Source: Bacteroidales bacterium
Lineage (GTDB): Bacteria; Bacteroidota; Bacteroidia; Bacteroidales; JAGONC01
Reading direction: 5' to 3'
NCBI GenBank assembly: GCA_023133655.1
Contig: JAGLWB010000388.1
Location: 1 to 49,091 of the forward strand
DNA length: 49,091 nt
Position 1 is the stretch's first letter; the number at the start of each line of letters is the position of its first letter. Positions 1 through 49,091 of this stretch are shown one piece after another. The translations under genes were made by a program, and so were the position numbers. A model generated the notes under the pieces. That model searched no databases, was not told where the DNA came from, and saw only the letters and a program-made list of their open reading frames with translations.

Positions 1-323
1 TCAAATCCTGAACTTGTTAGCCTTTCATCAATATTGTCGAATAATGATTTTGTAAATTCAGGTTCTGCTTTGCTTTCCGATAAATGAGCAAAAGAGTGTA
101 AAATTATTTTTTTTGTATTGTTCTTACCTGCAATCCATTTCAGGTTTTTCAATAACTTCTTTTTAACAGCTGTTTCGTTTTCCTCATCTTCTTTTTCAAC
201 ATGAATAAAGGCAGCCTGAATGTTTTTATATTCTTTTTCTTCTGAGAAATCCTCTGCCGATTCAATTGTTTTAATCGTAGGTTTAAAAGAAAAATCAGTC
301 ATATAGATCATTAACAATTTCAT
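1..323 (-). CDS. Stand-alone archaeal-type threonyl-tRNA synthetase editing-domain protein (partial, runs off window start)
   Basis: Reverse-strand translation from ATG at 323: MKLLMIYMTDFSFKPTIKTIESAEDFSEEKEYKNIQAAFIHVEKEDEENETAVKKKLLKNLKWIAGKNNTKKIILHSFAHLSESKAEPEF... resembles the tRNA-Thr_ED family (AFxxVEKxDEEN ... PxAHLS pattern). Open to the window edge. Confidence 0.7.
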   Translation of the reverse strand, partial: MKLLMIYMTDFSFKPTIKTIESAEDFSEEKEYKNIQAAFIHVEKEDEENETAVKKKLLKNLKWIAGKNNTKKIILHSFAHLSESKAEPEFTKSLFDNIDERLTSSGF

Positions 324-372
324 AATTATAGAGTTTAAATTTTACACACCCCTTCCATCAAACATCAAAATT

Positions 373-477
373 CTATTGATAATTTTTCTTTTTAAGCAGA
401 TACCTTATCAGCTGAAACGCAATGATGATTAACAAGGGCCAGGCAATAAGCCAAATTATTGATTCTAAATAGTTCAT
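373..477 (-). CDS. Small single-TM protein downstream of cydB, CydX-like (MNYLESIIWLIAWPLLIIIAFQLIRYLLKKKNYQ)
   Basis: 34-codon ORF, ATG at 477-475, stop TAG at 375-373, 20 nt after the cydB stop. One hydrophobic helix with a basic C-terminus. Missing from the ORF track because of its length. Confidence 0.6.
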   Translation of the reverse strand: MNYLESIIWLIAWPLLIIIAFQLIRYLLKKKNYQ

Positions 478-497
478 GGTCTTTTATTTTTTATGTA

Positions 498-1652
498 TCA
501 ATACTTCATTGTGTCATTTTCAATATCAGCTTCATTCACTTTTTGTTTATTCAATGATTTCCAGGAGTACCAGATATATGCTACTACAAAAGGGACTAAT
601 AAAGAAACATAACTCATAGTAGTAAGCGTATATTTACTTGAGGAGGCATTATGAATGGTCAATGAACTTTGCAGATCAAAAGTTGATGGGTAAAAGGCCG
701 TATTATTAAGACCCGCCAGCATTAGAATTGAAAAGACCGTTAATACTGTTCCAGCTCCAGCAAACCAAATTCCTTTTGATGAAATTTTAAAAGCCCCAAG
801 AAAAATGCCGGATAATACCCCTACAACACCTGCCAACAAGAGGATCAACACTAATGGCATCTCTAAAAGATTATGCAGGTACTTGAATTTTTCCAGAAAT
901 ACCACCTTCGTATCAGGATCAACAGCAAATCCTTCTCGTGTCAATATCAAATCAATGAATAATAAAAAAAATCCAAGAAATGCAGCACTACATATTTTCA
1001 CTGTTTTAGCTGCACGTTGAATGATTTCGGAATGATCGATATTATTTATAAAATAGAGCATTGCCAAAACCCGGGCCAGGAAAAACACGGCCAGCCCGAG
1101 TGATAAATTAGTAATGTTAAATGCTGCTTCAAGCCCATGGGTGGCTGTTTCCCAGCGAGAAATAACCGGATCAGATACATTTGTGATATTCATTTTATCA
1201 ACAGAGAATTCTGAACCGGTGAAAAAGGTTCCCACAGCTACACCTATTAAAATGGTGCTTAATAAACCGTTGATAAACAGAAAAGTATCATACGTTTTAC
1301 GGCCCAGGAAATTGTTTGCTTTTGTGCGATACTCATAAGAAACAGCCTGAATTATAAAACTAAATAATATAAGCATCCACACCCAGTATGCACCCCCAAA
1401 GCTGGTTGAATAAAACAAAGGAAATGAAGCAAAAAAAGCTCCTCCGAAAGTCACAAGGGTTGTAAAAGTCAGGTCCCATTTTCGCCCGATGGAGTTAATT
1501 AATAAAGAACGTTCTTTATCGTTTTTAGCTAATTGCCTTATTAATGTTTGCCCACCTTGAACAAACATTAAAAAAATCAGAAGGGCAGCCAATAATGATA
1601 CGATAATCCACCAATAAGCTTGTAAAACCGGATAAGATAAATTACTAAACAT
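498..1652 (-). CDS. cydB: Cytochrome bd ubiquinol oxidase subunit II
   Basis: ORF translation typical of CydB; overlaps the end of cydA. Confidence 0.95.
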   Translation of the reverse strand: MFSNLSYPVLQAYWWIIVSLLAALLIFLMFVQGGQTLIRQLAKNDKERSLLINSIGRKWDLTFTTLVTFGGAFFASFPLFYSTSFGGAYWVWMLILFSFIIQAVSYEYRTKANNFLGRKTYDTFLFINGLLSTILIGVAVGTFFTGSEFSVDKMNITNVSDPVISRWETATHGLEAAFNITNLSLGLAVFFLARVLAMLYFINNIDHSEIIQRAAKTVKICSAAFLGFFLLFIDLILTREGFAVDPDTKVVFLEKFKYLHNLLEMPLVLILLLAGVVGVLSGIFLGAFKISSKGIWFAGAGTVLTVFSILMLAGLNNTAFYPSTFDLQSSLTIHNASSSKYTLTTMSYVSLLVPFVVAYIWYSWKSLNKQKVNEADIENDTMKY

Positions 1653-3174
1653 GGCTTCCTCCTTCCTCTGGACCCTTTTTTATTTGGGTGATTAAAATTT
1701 TAACTTCTGCTATTAATAAGATGGTGAAAAGTGCTAAAAAAATAAAAAATGTTGTTTGGACAGAACCAACACTAAGATGTGAAGTGGAAACACCAACCGG
1801 TAATATATTCTGAATCGTCCAGGGCTGGCGGCCAACTTCAGCCACTACCCATCCCAATTCAGAAGCGATTAATCCAAAAAGGAAAGACCAAACGGATATA
1901 CGCAAAAGCAATTTGCTTTTTCCAATCTTATCCTTCAGGCTTGCATACAGAAGCCAGGCAAACAATAGGATGAAAAACAAGCCAAGTCCAACCATAATAT
2001 GAAACGAGTAAAAGGTCAGGTGGACATTCGGAACAATATCTTCTTTGTTTTCAAAATACCCATATCCGAAATGGCTGTAATTTTCTTCGAACTCCTTTAA
2101 TTTCAGGCTGGTCATCTCTTCATTACCCTCATTTTTAGCCTTTTTATAATCAGCCAGGGCCTGAATTGATATTTTCCCTTTTTTCATCCGGGTTTCAGCC
2201 GGGAGTATACCCTGCTCAGCATTCCCGTTAACTAAGTCGTTGATTCCGGGAACAAATGCATTAACATCTTTAAATGCAAGTACTGATAATAAACCCGGTA
2301 ATCTTACTCCCTTAAAATTGCTATTGTTCTTTTCGTTATTCAAAAATCCCAAAGCATTCAAATCAGCTTTTTCTTCTCCATCATACAATCCTTCCATCGC
2401 TGCCAGTTTCATTGGTTGTGTTTGTGCTACATCATAAGCAGAGCTGTCGCCTGTGAAAGCAACGAATAGCGAAGCAAGCAATCCGAATACTGAAGCGATC
2501 AAAATACTTTTTTTTGCAAAAAGCAAATGCCTGTTTTTTAAAATATACCAGGCACTCACTGCAACAACAAATAAGGCACCAACTATATACGCCTGAGATA
2601 CTGTATGCAAAAACTTAAACACCGCAGTAGGAGAGAGTGCAATTTCAAAAAAATCAACCATCTCGTTTCTTACCGTATCCGGGTTGAATTTCATTCCGAC
2701 AGGATTTTGCATCCATGCATTGGCAATTAATATCCATAATGCTGACAAGTTAGAGCCGAAAGCCACCAACCAGGAAGAAACCATATGAAATTTTTCACTC
2801 ACCCTGTCCCAGCCAAAAAACATTACGGCAATAAATGTTGATTCCAGAAAAAAGGCCAGGATTCCCTCTATGGCAAGAGGAGCTCCAAAAATATCGCCTA
2901 CAAACCAGGAATAATTCGACCAGTTTGTTCCGAACTCAAATTCAAGGATAATCCCTGTCGCAACGCCGATCGCAAAATTTATCCCGAACAGTTTCATCCA
3001 GAACTTTGTCATTTTCTTCCACTTTTCATCTCTTGTTCTGTAATATATCGTGTGCATAAAAGCTACAATAAATGACAAGCCCAGAGTAAGCGGAACAAAA
3101 ATCCAATGGTACATTGCTGTCAGGGCAAACTGAGCCCGTGACCAATCAACCAGAGAAATATCAAAATGATCCAT
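1645..3174 (-). CDS. cydA: Cytochrome bd ubiquinol oxidase subunit I
   Basis: N-terminus DWSRAQFALTAMYHWIFVPLTLGLS, GRQPW motif (EVGRQPWTIQ). Confidence 0.97.
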   Translation of the reverse strand: MDHFDISLVDWSRAQFALTAMYHWIFVPLTLGLSFIVAFMHTIYYRTRDEKWKKMTKFWMKLFGINFAIGVATGIILEFEFGTNWSNYSWFVGDIFGAPLAIEGILAFFLESTFIAVMFFGWDRVSEKFHMVSSWLVAFGSNLSALWILIANAWMQNPVGMKFNPDTVRNEMVDFFEIALSPTAVFKFLHTVSQAYIVGALFVVAVSAWYILKNRHLLFAKKSILIASVFGLLASLFVAFTGDSSAYDVAQTQPMKLAAMEGLYDGEEKADLNALGFLNNEKNNSNFKGVRLPGLLSVLAFKDVNAFVPGINDLVNGNAEQGILPAETRMKKGKISIQALADYKKAKNEGNEEMTSLKLKEFEENYSHFGYGYFENKEDIVPNVHLTFYSFHIMVGLGLFFILLFAWLLYASLKDKIGKSKLLLRISVWSFLFGLIASELGWVVAEVGRQPWTIQNILPVGVSTSHLSVGSVQTTFFIFLALFTILLIAEVKILITQIKKGPEEGGSHV

Positions 3175-3184
3175 AATACATCAT

Positions 3185-3388
3185 TTAATTATTTATTAAT
3201 TGTTCAAACACATAATCACCCTTTTCTTTATCAGTTTCAAATTTTGAATTCAAAAAATCAGGGAAAAAGAATATTCTTAAGACGAAAAGTATAATGAATA
3301 GTTTTACCAATATTATGATCCATAGCCTTACGCTATGCCTCGACATATTTTTAAACCCATCAATATAGAAATAGAATACTTTTTTCAT
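3185..3388 (-). CDS. DUF4492 small membrane protein, cyd-operon associated
   Basis: 67 aa with the FYxDGFKxM...LWxIILxKLFIxxFxLxxFFFPxFLNSKFxxDxEK pattern typical of DUF4492 next to cydA in Bacteroidota. Confidence 0.85.
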   Translation of the reverse strand: MKKVFYFYIDGFKNMSRHSVRLWIIILVKLFIILFVLRIFFFPDFLNSKFETDKEKGDYVFEQLINN

Positions 3389-3425
3389 TTCCTCATTTAT
3401 AAAGAAAACTATGAACCGGCTATCA

Positions 3426-3449
3426 AACCGACAGGTTAACCCGTCGGTT
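3426..3449. repeat. REP-like hairpin AACCGACAGGTT/AACCCGTCGGTT
   Basis: 12-bp stem with one mismatch; the right part plus flank (CCCGTCGGTTCATGTT, 3440-3455) is the exact reverse complement of 15101-15116. Confidence 0.7.
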
Positions 3450-3467
3450 CATGTTAGTTTCATCTGC

Positions 3468-3806
3468 TTAGAATTCCTTCAATTCATTTTTTTTATACGC
3501 TTCATAAGCTTCTTTAACAGTCATTTCACCTGCGCCTATGTATATTTTAATGCCGGCTCTTTCCAGAACTGTTGCCGCATTACCCCCGGGCCCATTTCCT
3601 GTAATTAATAGGCCGGGATTCAATTCAAACAACTTTTGGGCTGTTTGAGGGCCTGCACCATGTGCTACACCTTCGACGTCCCTATTATCAAACTGTGTGA
3701 ATTCATCAGTTTCATCATCATAAACGAGAAAAAATTCTGTTCTTCCAAAGCGTGGATCCATCATAGAATCCCACGTTGTTCCTTTTGCTGTGAATGCTAT
3801 TTTCAT
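3468..3806 (-). CDS. NifX/NifB-like dinitrogenase iron-molybdenum cofactor biosynthesis family protein
   Basis: 112 aa MKIAFTAKG..WDSMMDPRFGRTEFFLVYD..., GPQTAQKLFELNPGLLITGNGPGGNA. Confidence 0.85.
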   Translation of the reverse strand: MKIAFTAKGTTWDSMMDPRFGRTEFFLVYDDETDEFTQFDNRDVEGVAHGAGPQTAQKLFELNPGLLITGNGPGGNAATVLERAGIKIYIGAGEMTVKEAYEAYKKNELKEF

Positions 3807-3844
3807 TTCAATTCTTTTAATTAATTTTTACTAATTGTCAATTG

Positions 3845-4726
3845 TCAATTATTAATTGTCAATTGTTTTACTTTGCTCCAACTTTCTGTTAAAATTGTTT
3901 GTAATTGGCCTTTATCAAATTCAACAATTGTCTGCCCGACTGTCATTGCTTTTGTAAAATTATCATCATAGGGCAAATTTGAAATATGGGCAATATTTTC
4001 TTTTTTAAGAAATTCCCCAATCTCTTTTGTCACATTTTCATTGATATCGAATTTATTGATTATACAACCTGCTTTGATATTAAACTTTTTAACCAGTTTG
4101 TATACCCTTTTTAGATCATGCAAACCAGAAACCGAAGGCTCGGTCACCAGAACCACAAAGTTGGCTCCTGAGAGGGATGAAACAACAGGGCAACCAACTC
4201 CCGGGGAACCATCAATAATGATAAAATCACTATTTCTGTTTTTTGCAAGCAGCTTGGCTTCGTTTTTCACTTTTGCAACAAGCTTTCCTGAGTTATCTGC
4301 ACCAATGGCAAGCTTTGCATGTACCATTACGCTGCCGGTTTTGATGTTCGAAATATACCACTGGCCAACATTTTGACTTTCGTTTGTTATAGCATTCGTT
4401 GGGCAAACACGTGCACAATAGCCACATCCTTCACAATCTAACGGTTGAACTATGTATTGAGTATCTATAATAGGAATGGCGTCAAAACGACAAACCTCAG
4501 CGCATTTACCACACTTAATGCACTCATCCTGATTAATTATGGCAACCTCGCCACTGTAGAAATCTTCTGCTTTGGAAAAATCGGGTTGTAAAAGAAGATG
4601 CATATCTGCAGCATCAACGTCGCAATCAGCTACAACGGTTTCCTCTCCACCCAAATATGCAAACGATGCAGTTACAGATGTTTTCCCCGTGCCCCCCTTC
4701 CCTGAAATAACAACTATCTCTTTCAT
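3845..4726 (-). CDS. MinD/Mrp-family P-loop ATPase with inserted 2x[4Fe-4S] ferredoxin domain
   Basis: Deviant Walker A SGKGGTGKTSVTA; CIKCGKCAEVCRFDAI and CEGCGYCARVCPTNAI; IIDGSPGVGCPV. Confidence 0.92.
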   Translation of the reverse strand: MKEIVVISGKGGTGKTSVTASFAYLGGEETVVADCDVDAADMHLLLQPDFSKAEDFYSGEVAIINQDECIKCGKCAEVCRFDAIPIIDTQYIVQPLDCEGCGYCARVCPTNAITNESQNVGQWYISNIKTGSVMVHAKLAIGADNSGKLVAKVKNEAKLLAKNRNSDFIIIDGSPGVGCPVVSSLSGANFVVLVTEPSVSGLHDLKRVYKLVKKFNIKAGCIINKFDINENVTKEIGEFLKKENIAHISNLPYDDNFTKAMTVGQTIVEFDKGQLQTILTESWSKVKQLTINN

Positions 4727-5565
4727 AATATATGCTCTATAATTCCATCCAACTGTTGTTTTACTTCAGGGAGTTTCCTGTAAATTAATTCACCTGAAGA
4801 ATAGAGCTCAGCAATTTTACGGCTATTGGGGATTTTTGCAAGAATTGGGATATTCTCCTCTTTACAATACCTGAGTACATCATCATTGCCAATACCAAAA
4901 CGATTAACCACCACGCCTGTTTCCTTCTTTAACTCCTTCATTGTTTCCACTGCCAGTTTTAGATCATGCAGTCCAAAAGGGGTTGGCTCTGTAACCAGAA
5001 TAACAAAATCAGCATCTTTTGTTGCTTCAATCACCGGGCATGAAGTCCCCGGCGGTGCATCGTATAGTTTAATTATTTCATTTGGAAAATGACGGTCAAC
5101 ATAATCAAGCGTCTGGGAAATTAGCGGTACTGCCTGTTCCTGGCCAATCTCAAGCCTGCTTTCAATAAAAGTAAGTTTATTTCTATGGTAATGACTCAGC
5201 TCGCCCATTTTTTGTGGAATCATTGGTAAAGCATCTGTTGGGCATAATTCCGAACAGGCATAACAACTATGGCACAATTCAGGGAAGACCAAAATTTGAG
5301 TTCCCAGTTGGATCACTGCATGAAAATTACAAACCTTCTGACAAATTCCGCATAACGTACACTTATCCTCAATCCATTCAGGTATCATTTTGAATTTGTC
5401 TTCTTTTTTAACCAAATCAGCATTAATGAATAATCCTGAATTTGGCTCTTCTACATCGAGATCCGTCAAAACTACCTCCTCTTTTTCCGCCAGGTAACTT
5501 GCCAGATTAGTTGCCAATGTTGTTTTTCCGGTCCCTCCTTTTCCACTTGCAATAGCAATCTTCAT
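4723..5565 (-). CDS. MinD/Mrp-family P-loop ATPase with inserted 2x[4Fe-4S] ferredoxin domain (paralog)
   Basis: ASGKGGTGKTTLATNLA; CTLCGICQKVCNFHAV, CHSCYACSELCPTDAL; overlaps the next gene by 4 nt. Confidence 0.92.
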   Translation of the reverse strand: MKIAIASGKGGTGKTTLATNLASYLAEKEEVVLTDLDVEEPNSGLFINADLVKKEDKFKMIPEWIEDKCTLCGICQKVCNFHAVIQLGTQILVFPELCHSCYACSELCPTDALPMIPQKMGELSHYHRNKLTFIESRLEIGQEQAVPLISQTLDYVDRHFPNEIIKLYDAPPGTSCPVIEATKDADFVILVTEPTPFGLHDLKLAVETMKELKKETGVVVNRFGIGNDDVLRYCKEENIPILAKIPNSRKIAELYSSGELIYRKLPEVKQQLDGIIEHIL

Positions 5566-5576
5566 CTCATTAAATC

Positions 5577-5915
5577 TTAATGATCACACAGGTTTTCTCC
5601 GCTCTCAAGTTGATTAGCCAAATATTGTTCAACAAGTTTTACCGGATTTTCAGAATTAATACCTATAAATACCTCTATATTATTTTGCGCAAACAGGTCT
5701 TGTGCTTTCATTCCCATCCCTCCTGAAATGATAGTACTAACACCAAGTTCAGCTAAAAATCGCGGATAGGTACCGGGCTGATGTATCGGTGGATTAAAAA
5801 ATTTAAGATTTAAGATTTTCTGGTCTTCTGTCTCAACTACTGCAAATTTTTCGCAGTGGCCAAAATGAGCACAAAGATTCCCATCAATAGTGGGAATAGC
5901 AAATAATTTATTCAT
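5577..5915 (-). CDS. NifX/NifB-like dinitrogenase iron-molybdenum cofactor family protein
   Basis: MNKLFAIPTIDGNLCAHFGHCEKFAVVETEDQK...GTYPRFLAELGVSTIISGGMGMKAQDLF. Confidence 0.88.
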   Translation of the reverse strand: MNKLFAIPTIDGNLCAHFGHCEKFAVVETEDQKILNLKFFNPPIHQPGTYPRFLAELGVSTIISGGMGMKAQDLFAQNNIEVFIGINSENPVKLVEQYLANQLESGENLCDH

Positions 5916-5924
5916 TGTAAATTA

Positions 5925-6146
5925 TTATTTATTTAACAATTCTTCTCTGATCATAGTTTTCCCACATTCGGGGCATTTAAGTGTTGTACACTTCACCCCT
6001 TGTTGATGTGGGACTTTTGCACCGCATTTTGCACATACACAATAACCGCCTACGCCAAATGCACCGCCTTTATTTCGGCCACGGCCACCGCCACGTCCCA
6101 AGCCTCTTCCGCCGCCTGGGTTAATATTTCTTCCGAAATTATTCAT
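5925..6146 (-). CDS. Gly-rich N-terminus plus zinc-ribbon small protein
   Basis: 73 aa: GGGRGLGRGGGRGRNKGG then CVCAKCGAKVPHQQGVKCTTLKCPECGKTM. Confidence 0.8.
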   Translation of the reverse strand: MNNFGRNINPGGGRGLGRGGGRGRNKGGAFGVGGYCVCAKCGAKVPHQQGVKCTTLKCPECGKTMIREELLNK

Positions 6147-6176
6147 TTTATCATTTTTTTAGTTAATAATTTAGAT

Positions 6177-6192
6177 TTGATTCTAGAATCAA
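6177..6192. promoter_or_regulatory. Perfect 16-bp palindrome TTGATTCTAGAATCAA upstream of the Gly-rich Zn-ribbon gene
   Basis: Read directly; 31 nt upstream of the start codon at 6146. Operator function is inference. Confidence 0.45.
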
Positions 6193-6219
6193 GTGTGTAA
6201 TTAAATTCCCCCTTCCCAA

Positions 6220-6327
6220 CCTTCCCCACGGGGAAGGAGTTATCAACTTTTCATCCCCTTTACCCACGGGGGGCAGGATTTGTCAATTTCTTCATCCCCC
6301 TTCCCCCGTGGGGAAAAGGGTTAGGAA
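6220..6327. repeat. C/G-tract hairpin cluster (three imperfect CCCCTTcCCC...GGGGaAGG units)
   Basis: CCTTCCCC-AC-GGGGAAGG at 6220-6237, followed by two related units (CCCCTTTACCCACGGGGGGCAGG; CCCCCTTCCCCCGTGGGGAAAAGGG). Confidence 0.6.
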
Positions 6328-6356
6328 TAGGGGGAGGAAAAGTGTAAAAAAAATGA

Positions 6357-6677
6357 TTACTCTTTTCCTTCAACTTTTTTAAGCTGTTCCTCTAATGATG
6401 ACACCTGGTCTTTAAGAACCCTGATCTCATTTTCGATTACAGTCTTCTCCTTAACATTTGGGGCAGTTTCATCAAAAAAATATCCACGGCCATATCCAAA
6501 TCCTCTTCCCAATCCTCTTCCATAACCGAACCCTCGGCCAAACCCACGGCCAAATCCTCTTCCGTACCCTCTTCCCAAATTTGAGAAGGTACTTCGATCA
6601 TTCCCAACGCAAAGTCCCATCTGCCTTCCTGTTAGCGGGCCCATTCCTTCAGGCCCTGTTTTGTCTCTTCCTGGCAT
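6357..6677 (-). CDS. DUF5320-type protein (MPGRDKTGPEGMGPLTGRQMGLC... Gly/Arg/Tyr-rich)
   Basis: Family-typical N-terminus begins at the internal ATG 6677-6675 rather than the ORF-track start 6740; C-terminal coiled coil. Confidence 0.85.
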   Translation of the reverse strand: MPGRDKTGPEGMGPLTGRQMGLCVGNDRSTFSNLGRGYGRGFGRGFGRGFGYGRGLGRGFGYGRGYFFDETAPNVKEKTVIENEIRVLKDQVSSLEEQLKKVEGKE

Positions 6678-7134
6678 AATTACCTCCTTTTTTAAAGTTT
6701 CTATTAGTACAGCATCTACCATGTCCAAACCCTCCCGCAAGGTTTATTAAATTTTGGGATTTACAAGCAGGACATTCCGTAAATGCATTTTCTATACTTA
6801 TTTCAAACATATACCCACAATCCACGCAGCGAATAATATTATTTCTGAAATGCACATTTCCGCCTTCTATTGTTAAGAGTTTCCCCTGAATAATAAAGTC
6901 AGCAATTTTTTTTCTCGCTTTTTCAATCAGCCTGGTAAAAGTTGAACGTGAAATCTCCATTTCGTCCGCTGCTTCAATATGCGGTAAGCCAACAAAATCA
7001 GCTAATCTGAAAGCTTCATATTCATCCAGCGAGAGTTTAGTTTGCTTTAATGATCTTCCGGCAACCCCAACAGGTTTAAACTCTGAAAACATGGGAGGGT
7101 TATGAATAATTCTTTCCTTTTCCGGCCTGGCCAT
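6649..7134 (-). CDS. UPF0251/DUF134 family helix-turn-helix protein with C-terminal Zn ribbon
   Basis: MARPEKERIIHNPPMFSEFKPVGV...LSLDEYEAFRLADFVGLPHIEAADEMEISRSTFTRLIEKARKKIADF; CVDCGYMFEIS...CPACKS. Confidence 0.92.
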   Translation of the reverse strand: MARPEKERIIHNPPMFSEFKPVGVAGRSLKQTKLSLDEYEAFRLADFVGLPHIEAADEMEISRSTFTRLIEKARKKIADFIIQGKLLTIEGGNVHFRNNIIRCVDCGYMFEISIENAFTECPACKSQNLINLAGGFGHGRCCTNRNFKKGGNYARKRQNRA

Positions 7135-7160
7135 AATTCATTTATATTTACTATTCGCTG

Positions 7161-7192
7161 CAAAGGTAATGCACTTATGTTCATAATACAAA
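7161..7192 (-). promoter_or_regulatory. Bacteroidota sigma-ABfr-type promoter for the DUF134-Mrp-NifX operon
   Basis: Minus strand reads TTTG-N20-TACCTTTG, matching -33 TTTG / -7 TAnnTTTG, just upstream of the DUF134 start. Confidence 0.75.
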
Positions 7193-7419
7193 TTTTTTAG
7201 AAAAATAATTAATTTTTTTTAGAAGGGAACAAAAATTAAAAAATGCAGCACTCAAAATATAAACCAACCCAACGGAAATCAATGGTTACAGAAAAGATTT
7301 TGTGGCCGTACAAAAATCACGGAAAGAAACATTACCCTTCGCAAAGGGACCTGATCATTTGCTTCGTATTAAACCCAGAGGGTTTGTATATTTATAGCAA
7401 ACAGAGCGTTAAAGGTTGC

Positions 7420-7443
7420 ATATGACCCCGGCCGGGGTCATAT
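7420..7443. repeat. Perfect 24-bp palindrome ATATGACCCCGGCCGGGGTCATAT
   Basis: Read directly. Confidence 0.8.
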
Positions 7444-7497
7444 TTTTCTCACCATTTTGTTTCCTATAGACATTCGATGCCTCTGGCATCTCAACAC

Positions 7498-7530
7498 AAG
7501 TGTCAGGCACTTTAAAAATGCCCGACACTT
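7498..7530. repeat. REP-like hairpin AAGTGTCAGGCA-ctttaaaaa-TGCCCGACACTT
   Basis: 12-bp stem with a single mismatch. Confidence 0.6.
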
Positions 7531-7580
7531 CCACGAGAATTGTTATGGTTAATCTGGTTAACCGGGAAAATTAAATGGTA

Positions 7581-7763
7581 TTAAATGGCATTTAACCAAA
7601 GGGTTTTATTATTATACTTCTGTAGCAGCCTTCTCACCAAGTTCGTTTTTCCAACCTGCCTCGGACCAGGTAAAAGAATGGTTTTTCCAGTAAAAAACCT
7701 GCTATGGATTAGCTCTTCGAGTGTTCTTTTAATCATTCTGGTGATTATGATCGACAAATACAC
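7581..7763 (-). pseudogene. Truncated N-terminal fragment of an AAA_14/DUF4143-type ATPase
   Basis: 60 aa with MIKRTLEELIHSRFFTGKTILLPGPRQVGKTNLVRRLL (Walker A GPRQVGKT), then an early stop; no downstream ATPase body. Confidence 0.6.
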
Positions 7764-8233
7764 GTAAATATGTCGAAAGTAATCGATAATAAATAATATT
7801 TTTTCAATATGTGGTTATGTTGACAATAACAGGAATATTAATAAGAAACAAGAATATCGCCTAATTCCTTTCTATCCAAGTGACCCACAAAAAAAGTTGT
7901 CGCTCGATGCGGCATCCATTTTTATTGTCGATTGTCAATTTTCAATTGTCGATGTTCAATTTTTTTGTGGGATTAAAGTGATATTAAGGTTTTGTGAAAT
8001 ATTACCACTTGCTGTTCAAACTCATCCTAGCAGGACTATTAACACAGCCTTTTTAATTAAATTTTCTTTCCAAAATTGACAATCACCTAATTCCTCTTCA
8101 TTGGTTTATCTGAAATGATAAATCAGGAAATTTAATCAGGAAGATGAATAAGAAATAACCAATAAGAAATAAAAAATCAGGAAAAATCATCGAAAATCAC
8201 ATCGAAAATCGACAACCGACAATTGACAATCGC

Positions 8234-9448
8234 CTAATTCCTCAACGACTCAACAGCACCAACAACAGCGTCAACCACTTCCTCGATCTGGGCGTTTGTT
8301 AAATCGTAAAAAACCGGCAAGCTGATAACACGGGAATAATTATTGAACGCAACAGGAAAGTTCCTGATATCATAACCCCTGTTTTTATAATAGGTCATCA
8401 TAGGTAAAGGAACGAAATGGACATTCACCGCAACTTCTTCTTCAAATATCTTTTGAATAATCCGGTCTCTCTCTTCCTCTTTAATATTCCTGATCCGTAA
8501 CAGGTAAACATGAAAAGAGGATCTTTTATCTTTTGTTTCATAAACAGGAGTTTGTGCCCAATCGTATGTTGAGAACCGGCTGGTATAACGATCAAATATC
8601 TCTTTACGCCGCACCAGCATATCATCATCGTACCGTTCAAGCTCCACAAGCCCCATGGCTGCCTGAATATCAGTAAAGTTACATTTATATCCCGGCTCAA
8701 TTATGTCGTATTTCCAATTCCCCGGTTGTGTTTTTGCCAACGCATCTTTGGTCTGACCATGTAAAGATTTAATATTCAGTTCATTATAAAGTCTTTCATT
8801 GTCAAAATCGTTACCCAGGTTAAGGCAAATCGCACCCCCTTCGGCTGTTGTAAGATTTTTTACAGCGTGAAAAGAAAACACAGCGATATCGGAAAGTGTT
8901 CCTGACTTTCTGCCTTTATAACCTGCACCGATAGAATGAGCAGCATCAGAAAGCATTAAAATCCGGTTCAATTTTTTCTGGATAGCTGTTTCAGGCAAAA
9001 ACATTTGCTTAATAGAATCTTTTTCAACCAGGCTCATGATCTTCTCATAATCGCAAGGAAAACCAGCCAGGTCGACAGGCATAATAACTTTTGTTCTTTT
9101 TGTAATTGCTTTTTCAATGGCCGATGCTGAAATATTAAAATCATCACCAATATCCACCATTACGGGCAATGCACCACAATGGACTACAACATTGGCTGTT
9201 GCCGCATAAGTATACGCAGGTACAATAACCTCATCACCTTCTTTTACCCCAAACCAACGAAGAACAAGTTCTAAGCCTGCCGACCCGGAATTTACGCACA
9301 ACGTTGATTTACAGCCGGTGTAATCCGTAAGTCTTCTTTCAAATAGTTTTGTTTTTGGCCCTGTTGTAATCCAACCTGATTTCAGGACTTCTGTAACCGC
9401 ATCAATGGTCTTCTGATCAACACGTGGAGGGGAAAAAGGAACTTTCAT
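8234..9448 (-). CDS. DegT/DnrJ/EryC1/StrS family PLP-dependent aminotransferase
   Basis: [55 protein letters not shown]-lysine motif. Confidence 0.93.
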
Positions 9449-10398
9449 CGGGTGTAGGCGCTTAAAAACATGTTAACATTATATTCAACCCTTTCAATAA
9501 CATCAGTAATATCAGATTTTATAAATTGTTCACCTGTGATCTTTTCATACAATTCAATATAACGATCTGACACCAGGCTGACAAAATCATCATCCATCAC
9601 GGGAATTTTTTGCCCTTCCCTTCCCTGGAACCCTCGCTCCATCAACCATTCCCTTACAAATTCTTTGGAAAGTTGTTTCTGTGGCTCCCCATTATTTAAT
9701 CGCTCAGCATACCCTGCACGATAAAAATATCTGGACGAATCAGGTGTATGTATCTCATCGATCAGAAATATTTTTCCATCTTGTTTCCCAAATTCATATT
9801 TTGTATCGACGAGTATCAACCCCATTTTCTCAGCAATCCGGGATCCTCTCTCAAACAGGGCATAGGTATATTTCTCAAGTTGCTCATATTCATCTTCAGA
9901 TATAATATTTTTCCTAATAACATCTTCTTTGGAGATATCCTCATCATGTCCAACAGTTTCTTTTGTTGTTGGTGTTATAATAGGGGCCGGGAATTTTTCA
10001 TTTTCTTTCATTCCTTGAGGCATAGGAACGCCACATATACTTCGTTTCCCGGCTTTATATTCTCTCCACGCGTGTCCGGTCAGGTAACCTCTAATCACCA
10101 TTTCAATCTTAAAAGGCTCACATAATCTGCCAAATGTAACCATAGGGTCCGGGGTAGAAATTTTCCAGTTTGGAACAATATCCTCCGTAGCATCAAGGAA
10201 CTTTCCGGCGATCTGGTTCAATACCTGCCCCTTGTATGGAATCCCTCTTGGTAAAACCACATCAAAAGCAGATATCCGATCGGTGGTAATCATCAGCAAA
10301 TATTTGTCTTGAATAAAATAAACATCCCTTACTTTTCCAACATAAAGTTCCTTTTGCCCGGGCAGGTGAAAATTTGTATTGATAATTGCATCTTCCAT
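9445..10398 (-). CDS. purC: Phosphoribosylaminoimidazole-succinocarboxamide synthase
   Basis: [56 protein letters not shown]. Confidence 0.96.
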
Positions 10399-10535
10399 AT
10401 TCTCAAATCTAATTAGTTGTTATTATGTTTCCCGTTTTCCCTTTTCTTACCTTTCGTTTTTCGTTTCTCTCTTCTCTCTTTTTTCTCCATTCGAGACAAC
10501 GGGGCAAGGGAGGGGGAGGTTGGGTTCTCTCTCAC

Positions 10536-10555
10536 CCCCGGACTGAAGTCCGGGG
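10536..10555. repeat. Hairpin CCCCGGACT-GA-AGTCCGGGG
   Basis: 9-bp perfect stem in the purC-phoH intergenic region. Confidence 0.55.
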
Positions 10556-10704
10556 CTAGTCATCCGGGGCTATTCAATCCCTGACTCGTCCTCCTGTTTC
10601 CTGATTCCTGTCTCCCGTTTCCCGTTTCCCGTTTCCCGTCTTCCGTCTTCTGTCTCTCGTCTTCCCGATAACCTTCGTTCATCGGGATCTTCGCTTCGAC
10701 CTGT

Positions 10705-11658
10705 CTACCGGCTACCGACATCCCCCTCATAAGCTCTTAACACCCTGGAAACAAGCTTATGCCTGATGATATCCCGCTCATCCAGCATTACAAAATCAAC
10801 TCCTTTTACCCCTTGCAGGATTTTCATAGCATGTATCAACCCTGACTCCTGATGTTTAGGTAAGTCGATCTGGGTAATATCGCCTGTAACCATAAATTTT
10901 GCAGATTTTCCCATTCTTGTTAAAAACATTTTAAGCTGGCCTTTGGTAGTATTTTGGGCCTCATCCAAAATGGCAAAAACATTTTCCAGTGTTCGCCCTC
11001 TCATAAATGCCAGAGGGGCAATTTCAATGGTCCCGTCTTCAATAAAAGTAAGCAGTTTTTGAGGAGGGAGCATATCCCTTAAGGCATCGTACAATGGTTG
11101 GAGATAAGGATCAAGCTTATCTTTAAGATCACCTGGTAAAAAACCAAGACTCTCACCTGCCTCAACAGCCGGTCGTGCAAGGATGATCCGCTTCACTTCT
11201 TTATTTTTTAAGGCTCTAACCGCAAGAGCAACCGCCGTATAAGTCTTCCCTGTTCCTGCCGGTCCTATGGAAAGGACCAAATCGTTTTTTTCGATACTTT
11301 CAACCATTTTATGTTGATTCACAGTACGTGCTTTTATGAGCATTCCATGTCGGCCGTGCACTAAAACGCCATTGGATGGCTGATTGTTAAAAGAATCGTT
11401 ATAATCTTCTGATTGAAGTATCTGTTGAATATCATTTTCAAGTAATTTGCCAAAGGTTTCATAATGCATCAGTATGAGGGAGAACTTCTTGTCAAAAGAC
11501 TTAATCTCATTTTCTTCCCCCATTACTTTTATTAACTGGCCCCTAACCACAAACTTCAGTTTCGGGAAGGTCGACTTTATGACGTTTATATTGCGATCGT
11601 TTACACCATAAATGTCAACAGGATTATAAGCTTCAATGCTAAAAGTTTGTTCAGTCAT
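10705..11658 (-). CDS. phoH: PhoH-like ATPase
   Basis: SIGPAGTGKTYTAVALAVRAL, RPAVEAGESLGFLPGDLKDKLDPYLQPLYDAL, ILDEAQNTT. Start assigned to MTEQTFSIEAYN (ATG 11658), not the ORF-track start 11784. Confidence 0.95.
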   Translation of the reverse strand: MTEQTFSIEAYNPVDIYGVNDRNINVIKSTFPKLKFVVRGQLIKVMGEENEIKSFDKKFSLILMHYETFGKLLENDIQQILQSEDYNDSFNNQPSNGVLVHGRHGMLIKARTVNQHKMVESIEKNDLVLSIGPAGTGKTYTAVALAVRALKNKEVKRIILARPAVEAGESLGFLPGDLKDKLDPYLQPLYDALRDMLPPQKLLTFIEDGTIEIAPLAFMRGRTLENVFAILDEAQNTTKGQLKMFLTRMGKSAKFMVTGDITQIDLPKHQESGLIHAMKILQGVKGVDFVMLDERDIIRHKLVSRVLRAYEGDVGSR

Positions 11659-11808
11659 AAGAAAGTTATTGATAAATTTTTGTTGATAATAAATCAAAAT
11701 TACGAATAAATTCAAAAAGTTATGCTTTAATGTGTAATTTTGAAGACTACAAAAATAGTGGAAATTTAGTTCGGTAAAAAACAAGTTTATTTCTTTAGGT
11801 ATAATTTC

Positions 11809-12588
11809 ATGCCAATCATCACTCTAATTAGCGACTGGGGGTGTAAAGACCCCTACCTGGCCAGTGTTAAAGGCACCATCCTGAAACAGCTTCCTGAAAC
11901 TGTAATTGTTGATATATCTCATGATATACCCCCTTTTGACATTAACCAGGCATCATTTATTTTAAAAAACAGTTACAAGGCTTTTCCTCCAAAAACCATT
12001 CATATCATTGCCATCAACTCAGAAGCCTCCATTGAAACACCCCATACTGTTGTTGAATACGATGAACATTTTTTCATTGGAGCCGATAATGGAATTTTCC
12101 CTCTTGTTATGGATGGAGAACCTACAAAAATTGTGGAGCTGGAAATTTTTCAGGACTCTGATTATTTTACTTTCTCATCCCGGGACGTTTTTGTTAAAGC
12201 TGCCATTCACATTGCTAACACAGGTAAACCAGAAGATCTGGGAACTATCAAAACCAAGCTTAATGAACGAATTTCGTTTAAACCGGTTGTTGAAGAAAAT
12301 ATTATTCGGGGAAAAGTAATTTACATCGATTCTTTTGAAAATCTCATAACCAACATCACCGAAAAACAATTTAATAAAATACGTAACGGGAAAAAGTTTG
12401 AAATCACCTTTCGGACGCCAGGTTATGTTATCAATACCATTTGTGACTCTTATAGTGATGTTCCTGCTGGTGAAATGCTTGCTATTTTCGGTTCAACAGG
12501 TTTTCTTGAGATTGCCATGAACAAAGGAAATGCCAGCAGCCTGCTAGGAATGGACCTGGATGAAATAGTCAGAGTTGAATTCAAATAA
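11809..12588 (+). CDS. SAM hydrolase / SAM hydroxide adenosyltransferase family (DUF62)
   Basis: MPIITLISDWGCKDPYLASVKGTIL...VDISHDIPPFDINQASFIL; GADNGIF; NLITNI. Confidence 0.92.
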   Translation: MPIITLISDWGCKDPYLASVKGTILKQLPETVIVDISHDIPPFDINQASFILKNSYKAFPPKTIHIIAINSEASIETPHTVVEYDEHFFIGADNGIFPLVMDGEPTKIVELEIFQDSDYFTFSSRDVFVKAAIHIANTGKPEDLGTIKTKLNERISFKPVVEENIIRGKVIYIDSFENLITNITEKQFNKIRNGKKFEITFRTPGYVINTICDSYSDVPAGEMLAIFGSTGFLEIAMNKGNASSLLGMDLDEIVRVEFK

Positions 12589-12605
12589 CAGTTGGGAAAA
12601 TTATT

Positions 12606-13349
12606 ATGTGGGCCTTGCTAAAAAAAGAAATTAATGGTTTTCTAAATTCATTGACCGGGTATTTAGTAATCATGGTTTTCCTGGTGATCAATGGATTATT
12701 TCTTTGGGTCCTCCCAGTATCCTTTAACATTCCTGATTACGGCTATTCGAGCCTGGATGGATTATTTGTTATTGCCCCTTTTGTTTTTCTGTTCCTCATT
12801 CCAGCTATTACCATGCGGTTTTTTGCCGAAGAGAGGAAAACCGGCACAATCGAGCTTCTGTTAACCAAGCCACTCACCGACTTTCAAATCATCATGGCTA
12901 AATACCTTGCAGCTTTATTACTGGTTGTCTTTTCCTTACTCCCTACACTTATTTATTTTTATTCAGTATATAGCCTTGGTTTACCTCCCGGAAATATTGA
13001 TATCGGAGGGACCTGGGGGTCCTATATTGGCCTGCTTTTCCTGGGAGCTGCCTTTGTAGCTATCGGACTTTTCGCATCATCACTTACTGATAATCAGATT
13101 ATTGCATTTATTATCGGAGTGTTCATCAGTGGATTTGTCTATGTAGGTTTTGACCTTTTTTATTCTTTTGACCTTTTAGGACATGTTGATCTTTTCATTA
13201 AGTCATTAGGAATAAATGCACATTACACATCAATGAGCCGTGGTGTTATCGACACCCGTGATGTCATATACTTTTTAAGCGTGATCGCCATCTTTATTTT
13301 ATTGACTAAAATCAGCCTGGAAAGTAGAAAATGGGAAAGGAAGAAATGA
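12606..13349 (+). CDS. gldF: Gliding motility-associated ABC transporter permease GldF
   Basis: ABC-2-type permease, MWALLKKEINGFLNSLTGYLVIMVFLVINGLFLWVLP; followed by a GldG-like gene. Confidence 0.9.
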   Translation: MWALLKKEINGFLNSLTGYLVIMVFLVINGLFLWVLPVSFNIPDYGYSSLDGLFVIAPFVFLFLIPAITMRFFAEERKTGTIELLLTKPLTDFQIIMAKYLAALLLVVFSLLPTLIYFYSVYSLGLPPGNIDIGGTWGSYIGLLFLGAAFVAIGLFASSLTDNQIIAFIIGVFISGFVYVGFDLFYSFDLLGHVDLFIKSLGINAHYTSMSRGVIDTRDVIYFLSVIAIFILLTKISLESRKWERKK

Positions 13350-15082
13350 TAGATAAACGTGCGAACATAAAGAGGGTAAACCTGATTCAGCTGGGGCTGA
13401 GCCTGACTATCATTGTGCTATTGAATATAATTGGGTCTTACCTTTTTACTCGATTCGACCTTACCTCCGAAAAGAGATACTCCCTTTCAAATGCAACCAA
13501 AAATTTACTGAAAGAGGTTGACGACATTATCTACTTTAAAATCTACCTGGAAGGGGAGTTCCCTGCAGGTTTTAAAAGATTGAGCAGGGAAACTAAGGAA
13601 ATGCTGGATGAGTTCAGGGCATACAACAATAAGATCCAGTATGATTTTATCAACCCATCCAAAGCAGGAACTGCCGGAGAAGTTAACAGATTTTATGAGG
13701 AATTAGTACGCAAAGGACTGAATCCCACTGATCTTCAGGTAAAAACATATGATGGCAGATCGCAGAAAATTATTTTTCCCGGCGCGTTGGTAACTTATAG
13801 ATCGCGGGAGTTACCGCTTCATTTATTGCAAAGCCAGATTGGCATGCCGCCCGAGGCAATCCTCAACAATTCCATCCAAGCACTCGAGTATAACATTTCA
13901 AGTGTAATAAAAAAACTAATTGTAGGGAATAAACCTAAAATAGCATTTATTGAAGGGCATGGCGAATTGGAAGAGATCTATGTACATGATATTACCAACA
14001 CACTTAGCGAATATTATAACACCGAACGGGTGATGATTGATGGTAAGGTCTCCAGCCTGACTCACCGTGACACCACCCATGACGGAAAAGTGATCGTACA
14101 AAACAGATACGAGGCCATCATCATTGCACAGCCTGATTCAACATTTAGTGAAATAGATAAATTTGTTATTGATCAGTTTATTATGCGTGGTGGCAAAGTG
14201 TTATGGCTGATCGATCCTGTGTATGCAACAATGGACAGTCTGGAGCTTTCAAGCCAGACACTTGGCCTGGCCAGAGACCTTAATCTTGATGATATGCTTT
14301 TTAAATATGGGGTTCGTTTAAACCCTAATCTTCTTCTCGATTTGAATGCCCTTCCAATCAGAATCGTTACAGGCATCATTGATAACCAGCCGCAAATCAA
14401 TTTTTTACCCTGGTTTTATTTCCCGGTCATATTACCCACCTCAAACCACCCTGTCGTAAATAATCTCAATGCCATTACCACTTCATTTATCAGCAGTATC
14501 GATACCATTAATAATCCTGAAGTCAGAAAAACTATACTTCTAACAACTTCACCTTACTCAAGAGCAATTAAATCACCGGTTTTAATCGACTTAAAAATAT
14601 TAGAAGAAGAGCCGGATGAGCGACTTTTCAGAATGGCTAATATTCCGGTAGCCGTGCTTTTAGAAGGCCGCTTTAAGTCTGTGTTCGAAAACCGTATCAC
14701 ACCAGAGATCAAAGGTGACCGCTTAATCGATTTTAAAGAAGTAAGTCTATTAAATAAAATGATAGTTATTGCCGATGGTGATATCATTCGCAATCAACTA
14801 CATGTGGCTCAAGGCTATCCGCTTCCCCTTGGATTTGATCAATATACAAGGCAAAGCTTTGGAAACAGTGACCTTATCCTTAATGCCATGAATTACCTGT
14901 GTGATGATTCAGGATTAATTATTTCCCGATCGAAGGAAGTAAAACTCAGGCTGCTTGATAAAACCAGGCTAAAGAATCATAAACTCTCATGGCAATTATT
15001 AAACACGCTACTGCCGGTAATTTTGGTGCTTGTCTTTGGAATCATTAAAAGCCGTCTGCGAAAAAGAAAATTTACCCAATAA
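13331..15082 (+). CDS. gldG: Gliding motility-associated ABC transporter substrate-binding protein GldG
   Basis: SEKRYSLSNATKNLLKEVDDIIYFKIYLEGEFPAGFKRLSRETKEMLDEFRAYN; overlaps gldF. Confidence 0.92.
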   Translation: MGKEEMIDKRANIKRVNLIQLGLSLTIIVLLNIIGSYLFTRFDLTSEKRYSLSNATKNLLKEVDDIIYFKIYLEGEFPAGFKRLSRETKEMLDEFRAYNNKIQYDFINPSKAGTAGEVNRFYEELVRKGLNPTDLQVKTYDGRSQKIIFPGALVTYRSRELPLHLLQSQIGMPPEAILNNSIQALEYNISSVIKKLIVGNKPKIAFIEGHGELEEIYVHDITNTLSEYYNTERVMIDGKVSSLTHRDTTHDGKVIVQNRYEAIIIAQPDSTFSEIDKFVIDQFIMRGGKVLWLIDPVYATMDSLELSSQTLGLARDLNLDDMLFKYGVRLNPNLLLDLNALPIRIVTGIIDNQPQINFLPWFYFPVILPTSNHPVVNNLNAITTSFISSIDTINNPEVRKTILLTTSPYSRAIKSPVLIDLKILEEEPDERLFRMANIPVAVLLEGRFKSVFENRITPEIKGDRLIDFKEVSLLNKMIVIADGDIIRNQLHVAQGYPLPLGFDQYTRQSFGNSDLILNAMNYLCDDSGLIISRSKEVKLRLLDKTRLKNHKLSWQLLNTLLPVILVLVFGIIKSRLRKRKFTQ

Positions 15083-15106
15083 TAAAAATGAAACGAACCG
15101 AACATG

Positions 15107-15127
15107 AACCGACGGGTCCCGTCGGTT
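15107..15127. repeat. REP-like hairpin AACCGACGGG-T-CCCGTCGGTT
   Basis: 10-bp perfect stem between gldG and the next gene; shares a 16-mer with 3440-3455. Confidence 0.7.
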
Positions 15128-15173
15128 TGGTTCACACTGAGACAATGATTATTTAAGTATAAAAATAAACCAT

Positions 15174-16238
15174 ATGAAAAATAAAATCATATTATTTGCC
15201 ATAGCGGCTCTGTTGATGCTGGTTGCTATCCTCCTTGTAATAACTAATTCAAAAAGCACAATTAAAAAGGAAATAATTGATTTTGCAGTTGATGATACAG
15301 CCAATATAACAATGATCTTTTTATCAGATAAAAATAACCGCAGCGTCACATTGAAACGAACAGATCAAGGTCAATGGTCGGTTAATGAAGAGTACAGGGC
15401 TCACAAGGAAAGCGTTGATTTACTACTAAAAACAATGATTAATCTGGCCATAATGGAGCCTGTATCTGATGTTGCACATAATACGGTTATCAAGGTAATG
15501 GCTGCCAGTGCTATTAAAGTGGAAATATATCAATTGGTATACAGAATAAATCTATTTAATAAGATAAGGCTATTCCGGCATGAGAAGCTTACCAGGACTT
15601 ATTATGTTGGCCATGTTACTCAAAACAATATCGGCACTTACATGCTAATAGAAGGCTCAACACAGCCTTTCATTGTATATATGCCGGGATTTCGCGGATT
15701 TGTTGCATCGAGATACAGAACGCTCGAGACGGATTGGCGCGACCATACGGTTTTTAATACTAAATTAAAAAATATTGCTTCTGTTACTGTAGAATTTCCG
15801 GCACAGCCCGACCGGTCGTACAAAGTTGTAAACAAAAATGACAGAGACCTCACACTGATTTCGGTAAAGAGCAACAATGAAATTGACGATTATGATACAC
15901 TGGCATTATTTCAATTCATTACTTCGTTTGAAAATATCCGTTTTGAGGCTTTTAAAAACGACATGCACCCTGAAATAATTGATTCCATCACGTCATCACA
16001 ACCGATGCATATAATTACGCTTATTGAAAAATCGGGAAAACAACATGTAGTGAAAAATTATTATAAACCTGGATTCTATGGGGAGGTGGATTACAAAGGC
16101 GATCCCCTTCTGCATGACAGGGATCGTTTTTATTCAGTTTTGAATGATGGAAGGGACTTCACCATGAATCAGTATTTTGTTTTTGATAAAATCACCAGAC
16201 CGCTATCATATTTCCTTCACAATGAAAAGCAGAATTAG
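15174..16238 (+). CDS. DUF4340-like protein following gldFG
   Basis: N-terminal TM helix; TLKRTDQGQWSVNEEYRAHKESVDLLLKTMINLAIMEPV pattern. Confidence 0.6.
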   Translation: MKNKIILFAIAALLMLVAILLVITNSKSTIKKEIIDFAVDDTANITMIFLSDKNNRSVTLKRTDQGQWSVNEEYRAHKESVDLLLKTMINLAIMEPVSDVAHNTVIKVMAASAIKVEIYQLVYRINLFNKIRLFRHEKLTRTYYVGHVTQNNIGTYMLIEGSTQPFIVYMPGFRGFVASRYRTLETDWRDHTVFNTKLKNIASVTVEFPAQPDRSYKVVNKNDRDLTLISVKSNNEIDDYDTLALFQFITSFENIRFEAFKNDMHPEIIDSITSSQPMHIITLIEKSGKQHVVKNYYKPGFYGEVDYKGDPLLHDRDRFYSVLNDGRDFTMNQYFVFDKITRPLSYFLHNEKQN

Positions 16239-16322
16239 CTGACGGATCATTACATTGCATACATGCACTAAAAAGATTTTATAAAAGTTTGTACTTTTGA
16301 TGAGTATTCCAATCGATTCTGT

Positions 16323-17597
16323 GTGATCAAAAAACTTTTACAATCCGAATTCCTGAGAAATGTCATGACCCTGGCAAGCGGTACAGCTATTGCACAGGCA
16401 ATACCGGTATTAATATCCCCTATTCTAAGCCGCTTATACACACCTGACGACTTTGGGGTTCTGGCTCTGTTCATGTCAATTGCTGCTATTCTAAGCGTTA
16501 TTGCTACCGGTAGGTATGAACTGGCCATTATGCTGCCGAAAAAGGAAAGAGAAGCTTACAATATTCTGGCTTTATCATTACTCTTTGCTTTTGCTGTTTC
16601 ATTCATTACTTTTATTTTGGTTTTATTATTTAAAAAACCCGTTGCTGATTTCTTTGATGAGCCCGGAATTGAATCCTGGCTTTTCTTATTACCTGTAGTT
16701 ATCTTGTTTTCAGGTATCTTTCAGGCTTTCAACTATTGGTCGACCAGAAATAAAACATACAGGAAGAATGCTACCAGCCGGGTTTCCCGGTCATCGGTTA
16801 CGGTCACAGCTAACCTTGGAATGGGTATTGCAAAAACCGGTTCTTCAGGGCTTATTTTGGGTTATATCCTTGGCCATGTCATGGCAGCGATGGTATTGGC
16901 CTGGAGTACAATATCCAATCTCCGGCATTTCAAGAACCAGGTAACACGGAAAGAAATCATTGAAAATGCTACCAGGTACAAAAATTTTTTAAGGATAAAT
17001 ACCCCCCATGCTTTCATTGACTCGTTGCAGGATAATGGACTCATTTACCTGATCATGTATTTCTTCTCTAAGCTTATTCTTGGATCTTATTCATTTGCAT
17101 ACCGGATATTAAAAGCGCCTGTTGGATTGATCGGAAATGCTATTTATCAGGTTTTTTATCAAAAAGCTTCCGAAGCATTAAAAGAGGGACGGGAAATACA
17201 ACCTATGGTCAAAAAAATCTACTTAAACCTGTTCTTGATCGGATTCCCCATGTTTGTATTACTTTTCCTGTTTGCCCCCTCTATTTTTACTTTTGTTTTT
17301 GGTGAAGAATGGAAAATCTCAGGCGACATAGCCCAAATTTTAATGCCCTGGATATTTTTAAACTTTATGGTAAATCCGGTATCCTGCCTGGCAATAATCA
17401 TGAACAAACAAAAAACAGCAATGTATTTTACTTTTGCAGACATTACTATTAAAGTTGTATCTATGGTGATAGGTGGACTAAATCATGATTTTCGTCTTGG
17501 ATTTATTATTATGAGTACTTTAGGCAGTTTTCTGATGATAGGTGCACTTATTTGGTATTACAGAATAGCAAACCTGAAATTATATAAATCGTATTAA
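16323..17597 (+). CDS. Polysaccharide flippase (MATE/Wzx-like)
   Basis: Multi-TM; LASGTAIAQAIPVLISPILSRLYTPDDFGVLALFMSIAAILSVIATGRYELAIMLP; GTG start. Confidence 0.9.
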   Translation: MIKKLLQSEFLRNVMTLASGTAIAQAIPVLISPILSRLYTPDDFGVLALFMSIAAILSVIATGRYELAIMLPKKEREAYNILALSLLFAFAVSFITFILVLLFKKPVADFFDEPGIESWLFLLPVVILFSGIFQAFNYWSTRNKTYRKNATSRVSRSSVTVTANLGMGIAKTGSSGLILGYILGHVMAAMVLAWSTISNLRHFKNQVTRKEIIENATRYKNFLRINTPHAFIDSLQDNGLIYLIMYFFSKLILGSYSFAYRILKAPVGLIGNAIYQVFYQKASEALKEGREIQPMVKKIYLNLFLIGFPMFVLLFLFAPSIFTFVFGEEWKISGDIAQILMPWIFLNFMVNPVSCLAIIMNKQKTAMYFTFADITIKVVSMVIGGLNHDFRLGFIIMSTLGSFLMIGALIWYYRIANLKLYKSY

Positions 17598-17613
17598 TAT
17601 AACTAACTCAATT

Positions 17614-18186
17614 ATGAATTTTAGGCATTGGATATGGAATAAATTTGCAACACTTATAAAACCCAGAATGGTTTGGGGATATAAAAACAGCAAAGGAAAA
17701 ATGTTACATAATGTCAGGATTAGCAGTTCTACATATATTGACCATCCGCAAAACCTTACGATCGAAAATAATGTATATATAGGCCATCATAATTTTATTG
17801 AGGCAAGTAATAATATTACCATTGAGGAGGGAACACAAATTACAAACTTTGTTAATATTACAACCCATTCCAGCCATGTTGCCATTCGGTTATATGGTAA
17901 TAAATATATTGAATCAACTGATCATACAGGATATACTAAAGGTGAAGTATATATTGGCAAATACACTTTCATCGGACCACATGTTGTCATTATGCCTGAT
18001 ACAAAAATCGGAAAAGGGTCGATTGTTTCTGCCTTTAGTTATGTTAAAGGTGATTTTCCTGATTTTTCTGTTTTGAAAGGAAACCCGGCAGTTGTAATTG
18101 GAGATACACGTGACATTGACCGTAAATTTCTGGAAGAATTTCCACCATTAAAAGAAACCTATCACCAGTGGGCCAACGAAAGATGA
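17614..18186 (+). CDS. Hexapeptide-repeat (left-handed beta-helix) acyltransferase
   Basis: IENNVYIGHHNFIEASNNITIEEGTQITNFVNITTHSSH...IGKYTFIGPHVVIMPDTKIGKGSIVSAFS. Confidence 0.9.
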   Translation: MNFRHWIWNKFATLIKPRMVWGYKNSKGKMLHNVRISSSTYIDHPQNLTIENNVYIGHHNFIEASNNITIEEGTQITNFVNITTHSSHVAIRLYGNKYIESTDHTGYTKGEVYIGKYTFIGPHVVIMPDTKIGKGSIVSAFSYVKGDFPDFSVLKGNPAVVIGDTRDIDRKFLEEFPPLKETYHQWANER

Positions 18187-19223
18187 AAAAACTCCTTCTT
18201 ATAGGGCCTGGCAGTGTCCATACATATAACTATTATAAACTTATCGAGGGGGCTTTCGATGAAATGCTGCTTATTACTAACATTTCCCGTCCGGAATTTG
18301 ATTCAGTGAGAACTGTCAGAAGTGATTTTTCTATTCGCAATCCATTTCAAGCAATAAAAAACATCAGGGTTATCAGACGGCATATAAAAAAATTCAAACC
18401 TGATGTTATTCATGTTCACCAGGCGAATTCAATCGCATATTTATCAATCCGGGCAAATAAAAACACTGGTATCCCGGTTATTGTAACCGCGTGGGGAAGT
18501 GATGTTCTTATTGCTCCTGAAAGAGGCATCTTGATTAAAAAAATGATTATTTATAACCTGAAAAGTGCCACCTATTTAACTGCCGACTCACAATATGTTG
18601 CTCAAAGAATTGTTGAACTTGCCAAAAGGATAAAACATGAAGTGATCGTGGCAAATTTCGGAATTGAGGACTTTCATAAAAAAGGACCCAAGGAAACCAT
18701 TATTTACTCAAACAGATTGCACAAAAAACTATACCGGATCGATTATATCATCAGCTCTTTTAATCTGTTTATCCGGAAAAAAAATGAAAATTGGAAACTG
18801 ATTATCGCAGGTGACGGAGAAGAAACAGAAAACTTAAAATTGTTGGTTCAACGTTTGAATATTGACGATAGAGTTGAATTTACAGGCTGGCTTGATGAAA
18901 ATTCCAATTATGAGTTGTATAACAAGGCAAAGATATTTGTTTCCATTCCTGAATCGGATGCAACAGCTATCAGTTTGCTCGAGGCTATGTCAGCCGAATG
19001 TATTCCGGTTGTATCTGACTTGCCGGCCAATAGGGAATGGATCCAGCATGGCACAAATGGCATTGTGGTCAATAATTTGAACGAAGATTTTTTTTCAATG
19101 GCTTTGGGCCTGGATCCTAAAAAAGTATCGCAAATAAATAGAGAGCTCATTTCCTTACATGCGACAAAAGCAGTTAACAGAAATAAATTTATTGATCTTT
19201 ATAAAAAAACAATTCAGGAATAA
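18168..19223 (+). CDS. GT4-family glycosyltransferase
   Basis: KPDVIHVHQANSIAYL, TAWGSDVLI, SIPESDATAISLLEAMSAECIPVVSDLPANREWI. Confidence 0.92.
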   Translation: MGQRKMKKLLLIGPGSVHTYNYYKLIEGAFDEMLLITNISRPEFDSVRTVRSDFSIRNPFQAIKNIRVIRRHIKKFKPDVIHVHQANSIAYLSIRANKNTGIPVIVTAWGSDVLIAPERGILIKKMIIYNLKSATYLTADSQYVAQRIVELAKRIKHEVIVANFGIEDFHKKGPKETIIYSNRLHKKLYRIDYIISSFNLFIRKKNENWKLIIAGDGEETENLKLLVQRLNIDDRVEFTGWLDENSNYELYNKAKIFVSIPESDATAISLLEAMSAECIPVVSDLPANREWIQHGTNGIVVNNLNEDFFSMALGLDPKKVSQINRELISLHATKAVNRNKFIDLYKKTIQE

Positions 19224-20320
19224 TGCAAGCCTGTCATTTAACATCAGTACATAACCGTTTTGATACACGGATCTTTGTGAATGAAATCCCTTCACTTGCC
19301 TCTGAAGGGTTCGAGGTTTGTGCAATTGTGGCCGATGGCAAAGGTGATGAAGAAAGGAAAAATTTCAATATTTATGATGTTGGAAAACCGAAAACCAGAT
19401 TTCACAGAATATTATTCACCACAAAAAGAGTATATAAAAAGGCACTGGAAGTTGATGCAAAGGCTTATCATTTACATGATCCTGAGTTATTACTTATTGC
19501 CAAAAAGTTAAAAAAAAGAGGCAAAAAAGTAATTTATGATGCACATGAAGATGTGCCAAGGCAGATAGTTAATAAACACTGGATCAATAAGGGCCTCAGA
19601 AAAGTGATCTCAAACCCAATTGAATTTTATGAAAACCGGATCAGTAAAAAATTAGATTACATTATTACCGCTACTTCCTTTATCAGAGACAGGTTCTTAC
19701 TAATAAACAAAAATGTTACGGATATAAATAATTTCCCAATTATTGCCTCGACCGGTAAAACAATAGATGAGGCAAAAAGAAAGAAAGAAATTTGTTACAT
19801 CGGCAGCATTTCAAAAGTCAGGGGTCTGAATGAATTGGTTGAAGCTTTATCTTTGCTTCCCGGTGTTTCACTTAACCTTGCTGGCACTTATTCACCTGAA
19901 AATTATAAAAACGATCTTAAAAAAATTCCCGGTTGGGAAAAAGTTATAGAATATGGATTTGCCAATAGAGAAATGGCCAAAGAAATAATGAACCGGTCGA
20001 TTGCAGGCATGGTGACATTGCATCCCATTATCAATTACATTGATGCTTTACCGGTTAAGATGTTTGAATACATGGCTGCCGGAATCCCTGTAATTGCCTC
20101 TGATTTCCCTCTTTGGAAAAATATTGTTGAAGGCTGTAAATGTGGCATTTGTGTCGATCCGTTAAATCCTGAAGTCATTGCAAAAGCCGTTCAATATATT
20201 TTTCAACATAAAAAGGAAGCTTCTCAAATGGGCTTAAACGGCAGAAAAGCAGTATTGGAAAAATATAACTGGGAAATTGAAAAGCAAAAACTGATTGGAG
20301 TTTACAAGAAACTAATCTAA
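19223..20320 (+). CDS. GT4-family glycosyltransferase
   Basis: HLTSVHNRFDTRIFVNEIPSLASEGF, HLHDPELL, PVKMFEYMAAGIPVIASDFPLWKNIVE. Confidence 0.93.
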   Translation: MQACHLTSVHNRFDTRIFVNEIPSLASEGFEVCAIVADGKGDEERKNFNIYDVGKPKTRFHRILFTTKRVYKKALEVDAKAYHLHDPELLLIAKKLKKRGKKVIYDAHEDVPRQIVNKHWINKGLRKVISNPIEFYENRISKKLDYIITATSFIRDRFLLINKNVTDINNFPIIASTGKTIDEAKRKKEICYIGSISKVRGLNELVEALSLLPGVSLNLAGTYSPENYKNDLKKIPGWEKVIEYGFANREMAKEIMNRSIAGMVTLHPIINYIDALPVKMFEYMAAGIPVIASDFPLWKNIVEGCKCGICVDPLNPEVIAKAVQYIFQHKKEASQMGLNGRKAVLEKYNWEIEKQKLIGVYKKLI

Positions 20321-20410
20321 AGGCTTAAAAAGAAAATCTTTTTTATCAGAGATTTTGCACTTAATACAATAACAACTTAACATGCTGTATATCATTTATG
20401 TATTATGCTT

Positions 20411-20520
20411 TCTACTGCTAATTTTAGGCTTTGAGTAGCTTTGTGACTTCTTGGTGTAACTTTGTGAAATAGCTATTACACAGAGAGTCACGGAGAAGAC
20501 ACAAAGTTTCACAGAGAAAA
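20411..20520. repeat. Semi-palindromic CACAGAG/CTTTGTG intergenic repeat
   Basis: CTTTGTGACTTCTTGGTGTAACTTTGTGAAATA...TATTACACAGAGAGTCACGGAGAAGACACAAAGTTTCACAGAG; arms are degenerate inverted copies. Confidence 0.55.
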
Positions 20521-20530
20521 ATCAGTTATT

Positions 20531-21292
20531 ATGTCCGGATCCCAAAATACACTTGTTTCGATTATCACACCGGTTTATAATTATGAACGGTATATTGCCG
20601 AAGCAATTGAATCGGTGCTTGCCCAGACCTATACAAACTGGGAAATGATCATTGTTGACGACCGGTCAACTGACGATTCTCCGGAAATAGTAAAAAAATA
20701 TGCTAAAAAAGATCACCGAATCAAACTGATCGAATTACCGGAAAACCTGGGCGCGGCCATGGCAAGAAATAAAGCCCTGGAACATGCAAAAGGGCGATAT
20801 ATTGCCTTTCTGGATAGTGATGATATCTGGGATGGAAGAAAATTAGCAAAACAAATTGCTTTTATGCAAAAAAATAATTCCCCGGTTACCTTTACCTCCT
20901 ATGAATTGATCAATGAGAATGGTACACGATTGAACCATGTTATCCATTCGGTGAAAAAGCTTAGCCTGAACGACTACTTAAAGAATACCATCATAGGCTT
21001 CTCCACTGCCATAATCGACACTGAACAAACAGGATCCATTTCTTTTATGGACATTAAAACACGGTCAGATACCCAGTTATGGATAACATTATTTAAAAAA
21101 GGGTTTTTTGCCTGTGGACTTGATGAAGTGTTGGTGAAATACCGAAAAGATCATAAATCCCTGTCGTCAAATAAAATTAAAGCTGCACTCCAGGTATGGC
21201 GGCTCTATTATAAAATTGAAAATATCGGACTTTTTAGATCGCTCTATTCCTTTCTGTTTTATGGAATAAATGCGATCAAAAAACGAATGTAA
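20531..21292 (+). CDS. GT2-family glycosyltransferase
   Basis: VSIITPVYNYERYIAEAIESVLAQTYTNWEMIIVDDRSTDDSPEI; FLDSDDIWDGRKL. Confidence 0.95.
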   Translation: MSGSQNTLVSIITPVYNYERYIAEAIESVLAQTYTNWEMIIVDDRSTDDSPEIVKKYAKKDHRIKLIELPENLGAAMARNKALEHAKGRYIAFLDSDDIWDGRKLAKQIAFMQKNNSPVTFTSYELINENGTRLNHVIHSVKKLSLNDYLKNTIIGFSTAIIDTEQTGSISFMDIKTRSDTQLWITLFKKGFFACGLDEVLVKYRKDHKSLSSNKIKAALQVWRLYYKIENIGLFRSLYSFLFYGINAIKKRM

Positions 21293-21304
21293 TCAGCAGT
21301 TATT

Positions 21305-22195
21305 ATGACAAATAAAATTTTCAAAGAAAGCAGGGTAAACAAAAAAGGCCTGAAGTTTTCAATCATTATCCCAACCTGGAATAATATTGATTATTTAAAA
21401 CTGTGCATAAGGAGTATTCAGCAAAATTCGTACTTTGGTCATCAGATCATTATATTTGTTAACGAAGGGATTGATGGCACATTAAACTGGATAAAAACTC
21501 AAAAAGAAATCGATTATCTCCATTCAAAAGAGAACCTTGGAATATGTTATGCAGTAAATATTAGCGTGTCATTGGTCAAGACTGATTACGTTGTTTACAT
21601 GAACGATGATATGTATGTATGCCCTGACTGGGATCTGGAGTTAAGTAAGGAAATTGAAAAAACAGGTCATAATTACTTTTTTTTATCAGGAACATTGATT
21701 GAAGCTAATGCCTCCAATAACCCTAATTCTCCTGTAATAATCAAAGACTACGGGACAGACACAAATAATTTTGCAGAGGAAAGGCTATTAGAAGAATATA
21801 AAAATTTACAAAAGGCAGATTGGCATGGTAGTTCCTGGCCTCCAAGTTTAGTTCATAAAGACATTTGGGACCTTGTTGGTGGGCTAAGCATCGAATTTTC
21901 TCCCGGAATGTATTCTGATCCCGATTTCTCGATGAAATTATGGAAATTAGGAGTTCGGATCTTTAAAGGAGTTGGAAGAAGTAAAATTTATCACTTTGGG
22001 GCAAAGTCGACAAAAAAAGTAAAAAGAAACAAAGGAAGTGATACCTTTGTTATGAAATGGGGAATAACTGCCCGGACCTTTTACACCCACTATCTTAAGA
22101 TGGGCCAGGAGTACAGTGGCTACTTAAGCGAGCCGGACCTAAGCCTCCTTTGCAAGGCCAGAAATAAACTAAAAAGAGTCATTAAATGCTTTTAA
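21305..22195 (+). CDS. GT2-family glycosyltransferase
   Basis: FSIIIPTWNNIDYLKLCIRSIQQNS; VVYMNDDMYV; SPGMYSDPDFSMKLWKLG. Confidence 0.9.
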   Translation: MTNKIFKESRVNKKGLKFSIIIPTWNNIDYLKLCIRSIQQNSYFGHQIIIFVNEGIDGTLNWIKTQKEIDYLHSKENLGICYAVNISVSLVKTDYVVYMNDDMYVCPDWDLELSKEIEKTGHNYFFLSGTLIEANASNNPNSPVIIKDYGTDTNNFAEERLLEEYKNLQKADWHGSSWPPSLVHKDIWDLVGGLSIEFSPGMYSDPDFSMKLWKLGVRIFKGVGRSKIYHFGAKSTKKVKRNKGSDTFVMKWGITARTFYTHYLKMGQEYSGYLSEPDLSLLCKARNKLKRVIKCF

Positions 22196-23493
22196 CAGCG
22201 TGCAGATCAAAATTTACGAATGTCAGGGACTGCCTTACACTAAGTTTGTTTTTGATCCTGGCGTTTGTCATGCCCCTTCACGACAGGCTTGTTGTTTTTG
22301 TCATTGCTATGATCCTGATAAACTGGCTTATTGATAAAAGGCTTCCAAAAAAAATAAAGAACATCTTTCAATCTCCGGTTCGCAGGTTATTGCTTTCATT
22401 TTCATTCATTTATCTACTCTACTGGATAGGCCTCTTTTATTCCGACAACCGTGATTACGGTTTTTTTGACCTTGAAGTTAAAATGTCACTGTTGATATTT
22501 CCCCTTATCTTTGCCACTATTGATGATCGTATTTTCAAGGATAAAAAAATATTTTTTCTGTTTTACTCTTTTATTGCGGGTTGTATTGTTTCCACATTCA
22601 TTTTTCTATTCTATTCAACCATTAGTTTTCTTGAATCAAACGCGCTAAGTGCTTTTTATTACAAAAACCTTTCTTTAAGTCACCATCCCTCCTATTTTTC
22701 TATGTACCTGAATTTAAGTATCGCTTTTTTATTATTTTTTCTTATCGAAAAGAAAATTCAATTGTCAGGCTGGCTGAAAGTTACTGCAGGCATATTAATC
22801 CTTTATTTTTTTATTATCATTATCCTGTTAAGTTCCAAGGCCGGAATATTAAGCCTGTTGATGGTATTATTCATCAGTACCGGTTATCTCCTGGTATTCA
22901 AAAAGCGATACCTGGCAGGAGCAGTTCTTATCGTTCTGATAACAGCTTCATTTATTGGATCCTTTTATATTTTCACCAACACTACTAACCGGTTTCTGGA
23001 GGCTAAAGAATCAGTAGTTAGTGAAGGGGCCATAGAAAATGACACTAAAGAAAGTTCAGGTGAAAGAATCCTGGTCTGGAAATCAACAATCGACATCATC
23101 CGGCATAACTTTTTATTCGGCGTTGGTACGGGAGACGTAAAAGATCAGTTGTTAAAAAAATACAAGGAGGAGAATATTGTTTTAGCGATGAAGCTTAAGC
23201 TTAATGCGCATAATCAATATCTTCAGACTTTTTTATCAATTGGAGTGATTGGCTTCTGGGTATTGGCATTGTATATACTGCTTCCTATGATCAATGCTAT
23301 GAAAAACCGAAACCTGCTTTATTTTCTATTTTTAGCGATCATTGGGTTCAATTTTCTATTCGAGTCGATGCTGGAGCGCCAGGCAGGAGTTGTTTTTTAT
23401 GCTTTTTTTAATGCTTATTTGTTTGCGGTAAAGAAAGAATTCCGGTCATCCAGCTCTGCTCCAGTTCTGAACGATGAGACGTCCAAAACATAA
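22186..23493 (+). CDS. O-antigen ligase/polymerase-like (Wzy_C) membrane protein
   Basis: Multi-TM; GERILVWKSTIDIIRHNFLFGVGTGDVKDQL...LNAHNQYLQTFLSIGVIG. Confidence 0.9.
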   Translation: MLLTACRSKFTNVRDCLTLSLFLILAFVMPLHDRLVVFVIAMILINWLIDKRLPKKIKNIFQSPVRRLLLSFSFIYLLYWIGLFYSDNRDYGFFDLEVKMSLLIFPLIFATIDDRIFKDKKIFFLFYSFIAGCIVSTFIFLFYSTISFLESNALSAFYYKNLSLSHHPSYFSMYLNLSIAFLLFFLIEKKIQLSGWLKVTAGILILYFFIIIILLSSKAGILSLLMVLFISTGYLLVFKKRYLAGAVLIVLITASFIGSFYIFTNTTNRFLEAKESVVSEGAIENDTKESSGERILVWKSTIDIIRHNFLFGVGTGDVKDQLLKKYKEENIVLAMKLKLNAHNQYLQTFLSIGVIGFWVLALYILLPMINAMKNRNLLYFLFLAIIGFNFLFESMLERQAGVVFYAFFNAYLFAVKKEFRSSSSAPVLNDETSKT

Positions 23494-23864
23494 GCAAAAC
23501 TTCTTCATTTCTTATTGTTTATTGATTATTCCTTATTTAACTTCCTGATTAGACTTCCTAATTTCTCATTTCAAGTTAATCAATGACACTTGAAAAGAAA
23601 TTACGTTTTCAACGGTCAAAAAATAAGAAAAAGATTCTGATTCAAGTCTCTGGAAACGGGAAAAATACAGTGAGATACTGGATTTATGAGCAGAGGAATC
23701 TCCTGTGAGAAAGCTACGTGCATGGGGGATTCCTTCGCTCACATACTCCGCTCCCGCTCCAAATGTTCAGTCGGAATGACAGCTAAGTTCTGGGCTGTAA
23801 TGATTTAAGTGCTGTAATTACAAAATAAGGTTGACGCCAATGCGCGAAAGCGGGGATTTGAATT

Positions 23865-23896
23865 TTTGCATTTCATAAATAAATGTTGTATTTTTA
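23865..23896 (+). promoter_or_regulatory. Putative Bacteroidota promoter TTTG-N20-TATTTTTA
   Basis: Near-match (7/8) to the -7 TAnnTTTG box with exact -33 TTTG at 20-nt spacing, upstream of the secreted protein gene. Confidence 0.45.
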
Positions 23897-23923
23897 TGCG
23901 AATCAAATAAATACCACATTTTC

Positions 23924-24370
23924 ATGAAAAATTATTCTTTCTTTTTTCTGTTACTGATTTTCTCATTTATTGCCAAATCATCGTATTCACAGGATTTCTG
24001 GGAACAAATAGAAGGGCCAGAGGATCAAAGTATTTATTCAATTAATGCTAATTCTTCTGAACAGATTTTTGTTGGTACAAATAATGGCATCTTTAAAACT
24101 GATAATTATGGCTTAAATTGGGAGCAAACTACTCTAAATGAATATAGATTCAACGTAATTCATATTTCGCCTCTTGATGAAATTTTTGCTGTTGGTCCAG
24201 GAGTTTTTTATTCAAATGATAATGGCGAAACTTGGGATACAATTAATTATATGGATGTTGGTGGATTTGCTATTTACGTTTATAATGAAAATACAATTTT
24301 TGTTGGAAACTGGGGGGGGTATATAAACTTCATAAAGAAAATAATGAATGGGGAATTACGCAAGTCTTAA
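23924..24370 (+). CDS. BNR/YCF48-like beta-propeller secreted protein, N-terminal part (frameshifted at G8)
   Basis: Signal peptide MKNYSFFFLLLIFSFIAKSSYSQ; repeats NNGIFKTDNYGLNW, YSNDNGETWDT. Confidence 0.8.
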   Translation: MKNYSFFFLLLIFSFIAKSSYSQDFWEQIEGPEDQSIYSINANSSEQIFVGTNNGIFKTDNYGLNWEQTTLNEYRFNVIHISPLDEIFAVGPGVFYSNDNGETWDTINYMDVGGFAIYVYNENTIFVGNWGGYINFIKKIMNGELRKS

Positions 24371-24390
24371 CTTTATCATTTAACACTGAA

Positions 24391-25212
24391 ATGATTACTT
24401 CTATATCAGGTAATTATTCTGACACTATTTATGCTGGATCTATACGCTGGACAGGAGATGGTGGAGGAATATATTGCTCAATAGATAGTGGAAATTATTG
24501 GGAAAATATTGGGCTGTTTGATCATTATGTTTCTTCTTTGGGGATTAATTCTAACAATGATCTTATAGCAGGCACTCGTGGGCATTTCACGCTTTACCAT
24601 GGTGGCGTTTATAAATTACCATCCGGTACAAATGAATGGATAACATTAAAAGATAATGATATTGTTACTTCGCTTGTTTTAGGCTTAGAAGATGAGATTT
24701 ATATTGGTTGTTCAAATATTGATTTATATTATGGAGCAATACGTTATTCATTTGATGGTGGTCAAAACTGGATTATAATTGATTCAGGCATGGGGGATAG
24801 GAATGTTGAAAAACTAATTCTTGGTAATGATAATCATCTATATTCCTTAAGTGGATGGGGTAATAATATGATAATTCATAGAAGTAATAATACTGTATTG
24901 ATTTTACAACCTGGAATAAATCAAAATAAAGAAATAATAACTTACAATTATCCGAATCCTTTCAAAGGAGAGACTATTATTTATTACACTCTACCTACCA
25001 ACTGCTATGAAGAAGTACAAATTACAATTTATGACCTGTTCGGTAACCAAATAAAGAAATGTATTATGAGAAATGATCAATTAAAAAATAATCAGTTAAA
25101 GTTCAATGCTTTAGGATTAGCTTCTGGTATTTATATGTATCAGATATCTTATGGTGTTTATCATTGCTCACGAAATATGATTTTATTAAACAAAAATTTT
25201 AATTATGAATAA
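24391..25212 (+). CDS. C-terminal part of the same protein with T9SS type A sorting domain
   Basis: GGGIYCSIDSGNYWENIGL, YSFDGGQNW; C-terminal NYPNPFKGETIIYYTLP...ITIYDLFGNQIKK...LASGIYMYQIS. Confidence 0.8.
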   Translation: MITSISGNYSDTIYAGSIRWTGDGGGIYCSIDSGNYWENIGLFDHYVSSLGINSNNDLIAGTRGHFTLYHGGVYKLPSGTNEWITLKDNDIVTSLVLGLEDEIYIGCSNIDLYYGAIRYSFDGGQNWIIIDSGMGDRNVEKLILGNDNHLYSLSGWGNNMIIHRSNNTVLILQPGINQNKEIITYNYPNPFKGETIIYYTLPTNCYEEVQITIYDLFGNQIKKCIMRNDQLKNNQLKFNALGLASGIYMYQISYGVYHCSRNMILLNKNFNYE

Positions 25213-26860
25213 AATATCATTATTTATAGGAATTTTAATAATGAATCTTTGTGTTATTGGAAAAACGCAAATTATTAACTTAAATCCTGATCCCAATGGT
25301 AATCCATGGATAGCTGGAGATGTGCCTGATGTCACTCCAGAAATCCAAGCTATTATAGATCAGATACCGAAAATGACTTTAACCTCTGAAGCAGCGGCTA
25401 CTGATTTTGCGGAAGTTGTTGATAATTCACAAGAAATTTACATGCGGCCTGTTTTTGGTCAATTTGGGGGTAGTTGTGGACAAGCTTCAGGTGTTGGGTA
25501 TACTTTTACTTATGAAATAAATTATTTAAGGGATTTACCGGCTAATGATGTACTTTATGAAGAAAATTGGTATACTCCTATGTATACATATAATTTTTTA
25601 AATAATGGTAATCCCTATAATGGCACTTGGTATTTTGATGGATGGGATATTATCATGGATAATGGTTGCCCTAATGTACCAAATTGGGGAGGTATGACTG
25701 GAGACCCTACACGCTGGGTAACTGGTTATAATAATTATTATTCAGCAATGAATAACCGTATTGATTCCTATTATACAATTGGAATAGGGACTCCAGAAGG
25801 ATTGGATATATTTAAACACTGGTTAAATGATCATAATGAAGGTGATACAATTGGGGGTCTTTCATGTTTTTCTACGTATATGGAAGGTTATTCTTATGAT
25901 ACTTTATCCTCGGAGAGCGCTGAAGCCGGAAAGGCAATTATGAAAGATTGGAATTATTCTACTTCAGGTCACCACGCAATGACTTTTGTTGGATATAATG
26001 ACAATATTAAATATGATTTAAACGAAGATGGATTGTTTACTAATGATTTGGATATAAACCATGATGGGGACACAAATATGTTGGATTGGGAAATAGGGGC
26101 ATTAAAAATTGTAAATAGTTGGGGCTATTCATGGCCTAATCCTTATAATGGTTATAATTCTGATGGTTATTGTTATTTTCCGTATCGTTTACTCGCTAAA
26201 ACTATTGATAGTATTAGTGTATTATCAAGTAAGCTTGTTTATGTACTTAAAGCTGATTCTACTTATTTCCCTGAAATAACATTTAAATTTAAAATTAGTT
26301 ATCCTAGTAGGGACAATATTAATATAGAACTTGGTTATGCAAATAGTGCCTGTCAAGACTCTATTATGGGAGAGAGTAATCTACATTTATTTTCATTTCA
26401 AGGAGGAAACTATCCAATGCAAGGTGATGAAAATTATGAACATCTTGAAGGAGGATTGGATTATAATTATTGGTTTTATGATGAAAATTGGGGTGAAGTA
26501 TTTCTAATTATTTATGAAAATGATATCTATAATCAATATGATGGTGAAATCTCTGAATTTTCAATAATTGATTATAGGTGGAATGAAGTTTTTGAGCTAC
26601 CATATTCTGGTACATTACCTGTTGATATCGATATAGATAGTATTGCTCTTTCAATCGAATATGACCTTTTACCATTTAATATGGGCCTTCAGGGCCAAGA
26701 GTTTTTATGCAATAAAATATGCCGTAAAAGATGTACAATAAGTGGTAATATTGAGATTGAATTTGGACAAGGTATTAATGTTGACTTTTACAACGGAACC
26801 CTTGTCGTAGAAGAAGGCGGCTACCCTCACCATTGGCGACAGTGTTACCATACATGCTAA
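25205..26860 (+). CDS. Secreted papain-like (C1) cysteine peptidase domain protein, N-terminal part (frameshifted)
   Basis: Signal peptide; GQFGGSCGQASGVGYTF (Cys), SGHHAMTFVGYND (His), LKIVNSWGYSW (Asn). Confidence 0.85.
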   Translation: MNKISLFIGILIMNLCVIGKTQIINLNPDPNGNPWIAGDVPDVTPEIQAIIDQIPKMTLTSEAAATDFAEVVDNSQEIYMRPVFGQFGGSCGQASGVGYTFTYEINYLRDLPANDVLYEENWYTPMYTYNFLNNGNPYNGTWYFDGWDIIMDNGCPNVPNWGGMTGDPTRWVTGYNNYYSAMNNRIDSYYTIGIGTPEGLDIFKHWLNDHNEGDTIGGLSCFSTYMEGYSYDTLSSESAEAGKAIMKDWNYSTSGHHAMTFVGYNDNIKYDLNEDGLFTNDLDINHDGDTNMLDWEIGALKIVNSWGYSWPNPYNGYNSDGYCYFPYRLLAKTIDSISVLSSKLVYVLKADSTYFPEITFKFKISYPSRDNINIELGYANSACQDSIMGESNLHLFSFQGGNYPMQGDENYEHLEGGLDYNYWFYDENWGEVFLIIYENDIYNQYDGEISEFSIIDYRWNEVFELPYSGTLPVDIDIDSIALSIEYDLLPFNMGLQGQEFLCNKICRKRCTISGNIEIEFGQGINVDFYNGTLVVEEGGYPHHWRQCYHTC

Positions 26861-26912
26861 AACCGGCGCTGACAGCCTTATCGTTTATGGGGATATCGAA
26901 ATCGGTGATCAT

Positions 26913-28628
26913 GTGAATTTCATCGCAGATGAAGATGCATCACTTTTTATTTACATCGAAAACGATAGCCTATCGCTTACCATTGACAGCGCTTACTTTG
27001 AAAACTTGCTTTTTGAAGAAAAAACCCACGCATGTACTATTAATAACAGTGAATTCAGCAACTCTATGATTAAAGGAAGTGCCGACTATTTCCTGCTTTC
27101 TTCTTCTGAACTTACAAATACACCTGTTCGCCTCAGCAGAGAAAAAAGTGAGGACACCTGCATCGCAAGAGTTGAAGATTGTATAATTCTGTACGATGAG
27201 GCATACCGCATAAACGATACCCTTAATCCGCCTTCAGCACAAGACCACCTTGCTGAAACACTCATTGGTGTGGAACAATATCACCACTACCTGATCTTAA
27301 ACGACTCTATCGTACATGACGAACTTGATGGAATTACGCTCTATTACGCAGGTTCAGGAATAGTTAATAAGGTTAAAGACTGTTATCTTCACTTTTCAGG
27401 AGATGTTTCCACAGATACCAGTTATGGTTTAATCATCTATAAAAGTTACGTTGATGTGCAGAAAAATTACATCGATGAACATACAACCGGAGTGGCGTGT
27501 TTGGATAATAGCAACAGTAAAATTAATAGTGTGGTAAAAGATCCTGATGAAGACGATACACAACATATAATTAATAATGAAGACAACCAGGTGTATATTT
27601 TGGCAGGTAGTTTTCCATATGAATTTGAATACAACTATATATACGGTTCTGATACTACTGAAATGTATGTGTATTTAAACACAATTTATTCGTGCGAAAG
27701 TCCTTGTTATGACGTTGAAAACAATTATTGGGGGGATAATGGTTTTATTCCCGATTCGAATTTGTATCCTATTGGAGAGTATAATTATCTGCCTCTTTGG
27801 AGTGGCTATAAAAACACACCTGTTGATGCTCTTATTTACAGAGCAGGGGAGCAAGCAATGGAAGATGGTAATTACCCACTTGCTGAATCAAAGTTCAAAG
27901 AGATCATTGAAGATTTTCCCAATTCAAAATATGTGGATGCTTCGGTAAAGATAATGTTGGCATTAAAACGAATTTATGACCAGGATTATGCAGAGCTACA
28001 AGATTATCTATATTCTATCCCTTCATTATGGGAAGATACTACAACTGCCAATGTAACTGACCATGTTATCAATTGGTGCAATATTGAAAAAGAGGATTAT
28101 GTGGCAGCCATAATTTGGTTTGAAGACCAGATTGAAAATCCAAACAGCTATGCTGATTCAATCTGTGCTATAATTGATCTGGGTTATACGTATACCTTAA
28201 TGGATACAACATCGAACAAATCATCTGGATTTATTGGTAATTACCCCCAATACAGGCATACCTCCCGTGCAGCATACGAGAAAAACCGCGAATACCTGGT
28301 CGACCTGTTATTCAGGAAGAATAGTCATTCACATCAGAAAGAACACGATCCATTGCAAACTGCATCATTTTTCCTTCATCAAAATTATCCTAATCCGGTA
28401 AGCGAAACCACAACCATAAAATATACGATTTCCCAACAATCGGATGTAAAACTTAACGTTTACAATATTTTAGGAAGCATCGTCACTACATTGGTTAATG
28501 AAATGCAGCGTGAAGGCGAAAAACAGGTTACATTTAATATCCAAAATCTGTCAAACGGCCTGTATTATTATTCCCTAGTGGTCGATAACGAGATAATAGG
28601 AGTAAGAAAAATGTTGGTGCTGAGATAA
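26913..28628 (+). CDS. Continuation of the same protein: beta-helix region plus T9SS type A sorting domain
   Basis: Parallel beta-helix-like repeats; AGEQAMEDGNYPLAESKFKEIIEDFPNSKYV TPR-like; NYPNPVSETTTIKYTISQQSDVKLNVYNILGSIVTTLVNEMQREGEKQVTFNIQNLSNGLYYYSLV. Confidence 0.85.
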   Translation: MNFIADEDASLFIYIENDSLSLTIDSAYFENLLFEEKTHACTINNSEFSNSMIKGSADYFLLSSSELTNTPVRLSREKSEDTCIARVEDCIILYDEAYRINDTLNPPSAQDHLAETLIGVEQYHHYLILNDSIVHDELDGITLYYAGSGIVNKVKDCYLHFSGDVSTDTSYGLIIYKSYVDVQKNYIDEHTTGVACLDNSNSKINSVVKDPDEDDTQHIINNEDNQVYILAGSFPYEFEYNYIYGSDTTEMYVYLNTIYSCESPCYDVENNYWGDNGFIPDSNLYPIGEYNYLPLWSGYKNTPVDALIYRAGEQAMEDGNYPLAESKFKEIIEDFPNSKYVDASVKIMLALKRIYDQDYAELQDYLYSIPSLWEDTTTANVTDHVINWCNIEKEDYVAAIIWFEDQIENPNSYADSICAIIDLGYTYTLMDTTSNKSSGFIGNYPQYRHTSRAAYEKNREYLVDLLFRKNSHSHQKEHDPLQTASFFLHQNYPNPVSETTTIKYTISQQSDVKLNVYNILGSIVTTLVNEMQREGEKQVTFNIQNLSNGLYYYSLVVDNEIIGVRKMLVLR

Positions 28629-28817
28629 TTGATTTATAGCTATTTATAGTTGTTTGTTTACTTTCTGAGAGAAATATCAATATGAGGAATAAAAATTACC
28701 AATTTTAATCAGAAATGAGAAATGAGAAATAATAATGAAAAGTAACCAATAACCAATAAAAAATTACAAAGTACAGCAGACAACCTCACCTGTTTTCCGC
28801 ATTAAACAGAAAAAATG

Positions 28818-28859
28818 AACTCCGGCCAACCGACTCTGTAAGTTCGGATAACCGGAGTT
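28818..28859 (-). terminator. Rho-independent terminator of gdhA
   Basis: AACTCCGG...CCGA...TCGG...CCGGAGTT two-part stem followed on the minus strand by CATTTTTTCTGTTT. Confidence 0.75.
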
Positions 28860-28879
28860 AATATTCTGTGGGGTTTCTA

Positions 28880-30247
<1,368 letters not shown>

Positions 30248-30564
30248 TTAAATTAGTAATATGTTAATTCTTAGCTTATTATAATAGCTTATTTAAAAGG
30301 AAGCAATATTAATTAAAATATTTCGAATAAGAACAAGAAAAAAGTGTTTTTTTTGTTATGTTTATAGCAGTTGAATCCGGGTAAGCTTAACTTCACATCC
30401 AGGGTGTTTTAAGTATTGGATAATGAATATTTGTTGATGTTTAAAGAAATTCACATAGATTGATTGTCAATTATGGAAAATTTTGTAACTTTAAGCTTCA
30501 TATTAAAGATAATATATTCAACCCTGGATTGCTGTTTTTTATCAAATTTGCAGAAAAAAAGTAT

Positions 30565-33500
30565 ATGAAAAAGAAGGGACCTGAAGAAAAAAAGAAATCA
30601 GAAAACAATGCCATTAGCCCTGAATTGTACCAGTACCTGCTGGCAGAACGGCTTAAAGAATTATCCTGTATAAATCAAACCTCCCAAATACTCAGAGAAG
30701 GTAAGTCCATAGAAGAATCACTGCAGCAAATCAGTGAGATAATACCAAAGGCCTGGCAATATCCTGAGTTTACCGTTGCCAGAATCACATTCCGTGGAAT
30801 GGAATTTACCAGTCCAAACTTCAAAGAAACCCCCTGGTTTCTTAGCTATCCTTTTGCCACTATTGATAACCAGGAAGGAAGACTTGAAGTCTATTACCTG
30901 AAAGAGTTTCCATCCTCTGACGAAGGACCATTCTTAAAAGAAGAGCGAGACCTGATCAACAACCTGGCCGGAATAATCACCGGCTATTTAAACAGCGTTA
31001 AAGGAAAAACCCTTATTAAAAAGACAATTACTGATAAATCTGTGTTGGAAAAATTTTCACCGATAGCAGGGAAATCCAAATACAGCCGGCAGTTATTACA
31101 ATCATTTCTAAACAAAAGCAATCAAAACAGAGACATCTATCATGACTTGATGCCATTTAAAGTTAAAGAAATTTTGTTGGTCGCAAGCCTTTATGATGCT
31201 TATACCATAGAAAAGGAGGGTAAATTCTCTGAACATGTGCTTGAAGATTACCAACAACTCAACCTAACATCCATACCCCGGATTACCGGTGTGTCAACAC
31301 CGGAAGAGGCAATGGAGGAATTGCGAAAGAAACATTTTGACCTGGTGATTATCATGGTTGGGGTTGATAAAAAAGCACCATTAGGCCTCAGTTGTAAAGT
31401 TAAAAATGAATTTCCTTACATTCCTATCTTCCTCCTGCTGAATAATAATAGTGACATTGCATTTTACAATAAACAGGGTAAAAAAACAAAACACATTGCT
31501 AAAATATTTATATGGAATGGCGAGTCGAAGATGTTCTTTGCCATGATCAAACATGTTGAAGATAAAATCAATGCCGAGAATGATACAAAAATAGGCCTGG
31601 TAAGGATTATTCTCCTTGTTGAAGATTCAGCCATTTACTACTCCAGGTATTTACCCTTACTTTACAGTGTGGTGATGGATCAAACCAAACGCATCATGGA
31701 TGATGTCAGCACAGACGACCTTTACAAAGTCCTAAAACTCCGAGCCAGGCCAAAAATCCTGTTAGCAACAACTTTCGAGGAAGCGCTGAGTATTATTAAT
31801 CATTTCAAAGAATACATGCTTTGTTTGATCACTGATATGAAGTTTGAAAAAGAGGGCCGTTTGGATGAAAATGCCGGTGTAAGCCTGATCACAAATATCC
31901 GTAAAAAGTTTCCTCGATTGCCGATCATTTTACAATCATCCGAAACAACAAATGAGCGCATTGCACACGAACAAAAAGTGACCTTTATAGATAAAAACTC
32001 TGAAACCCTGTCACAGGATTTTAAGAGTTTTATTACCCATTACCTGGGCTTCGGTAACTTCGTGTATAAAAACAGTAAGGGAAAACAGATTGCTATCGCC
32101 AGATCACTTGATGAGTTTGAAAAACACCTGAGAACAATCCCGGATGATTCAATTCTTTATCACGCCAGGCGTGATCATTTTTCATTATGGTTAATGGCCA
32201 GGGGAGAGATACAAGCGGCAAAAGTCCTTCACCCGCGACGTACTTCAGATTTTAAAAATGCACCAAATATCAGGGAATACCTTATCAGTGTTATCAATAA
32301 ATTCAGAGATGAAAAGGACAGAGGAATGGTTATCCCTTTTAAGGCAACCTCTCTTCTCGATGAAAAAAACATCGTTAGCCTAATGCCAGGATCCTTGGGA
32401 GGTAAAGGCAGGGGTGTGACTTTTATCAACAACCTTATCTATAATTTTGATTTTTCGGCCCATGTGCCCAATATTAATATAAAGGCACCCATCACAGCTG
32501 TTATAGGAACAGAAGAATTTGAATATTTCCTGCAGCGAAATAAATTATATGACACAATCCTGAATCATCAGAATTATGAAGAAATTAAACGACTCTTCAT
32601 CAAAGGCAACCTAACACAAACGTTGATCAGCAAACTGAAAGTTGTTTTAAAAAACATAACCAAACCTATAGCTGTCAGATCATCAGGATTGTTTGAAGAC
32701 TCAATGATGCAGCCTTTTGCCGGTATCTTCGAAACCTTCTTATTGCCCAATAATCATCCCGATTTTAATGTTCGCCTCGAACATCTTACGAATGCCATCA
32801 AAATGGTTTTTGTATCCGTTTACTCACCGATTTCCCGCTCTTATATTGAGGCAGTTCATTATAAAATAGAGGAAGAAAAGATGGCAGTTGTAATCCAGGA
32901 AGTAGTAGGGAATCAATTCGGCAACACCTATTATCCACATATTAGCGGAGCAGCTCAATCATACAACTTCTATCCTTTCTCACATATGAAACCCGAAGAG
33001 GGTTTTGCTGTTATTGCTCTCGGACTGGGAAAATATGTTGTTGAGGGTGAGAAAGCATTTCGATTCTCTCCAAAATACCCAAATGCGGTCATAGATTCTC
33101 CAAAAGATCAATTCCGTAATTCTCAGGTTAATTTTTTTGCTGTTGATATGAATAAGAAAAATATTGACCTGTTGGAAGGAGATACTGCCGGGCTTATTCG
33201 ATTGGATATCGATGATGCAGAAATGCACGGGACGATGATCCACAGTGCTTCTGTTTACGATATAGATAATAACAGAATTACGCCCGGCTTGTCAGTACCC
33301 GGTCCCAGAATCCTGAATTTTGCCGATATTCTAAAGTATAATTACGTACCGCTGGCAAAAACCATTGAAATAGTCCTTGATGTTGTAAAAGAAGCCCTCG
33401 GATCCCCTGTTGAAATTGAGTTTGCAGTAGATCTGAAAAAAGACAGCAACTACAAAGCATCCTTTTATCTGCTTCAGATAAAACCCCTTATTGGAAGTGC

Positions 33501-34047
33501 TCAGGATTACAAAATCAACATGTCGGAGATCGATAAAAATCAAATATTACTTTATACTGAGAAGGGAATGGGAAACGGATTGATCAGTAACATTTGCGAT
33601 ATAGTTTACATCGACCGGGAAAAATTTGATAAAAGTAAAACGATTGAAATGGCTGAGGAGATTGAAAAAATAAATCAGGATTTTTTCAAAAAGAAAAAGC
33701 AATATATACTGATAGGGCCAGGCAGATGGGGCACCCGCGACAGATGGATTGGGATACCAGTAAAATGGCCCCAAATCTCTCAAGCCAAAATAATTGTAGA
33801 AACCAGCCTGGAGGGATATCCACTAGATGCATCTTCAGGATCACACTTTTTCCATAACCTCACTTCTATGAATGTAGGTTATTTCTCTATTCAGAACGAA
33901 ACCCCAGGCGCTTATATTAACTGGGAAATTCTCGAAAAACAAAAAGATGTAAAAGTAAACGGGTTCTTTAAACATATCCGGTTTGATTCGCCTTTATCTA
34001 TTAAAATGGATGGGAAAAAGCGGATAGCGGTGATAGCATTAGGGTAG
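30565..34047 (+). CDS. GAF-like + pseudo-receiver + receiver + PPDK_N-like (PEP/pyruvate-binding ATP-grasp) large protein
   Basis: Upstream in-frame start possible at 30460. Receiver features IILLVEDS, LITDMKF, LQSSE, FIDKNS; ATP-grasp features GSLGGKGRGVTFI, ITKPIAVRSSGLFEDSMMQPFAGIFETF, VEIEFAVDL. Confidence 0.88.
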   Translation: MKKKGPEEKKKSENNAISPELYQYLLAERLKELSCINQTSQILREGKSIEESLQQISEIIPKAWQYPEFTVARITFRGMEFTSPNFKETPWFLSYPFATIDNQEGRLEVYYLKEFPSSDEGPFLKEERDLINNLAGIITGYLNSVKGKTLIKKTITDKSVLEKFSPIAGKSKYSRQLLQSFLNKSNQNRDIYHDLMPFKVKEILLVASLYDAYTIEKEGKFSEHVLEDYQQLNLTSIPRITGVSTPEEAMEELRKKHFDLVIIMVGVDKKAPLGLSCKVKNEFPYIPIFLLLNNNSDIAFYNKQGKKTKHIAKIFIWNGESKMFFAMIKHVEDKINAENDTKIGLVRIILLVEDSAIYYSRYLPLLYSVVMDQTKRIMDDVSTDDLYKVLKLRARPKILLATTFEEALSIINHFKEYMLCLITDMKFEKEGRLDENAGVSLITNIRKKFPRLPIILQSSETTNERIAHEQKVTFIDKNSETLSQDFKSFITHYLGFGNFVYKNSKGKQIAIARSLDEFEKHLRTIPDDSILYHARRDHFSLWLMARGEIQAAKVLHPRRTSDFKNAPNIREYLISVINKFRDEKDRGMVIPFKATSLLDEKNIVSLMPGSLGGKGRGVTFINNLIYNFDFSAHVPNINIKAPITAVIGTEEFEYFLQRNKLYDTILNHQNYEEIKRLFIKGNLTQTLISKLKVVLKNITKPIAVRSSGLFEDSMMQPFAGIFETFLLPNNHPDFNVRLEHLTNAIKMVFVSVYSPISRSYIEAVHYKIEEEKMAVVIQEVVGNQFGNTYYPHISGAAQSYNFYPFSHMKPEEGFAVIALGLGKYVVEGEKAFRFSPKYPNAVIDSPKDQFRNSQVNFFAVDMNKKNIDLLEGDTAGLIRLDIDDAEMHGTMIHSASVYDIDNNRITPGLSVPGPRILNFADILKYNYVPLAKTIEIVLDVVKEALGSPVEIEFAVDLKKDSNYKASFYLLQIKPLIGSAQDYKINMSEIDKNQILLYTEKGMGNGLISNICDIVYIDREKFDKSKTIEMAEEIEKINQDFFKKKKQYILIGPGRWGTRDRWIGIPVKWPQISQAKIIVETSLEGYPLDASSGSHFFHNLTSMNVGYFSIQNETPGAYINWEILEKQKDVKVNGFFKHIRFDSPLSIKMDGKKRIAVIALG

Positions 34048-34075
34048 CAGATTAACGATTAACAAATAGCTGATA

Positions 34076-35476
34076 TCATAACCACACTCCGGTATTCAAA
34101 TACTCGTGAATCCCCCGTGCTGCCACTTTCCCAGCCCCCATAGCCAAAATGACCGTTGCAGCTCCTGTAGCAACATCTCCGCCGGCAAAAACACCCTTTT
34201 TGGATGTTTTACCTGTTTGAGGATCTGTTTTAATCGTTCCCCATTTCGTAACTTCAATATCTTTTGTTGTTGAGGAAATCAAAGGATTGGGGCTGTTACC
34301 AATAGCAATGATGACCACATCGACAGGAATCTTAAAATTGGCTCCTTCAATTGGAACAGGCCTTCTTCTTCCGGAATCATCAGGTTCGCCCAATTTCATC
34401 TTGATGCATTCTGCTTCTTTAACCCAACCGTTTTCATTACCGATGTAAGCCGCGGGGTTTGACAAGAGGTTAAATATAACGCCTTCTTGTTCAGCATGAT
34501 GGATCTCTTCCTCTCTGGCAGGCATTTGTTCCCGGGCCCTGCGGTAAATCAATATCGACTCTTCAGCACCCAGCCGCAATGCTGTCCGGGCACAATCCAT
34601 TGCAACATTGCCTCCTCCAACCGTAGCAACTCTTTTTCTTCGAATGATCGGAGTTTTATACTTGGGAAAAAGATAGGCTTTCATCAAATTGGCACGTGTA
34701 AGGTACTCATTTGCCGAATAGACACCATTGAGGTTCTCTCCGGGTATTTTCATGAACCATGGAAGTCCTGCTCCAGTCCCAAGGAAAACAGCATCGAACT
34801 CATCAAGTAACTCATCAATGCTTTTAATCATCCCGATAACATAATCTGTAAATATCTTAACACCAAGCTGCTTAAGAAAGTCTATTTCCTTGAATACGAT
34901 ATTCTTGGGCAATCTGAACTCAGGAATTCCATAAACAAGAACACCGCCTGGTTCATGAAGGGCTTCATAAATAACAACACCATGGCCCATTTTAGCCAAA
35001 TCAGCTGCAGCCGTGATACCAGCAGGGCCGGCACCTACTATAGCAATCTTTTTACCGGTGGAAGGAGGTAAAGAAGGTATTTGAATATCATCCTGGTCAC
35101 GCTCCCAGTCAGCCAGAAACCGCTCCAGCCTGCCAATGGCAATTGGTTCGTTTTTCTTTCCAACCACACATCTGATCTCACACTGCTCTTCCTGAGGGCA
35201 TACACGACCACAAATCGCCGGAAGAATATTCTTCTCCTTAAGCAGGTTAACCCCTTCCCTGAATTGATTCTGAGCAATAAAATTGATAAATCCCGGGATG
35301 TCAATCTCAACCGGACATCCTTGAACACACAAAGGTTTCTTGCACTGAAGACAGCGTTGGGCTTCCAGCACAGCCTCTTCAGAAGAATAGCCATAAGGAA
35401 CCTCGTTGAAGTTTCTGATACGTTCTTCAGGTGGCTGTTCCCTCATTGGGGTTTTCTTTGGACTTATCTTACCCAT
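34076..35476 (-). CDS. NADPH-dependent GltA/NfnB-like oxidoreductase (glutamate synthase small-subunit family)
   Basis: CLQCKKPLCVQGCPVEIDIPGFI, CGRVCPQEEQCE, VGAGPAGITAAADLAKMGHGV, GGGNVAMDCARTALRLGAE. Confidence 0.93.
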   Translation of the reverse strand: MGKISPKKTPMREQPPEERIRNFNEVPYGYSSEEAVLEAQRCLQCKKPLCVQGCPVEIDIPGFINFIAQNQFREGVNLLKEKNILPAICGRVCPQEEQCEIRCVVGKKNEPIAIGRLERFLADWERDQDDIQIPSLPPSTGKKIAIVGAGPAGITAAADLAKMGHGVVIYEALHEPGGVLVYGIPEFRLPKNIVFKEIDFLKQLGVKIFTDYVIGMIKSIDELLDEFDAVFLGTGAGLPWFMKIPGENLNGVYSANEYLTRANLMKAYLFPKYKTPIIRRKRVATVGGGNVAMDCARTALRLGAEESILIYRRAREQMPAREEEIHHAEQEGVIFNLLSNPAAYIGNENGWVKEAECIKMKLGEPDDSGRRRPVPIEGANFKIPVDVVIIAIGNSPNPLISSTTKDIEVTKWGTIKTDPQTGKTSKKGVFAGGDVATGAATVILAMGAGKVAARGIHEYLNTGVWL

Positions 35477-35480
35477 TTTA

Positions 35481-36290
35481 CTATCTTTCTTTCGATATGA
35501 TCTCTTCTTCCAAATATGCCTTGCGCCTGGTCAATACAACATCCCAATCTACCTCATGTCCATCAAAATGAGGACCATCAACACAAGCAAATTTTGTTAC
35601 CCCTCCTACTAAGAGCCTGCAAGCACCACACATACCTGTTCCGTCAATCATTACAGGATTCATACTAACAATAGTTTTAATTCCAAATGGCTTGGTAGCC
35701 TGGGATACCCTGTACATCATATAAGTACATCCAACAGCCATAATCCGGTCAAATCTTTCTCCAGATGCAAGATCATCCACCAAACGGTCATATGAATGTC
35801 CTTTCGTTCCCTGTGAACCATCTGTGGTAGAATACCGCACTTCATCAGAGGCTTCTTCAAGTTTTTTATTCCAGTATAATAAAAACTTACTCCTGGCCTC
35901 AGAATAACTCACAACTTTATTCCCTGCTTCTTTCAAAGCTCTGGCTGCCGGAAAGATGCCCCCGATACCATAACATCCCCCAACCAGGGCTACCGACCCA
36001 AACGCATTAATCTCAAAAGCCTTTCCAAGAGGTCCTGTAAAAGAATATATCTCATCTCCTTCACGCAATTCAGCAAGTCGCCGGGTTGCTGCTCCGATCT
36101 CCAGGAATATTATGGAAACAGTACCTTTGTCAGCATCCCAATCAGCAATCGTTATTGGGGTTCTTTCACTGTATTTATCCGGAATGACAATAACGAACTG
36201 GCCAGGAAGGGCTTTTCTGGCAATATCAGGCGCCATGACAACGAACTCATAGACATTTGGAACAATATGTCTCTTATTAATAATTTTCAT
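35481..36290 (-). CDS. NfnA-like ferredoxin-NADP reductase alpha subunit (sulfide/dihydroorotate dehydrogenase-like FAD/NAD-binding)
   Basis: GQFVIVIPDKYSERTPITIADWD; DGTGMCGACRLLVGGVTKFACVDGPHFDGHEVDWD. Confidence 0.93.
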   Translation of the reverse strand: MKIINKRHIVPNVYEFVVMAPDIARKALPGQFVIVIPDKYSERTPITIADWDADKGTVSIIFLEIGAATRRLAELREGDEIYSFTGPLGKAFEINAFGSVALVGGCYGIGGIFPAARALKEAGNKVVSYSEARSKFLLYWNKKLEEASDEVRYSTTDGSQGTKGHSYDRLVDDLASGERFDRIMAVGCTYMMYRVSQATKPFGIKTIVSMNPVMIDGTGMCGACRLLVGGVTKFACVDGPHFDGHEVDWDVVLTRRKAYLEEEIISKER

Positions 36291-38887
36291 CAGTCAACAT
36301 CTTCAATTTTTGCATTGACAACACATCTTTCAGGGCTTAAGCCATCTGAGAATAAAGGAAGATCATCCCATGTTGGTTTAATGTAAGCTGCTTTACCATT
36401 GAGCCCAGACATTATCTTAACTTTAAAAACTTTTTTCCCAAATGTTGTGATTAACCTGACTTTTTCTCCATCCCGGGCTGTTAAATCCCTTAGTAACTTC
36501 TCAGAAACAAAAAGCACACTCTCTTCCCGTATTGCCTTCATGTCAGGAATCAGGGCAGATAATAAATTTCCCATGTAGTGAAAATGGTTTGGTTCAATGA
36601 TAACCTGGACAGGAAATTTATTGGATTTTCTGTGCTCTGTTCGGTTAACACTCATGAGCCTTTTGCTCTCAAATTCCGCAGTTGAAAAAGACAAATCAAT
36701 AACCGATTTTATTTCTGATAATATCATGTTCGCCCTTTTATATCCAAAGCCGTCTTGCCGCATTCCTTCTGCAATTTCTTGCATCGTTGCCCATGCAGGC
36801 CTGGCAAGCCCGGGCGGTTTAATCACAGGGGTAAATTTTTTCAACGATCGTTCAACATCAATAATGTGTCCTTCTGTTTCAGTAAAACTGCAAAGAGGTA
36901 ATACAATGTTTGCATAGTCAGACGTCTGGCTGAGAAACATGTTTTGCTGGACCATAAATTCCAGGTCGGCCAGGTTTTTGTGAGGCGGCATATCACCCAT
37001 TACAAACAGAGCCCTGATGCCGTCATTTGAAATATTCTTAATCATTTCATTGGCTGAAAGGCCTTTCTGATGAGGCAATTTTGTATTCCACAAACCAGCC
37101 CATTTATTATGATCTACTCTGTTGTGGACTCTGGCAAACCCGGCAAAATAATCAGGGTGGATGCCAACAAGTGTCCCACCGTACCTGTTTCCTTCATCTA
37201 ATAAAAATAATACACGGTTGTTTTCCAAACCACCAAGCAGGCGAGAAATATTGATTAAAAGATTAAAACTATTTTCGCTTTCCGGGCTTCTTAATATCCA
37301 TTCTCCAACAATGATATTGATTTTTCTGCTTTTGACCAGTGTACGAGCGAACTGTTCTATTTCTTCCATTCTGAACCCACCTATGCGTTCCAGCTTCCTT
37401 TGATTTGAATTCTCAAGAAGTTCCCGTACACTATCAGGCAATCTCTTTTTTAAAACGACACTTATATATGCCATCAGCATTGAAAGAAATGAATATTCCT
37501 TTCCCGGGTTGAAATTCACAAACAGATTCGAAAAGTCTGCTGTTCGGTTGTTGTGGGTGTGGGCAACCACGACCTGCTTTCCATTTTTATACGCTTTTCT
37601 GATCCTGTTCTCAACGATCGGGTGAGACGAGTAAGCCTGAGAACCAATTACAAATATGGTATCGGCACTTTCTATCTTGTTGAGCCCGATTGGAGGGAAA
37701 GCATTATAATACTCGTGAATCTTTTTCAATAAATTTTTACCGGGATATGAAAACAAAAGATCCACATTATTGGATTTCATGACCTTTCGGGTAAACTTTT
37801 GAAGGATGTAATTATTCTCAATCGAATCCTGTGCGGAGCCAATCATTCCAAACTGGCTTCCCTTGTATTTTTCGAGATTCCTTGCAATATACCGAATAGC
37901 ATCATCCCATGCTATTTCTACCCACCTGTTCTCTTTTTTAAGGAGAGGTTTATTAATCCTGTCGGGATGGTGAACAATGTCACCCGGAACAAATTTACCT
38001 CTGACGCATAGCTGAAGCGGCGCTGTTCTTTTACCAGGCTCAGGCCCAACATTAATGATTCTGTTACCTTTGGAATTTACATTCATTTTACATCCAACCG
38101 GGCATAAAACACAGGTTGTTATTGTTGAATTATCAGGACAACCAACCCAGCTCCCCATTTTTTCAGCTATCGATCCTGTCGGGCATACATCCACGCAAGC
38201 TCCGCAATATTCACATCCGGCATCTTTTTGTGACTCAAGAAAAGCAGTACCGACGAGGGTTGCATTTCCACGCTGAACAAAGGCCAGCACTCCACTGTTC
38301 CGTTCCTCGTTACAGATTCTCACACACCTGCCACATAAAACACACAGGTTATAATCAAGTTCATAAAAAGGATTGTCTTTTACCGGTTCTAATCCCCTGT
38401 AAGCAATTGGGAACCTGACATCCTTAAGTTCAAGGTATTCGACCAGATCCTGCAACTCACAATCTCCGTTTCTTGTACAAAAATTACATCCAGTGGTAAC
38501 GCCTACCTTTCTTGTACTATGCATATACTCTGAGCAATCATTTTTATCCTTGCAAATAAGACAAGTAAAGGTATGCTCAGAAAGGATAAGCTCAAGGATA
38601 TCTCTTCTGAGTATTTGAAGATCTGCTGTTTTTGTAATTATTTCCATTCCCTGACATACAGGCGTAGTACAGGCAGTTTGGTAGCCTTTTGAATTTTTTA
38701 TCTCAACCATACATAGGCGACACCCTCCATAATGTGGAAGGTTATCAAGATAGCAAAGTGTGGGGATATAAATCCCGGCTTTCCTGGCAGCTTCCAGTAT
38801 AGTTATACCTTCGGACACCATCATGGATTTGCCATCGATGGTAATCGATATTTTTTTGATTTTTTTCTTTTCAATAACTTCAGTCAT
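36290..38887 (-). CDS. NuoG/HydA/FdhA-like Fe-S, molybdopterin-fold subunit
   Basis: N-terminal 2Fe-2S (CYLDNLPHYGGCRLCMVEI), His-Cys cluster, CVLCGRCVRIC..CEYCGACVDVCPTGSI, CVLCPVGCKMNV; molybdopterin oxidoreductase fold C-terminal. Confidence 0.9.
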   Translation of the reverse strand: MTEVIEKKKIKKISITIDGKSMMVSEGITILEAARKAGIYIPTLCYLDNLPHYGGCRLCMVEIKNSKGYQTACTTPVCQGMEIITKTADLQILRRDILELILSEHTFTCLICKDKNDCSEYMHSTRKVGVTTGCNFCTRNGDCELQDLVEYLELKDVRFPIAYRGLEPVKDNPFYELDYNLCVLCGRCVRICNEERNSGVLAFVQRGNATLVGTAFLESQKDAGCEYCGACVDVCPTGSIAEKMGSWVGCPDNSTITTCVLCPVGCKMNVNSKGNRIINVGPEPGKRTAPLQLCVRGKFVPGDIVHHPDRINKPLLKKENRWVEIAWDDAIRYIARNLEKYKGSQFGMIGSAQDSIENNYILQKFTRKVMKSNNVDLLFSYPGKNLLKKIHEYYNAFPPIGLNKIESADTIFVIGSQAYSSHPIVENRIRKAYKNGKQVVVAHTHNNRTADFSNLFVNFNPGKEYSFLSMLMAYISVVLKKRLPDSVRELLENSNQRKLERIGGFRMEEIEQFARTLVKSRKINIIVGEWILRSPESENSFNLLINISRLLGGLENNRVLFLLDEGNRYGGTLVGIHPDYFAGFARVHNRVDHNKWAGLWNTKLPHQKGLSANEMIKNISNDGIRALFVMGDMPPHKNLADLEFMVQQNMFLSQTSDYANIVLPLCSFTETEGHIIDVERSLKKFTPVIKPPGLARPAWATMQEIAEGMRQDGFGYKRANMILSEIKSVIDLSFSTAEFESKRLMSVNRTEHRKSNKFPVQVIIEPNHFHYMGNLLSALIPDMKAIREESVLFVSEKLLRDLTARDGEKVRLITTFGKKVFKVKIMSGLNGKAAYIKPTWDDLPLFSDGLSPERCVVNAKIEDVD

Positions 38888-38895
38888 CCTATATT

Positions 38896-40761
38896 CTATT
38901 CTATTACAATAGCATCACCTGCAATGGCATCAAACCGGCAGACCTCGTAACATGCCCTGCATTTGATACATTTCTCCGGATCAAGGTTATGAGGTTCACT
39001 ACGCGGCCCGGTAATAGCGCCTGTTGGGCACACCTCAACACACCGCTGACAACCCGTACATTTTTCTTTAATAACCCTGTATTCCACAAGGTCACGGCAA
39101 ACGGCAGCCGGACAGCGGTGGTCAATTATATGAGCCTCGTACTCATTCCTGAAATATTTTAAAGTAGTCAACACAGGGTTTGGGGCCGTTTGTCCAAGCC
39201 CGCATAACGAACCCATATTGATGGTGCCGGCCAGATTCTCAAGAATCTCAATATCTTCCATGACCCCTTTTCCTTCTGTGATCTTATTCAGGATCTCAAC
39301 CATTTTTCTTGTACCGATACGGCATGGAGTACACTTGCCACAGCTTTCCTGGCTTGTGAACCTAAGAAAATATTTAGCCACATCGACCATACAGGAATGT
39401 TCATCCATAACGATAAGGCCACCCGAACCCATGATAGACCCGGCAGAAGCCAGTGATTCATAATCAATGGGTAGGTCAAGGTAATCTTTCGACAGGCACC
39501 CACCTGAAGGACCGCCTGTTTGCACAGCCTTGAAAGGTTTATACGTTCCTCCTCCGATATCAAATATAATCTCTCTGAGCGTTGTTCCAAGTGGAACCTC
39601 AATCAATCCGGTTCTTCTGACTTTCCCAACCAGGGCAAAGGTCTTGGTTCCCTTGCTTTTTTCTGTTCCATAACCGGCATACCATTCCCCACCCTTTCGA
39701 AGAATATTGGGAATAGTACCAAGTGTTTCAACATTATTGATGGTTGTTGGTTTTCCATGTAGGCCGGAAATCGCTGGAAAGGGAGGCCGTGTTCGGGGCA
39801 TTCCCCGATGGCCTTCTATCGACGCTATCAAAGCCGTTTCCTCTCCACAGACAAAAGCCCCTGCGCCTTCTTTCAATTTTATATCAAAATCAAATCCACT
39901 GTTTAAAATATCCTTACCCAAAAAGCCGGAGTTCTTCATTTGGTCAATCGCCTTGATCAAACGCTCAATTGCCAATGGATATTCAGCCCGAATATAAATA
40001 TACCCAAAGGTTGCACCAATAGCAAAAGCAGCGATCAGCATCCCTTCCAACAAAGCAAATGGATCTCCTTCAATCAACGACCTGTTCATAAAAGCTCCGG
40101 GATCACCTTCGTCTGCATTGCAAATCAGGTATTTGGGGCTACCTTTTGCCTTCCGGCAAAATTGCCATTTTCTAAAAACAGGGAACCCTGCTCCACCCCT
40201 GCCCCTTAACCCGGAAACCTTTAACTCATCTATAATACCTGCTGCACCCATATTAAGTGCATTAATCAAGCCCTGAAATCCGTCTCTTGCTATATAATGC
40301 ATTATATTTTCCGGATCGATGATACCACAGTTGCGCAGAACAATACGCTTCTGATTTTTTAGCATGGGGAGGTCCCAAAAAGATTCTGTACCGTTAATTT
40401 TTCCCTCCGGCGCACCCAGGTGCCCCAGTGGTTTAAGTTTCGCCCCTCCGGTAAACAAATAGTCATCCAGGAGTTTTTCTGCACGTTCAGCATCAACATT
40501 GTTGAAAATAAACCGTGGGGATCCGGGAAGCTGGATGTCGAGGAAAGGCTCCAGGTAACAAGGACCGATACATCCAACTTTTATCAGGTCTACCTTCCTT
40601 TTCGATTTTAACAAGGCTTTCTGTACGCTGTTCCATACCGCCCCTGCTCCGGAAGCTAATCCGCAACTTCCCATGCCAATATAAATAACGGGATGTTGGC
40701 TATGCTGAAGCGCCTGCCATTCCTCTGTTGCCCTTTTTTGTATAGCGAGTATATCACTCAT
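38896..40761 (-). CDS. NuoF/HydB-like flavoprotein with N-terminal thioredoxin-like and C-terminal 2x[4Fe-4S] domains
   Basis: GLRGRGGAGFPVFRKWQF, NADEGDPGAFMNR, GAGAFVCGEETALIASIEG, ESCGKCTPCRIG, CTGCQRCVEVCPTGAI, CIKCRACYEVCRFDAI. Confidence 0.95.
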   Translation of the reverse strand: MSDILAIQKRATEEWQALQHSQHPVIYIGMGSCGLASGAGAVWNSVQKALLKSKRKVDLIKVGCIGPCYLEPFLDIQLPGSPRFIFNNVDAERAEKLLDDYLFTGGAKLKPLGHLGAPEGKINGTESFWDLPMLKNQKRIVLRNCGIIDPENIMHYIARDGFQGLINALNMGAAGIIDELKVSGLRGRGGAGFPVFRKWQFCRKAKGSPKYLICNADEGDPGAFMNRSLIEGDPFALLEGMLIAAFAIGATFGYIYIRAEYPLAIERLIKAIDQMKNSGFLGKDILNSGFDFDIKLKEGAGAFVCGEETALIASIEGHRGMPRTRPPFPAISGLHGKPTTINNVETLGTIPNILRKGGEWYAGYGTEKSKGTKTFALVGKVRRTGLIEVPLGTTLREIIFDIGGGTYKPFKAVQTGGPSGGCLSKDYLDLPIDYESLASAGSIMGSGGLIVMDEHSCMVDVAKYFLRFTSQESCGKCTPCRIGTRKMVEILNKITEGKGVMEDIEILENLAGTINMGSLCGLGQTAPNPVLTTLKYFRNEYEAHIIDHRCPAAVCRDLVEYRVIKEKCTGCQRCVEVCPTGAITGPRSEPHNLDPEKCIKCRACYEVCRFDAIAGDAIVIE

Positions 40762-41206
40762 ATTTCTTCAACACCTCTCTGATCTTAATCACAGACATCC
40801 GGCTGTGAATATCATTATTAACCATCATTACCGGGGCCAGCGCACAACATCCCAGGCATGCAACACGTGTCAGATCAAACCTTTTATCTTCGGTGGTTTG
40901 CCCAGGTTCAATACCAATTTCAAGCTGCAAGGCATTCAATAAAAAATCGCCACCCTGAACATGACAGGCTGTTCCAAGACATATCTTGATTGAATTTCTC
41001 CCTGGTGGATTGAAGCGAAACTGAGAATAAAAGGATGTAACACCAAATATAGTGCTGCGCGAAACGCGCAGGTAGCTTGAAATCTTTTCAATTGCCTCCT
41101 TTGATATGTAACCATAAAGACCCTGTGTCTGTTGAAGAACAGGTATCAGGCTCCCCTCATCGTTTTGGGGATATTTGCTAAGTAGGTTATTGAGGGAATC
41201 AGCCAT
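40754..41206 (-). CDS. NuoE/HydC-like [2Fe-2S] subunit
   Basis: LIPVLQQTQGLYGYISKEAIEKISSYLRVSRSTIFGVTSFYSQF; CLGTACHVQGG; RVACLGCCALAPVMMVN. Confidence 0.95.
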   Translation of the reverse strand: MADSLNNLLSKYPQNDEGSLIPVLQQTQGLYGYISKEAIEKISSYLRVSRSTIFGVTSFYSQFRFNPPGRNSIKICLGTACHVQGGDFLLNALQLEIGIEPGQTTEDKRFDLTRVACLGCCALAPVMMVNNDIHSRMSVIKIREVLKKYE

Positions 41207-41286
41207 AAAACAACCATTAATTTGATTAAACGGCCTTTGGAAAAATTAATTCCAAATGACAATGCTCAATAATACAATGAGATCCA

Positions 41287-41323
41287 AAAACAATTTCATA
41301 AAAATAAATAATAAAATTGTTTT
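41287..41323. promoter_or_regulatory. 10-bp inverted repeat AAAACAATTT-N17-AAATTGTTTT in the divergent intergenic region
   Basis: Read directly; lies between the nuoE-like operon (-) and Zn-ribbon/nfn operon (+). Confidence 0.4.
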
Positions 41324-41353
41324 CTGAAAATAATTATGCTTATTTATATTTTT

Positions 41354-41389
41354 TCCAGGCAAGGGACAGGTCGCAACCTGTCCCTTGCC
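41354..41389. repeat. Strong hairpin CAGGCAAGGGACAGGT-CGCA-ACCTGTCCCTTGCCTG
   Basis: 16-bp perfect stem, 4-nt loop. Confidence 0.85.
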
Positions 41390-41542
41390 TGCTGCCATGA
41401 AACCATGGGCCCTCATTTATTTATACTGATTTTAAATATATATGATTCCTGGAAATATTGGATATTTTATCAGAAAAAATATCTAAAATTGTACCCCATT
41501 TTGAAAGGTTCAATTTGATTGTCATTAAAACACTAAAATAAC

Positions 41543-42397
41543 ATGGAAGATGTACTGCATGATTTTATATCATTTAACCTGAAATGCTCCATTTGCGGAC
41601 ATTCCCTGATGGATGAGGATCAACTTGTAGATGGTAGGCCGGGTGTTAAATTGGGTATTAAAACATCTAAGGGAGAAGGAACAATTATTTTAAGCTCCAT
41701 TTACGAAAGTTTTAATTTCCGATGTGATGTGGAAATGGATGAAGATGAAATAGTAGAATTCTCCTGCCCTCACTGTTCAAAGAAATTCGAAGGTTGTTTA
41801 GAATGTGATCACTGCGAGGCACCTATGGTTAAATTAGATCTCGACATTGGTGGTACCGTTTGTATTTGTACCCGAAAAGGTTGTAAACGACATTTCCTTG
41901 AGTTCGATGATTTTAACGCTGCCTTATACAAACTGACCTATCTGGGGGAATACAAAGAGGCGGTACCTGAAGGGATCAGAGAAACAGGAGAATCCAAAGA
42001 AATCATCGACTCCGGAACCTTTCTCCATCTTTATTGTCCCGTATGTGATAAATCACTGATCGATAAAGGCCTTGTCAAACTAAAAGTTATCAATGATACA
42101 GGAGAAAGCGGCCATGTATTCCTTAGCCCTTACCTGAATGTATTTACATCAAGATCTACTGTATTCCTTAAAGAAGATCAGGTAGTTAATGACATACAAT
42201 GCTTTCACTGTGAAACCAGTCTGATTAACAAAGGAAAGAAATGCGAAGAGTGTGGATCGCCAGCAGCTAAGGTTGCGATAGCGGCAAGAACGAAATTGAT
42301 TGACTTTTATATTTGTTCAAAAAAAGGCTGCCGCTGGCATGGGCTTTGTAACGATGATCTTCACGATATCGAACTTGAAGACAGTTTGGAATGGTGA
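41543..42397 (+). CDS. Tandem zinc-ribbon protein, homologous to the N-terminal domain of the adjacent NfnB fusion
   Basis: Two repeats of a module CxxC ... [SL][SP]YxxxF ... CPHC/CFHC ... CxxC ... C(T/S)(R/K)KGC. Confidence 0.85.
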   Translation: MEDVLHDFISFNLKCSICGHSLMDEDQLVDGRPGVKLGIKTSKGEGTIILSSIYESFNFRCDVEMDEDEIVEFSCPHCSKKFEGCLECDHCEAPMVKLDLDIGGTVCICTRKGCKRHFLEFDDFNAALYKLTYLGEYKEAVPEGIRETGESKEIIDSGTFLHLYCPVCDKSLIDKGLVKLKVINDTGESGHVFLSPYLNVFTSRSTVFLKEDQVVNDIQCFHCETSLINKGKKCEECGSPAAKVAIAARTKLIDFYICSKKGCRWHGLCNDDLHDIELEDSLEW

Positions 42398-42446
42398 TCA
42401 ATAACACCAGTTAAAAAATACATTATATCAATTTTATAATAACGCG

Positions 42447-43271
42447 ATGTTTCAGATAAAAAGAAAACAATCTATGGCGAAAGAAACGATCATTCGTTTT
42501 GACATTGAAGCACCTAAGATTGCCCTAAAAATAAAACCCGGACAGTTTGTGATCATCAGAGTCAATGAAACAGGTGAAAGGATCCCATTAACTGTTGCCG
42601 ATAAAGATGCCTTTGAAGGCACCATAACCATAATCTTCCAGGTTGTTGGTAAAACAACAGCACTGATGCGGTCATTGAATGAAGGAGACTTCCTCCTGGA
42701 TGTTGTCGGACCATTAGGAAAAGCTGCTGAGATTGAAAATATAGGAACGGTAATAATGGTAGGTGGCGGCACAGGGGTTGCTATCCTGTATCATGTTACT
42801 AAAGCCTTTAAAGACGCAGGTAATCATGTGATAGTGATCATGGGTGCCAAGGAGAAAGAAATGCTGATCCTGGAAAACGAAATGAAAGCTATTTGTGATG
42901 AACTGGTCGTTACAACTGATGATGGTAGCTATGGTGAAAAAGGATTCGTTACCATGCCATTGGAAAGATATTTGAACGAACGTGATGATATTAAGATGAT
43001 CTATACCATTGGGCCAATCATAATGATGAAAAATATATGCAACCTGACAAAGCCGTATAATGTCCCAACGATGGTTTCTCTTAATCCTATTATGATTGAC
43101 GGAACAGGAATGTGTGGCGGATGCAGAGTAAAAATAGGTGGCAAAACTAAATTCAGTTGCGTTGACGGACCTGATTTCGATGGCCATGAGGTTGATTTTG
43201 ATGAATTGATGAGTAGAAATTCCCAATATCTTCAGGATGAAAAAGATTCACTCCTGTATTCAATAAAATAG
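42447..43271 (+). CDS. NfnA-like ferredoxin-NADP reductase alpha subunit (second copy)
   Basis: GQFVIIRVNETGERIPLTVADKD; MIDGTGMCGGCRVKIGGKTKFSCVDGPDFDGHEVDFD. Confidence 0.93.
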   Translation: MFQIKRKQSMAKETIIRFDIEAPKIALKIKPGQFVIIRVNETGERIPLTVADKDAFEGTITIIFQVVGKTTALMRSLNEGDFLLDVVGPLGKAAEIENIGTVIMVGGGTGVAILYHVTKAFKDAGNHVIVIMGAKEKEMLILENEMKAICDELVVTTDDGSYGEKGFVTMPLERYLNERDDIKMIYTIGPIIMMKNICNLTKPYNVPTMVSLNPIMIDGTGMCGGCRVKIGGKTKFSCVDGPDFDGHEVDFDELMSRNSQYLQDEKDSLLYSIK

Positions 43272-43286
43272 ACAAAGGGTAAAGAA

Positions 43287-45071
43287 ATGTTAGAACAGGA
43301 AGTAAGATTATTAAAGTATAAAACCTATCTAAGTTATTATTGTCCGCATTGTAGCACAACTTTTAATGTTGAACGGCAAGACGAAAAGTCCCTGATCTTT
43401 AATGCTGCATACAAACAACAGGACCTTGTTGTGAAACTTAGTCCTTACCTTGATGTTTTTGACACCAAAACTTCCATCCCGGTCGAGGAAGGTGATATGC
43501 TTGACGACCTGATTTGTCCGCACTGCAAAAAAAGCCTGATTAACCATGAAGAAAAATGTGAGAAGTGTGGTTCTAAAGTGGGCGAAGTCATTGTATCAAC
43601 ACAAGCAAAATTAATTCCGTTCTATTTCTGCGTCAACCGAGGGTGCGACTGGCATGGGATTAAAAAAGCCGATCAAAAAACCATCAGACGGAAGATCCCG
43701 CGCCAGACTATGCCGGAGCAGGATCCGAAAATCAGGGCTCACAACTTCAAAGAAGTTCCTTACGGTTATACATCTGAGTTGGCCCTGTTAGAAGCCGACA
43801 GATGTCTGCAGTGTAAAAACCCGAAATGTGTCGAGGGATGTCCGGTAAACATCGATATTCCGGGCTTCATTAAACTTATTTCTGAAGAACAATTTGATGC
43901 AGCTGCCCGGAAAATTAAAGAAACAAACCTTTTCCCGGCAGTATGCGGAAGGGTATGCCCCCAGGAAAGTCAATGCGAAATTAAATGTATAGTCGGCATC
44001 AAAAATGAACCCGTTGCCATTGGCAGACTTGAACGTTTTGTTGCTGATTATGAGAGGGATATGAACCTGGTTGAAATAGTTGATATCAAAAAAAGTACCG
44101 GAAAAAAAATCGCTGTTATCGGATCAGGACCGGGAGGCCTTACCGTAGCTGCCGATATGCAAATATTAGGCTATGACGTGACTATCTTTGAGGCGCTGCA
44201 CGAAGCCGGAGGTGTTCTCACTTATGGTATCCCTGAATTCAGATTGCCCAAATCCATTGTCAATTTTGAAATAGACTATCTTGTTAAATTAGGCGTTAAA
44301 ATCGAATTAAATCATATCATCGGAAATATTCTGACCCTGGATGAATTACTCGAACATTTTGATGCAATATATATCGGCGTTGGCGCCGGGCTTCCATGGT
44401 TCATGGGCCTTGAAGGGGAAAGCCTCGGCAATGTTTATTCGGCCAATGAGTACCTTACACGTATGAACCTGATGAAGGCTTATAAATTTCCTGAATATGA
44501 CACACCTATGCCTAAAGGGAATAAAGTGGCTGTGATTGGTGGTGGAAATGTGGCTATGGACTGCGCAAGATCAGCCCTCAGATCTGGTTCCAAAGAGGTA
44601 AATATCGTTTATAGAAGATCAAAAAAAGAATTACCGGCCAGAGAGGAAGAGGTTCACCATGCAGAGCAGGAAGGGATTAACTTTCATCTGCTGACCAGCC
44701 CTATCCGATATTTTGGAGATAGAAGAAACATGGTAAAATCCATGGAATGTATACGGATGGAGCTTGGCGAACCTGATGCTTCGGGTAGAAGAAGGCCTTT
44801 ACCATTAGAAAATTCTAACTTTATGCTCGAATGTGACATGGCTATTGTGGCCATTGGAAACGGGCCAAACCCTATCCTCTTCAATTCAGCACCCGATCTG
44901 AAATTGAATAAAAGAGGTTATGTTGAAGTCAACGAGGAAACCGGTGAAACATCAAAAGAGTTTGTTTATGCCGGAGGTGATATTGTGACTGGAGCCGCAA
45001 CCGTAATCCTGGCCATGGGTGCAGGAAGAATAGCCGCCCGGGCCATGCACGAAAAGCTTTCTAAAATTTAA
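43287..45071 (+). CDS. NfnB/GltA-like oxidoreductase with fused N-terminal zinc-ribbon domain (second copy)
   Basis: About the first 140 aa are zinc-ribbon (CPHC, CPHC, CEKC, CVNRGC); from KEVPYGYTSELALLEADRCLQCKNPKCVEGCPVNIDIPGF onward it is NfnB-like. Confidence 0.93.
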   Translation: MLEQEVRLLKYKTYLSYYCPHCSTTFNVERQDEKSLIFNAAYKQQDLVVKLSPYLDVFDTKTSIPVEEGDMLDDLICPHCKKSLINHEEKCEKCGSKVGEVIVSTQAKLIPFYFCVNRGCDWHGIKKADQKTIRRKIPRQTMPEQDPKIRAHNFKEVPYGYTSELALLEADRCLQCKNPKCVEGCPVNIDIPGFIKLISEEQFDAAARKIKETNLFPAVCGRVCPQESQCEIKCIVGIKNEPVAIGRLERFVADYERDMNLVEIVDIKKSTGKKIAVIGSGPGGLTVAADMQILGYDVTIFEALHEAGGVLTYGIPEFRLPKSIVNFEIDYLVKLGVKIELNHIIGNILTLDELLEHFDAIYIGVGAGLPWFMGLEGESLGNVYSANEYLTRMNLMKAYKFPEYDTPMPKGNKVAVIGGGNVAMDCARSALRSGSKEVNIVYRRSKKELPAREEEVHHAEQEGINFHLLTSPIRYFGDRRNMVKSMECIRMELGEPDASGRRRPLPLENSNFMLECDMAIVAIGNGPNPILFNSAPDLKLNKRGYVEVNEETGETSKEFVYAGGDIVTGAATVILAMGAGRIAARAMHEKLSKI

Positions 45072-45200
45072 CACTTCTCCCATTATCATTATCTTTATCA
45101 TTATCTTTGCATAATGATGCTTCATTCATATGGGTACGTAAGCCTAAGGTACCCTAATGATGGAACATGTGGTAACATTTATTAATTTCCATATTAAAAC

Positions 45201-48170
45201 ATGGCTCTTCATCCCCTGAAATTAAACTTAAAGAAGTACTATTTCGACGATACTTCATTCATCAACCTGATGAAAAAGCGTATTTATCATGTGCTTCTAA
45301 TCTCTAGTGCCTATGATGCTTTTATCCTTGAGGATGACGGAAGAGTTGATGAACAGATCTTCAATGAATATGTTTCCCTGAACCTGAGATACCCTCCACA
45401 GTTCATTATTACCGATTCGGAAGAAGAAGCTTTTAAAATTCTTGAAGAAATTCATATCGACCTTATCATTACTATGCGTAGCGCTGCCGAGGCCAATACA
45501 TTTGAGATTGCAGGGCGCCTGAAAAGCAAATACCCGGATACCCCCATCGTAATTTTGACCCCTTTCTCACGGGAAGCAACGATAAAAGTTGACAATGAAG
45601 ACCTGAGCGCCATTGACTACATATTTAGCTGGCTGGGTAATCCTGACATCCTACTGGCTATTATTAAGCTTATTGAAGATAGGATGAATGTAGAACAAGA
45701 TGTAAGCGAGGTTGGTGTACAAACAATTATCCTGGTGGAAGATTCAATACGTTTTTATTCAAGTTACCTTCCTAATATTTATAAAATTATCTTCAAACAG
45801 TCAAAGGCTTTTATGACGGAGGGGCTGAATGAACACCAGCAAATGCTGAGAATGCGTGGACGGCCGAAGATCTTACTGGCTACAACATATGAAGAAGCCA
45901 TATCCTTGTATGAGACTTATAAAAAAAACCTCCTCGGTATCATCACTGATGTGAGTTATATACGAAACGGGGTAATGGACAAAGAAGCAGGCATCAGGTT
46001 ATGTAAAAAAGTTAAGGCCGATGATCCTTATATGCCCCTTTTACTTCAATCATCAGAGGCTGAGAATGAAAAAATCGCTAAAAAAATAGAAGTCGGATTT
46101 ATCAATAAAACATCGAAAACACTTTCTATTGAACTTCGTAAGTTTATTATCGACTTTTTTGCTTTTGGAGATTTTATTTTCCTGGATCCTGACACAATGC
46201 AAGAGATTAACAGGGCACCAGATTTGAAATCTCTTCAAATGAAAATGTTTGAGATCCCCGACGATTCACTCCTGTACCACATTACCAGGAATCATTTCTC
46301 CAAATGGCTCCGTGCCCGGGCCCTTTTCCCGCTGGCCGACCTGTTCAGGGATCTTCGGATGGGAGATTTTGATAATGACCTTTTTGCTGTCAGAAGATTC
46401 GTTTTTGATGCCATGGCTAATTTTAGGATCAGTAAAGCAAGGGGTATTATCGCTGAATTCAGCAAAGAACGGTTTGATGATTACCTCAGTTTTACCCGGA
46501 TTGGCGACGGGTCAATCGGAGGAAAAGCACGCGGGTTGGCTTTCATCGATAACCTGATCAAAAAATACCATATCCTTGATAAATACGATGATGTTATTGT
46601 AACCATCCCAAAAACTGTTGTTTTATGCACTGATATTTTCGATGAGTTCATGGAAGAAAACAACTTATATAAAATTGCTCTTTCCGATTTAAGCGATGAA
46701 GATATCTTACAACATTTTGTTAAAGCAAGGTTGCCATTCCGTATCCATGAAGATCTCTATACGCTGATAAGCTATGTCAGAAAACCATTGGCTATCAGAT
46801 CCTCCAGTCTCCTGGAAGATTCTCATTATCAACCATTTGCCGGCATCTATTCAACATATATGATCCCCTACATTGAAAATGATGAGCGGTTAATGAACCA
46901 AATATTAAGCGATGCCATTAAATGTGTATATGCTTCTGCCTTCTTTAAAAACAGCAAAGCCTATATGGCTGCCACCTCTAATTTGATCGATGAGGAAAAA
47001 ATGGCCATCGTTATTCAAACAGTTTGTGGACAAAACTATAATGGCAAGTATTATCCAACCATCTCCGGAGTTGCCCGGTCAATTAACTTTTATCCAATTG
47101 AACCCGAAAAACCTGAAGATGGAATAGTCAATTTAGCTCTTGGATTGGGAAAACATATTGTTGACGGCGGAATGACATTGAGGTTTTCACCTAAATATTC
47201 TTCAAAAATACTACAGCTTTCAACACCTGAAATGGCCCTCAAAGAAACGCAGAAAGTATTTTACGCCCTTGACCAATTATCTGGTGGCTTTACTCCAAAT
47301 ACAGATGACAATTACAATATCATTAAATATAAAATCAAAGAGGCAGAAAAAGATCTACCCTTTAAACATGTGGCTTCCACTTATGATTTTGAAAATAACT
47401 TAGTGAGAGATGGGATCCATTATAAAGGGAAAAAGTTGATCACATTCTCAAATATATTAAACCATAATGTGTTCCCACTTGCAGAGATCATCGGAATGGC
47501 CCTGGAGATTGGCCAAAAAGAGATGAATAAACCAGTTGAGATTGAATTTGCCGTGGATATGGGAGTTTCAAAAGACGAACCAATTATTTTCAACCTGCTC
47601 CAAATAAGGCCTATTGTTGATATAAAGGAAACCATTGATGAGAACCTGGAGGATATTCCGGTTGATGAAACGATTATTTATTCGAATTCTGCCCTGGGTA
47701 ATGGAGTGATAAATGACATTTGTGACCTTGTCTATGTTAAGCCTGAAACTTTCAGTGCTGACAGGAACCCTGAGATTGCCAGAAAAATTGGAGAAATCAA
47801 TGAGCAGTTTATCAGAGAAAATAAAAATTACATCCTTATCGGGCCGGGGCGTTGGGGCTCATTGGATCCATGGCTGGGCATACCTGTAAAGTGGCCTCAG
47901 ATCTCCTCAGCAAGGGTCATTATTGAATCAGGGCTTGAAAACTACCGCATTGACCCAAGCCAGGGTACGCACTTTTTTCAAAACCTTACATCGTTCAGGG
48001 TGGGCTATTTCACCATTAATCCGTACATAAATGACGGATTTTACGACCTCGGCTATCTCTCCTCTTTTTCTCCATATTATGAAGATGAAAACATCAGGCA
48101 TATCCGGTTTGAAAAGCCGCTGACTGTGATGATTGATGGGCAGAAGAATATCGGGGTGATCATGAAATAA
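45201..48170 (+). CDS. Pseudo-receiver + receiver + PPDK_N-like ATP-grasp large protein (paralog of 30565-34047)
   Basis: TIILVEDS, GIITDVSY, LLQSSEAENE, GSIGGKARGLAFI, VRKPLAIRSSSLLEDSHYQPFAGIYSTY, VEIEFAVDM, ILIGPGRWGSLDPWLGIPVKWPQIS. Confidence 0.9.
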   Translation: MALHPLKLNLKKYYFDDTSFINLMKKRIYHVLLISSAYDAFILEDDGRVDEQIFNEYVSLNLRYPPQFIITDSEEEAFKILEEIHIDLIITMRSAAEANTFEIAGRLKSKYPDTPIVILTPFSREATIKVDNEDLSAIDYIFSWLGNPDILLAIIKLIEDRMNVEQDVSEVGVQTIILVEDSIRFYSSYLPNIYKIIFKQSKAFMTEGLNEHQQMLRMRGRPKILLATTYEEAISLYETYKKNLLGIITDVSYIRNGVMDKEAGIRLCKKVKADDPYMPLLLQSSEAENEKIAKKIEVGFINKTSKTLSIELRKFIIDFFAFGDFIFLDPDTMQEINRAPDLKSLQMKMFEIPDDSLLYHITRNHFSKWLRARALFPLADLFRDLRMGDFDNDLFAVRRFVFDAMANFRISKARGIIAEFSKERFDDYLSFTRIGDGSIGGKARGLAFIDNLIKKYHILDKYDDVIVTIPKTVVLCTDIFDEFMEENNLYKIALSDLSDEDILQHFVKARLPFRIHEDLYTLISYVRKPLAIRSSSLLEDSHYQPFAGIYSTYMIPYIENDERLMNQILSDAIKCVYASAFFKNSKAYMAATSNLIDEEKMAIVIQTVCGQNYNGKYYPTISGVARSINFYPIEPEKPEDGIVNLALGLGKHIVDGGMTLRFSPKYSSKILQLSTPEMALKETQKVFYALDQLSGGFTPNTDDNYNIIKYKIKEAEKDLPFKHVASTYDFENNLVRDGIHYKGKKLITFSNILNHNVFPLAEIIGMALEIGQKEMNKPVEIEFAVDMGVSKDEPIIFNLLQIRPIVDIKETIDENLEDIPVDETIIYSNSALGNGVINDICDLVYVKPETFSADRNPEIARKIGEINEQFIRENKNYILIGPGRWGSLDPWLGIPVKWPQISSARVIIESGLENYRIDPSQGTHFFQNLTSFRVGYFTINPYINDGFYDLGYLSSFSPYYEDENIRHIRFEKPLTVMIDGQKNIGVIMK

Positions 48171-48228
48171 AGATGCGCCAAGATGTGCCTGCCAGCCACG
48201 AAACCTGACAGGCAAATGTTAAAGATGT

Positions 48229-48253
48229 GCTGTCAGGTGTAACACCTGACAGC
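48229..48253. repeat. Hairpin GCTGTCAGGTGT-A-ACACCTGACAGC
   Basis: 12-bp perfect stem; a second related hairpin lies at 48187-48213. Confidence 0.75.
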
Positions 48254-48279
48254 CACCAGCCACGAAAAGAATTGTTGAC

Positions 48280-49091
48280 GTGAAAAAAATCATTTTTCTG
48301 CTTATTGGGGTTGTTTTATCTACTTATCTGCCAGCCCAATATTTCGACCTCGGGCAGGACCCTTCTTCTATTAAGTGGAGGCAAATCAACACGCCTCATT
48401 TCCAGCTTATTTTCCCAGAGGGATATGACCATCAAGTACAGGAGCTGGCCAAAAAACTGGAGCTTGTACTTCCCCATGAAATGTACTCATTAAGCTCTCA
48501 CCCGAGGAAATTACCTGTAATCATACATACGCATACCATGAAAGCGAATGGTGTCGTTCCCTGGGCGCCGCGACGGATGGAAATTTTTACCTACACCCCC
48601 CAGAGCACCTGTGCTCAACCCTGGCTTGACCAGTTGGTACTGCATGAGACCAGGCACCTTGTTCAAATTGAGAAAGTAAACCAGGGTGTAACAAAATTCC
48701 TGACCTATTTGTTTGGCGAACAAGCTACAGCCGGGATTATTGGCGCTTTTGTCCCTTTCTGGTTCCTGGAAGGTGATGCTACCGTTACCGAAACAGCTTT
48801 GAGTAAATCAGGCAGAGGGCGGGTTCCATCTTTTACGATGCCTTTAAGAACGCAAGTGCTGACTTATGATGCCTATTCATACGACAAAGCTGTGTTTGGC
48901 TCTTATAAGAATTTTGTTCCCGATTGGTATATCCTGGGGTACCATTTGGTGGGAGCCTCTCGTATTAAATATGGCACTAAATTGTGGGACAGCACTTTAA
49001 ACACAGTAGCCAAAAGACCTTATCTGTTAGCACCATTCTCTATTGGGATCAAAAGGGCAACAGGGCTTTCAAAAACAAACTTATACCATCA
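48280..49091 (+). CDS. Secreted zinc-metallopeptidase-like protein (HExxH), partial, runs off window end
   Basis: GTG start; VKKIIFLLIGVVLSTYLPAQYFDLGQDPSSIKWRQINTPHFQLIFPEGY...QLVLHETRHLVQ...FWFLEGDATVTET. Missing from the ORF track. Confidence 0.8.
   Translation, partial: MKKIIFLLIGVVLSTYLPAQYFDLGQDPSSIKWRQINTPHFQLIFPEGYDHQVQELAKKLELVLPHEMYSLSSHPRKLPVIIHTHTMKANGVVPWAPRRMEIFTYTPQSTCAQPWLDQLVLHETRHLVQIEKVNQGVTKFLTYLFGEQATAGIIGAFVPFWFLEGDATVTETALSKSGRGRVPSFTMPLRTQVLTYDAYSYDKAVFGSYKNFVPDWYILGYHLVGASRIKYGTKLWDSTLNTVAKRPYLLAPFSIGIKRATGLSKTNLYH

Follow-up and report, generated by a model that had tools for sequence, protein, structure and literature searches.

A PEP-synthase-type ATP-grasp protein with receiver domains and a new conserved tail is linked to glutamate dehydrogenase genes in Bacteroidota

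When analyzing a 49,091-nucleotide contig of a Bacteroidales bacterium (the whole stretch is called the window here), we noticed a gene, P1, whose product consists, from the N to the C terminus, of a sensor-like region, receiver 1, receiver 2, a linker, a PPDK_N ATP-grasp domain, and a C-terminal tail. The gene lies on the plus strand at 30565..34047 and encodes 1,160 residues counted from the ATG at 30565. The frame is open upstream to a TTG at 30460, which could also be the start; the aligned start of a genomic paralogue fits the ATG. Divergent from P1 and about 0.3 kb away, the minus strand carries gdh (28880..30235), encoding an NADP-specific glutamate dehydrogenase (GDH) (NF006929, 1.7e-231; PF00208 and PF02812). 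The gene next to gdh, at 26913-28628, encodes a product that bears a sorting tail of the type IX secretion system (PF18962). A paralogue, P2 (45201..48170, plus strand, 989 residues), has receiver 1, receiver 2 (D250, codon 45948), PPDK_N, and the C-terminal domain (H924, codon 47970) and lacks the N-terminal sensor region; it is 37% identical to P1 over 968 residues, from receiver 1 to the C terminus. The genome has three family copies, the third being 60% identical to P1. The segments between P1 and P2 (34076-41206 and 42447-45071) hold a molybdopterin/NADH-dehydrogenase-like cluster, of formate dehydrogenase or hydrogenase type, and two similar NfnA/NfnB-like pairs (ferredoxin/NAD(P)H oxidoreductase), one downstream of P1 (34076-36290) and one directly upstream of P2 (42447..45071, plus strand). 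This gene content suggests a link with NADPH and ferredoxin balance. No RNA families were found in the window, and libraries of defense and phage families gave no informative match.

The AlphaFold model of full-length P1 has a mean pLDDT of 85.5, and its top PDB fold match in Foldseek is PPDK (5jvl, E = 5e-6); the tandem-receiver protein PleD was also matched. The protein carries no annotation beyond "PEP/pyruvate-binding domain-containing," the name that the family has in Parabacteroides. The initial annotation had asked whether the family was already characterized; our paper searches found no characterized member and no description of it. The P1 family is a large uncharacterized protein of Bacteroidota that combines a PEP-synthase-type ATP domain, two receivers, and a new conserved tail. 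From at least 565 confirmed relatives our genome scan kept the best 80; the titles are nearly all those of Bacteroidota metagenome-assembled genomes and isolates. Conservation was read from an alignment of 79 relatives.

The N-terminal sensor-like region with its coiled helix (30619..31029, plus strand), visible as elements of the model, recurs over about 120 residues, at 41% identity, in L004, a histidine kinase (HisKA and HATPase_c) that this genome also encodes. Seven P1-type proteins (L021, L023, L030, L070, L072, L076, and L080) are longer, at about 1,530 to 1,580 residues, with some 400 extra at the N terminus. These extensions are possibly new sensor domains; the two that we tested (L021 and L070) gave no significant Pfam match. 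Receiver 1 (31162..31599, plus strand) is recognizable by its fold in the model and is degenerate, its phospho-Asp being replaced by M264 (codon 31354). The loss of this aspartate, first read from the window alone, extends through the family: the position is Met in 54 of the 79 aligned relatives, Thr in 21, another residue in 4, and Asp in none. Receiver 2 (31603..32049, plus strand) is intact and has the full response-regulator set of acidic pair (E353/D354), phospho-Asp (D424, codon 31834), Ser/Thr (S458), and Lys (K477). All five residues are conserved as the initial annotation had proposed, E353, D424, and S458 in 79/79 relatives, K477 in 78/79, and D354 in 76/79. The Pfam receiver match is significant in P2 and below threshold in P1. 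A helical linker follows (32059..32364, plus strand), with invariant H533 and R546 and a weak DUF5752-like match.

One of the two receivers is thus competent. The earlier suggestion that the enzyme is gated by phosphorylation is plausible, but some relatives have no receivers and still retain the core, the His motif, and the proximity to gdh, which makes the receivers accessory to the core. The same relatives bear on a self-contained phosphorelay, in which a phosphoryl group would run from PPDK_N to the tail histidine and on to the receiver 2 aspartate of the same chain, with the output elsewhere and gdh reflecting general nitrogen signaling. The intact receiver 2 would suit such a relay, as would a NarL/LuxR-type response regulator gene found near the P1-type gene in 22 loci (L017:5153-5953 and 21 others; median distance, 43 bp), but core, motif, and linkage persist where the receivers are gone, and we regard the relay as very unlikely.

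The PPDK_N ATP-grasp domain (32392..33528, plus strand) was expected from signatures in the sequence, and both window paralogues indeed have a significant Pfam match (PF01326, E = 5e-35 for P1, above the gathering score, and 6e-40 for P2). For comparison we used the ATP-site residues of PPDK, which we take to be K22, R92, D321, E323, Q335, and R337. The corresponding site of P1 consists of K614, R705, E950, E952, Q971, and K973; K614, R705, E952, and Q971 are invariant in the 79 relatives, position 973 is Lys or Arg, and E950 replaces D321. Judging from these residues, the nucleotide-binding domain of P1 is apparently active. The NCBIfam PEP-synthase models match this domain only and far under their cutoffs. 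Weak matches, with scores far below the family cutoffs, were also obtained to rifampin phosphotransferase and the PigC/RedH ligases, PPDK_N lineages that act on other substrates and, unlike P1, have their own substrate and swivel domains.

The C-terminal domain (33544..34044, plus strand) carries the motif GPGRWG...WPQIS...G[ST]HFF.NLTS. That both paralogues end in a common block with an invariant histidine had been noticed at the outset, and the 37% alignment of the pair agrees with this, as does the wider family: the GxHFF motif is present in 162/164 collected ORFs, and its histidine, H1094 in P1 (codon 33844), is invariant across the 79 aligned relatives. The two ORFs without the motif are a truncated one and a histidine kinase that has the N-terminal region alone in common. 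P1 ends about 190 residues past PPDK_N, in what the model shows as a short alpha/beta domain, and neither P1 nor P2 matches the PEP/pyruvate TIM barrel, whose absence the initial annotation had pointed out. Nor is there a Pfam match to the swivel domain (PF00391) in P1 or P2, and a genome-wide search with PF00391 found only two proteins, neither of them P1 or P2. The same genome also encodes a 1407-residue ORF (G000:C31:27145-28554, L127) in which PPDK_N is combined with a canonical swivel domain and which is unlike an ordinary PPDK.

Structure prediction likewise revealed no canonical swivel domain with a phosphohistidine of the TSHAA/TCHAA type. The model of the tail alone, from an alignment of 88 sequences, is confident (pLDDT, 88.5) and has the order strand-strand-helix-strand-helix-strand-helix-strand, followed by a short helix and further strands; H1094 sits at the N terminus of a helix. 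This order resembles the swivel domain in outline, without statistical support for homology: hhalign gave a probability of 0.1, our own profile-profile alignment gave a Z score of -0.1, with column shuffles equally good, and Foldseek found no PDB match at E ≤ 0.001. A Foldseek comparison of the tail with viral models was also negative. With hhalign, shuffles, and Foldseek all negative, swivel homology of the tail was discarded as evidence, and a collinear match seen by eye was not used. The tail is best described as a domain without an assigned fold and with a candidate phosphohistidine, H1094, which may take the part of a swivel histidine. P1 shares with PEP synthase and PPDK (PpsA and PpdK) the PPDK_N domain with its conserved ATP-site residues, and it may work like them at the ATP half-reaction. 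It is, however, not a PEP synthase or PPDK, because of two domains that define these enzymes it has no detectable swivel His domain and no PEP/pyruvate barrel; instead it adds receivers and the novel tail.

We investigated the distribution of the family in two further sets of genomes. Of 149 genomes related to that of the window, the majority from its own order, 130 encode the tail domain, and several of the 19 genomes without it are small. With a strict threshold, 50/297 genomes from across the phylum have a family member, among them forms of about 580 residues that consist of PPDK_N and the tail alone and distant forms of about 780 to 1,070 residues, several of which combine a sensor-like region with a polB-type nucleotidyltransferase. 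Distant members ending in this nucleotidyltransferase (L115:3395-6604, L120:2343-5522, L121:5643-8834, L122:2-3157, and L123:265-3462; PF01909 in L120 and L122) have a GDH gene next to them or nearby, and many of them follow a family gene that has no receivers. Three unverified fecal "bacteriophage" records (MT835811.1, MT835667.1, and MT839982.1) carry a family gene of chromosomal type and may be bacterial contamination.

The genomic context connects the family with GDH, and this main functional clue was missed in the initial annotation, which had called P1 a nucleotide-dependent enzyme; the apparently active nucleotide-binding domain supports that part. A second of the three copies in the genome also adjoins a gdh. 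Among 120 family loci, gdh lies within 3 kb in 70, with a median gap of 162 bp; 59 of 93 gdh/family pairs are on the same strand, 35 of these 59 no more than 150 bp apart. In many loci near the query, gdh is absent within 6 kb. The loci from the best-80 scan are close relatives of the query, and a second sample was therefore drawn from genomes across the phylum. There, gdh was found within about 1.5 kb in 21/29 family loci and in 0/31 loci of canonical swivel proteins (Fisher p = 5e-10).

The GDHs paired with P1-type genes are 72 to 84% identical to that of the window, those paired with most P2-type genes form another group (45 to 71% identical), and the receiver-free and nucleotidyltransferase-fused relatives adjoin a different GDH class. 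The distance matrices of GDH and family gene correlate (r = 0.43, with none of 2,000 permutations as high). Since the permutation leaves the shared species history in, the correlation speaks for inheritance of the two as a module and not for direct contact. A GDH of the window class is present in 125/130 genomes with the family and in 15/19 without it (Fisher p = 0.016), the GDHs of the latter being mostly of a more divergent type. GDH can thus do without the family in some genomes, as expected for a regulator; still, the existence of genomes with GDH and no family member, and of genomes with the family and no GDH, counts against the regulator reading. Comparison of specificity residues between linked and unlinked GDHs yielded eight positions and no convincing phosphosite. 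Overall, the link between the P1 family and GDH is well supported; adjacency to gdh alone is no proof that GDH is the substrate.

Another neighbor, in 13/120 loci, is a 2-oxoacid:ferredoxin oxidoreductase pair, probably the 2-oxoglutarate enzyme, some 80 bp upstream of a P1-type gene (L028, L035, L036, L045, L050, L052, L056, L059-L062, L071, and L079, the last with the beta subunit alone within reach). Either this pair or gdh is near the family gene in 81/120 loci. Together with the linked NfnAB-like genes, the oxidoreductase would fit a small-molecule dikinase or ligase whose PPDK_N and tail would phosphorylate some metabolite at the 2-oxoglutarate/glutamate node, gdh being a gene of the same pathway. 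Most characterized PPDK_N enzymes do have small-molecule substrates. Rifampin phosphotransferase is an example in which PPDK_N has been reused with another substrate (PMC4844700). P1, however, lacks a third domain that could hold a substrate as the barrel or the rifampin-binding domain does, its receivers and sensor region are typical of a regulator, and the family is linked to both GDH classes; we consider a metabolic role of this kind doubtful.

Regulation of GDH has a history in Bacteroides. A 1987 study reportedly found that the B. fragilis enzyme is reversibly inactivated in vivo. A 1996 paper by Baggio and Morrison, known to us through its citation in a 2015 B. fragilis paper (PMC4539542), names in its title trans-acting genes downstream of gdhA that affect the activity of the B. 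thetaiotaomicron NAD(P)H-GDH. The P1 family likewise sits beside gdh: the P2 gene lies between two gdh genes in Phocaeicola and Parabacteroides, and in two genomes that we call Bacteroidaceae-like because their P2 and the Phocaeicola protein share 80% identity, it is convergent with an NADP-gdh and 0.1 to 0.3 kb downstream of it. Going by position and by the title of the 1996 paper, the family gene is likely the trans-acting gene downstream of gdhA. According to the 1996 abstract, a downstream segment of about 3 kb is said to have restored GDH activity in trans in Escherichia coli; such a segment would be about as long as P2 (2.97 kb).

An effect in trans could come from binding alone, as in a nonenzymatic or chaperone-like activator of GDH for which ATP is merely a switch. 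GarA controls mycobacterial GDH posttranslationally by binding (PMC2881912), and the actinobacterial GarA/PknG system is, like the one proposed here, a posttranslational control of a nitrogen-assimilation enzyme, although by an unrelated protein family. The catalytic-type ATP-site residues and H1094 are conserved in 79 sequences beyond what binding needs, and pure activation by binding is in our opinion decidedly unlikely.

The architecture, the conserved ATP site, the conserved D424 and H1094, and the strong link with GDH are most economically read as those of an ATP-dependent phosphotransferase of the PEP-synthase/PPDK ATP-grasp superfamily that has lost the PEP/pyruvate barrel and controls the adjoining GDH posttranslationally, a reading to which we give a probability of about one half. 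In this mechanism, the N-terminal sensor and receiver 2, with D424 phosphorylated by a separate histidine kinase, would open or close the catalytic core. PPDK_N would then bind ATP and phosphorylate a histidine, for which H1094 in the G[ST]HFF motif of the tail is the likeliest choice. The phosphoryl group, or the resulting conformational change, would be passed to GDH and alter its activity. Ammonia assimilation would thereby be matched to nitrogen and 2-oxoglutarate/NADPH status. Here we infer GDH as the target, the phosphorylation of the histidine, the phosphoryl route, the phosphorylation of GDH, and the direction of the effect (activation or inactivation).

GlnD and GlnE are nucleotidyltransferases that control nitrogen-assimilation enzymes posttranslationally. 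Their families are unrelated to P1, and the resemblance is limited to the polB-type nucleotidyltransferase of the distant relatives, which recalls their covalent control. Tentatively, the family could even represent a new class of barrel-free protein phosphotransferases with PEP-synthase-type ATP-grasp chemistry under two-component control that switch GDH covalently through a new phosphohistidine domain, with a sister branch adding a nucleotidyltransferase for a second modification.

GDH is one of the main ammonia-assimilating enzymes in gut and environmental Bacteroidota, and the P1 family is probably its missing on/off switch. For the trans-acting gene of 1996 there is now a candidate, a specific and widespread family of unusual architecture, which makes an old question testable. 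If the phosphotransferase reading is true, a metabolic dikinase fold would have been turned into a signaling phosphotransferase.
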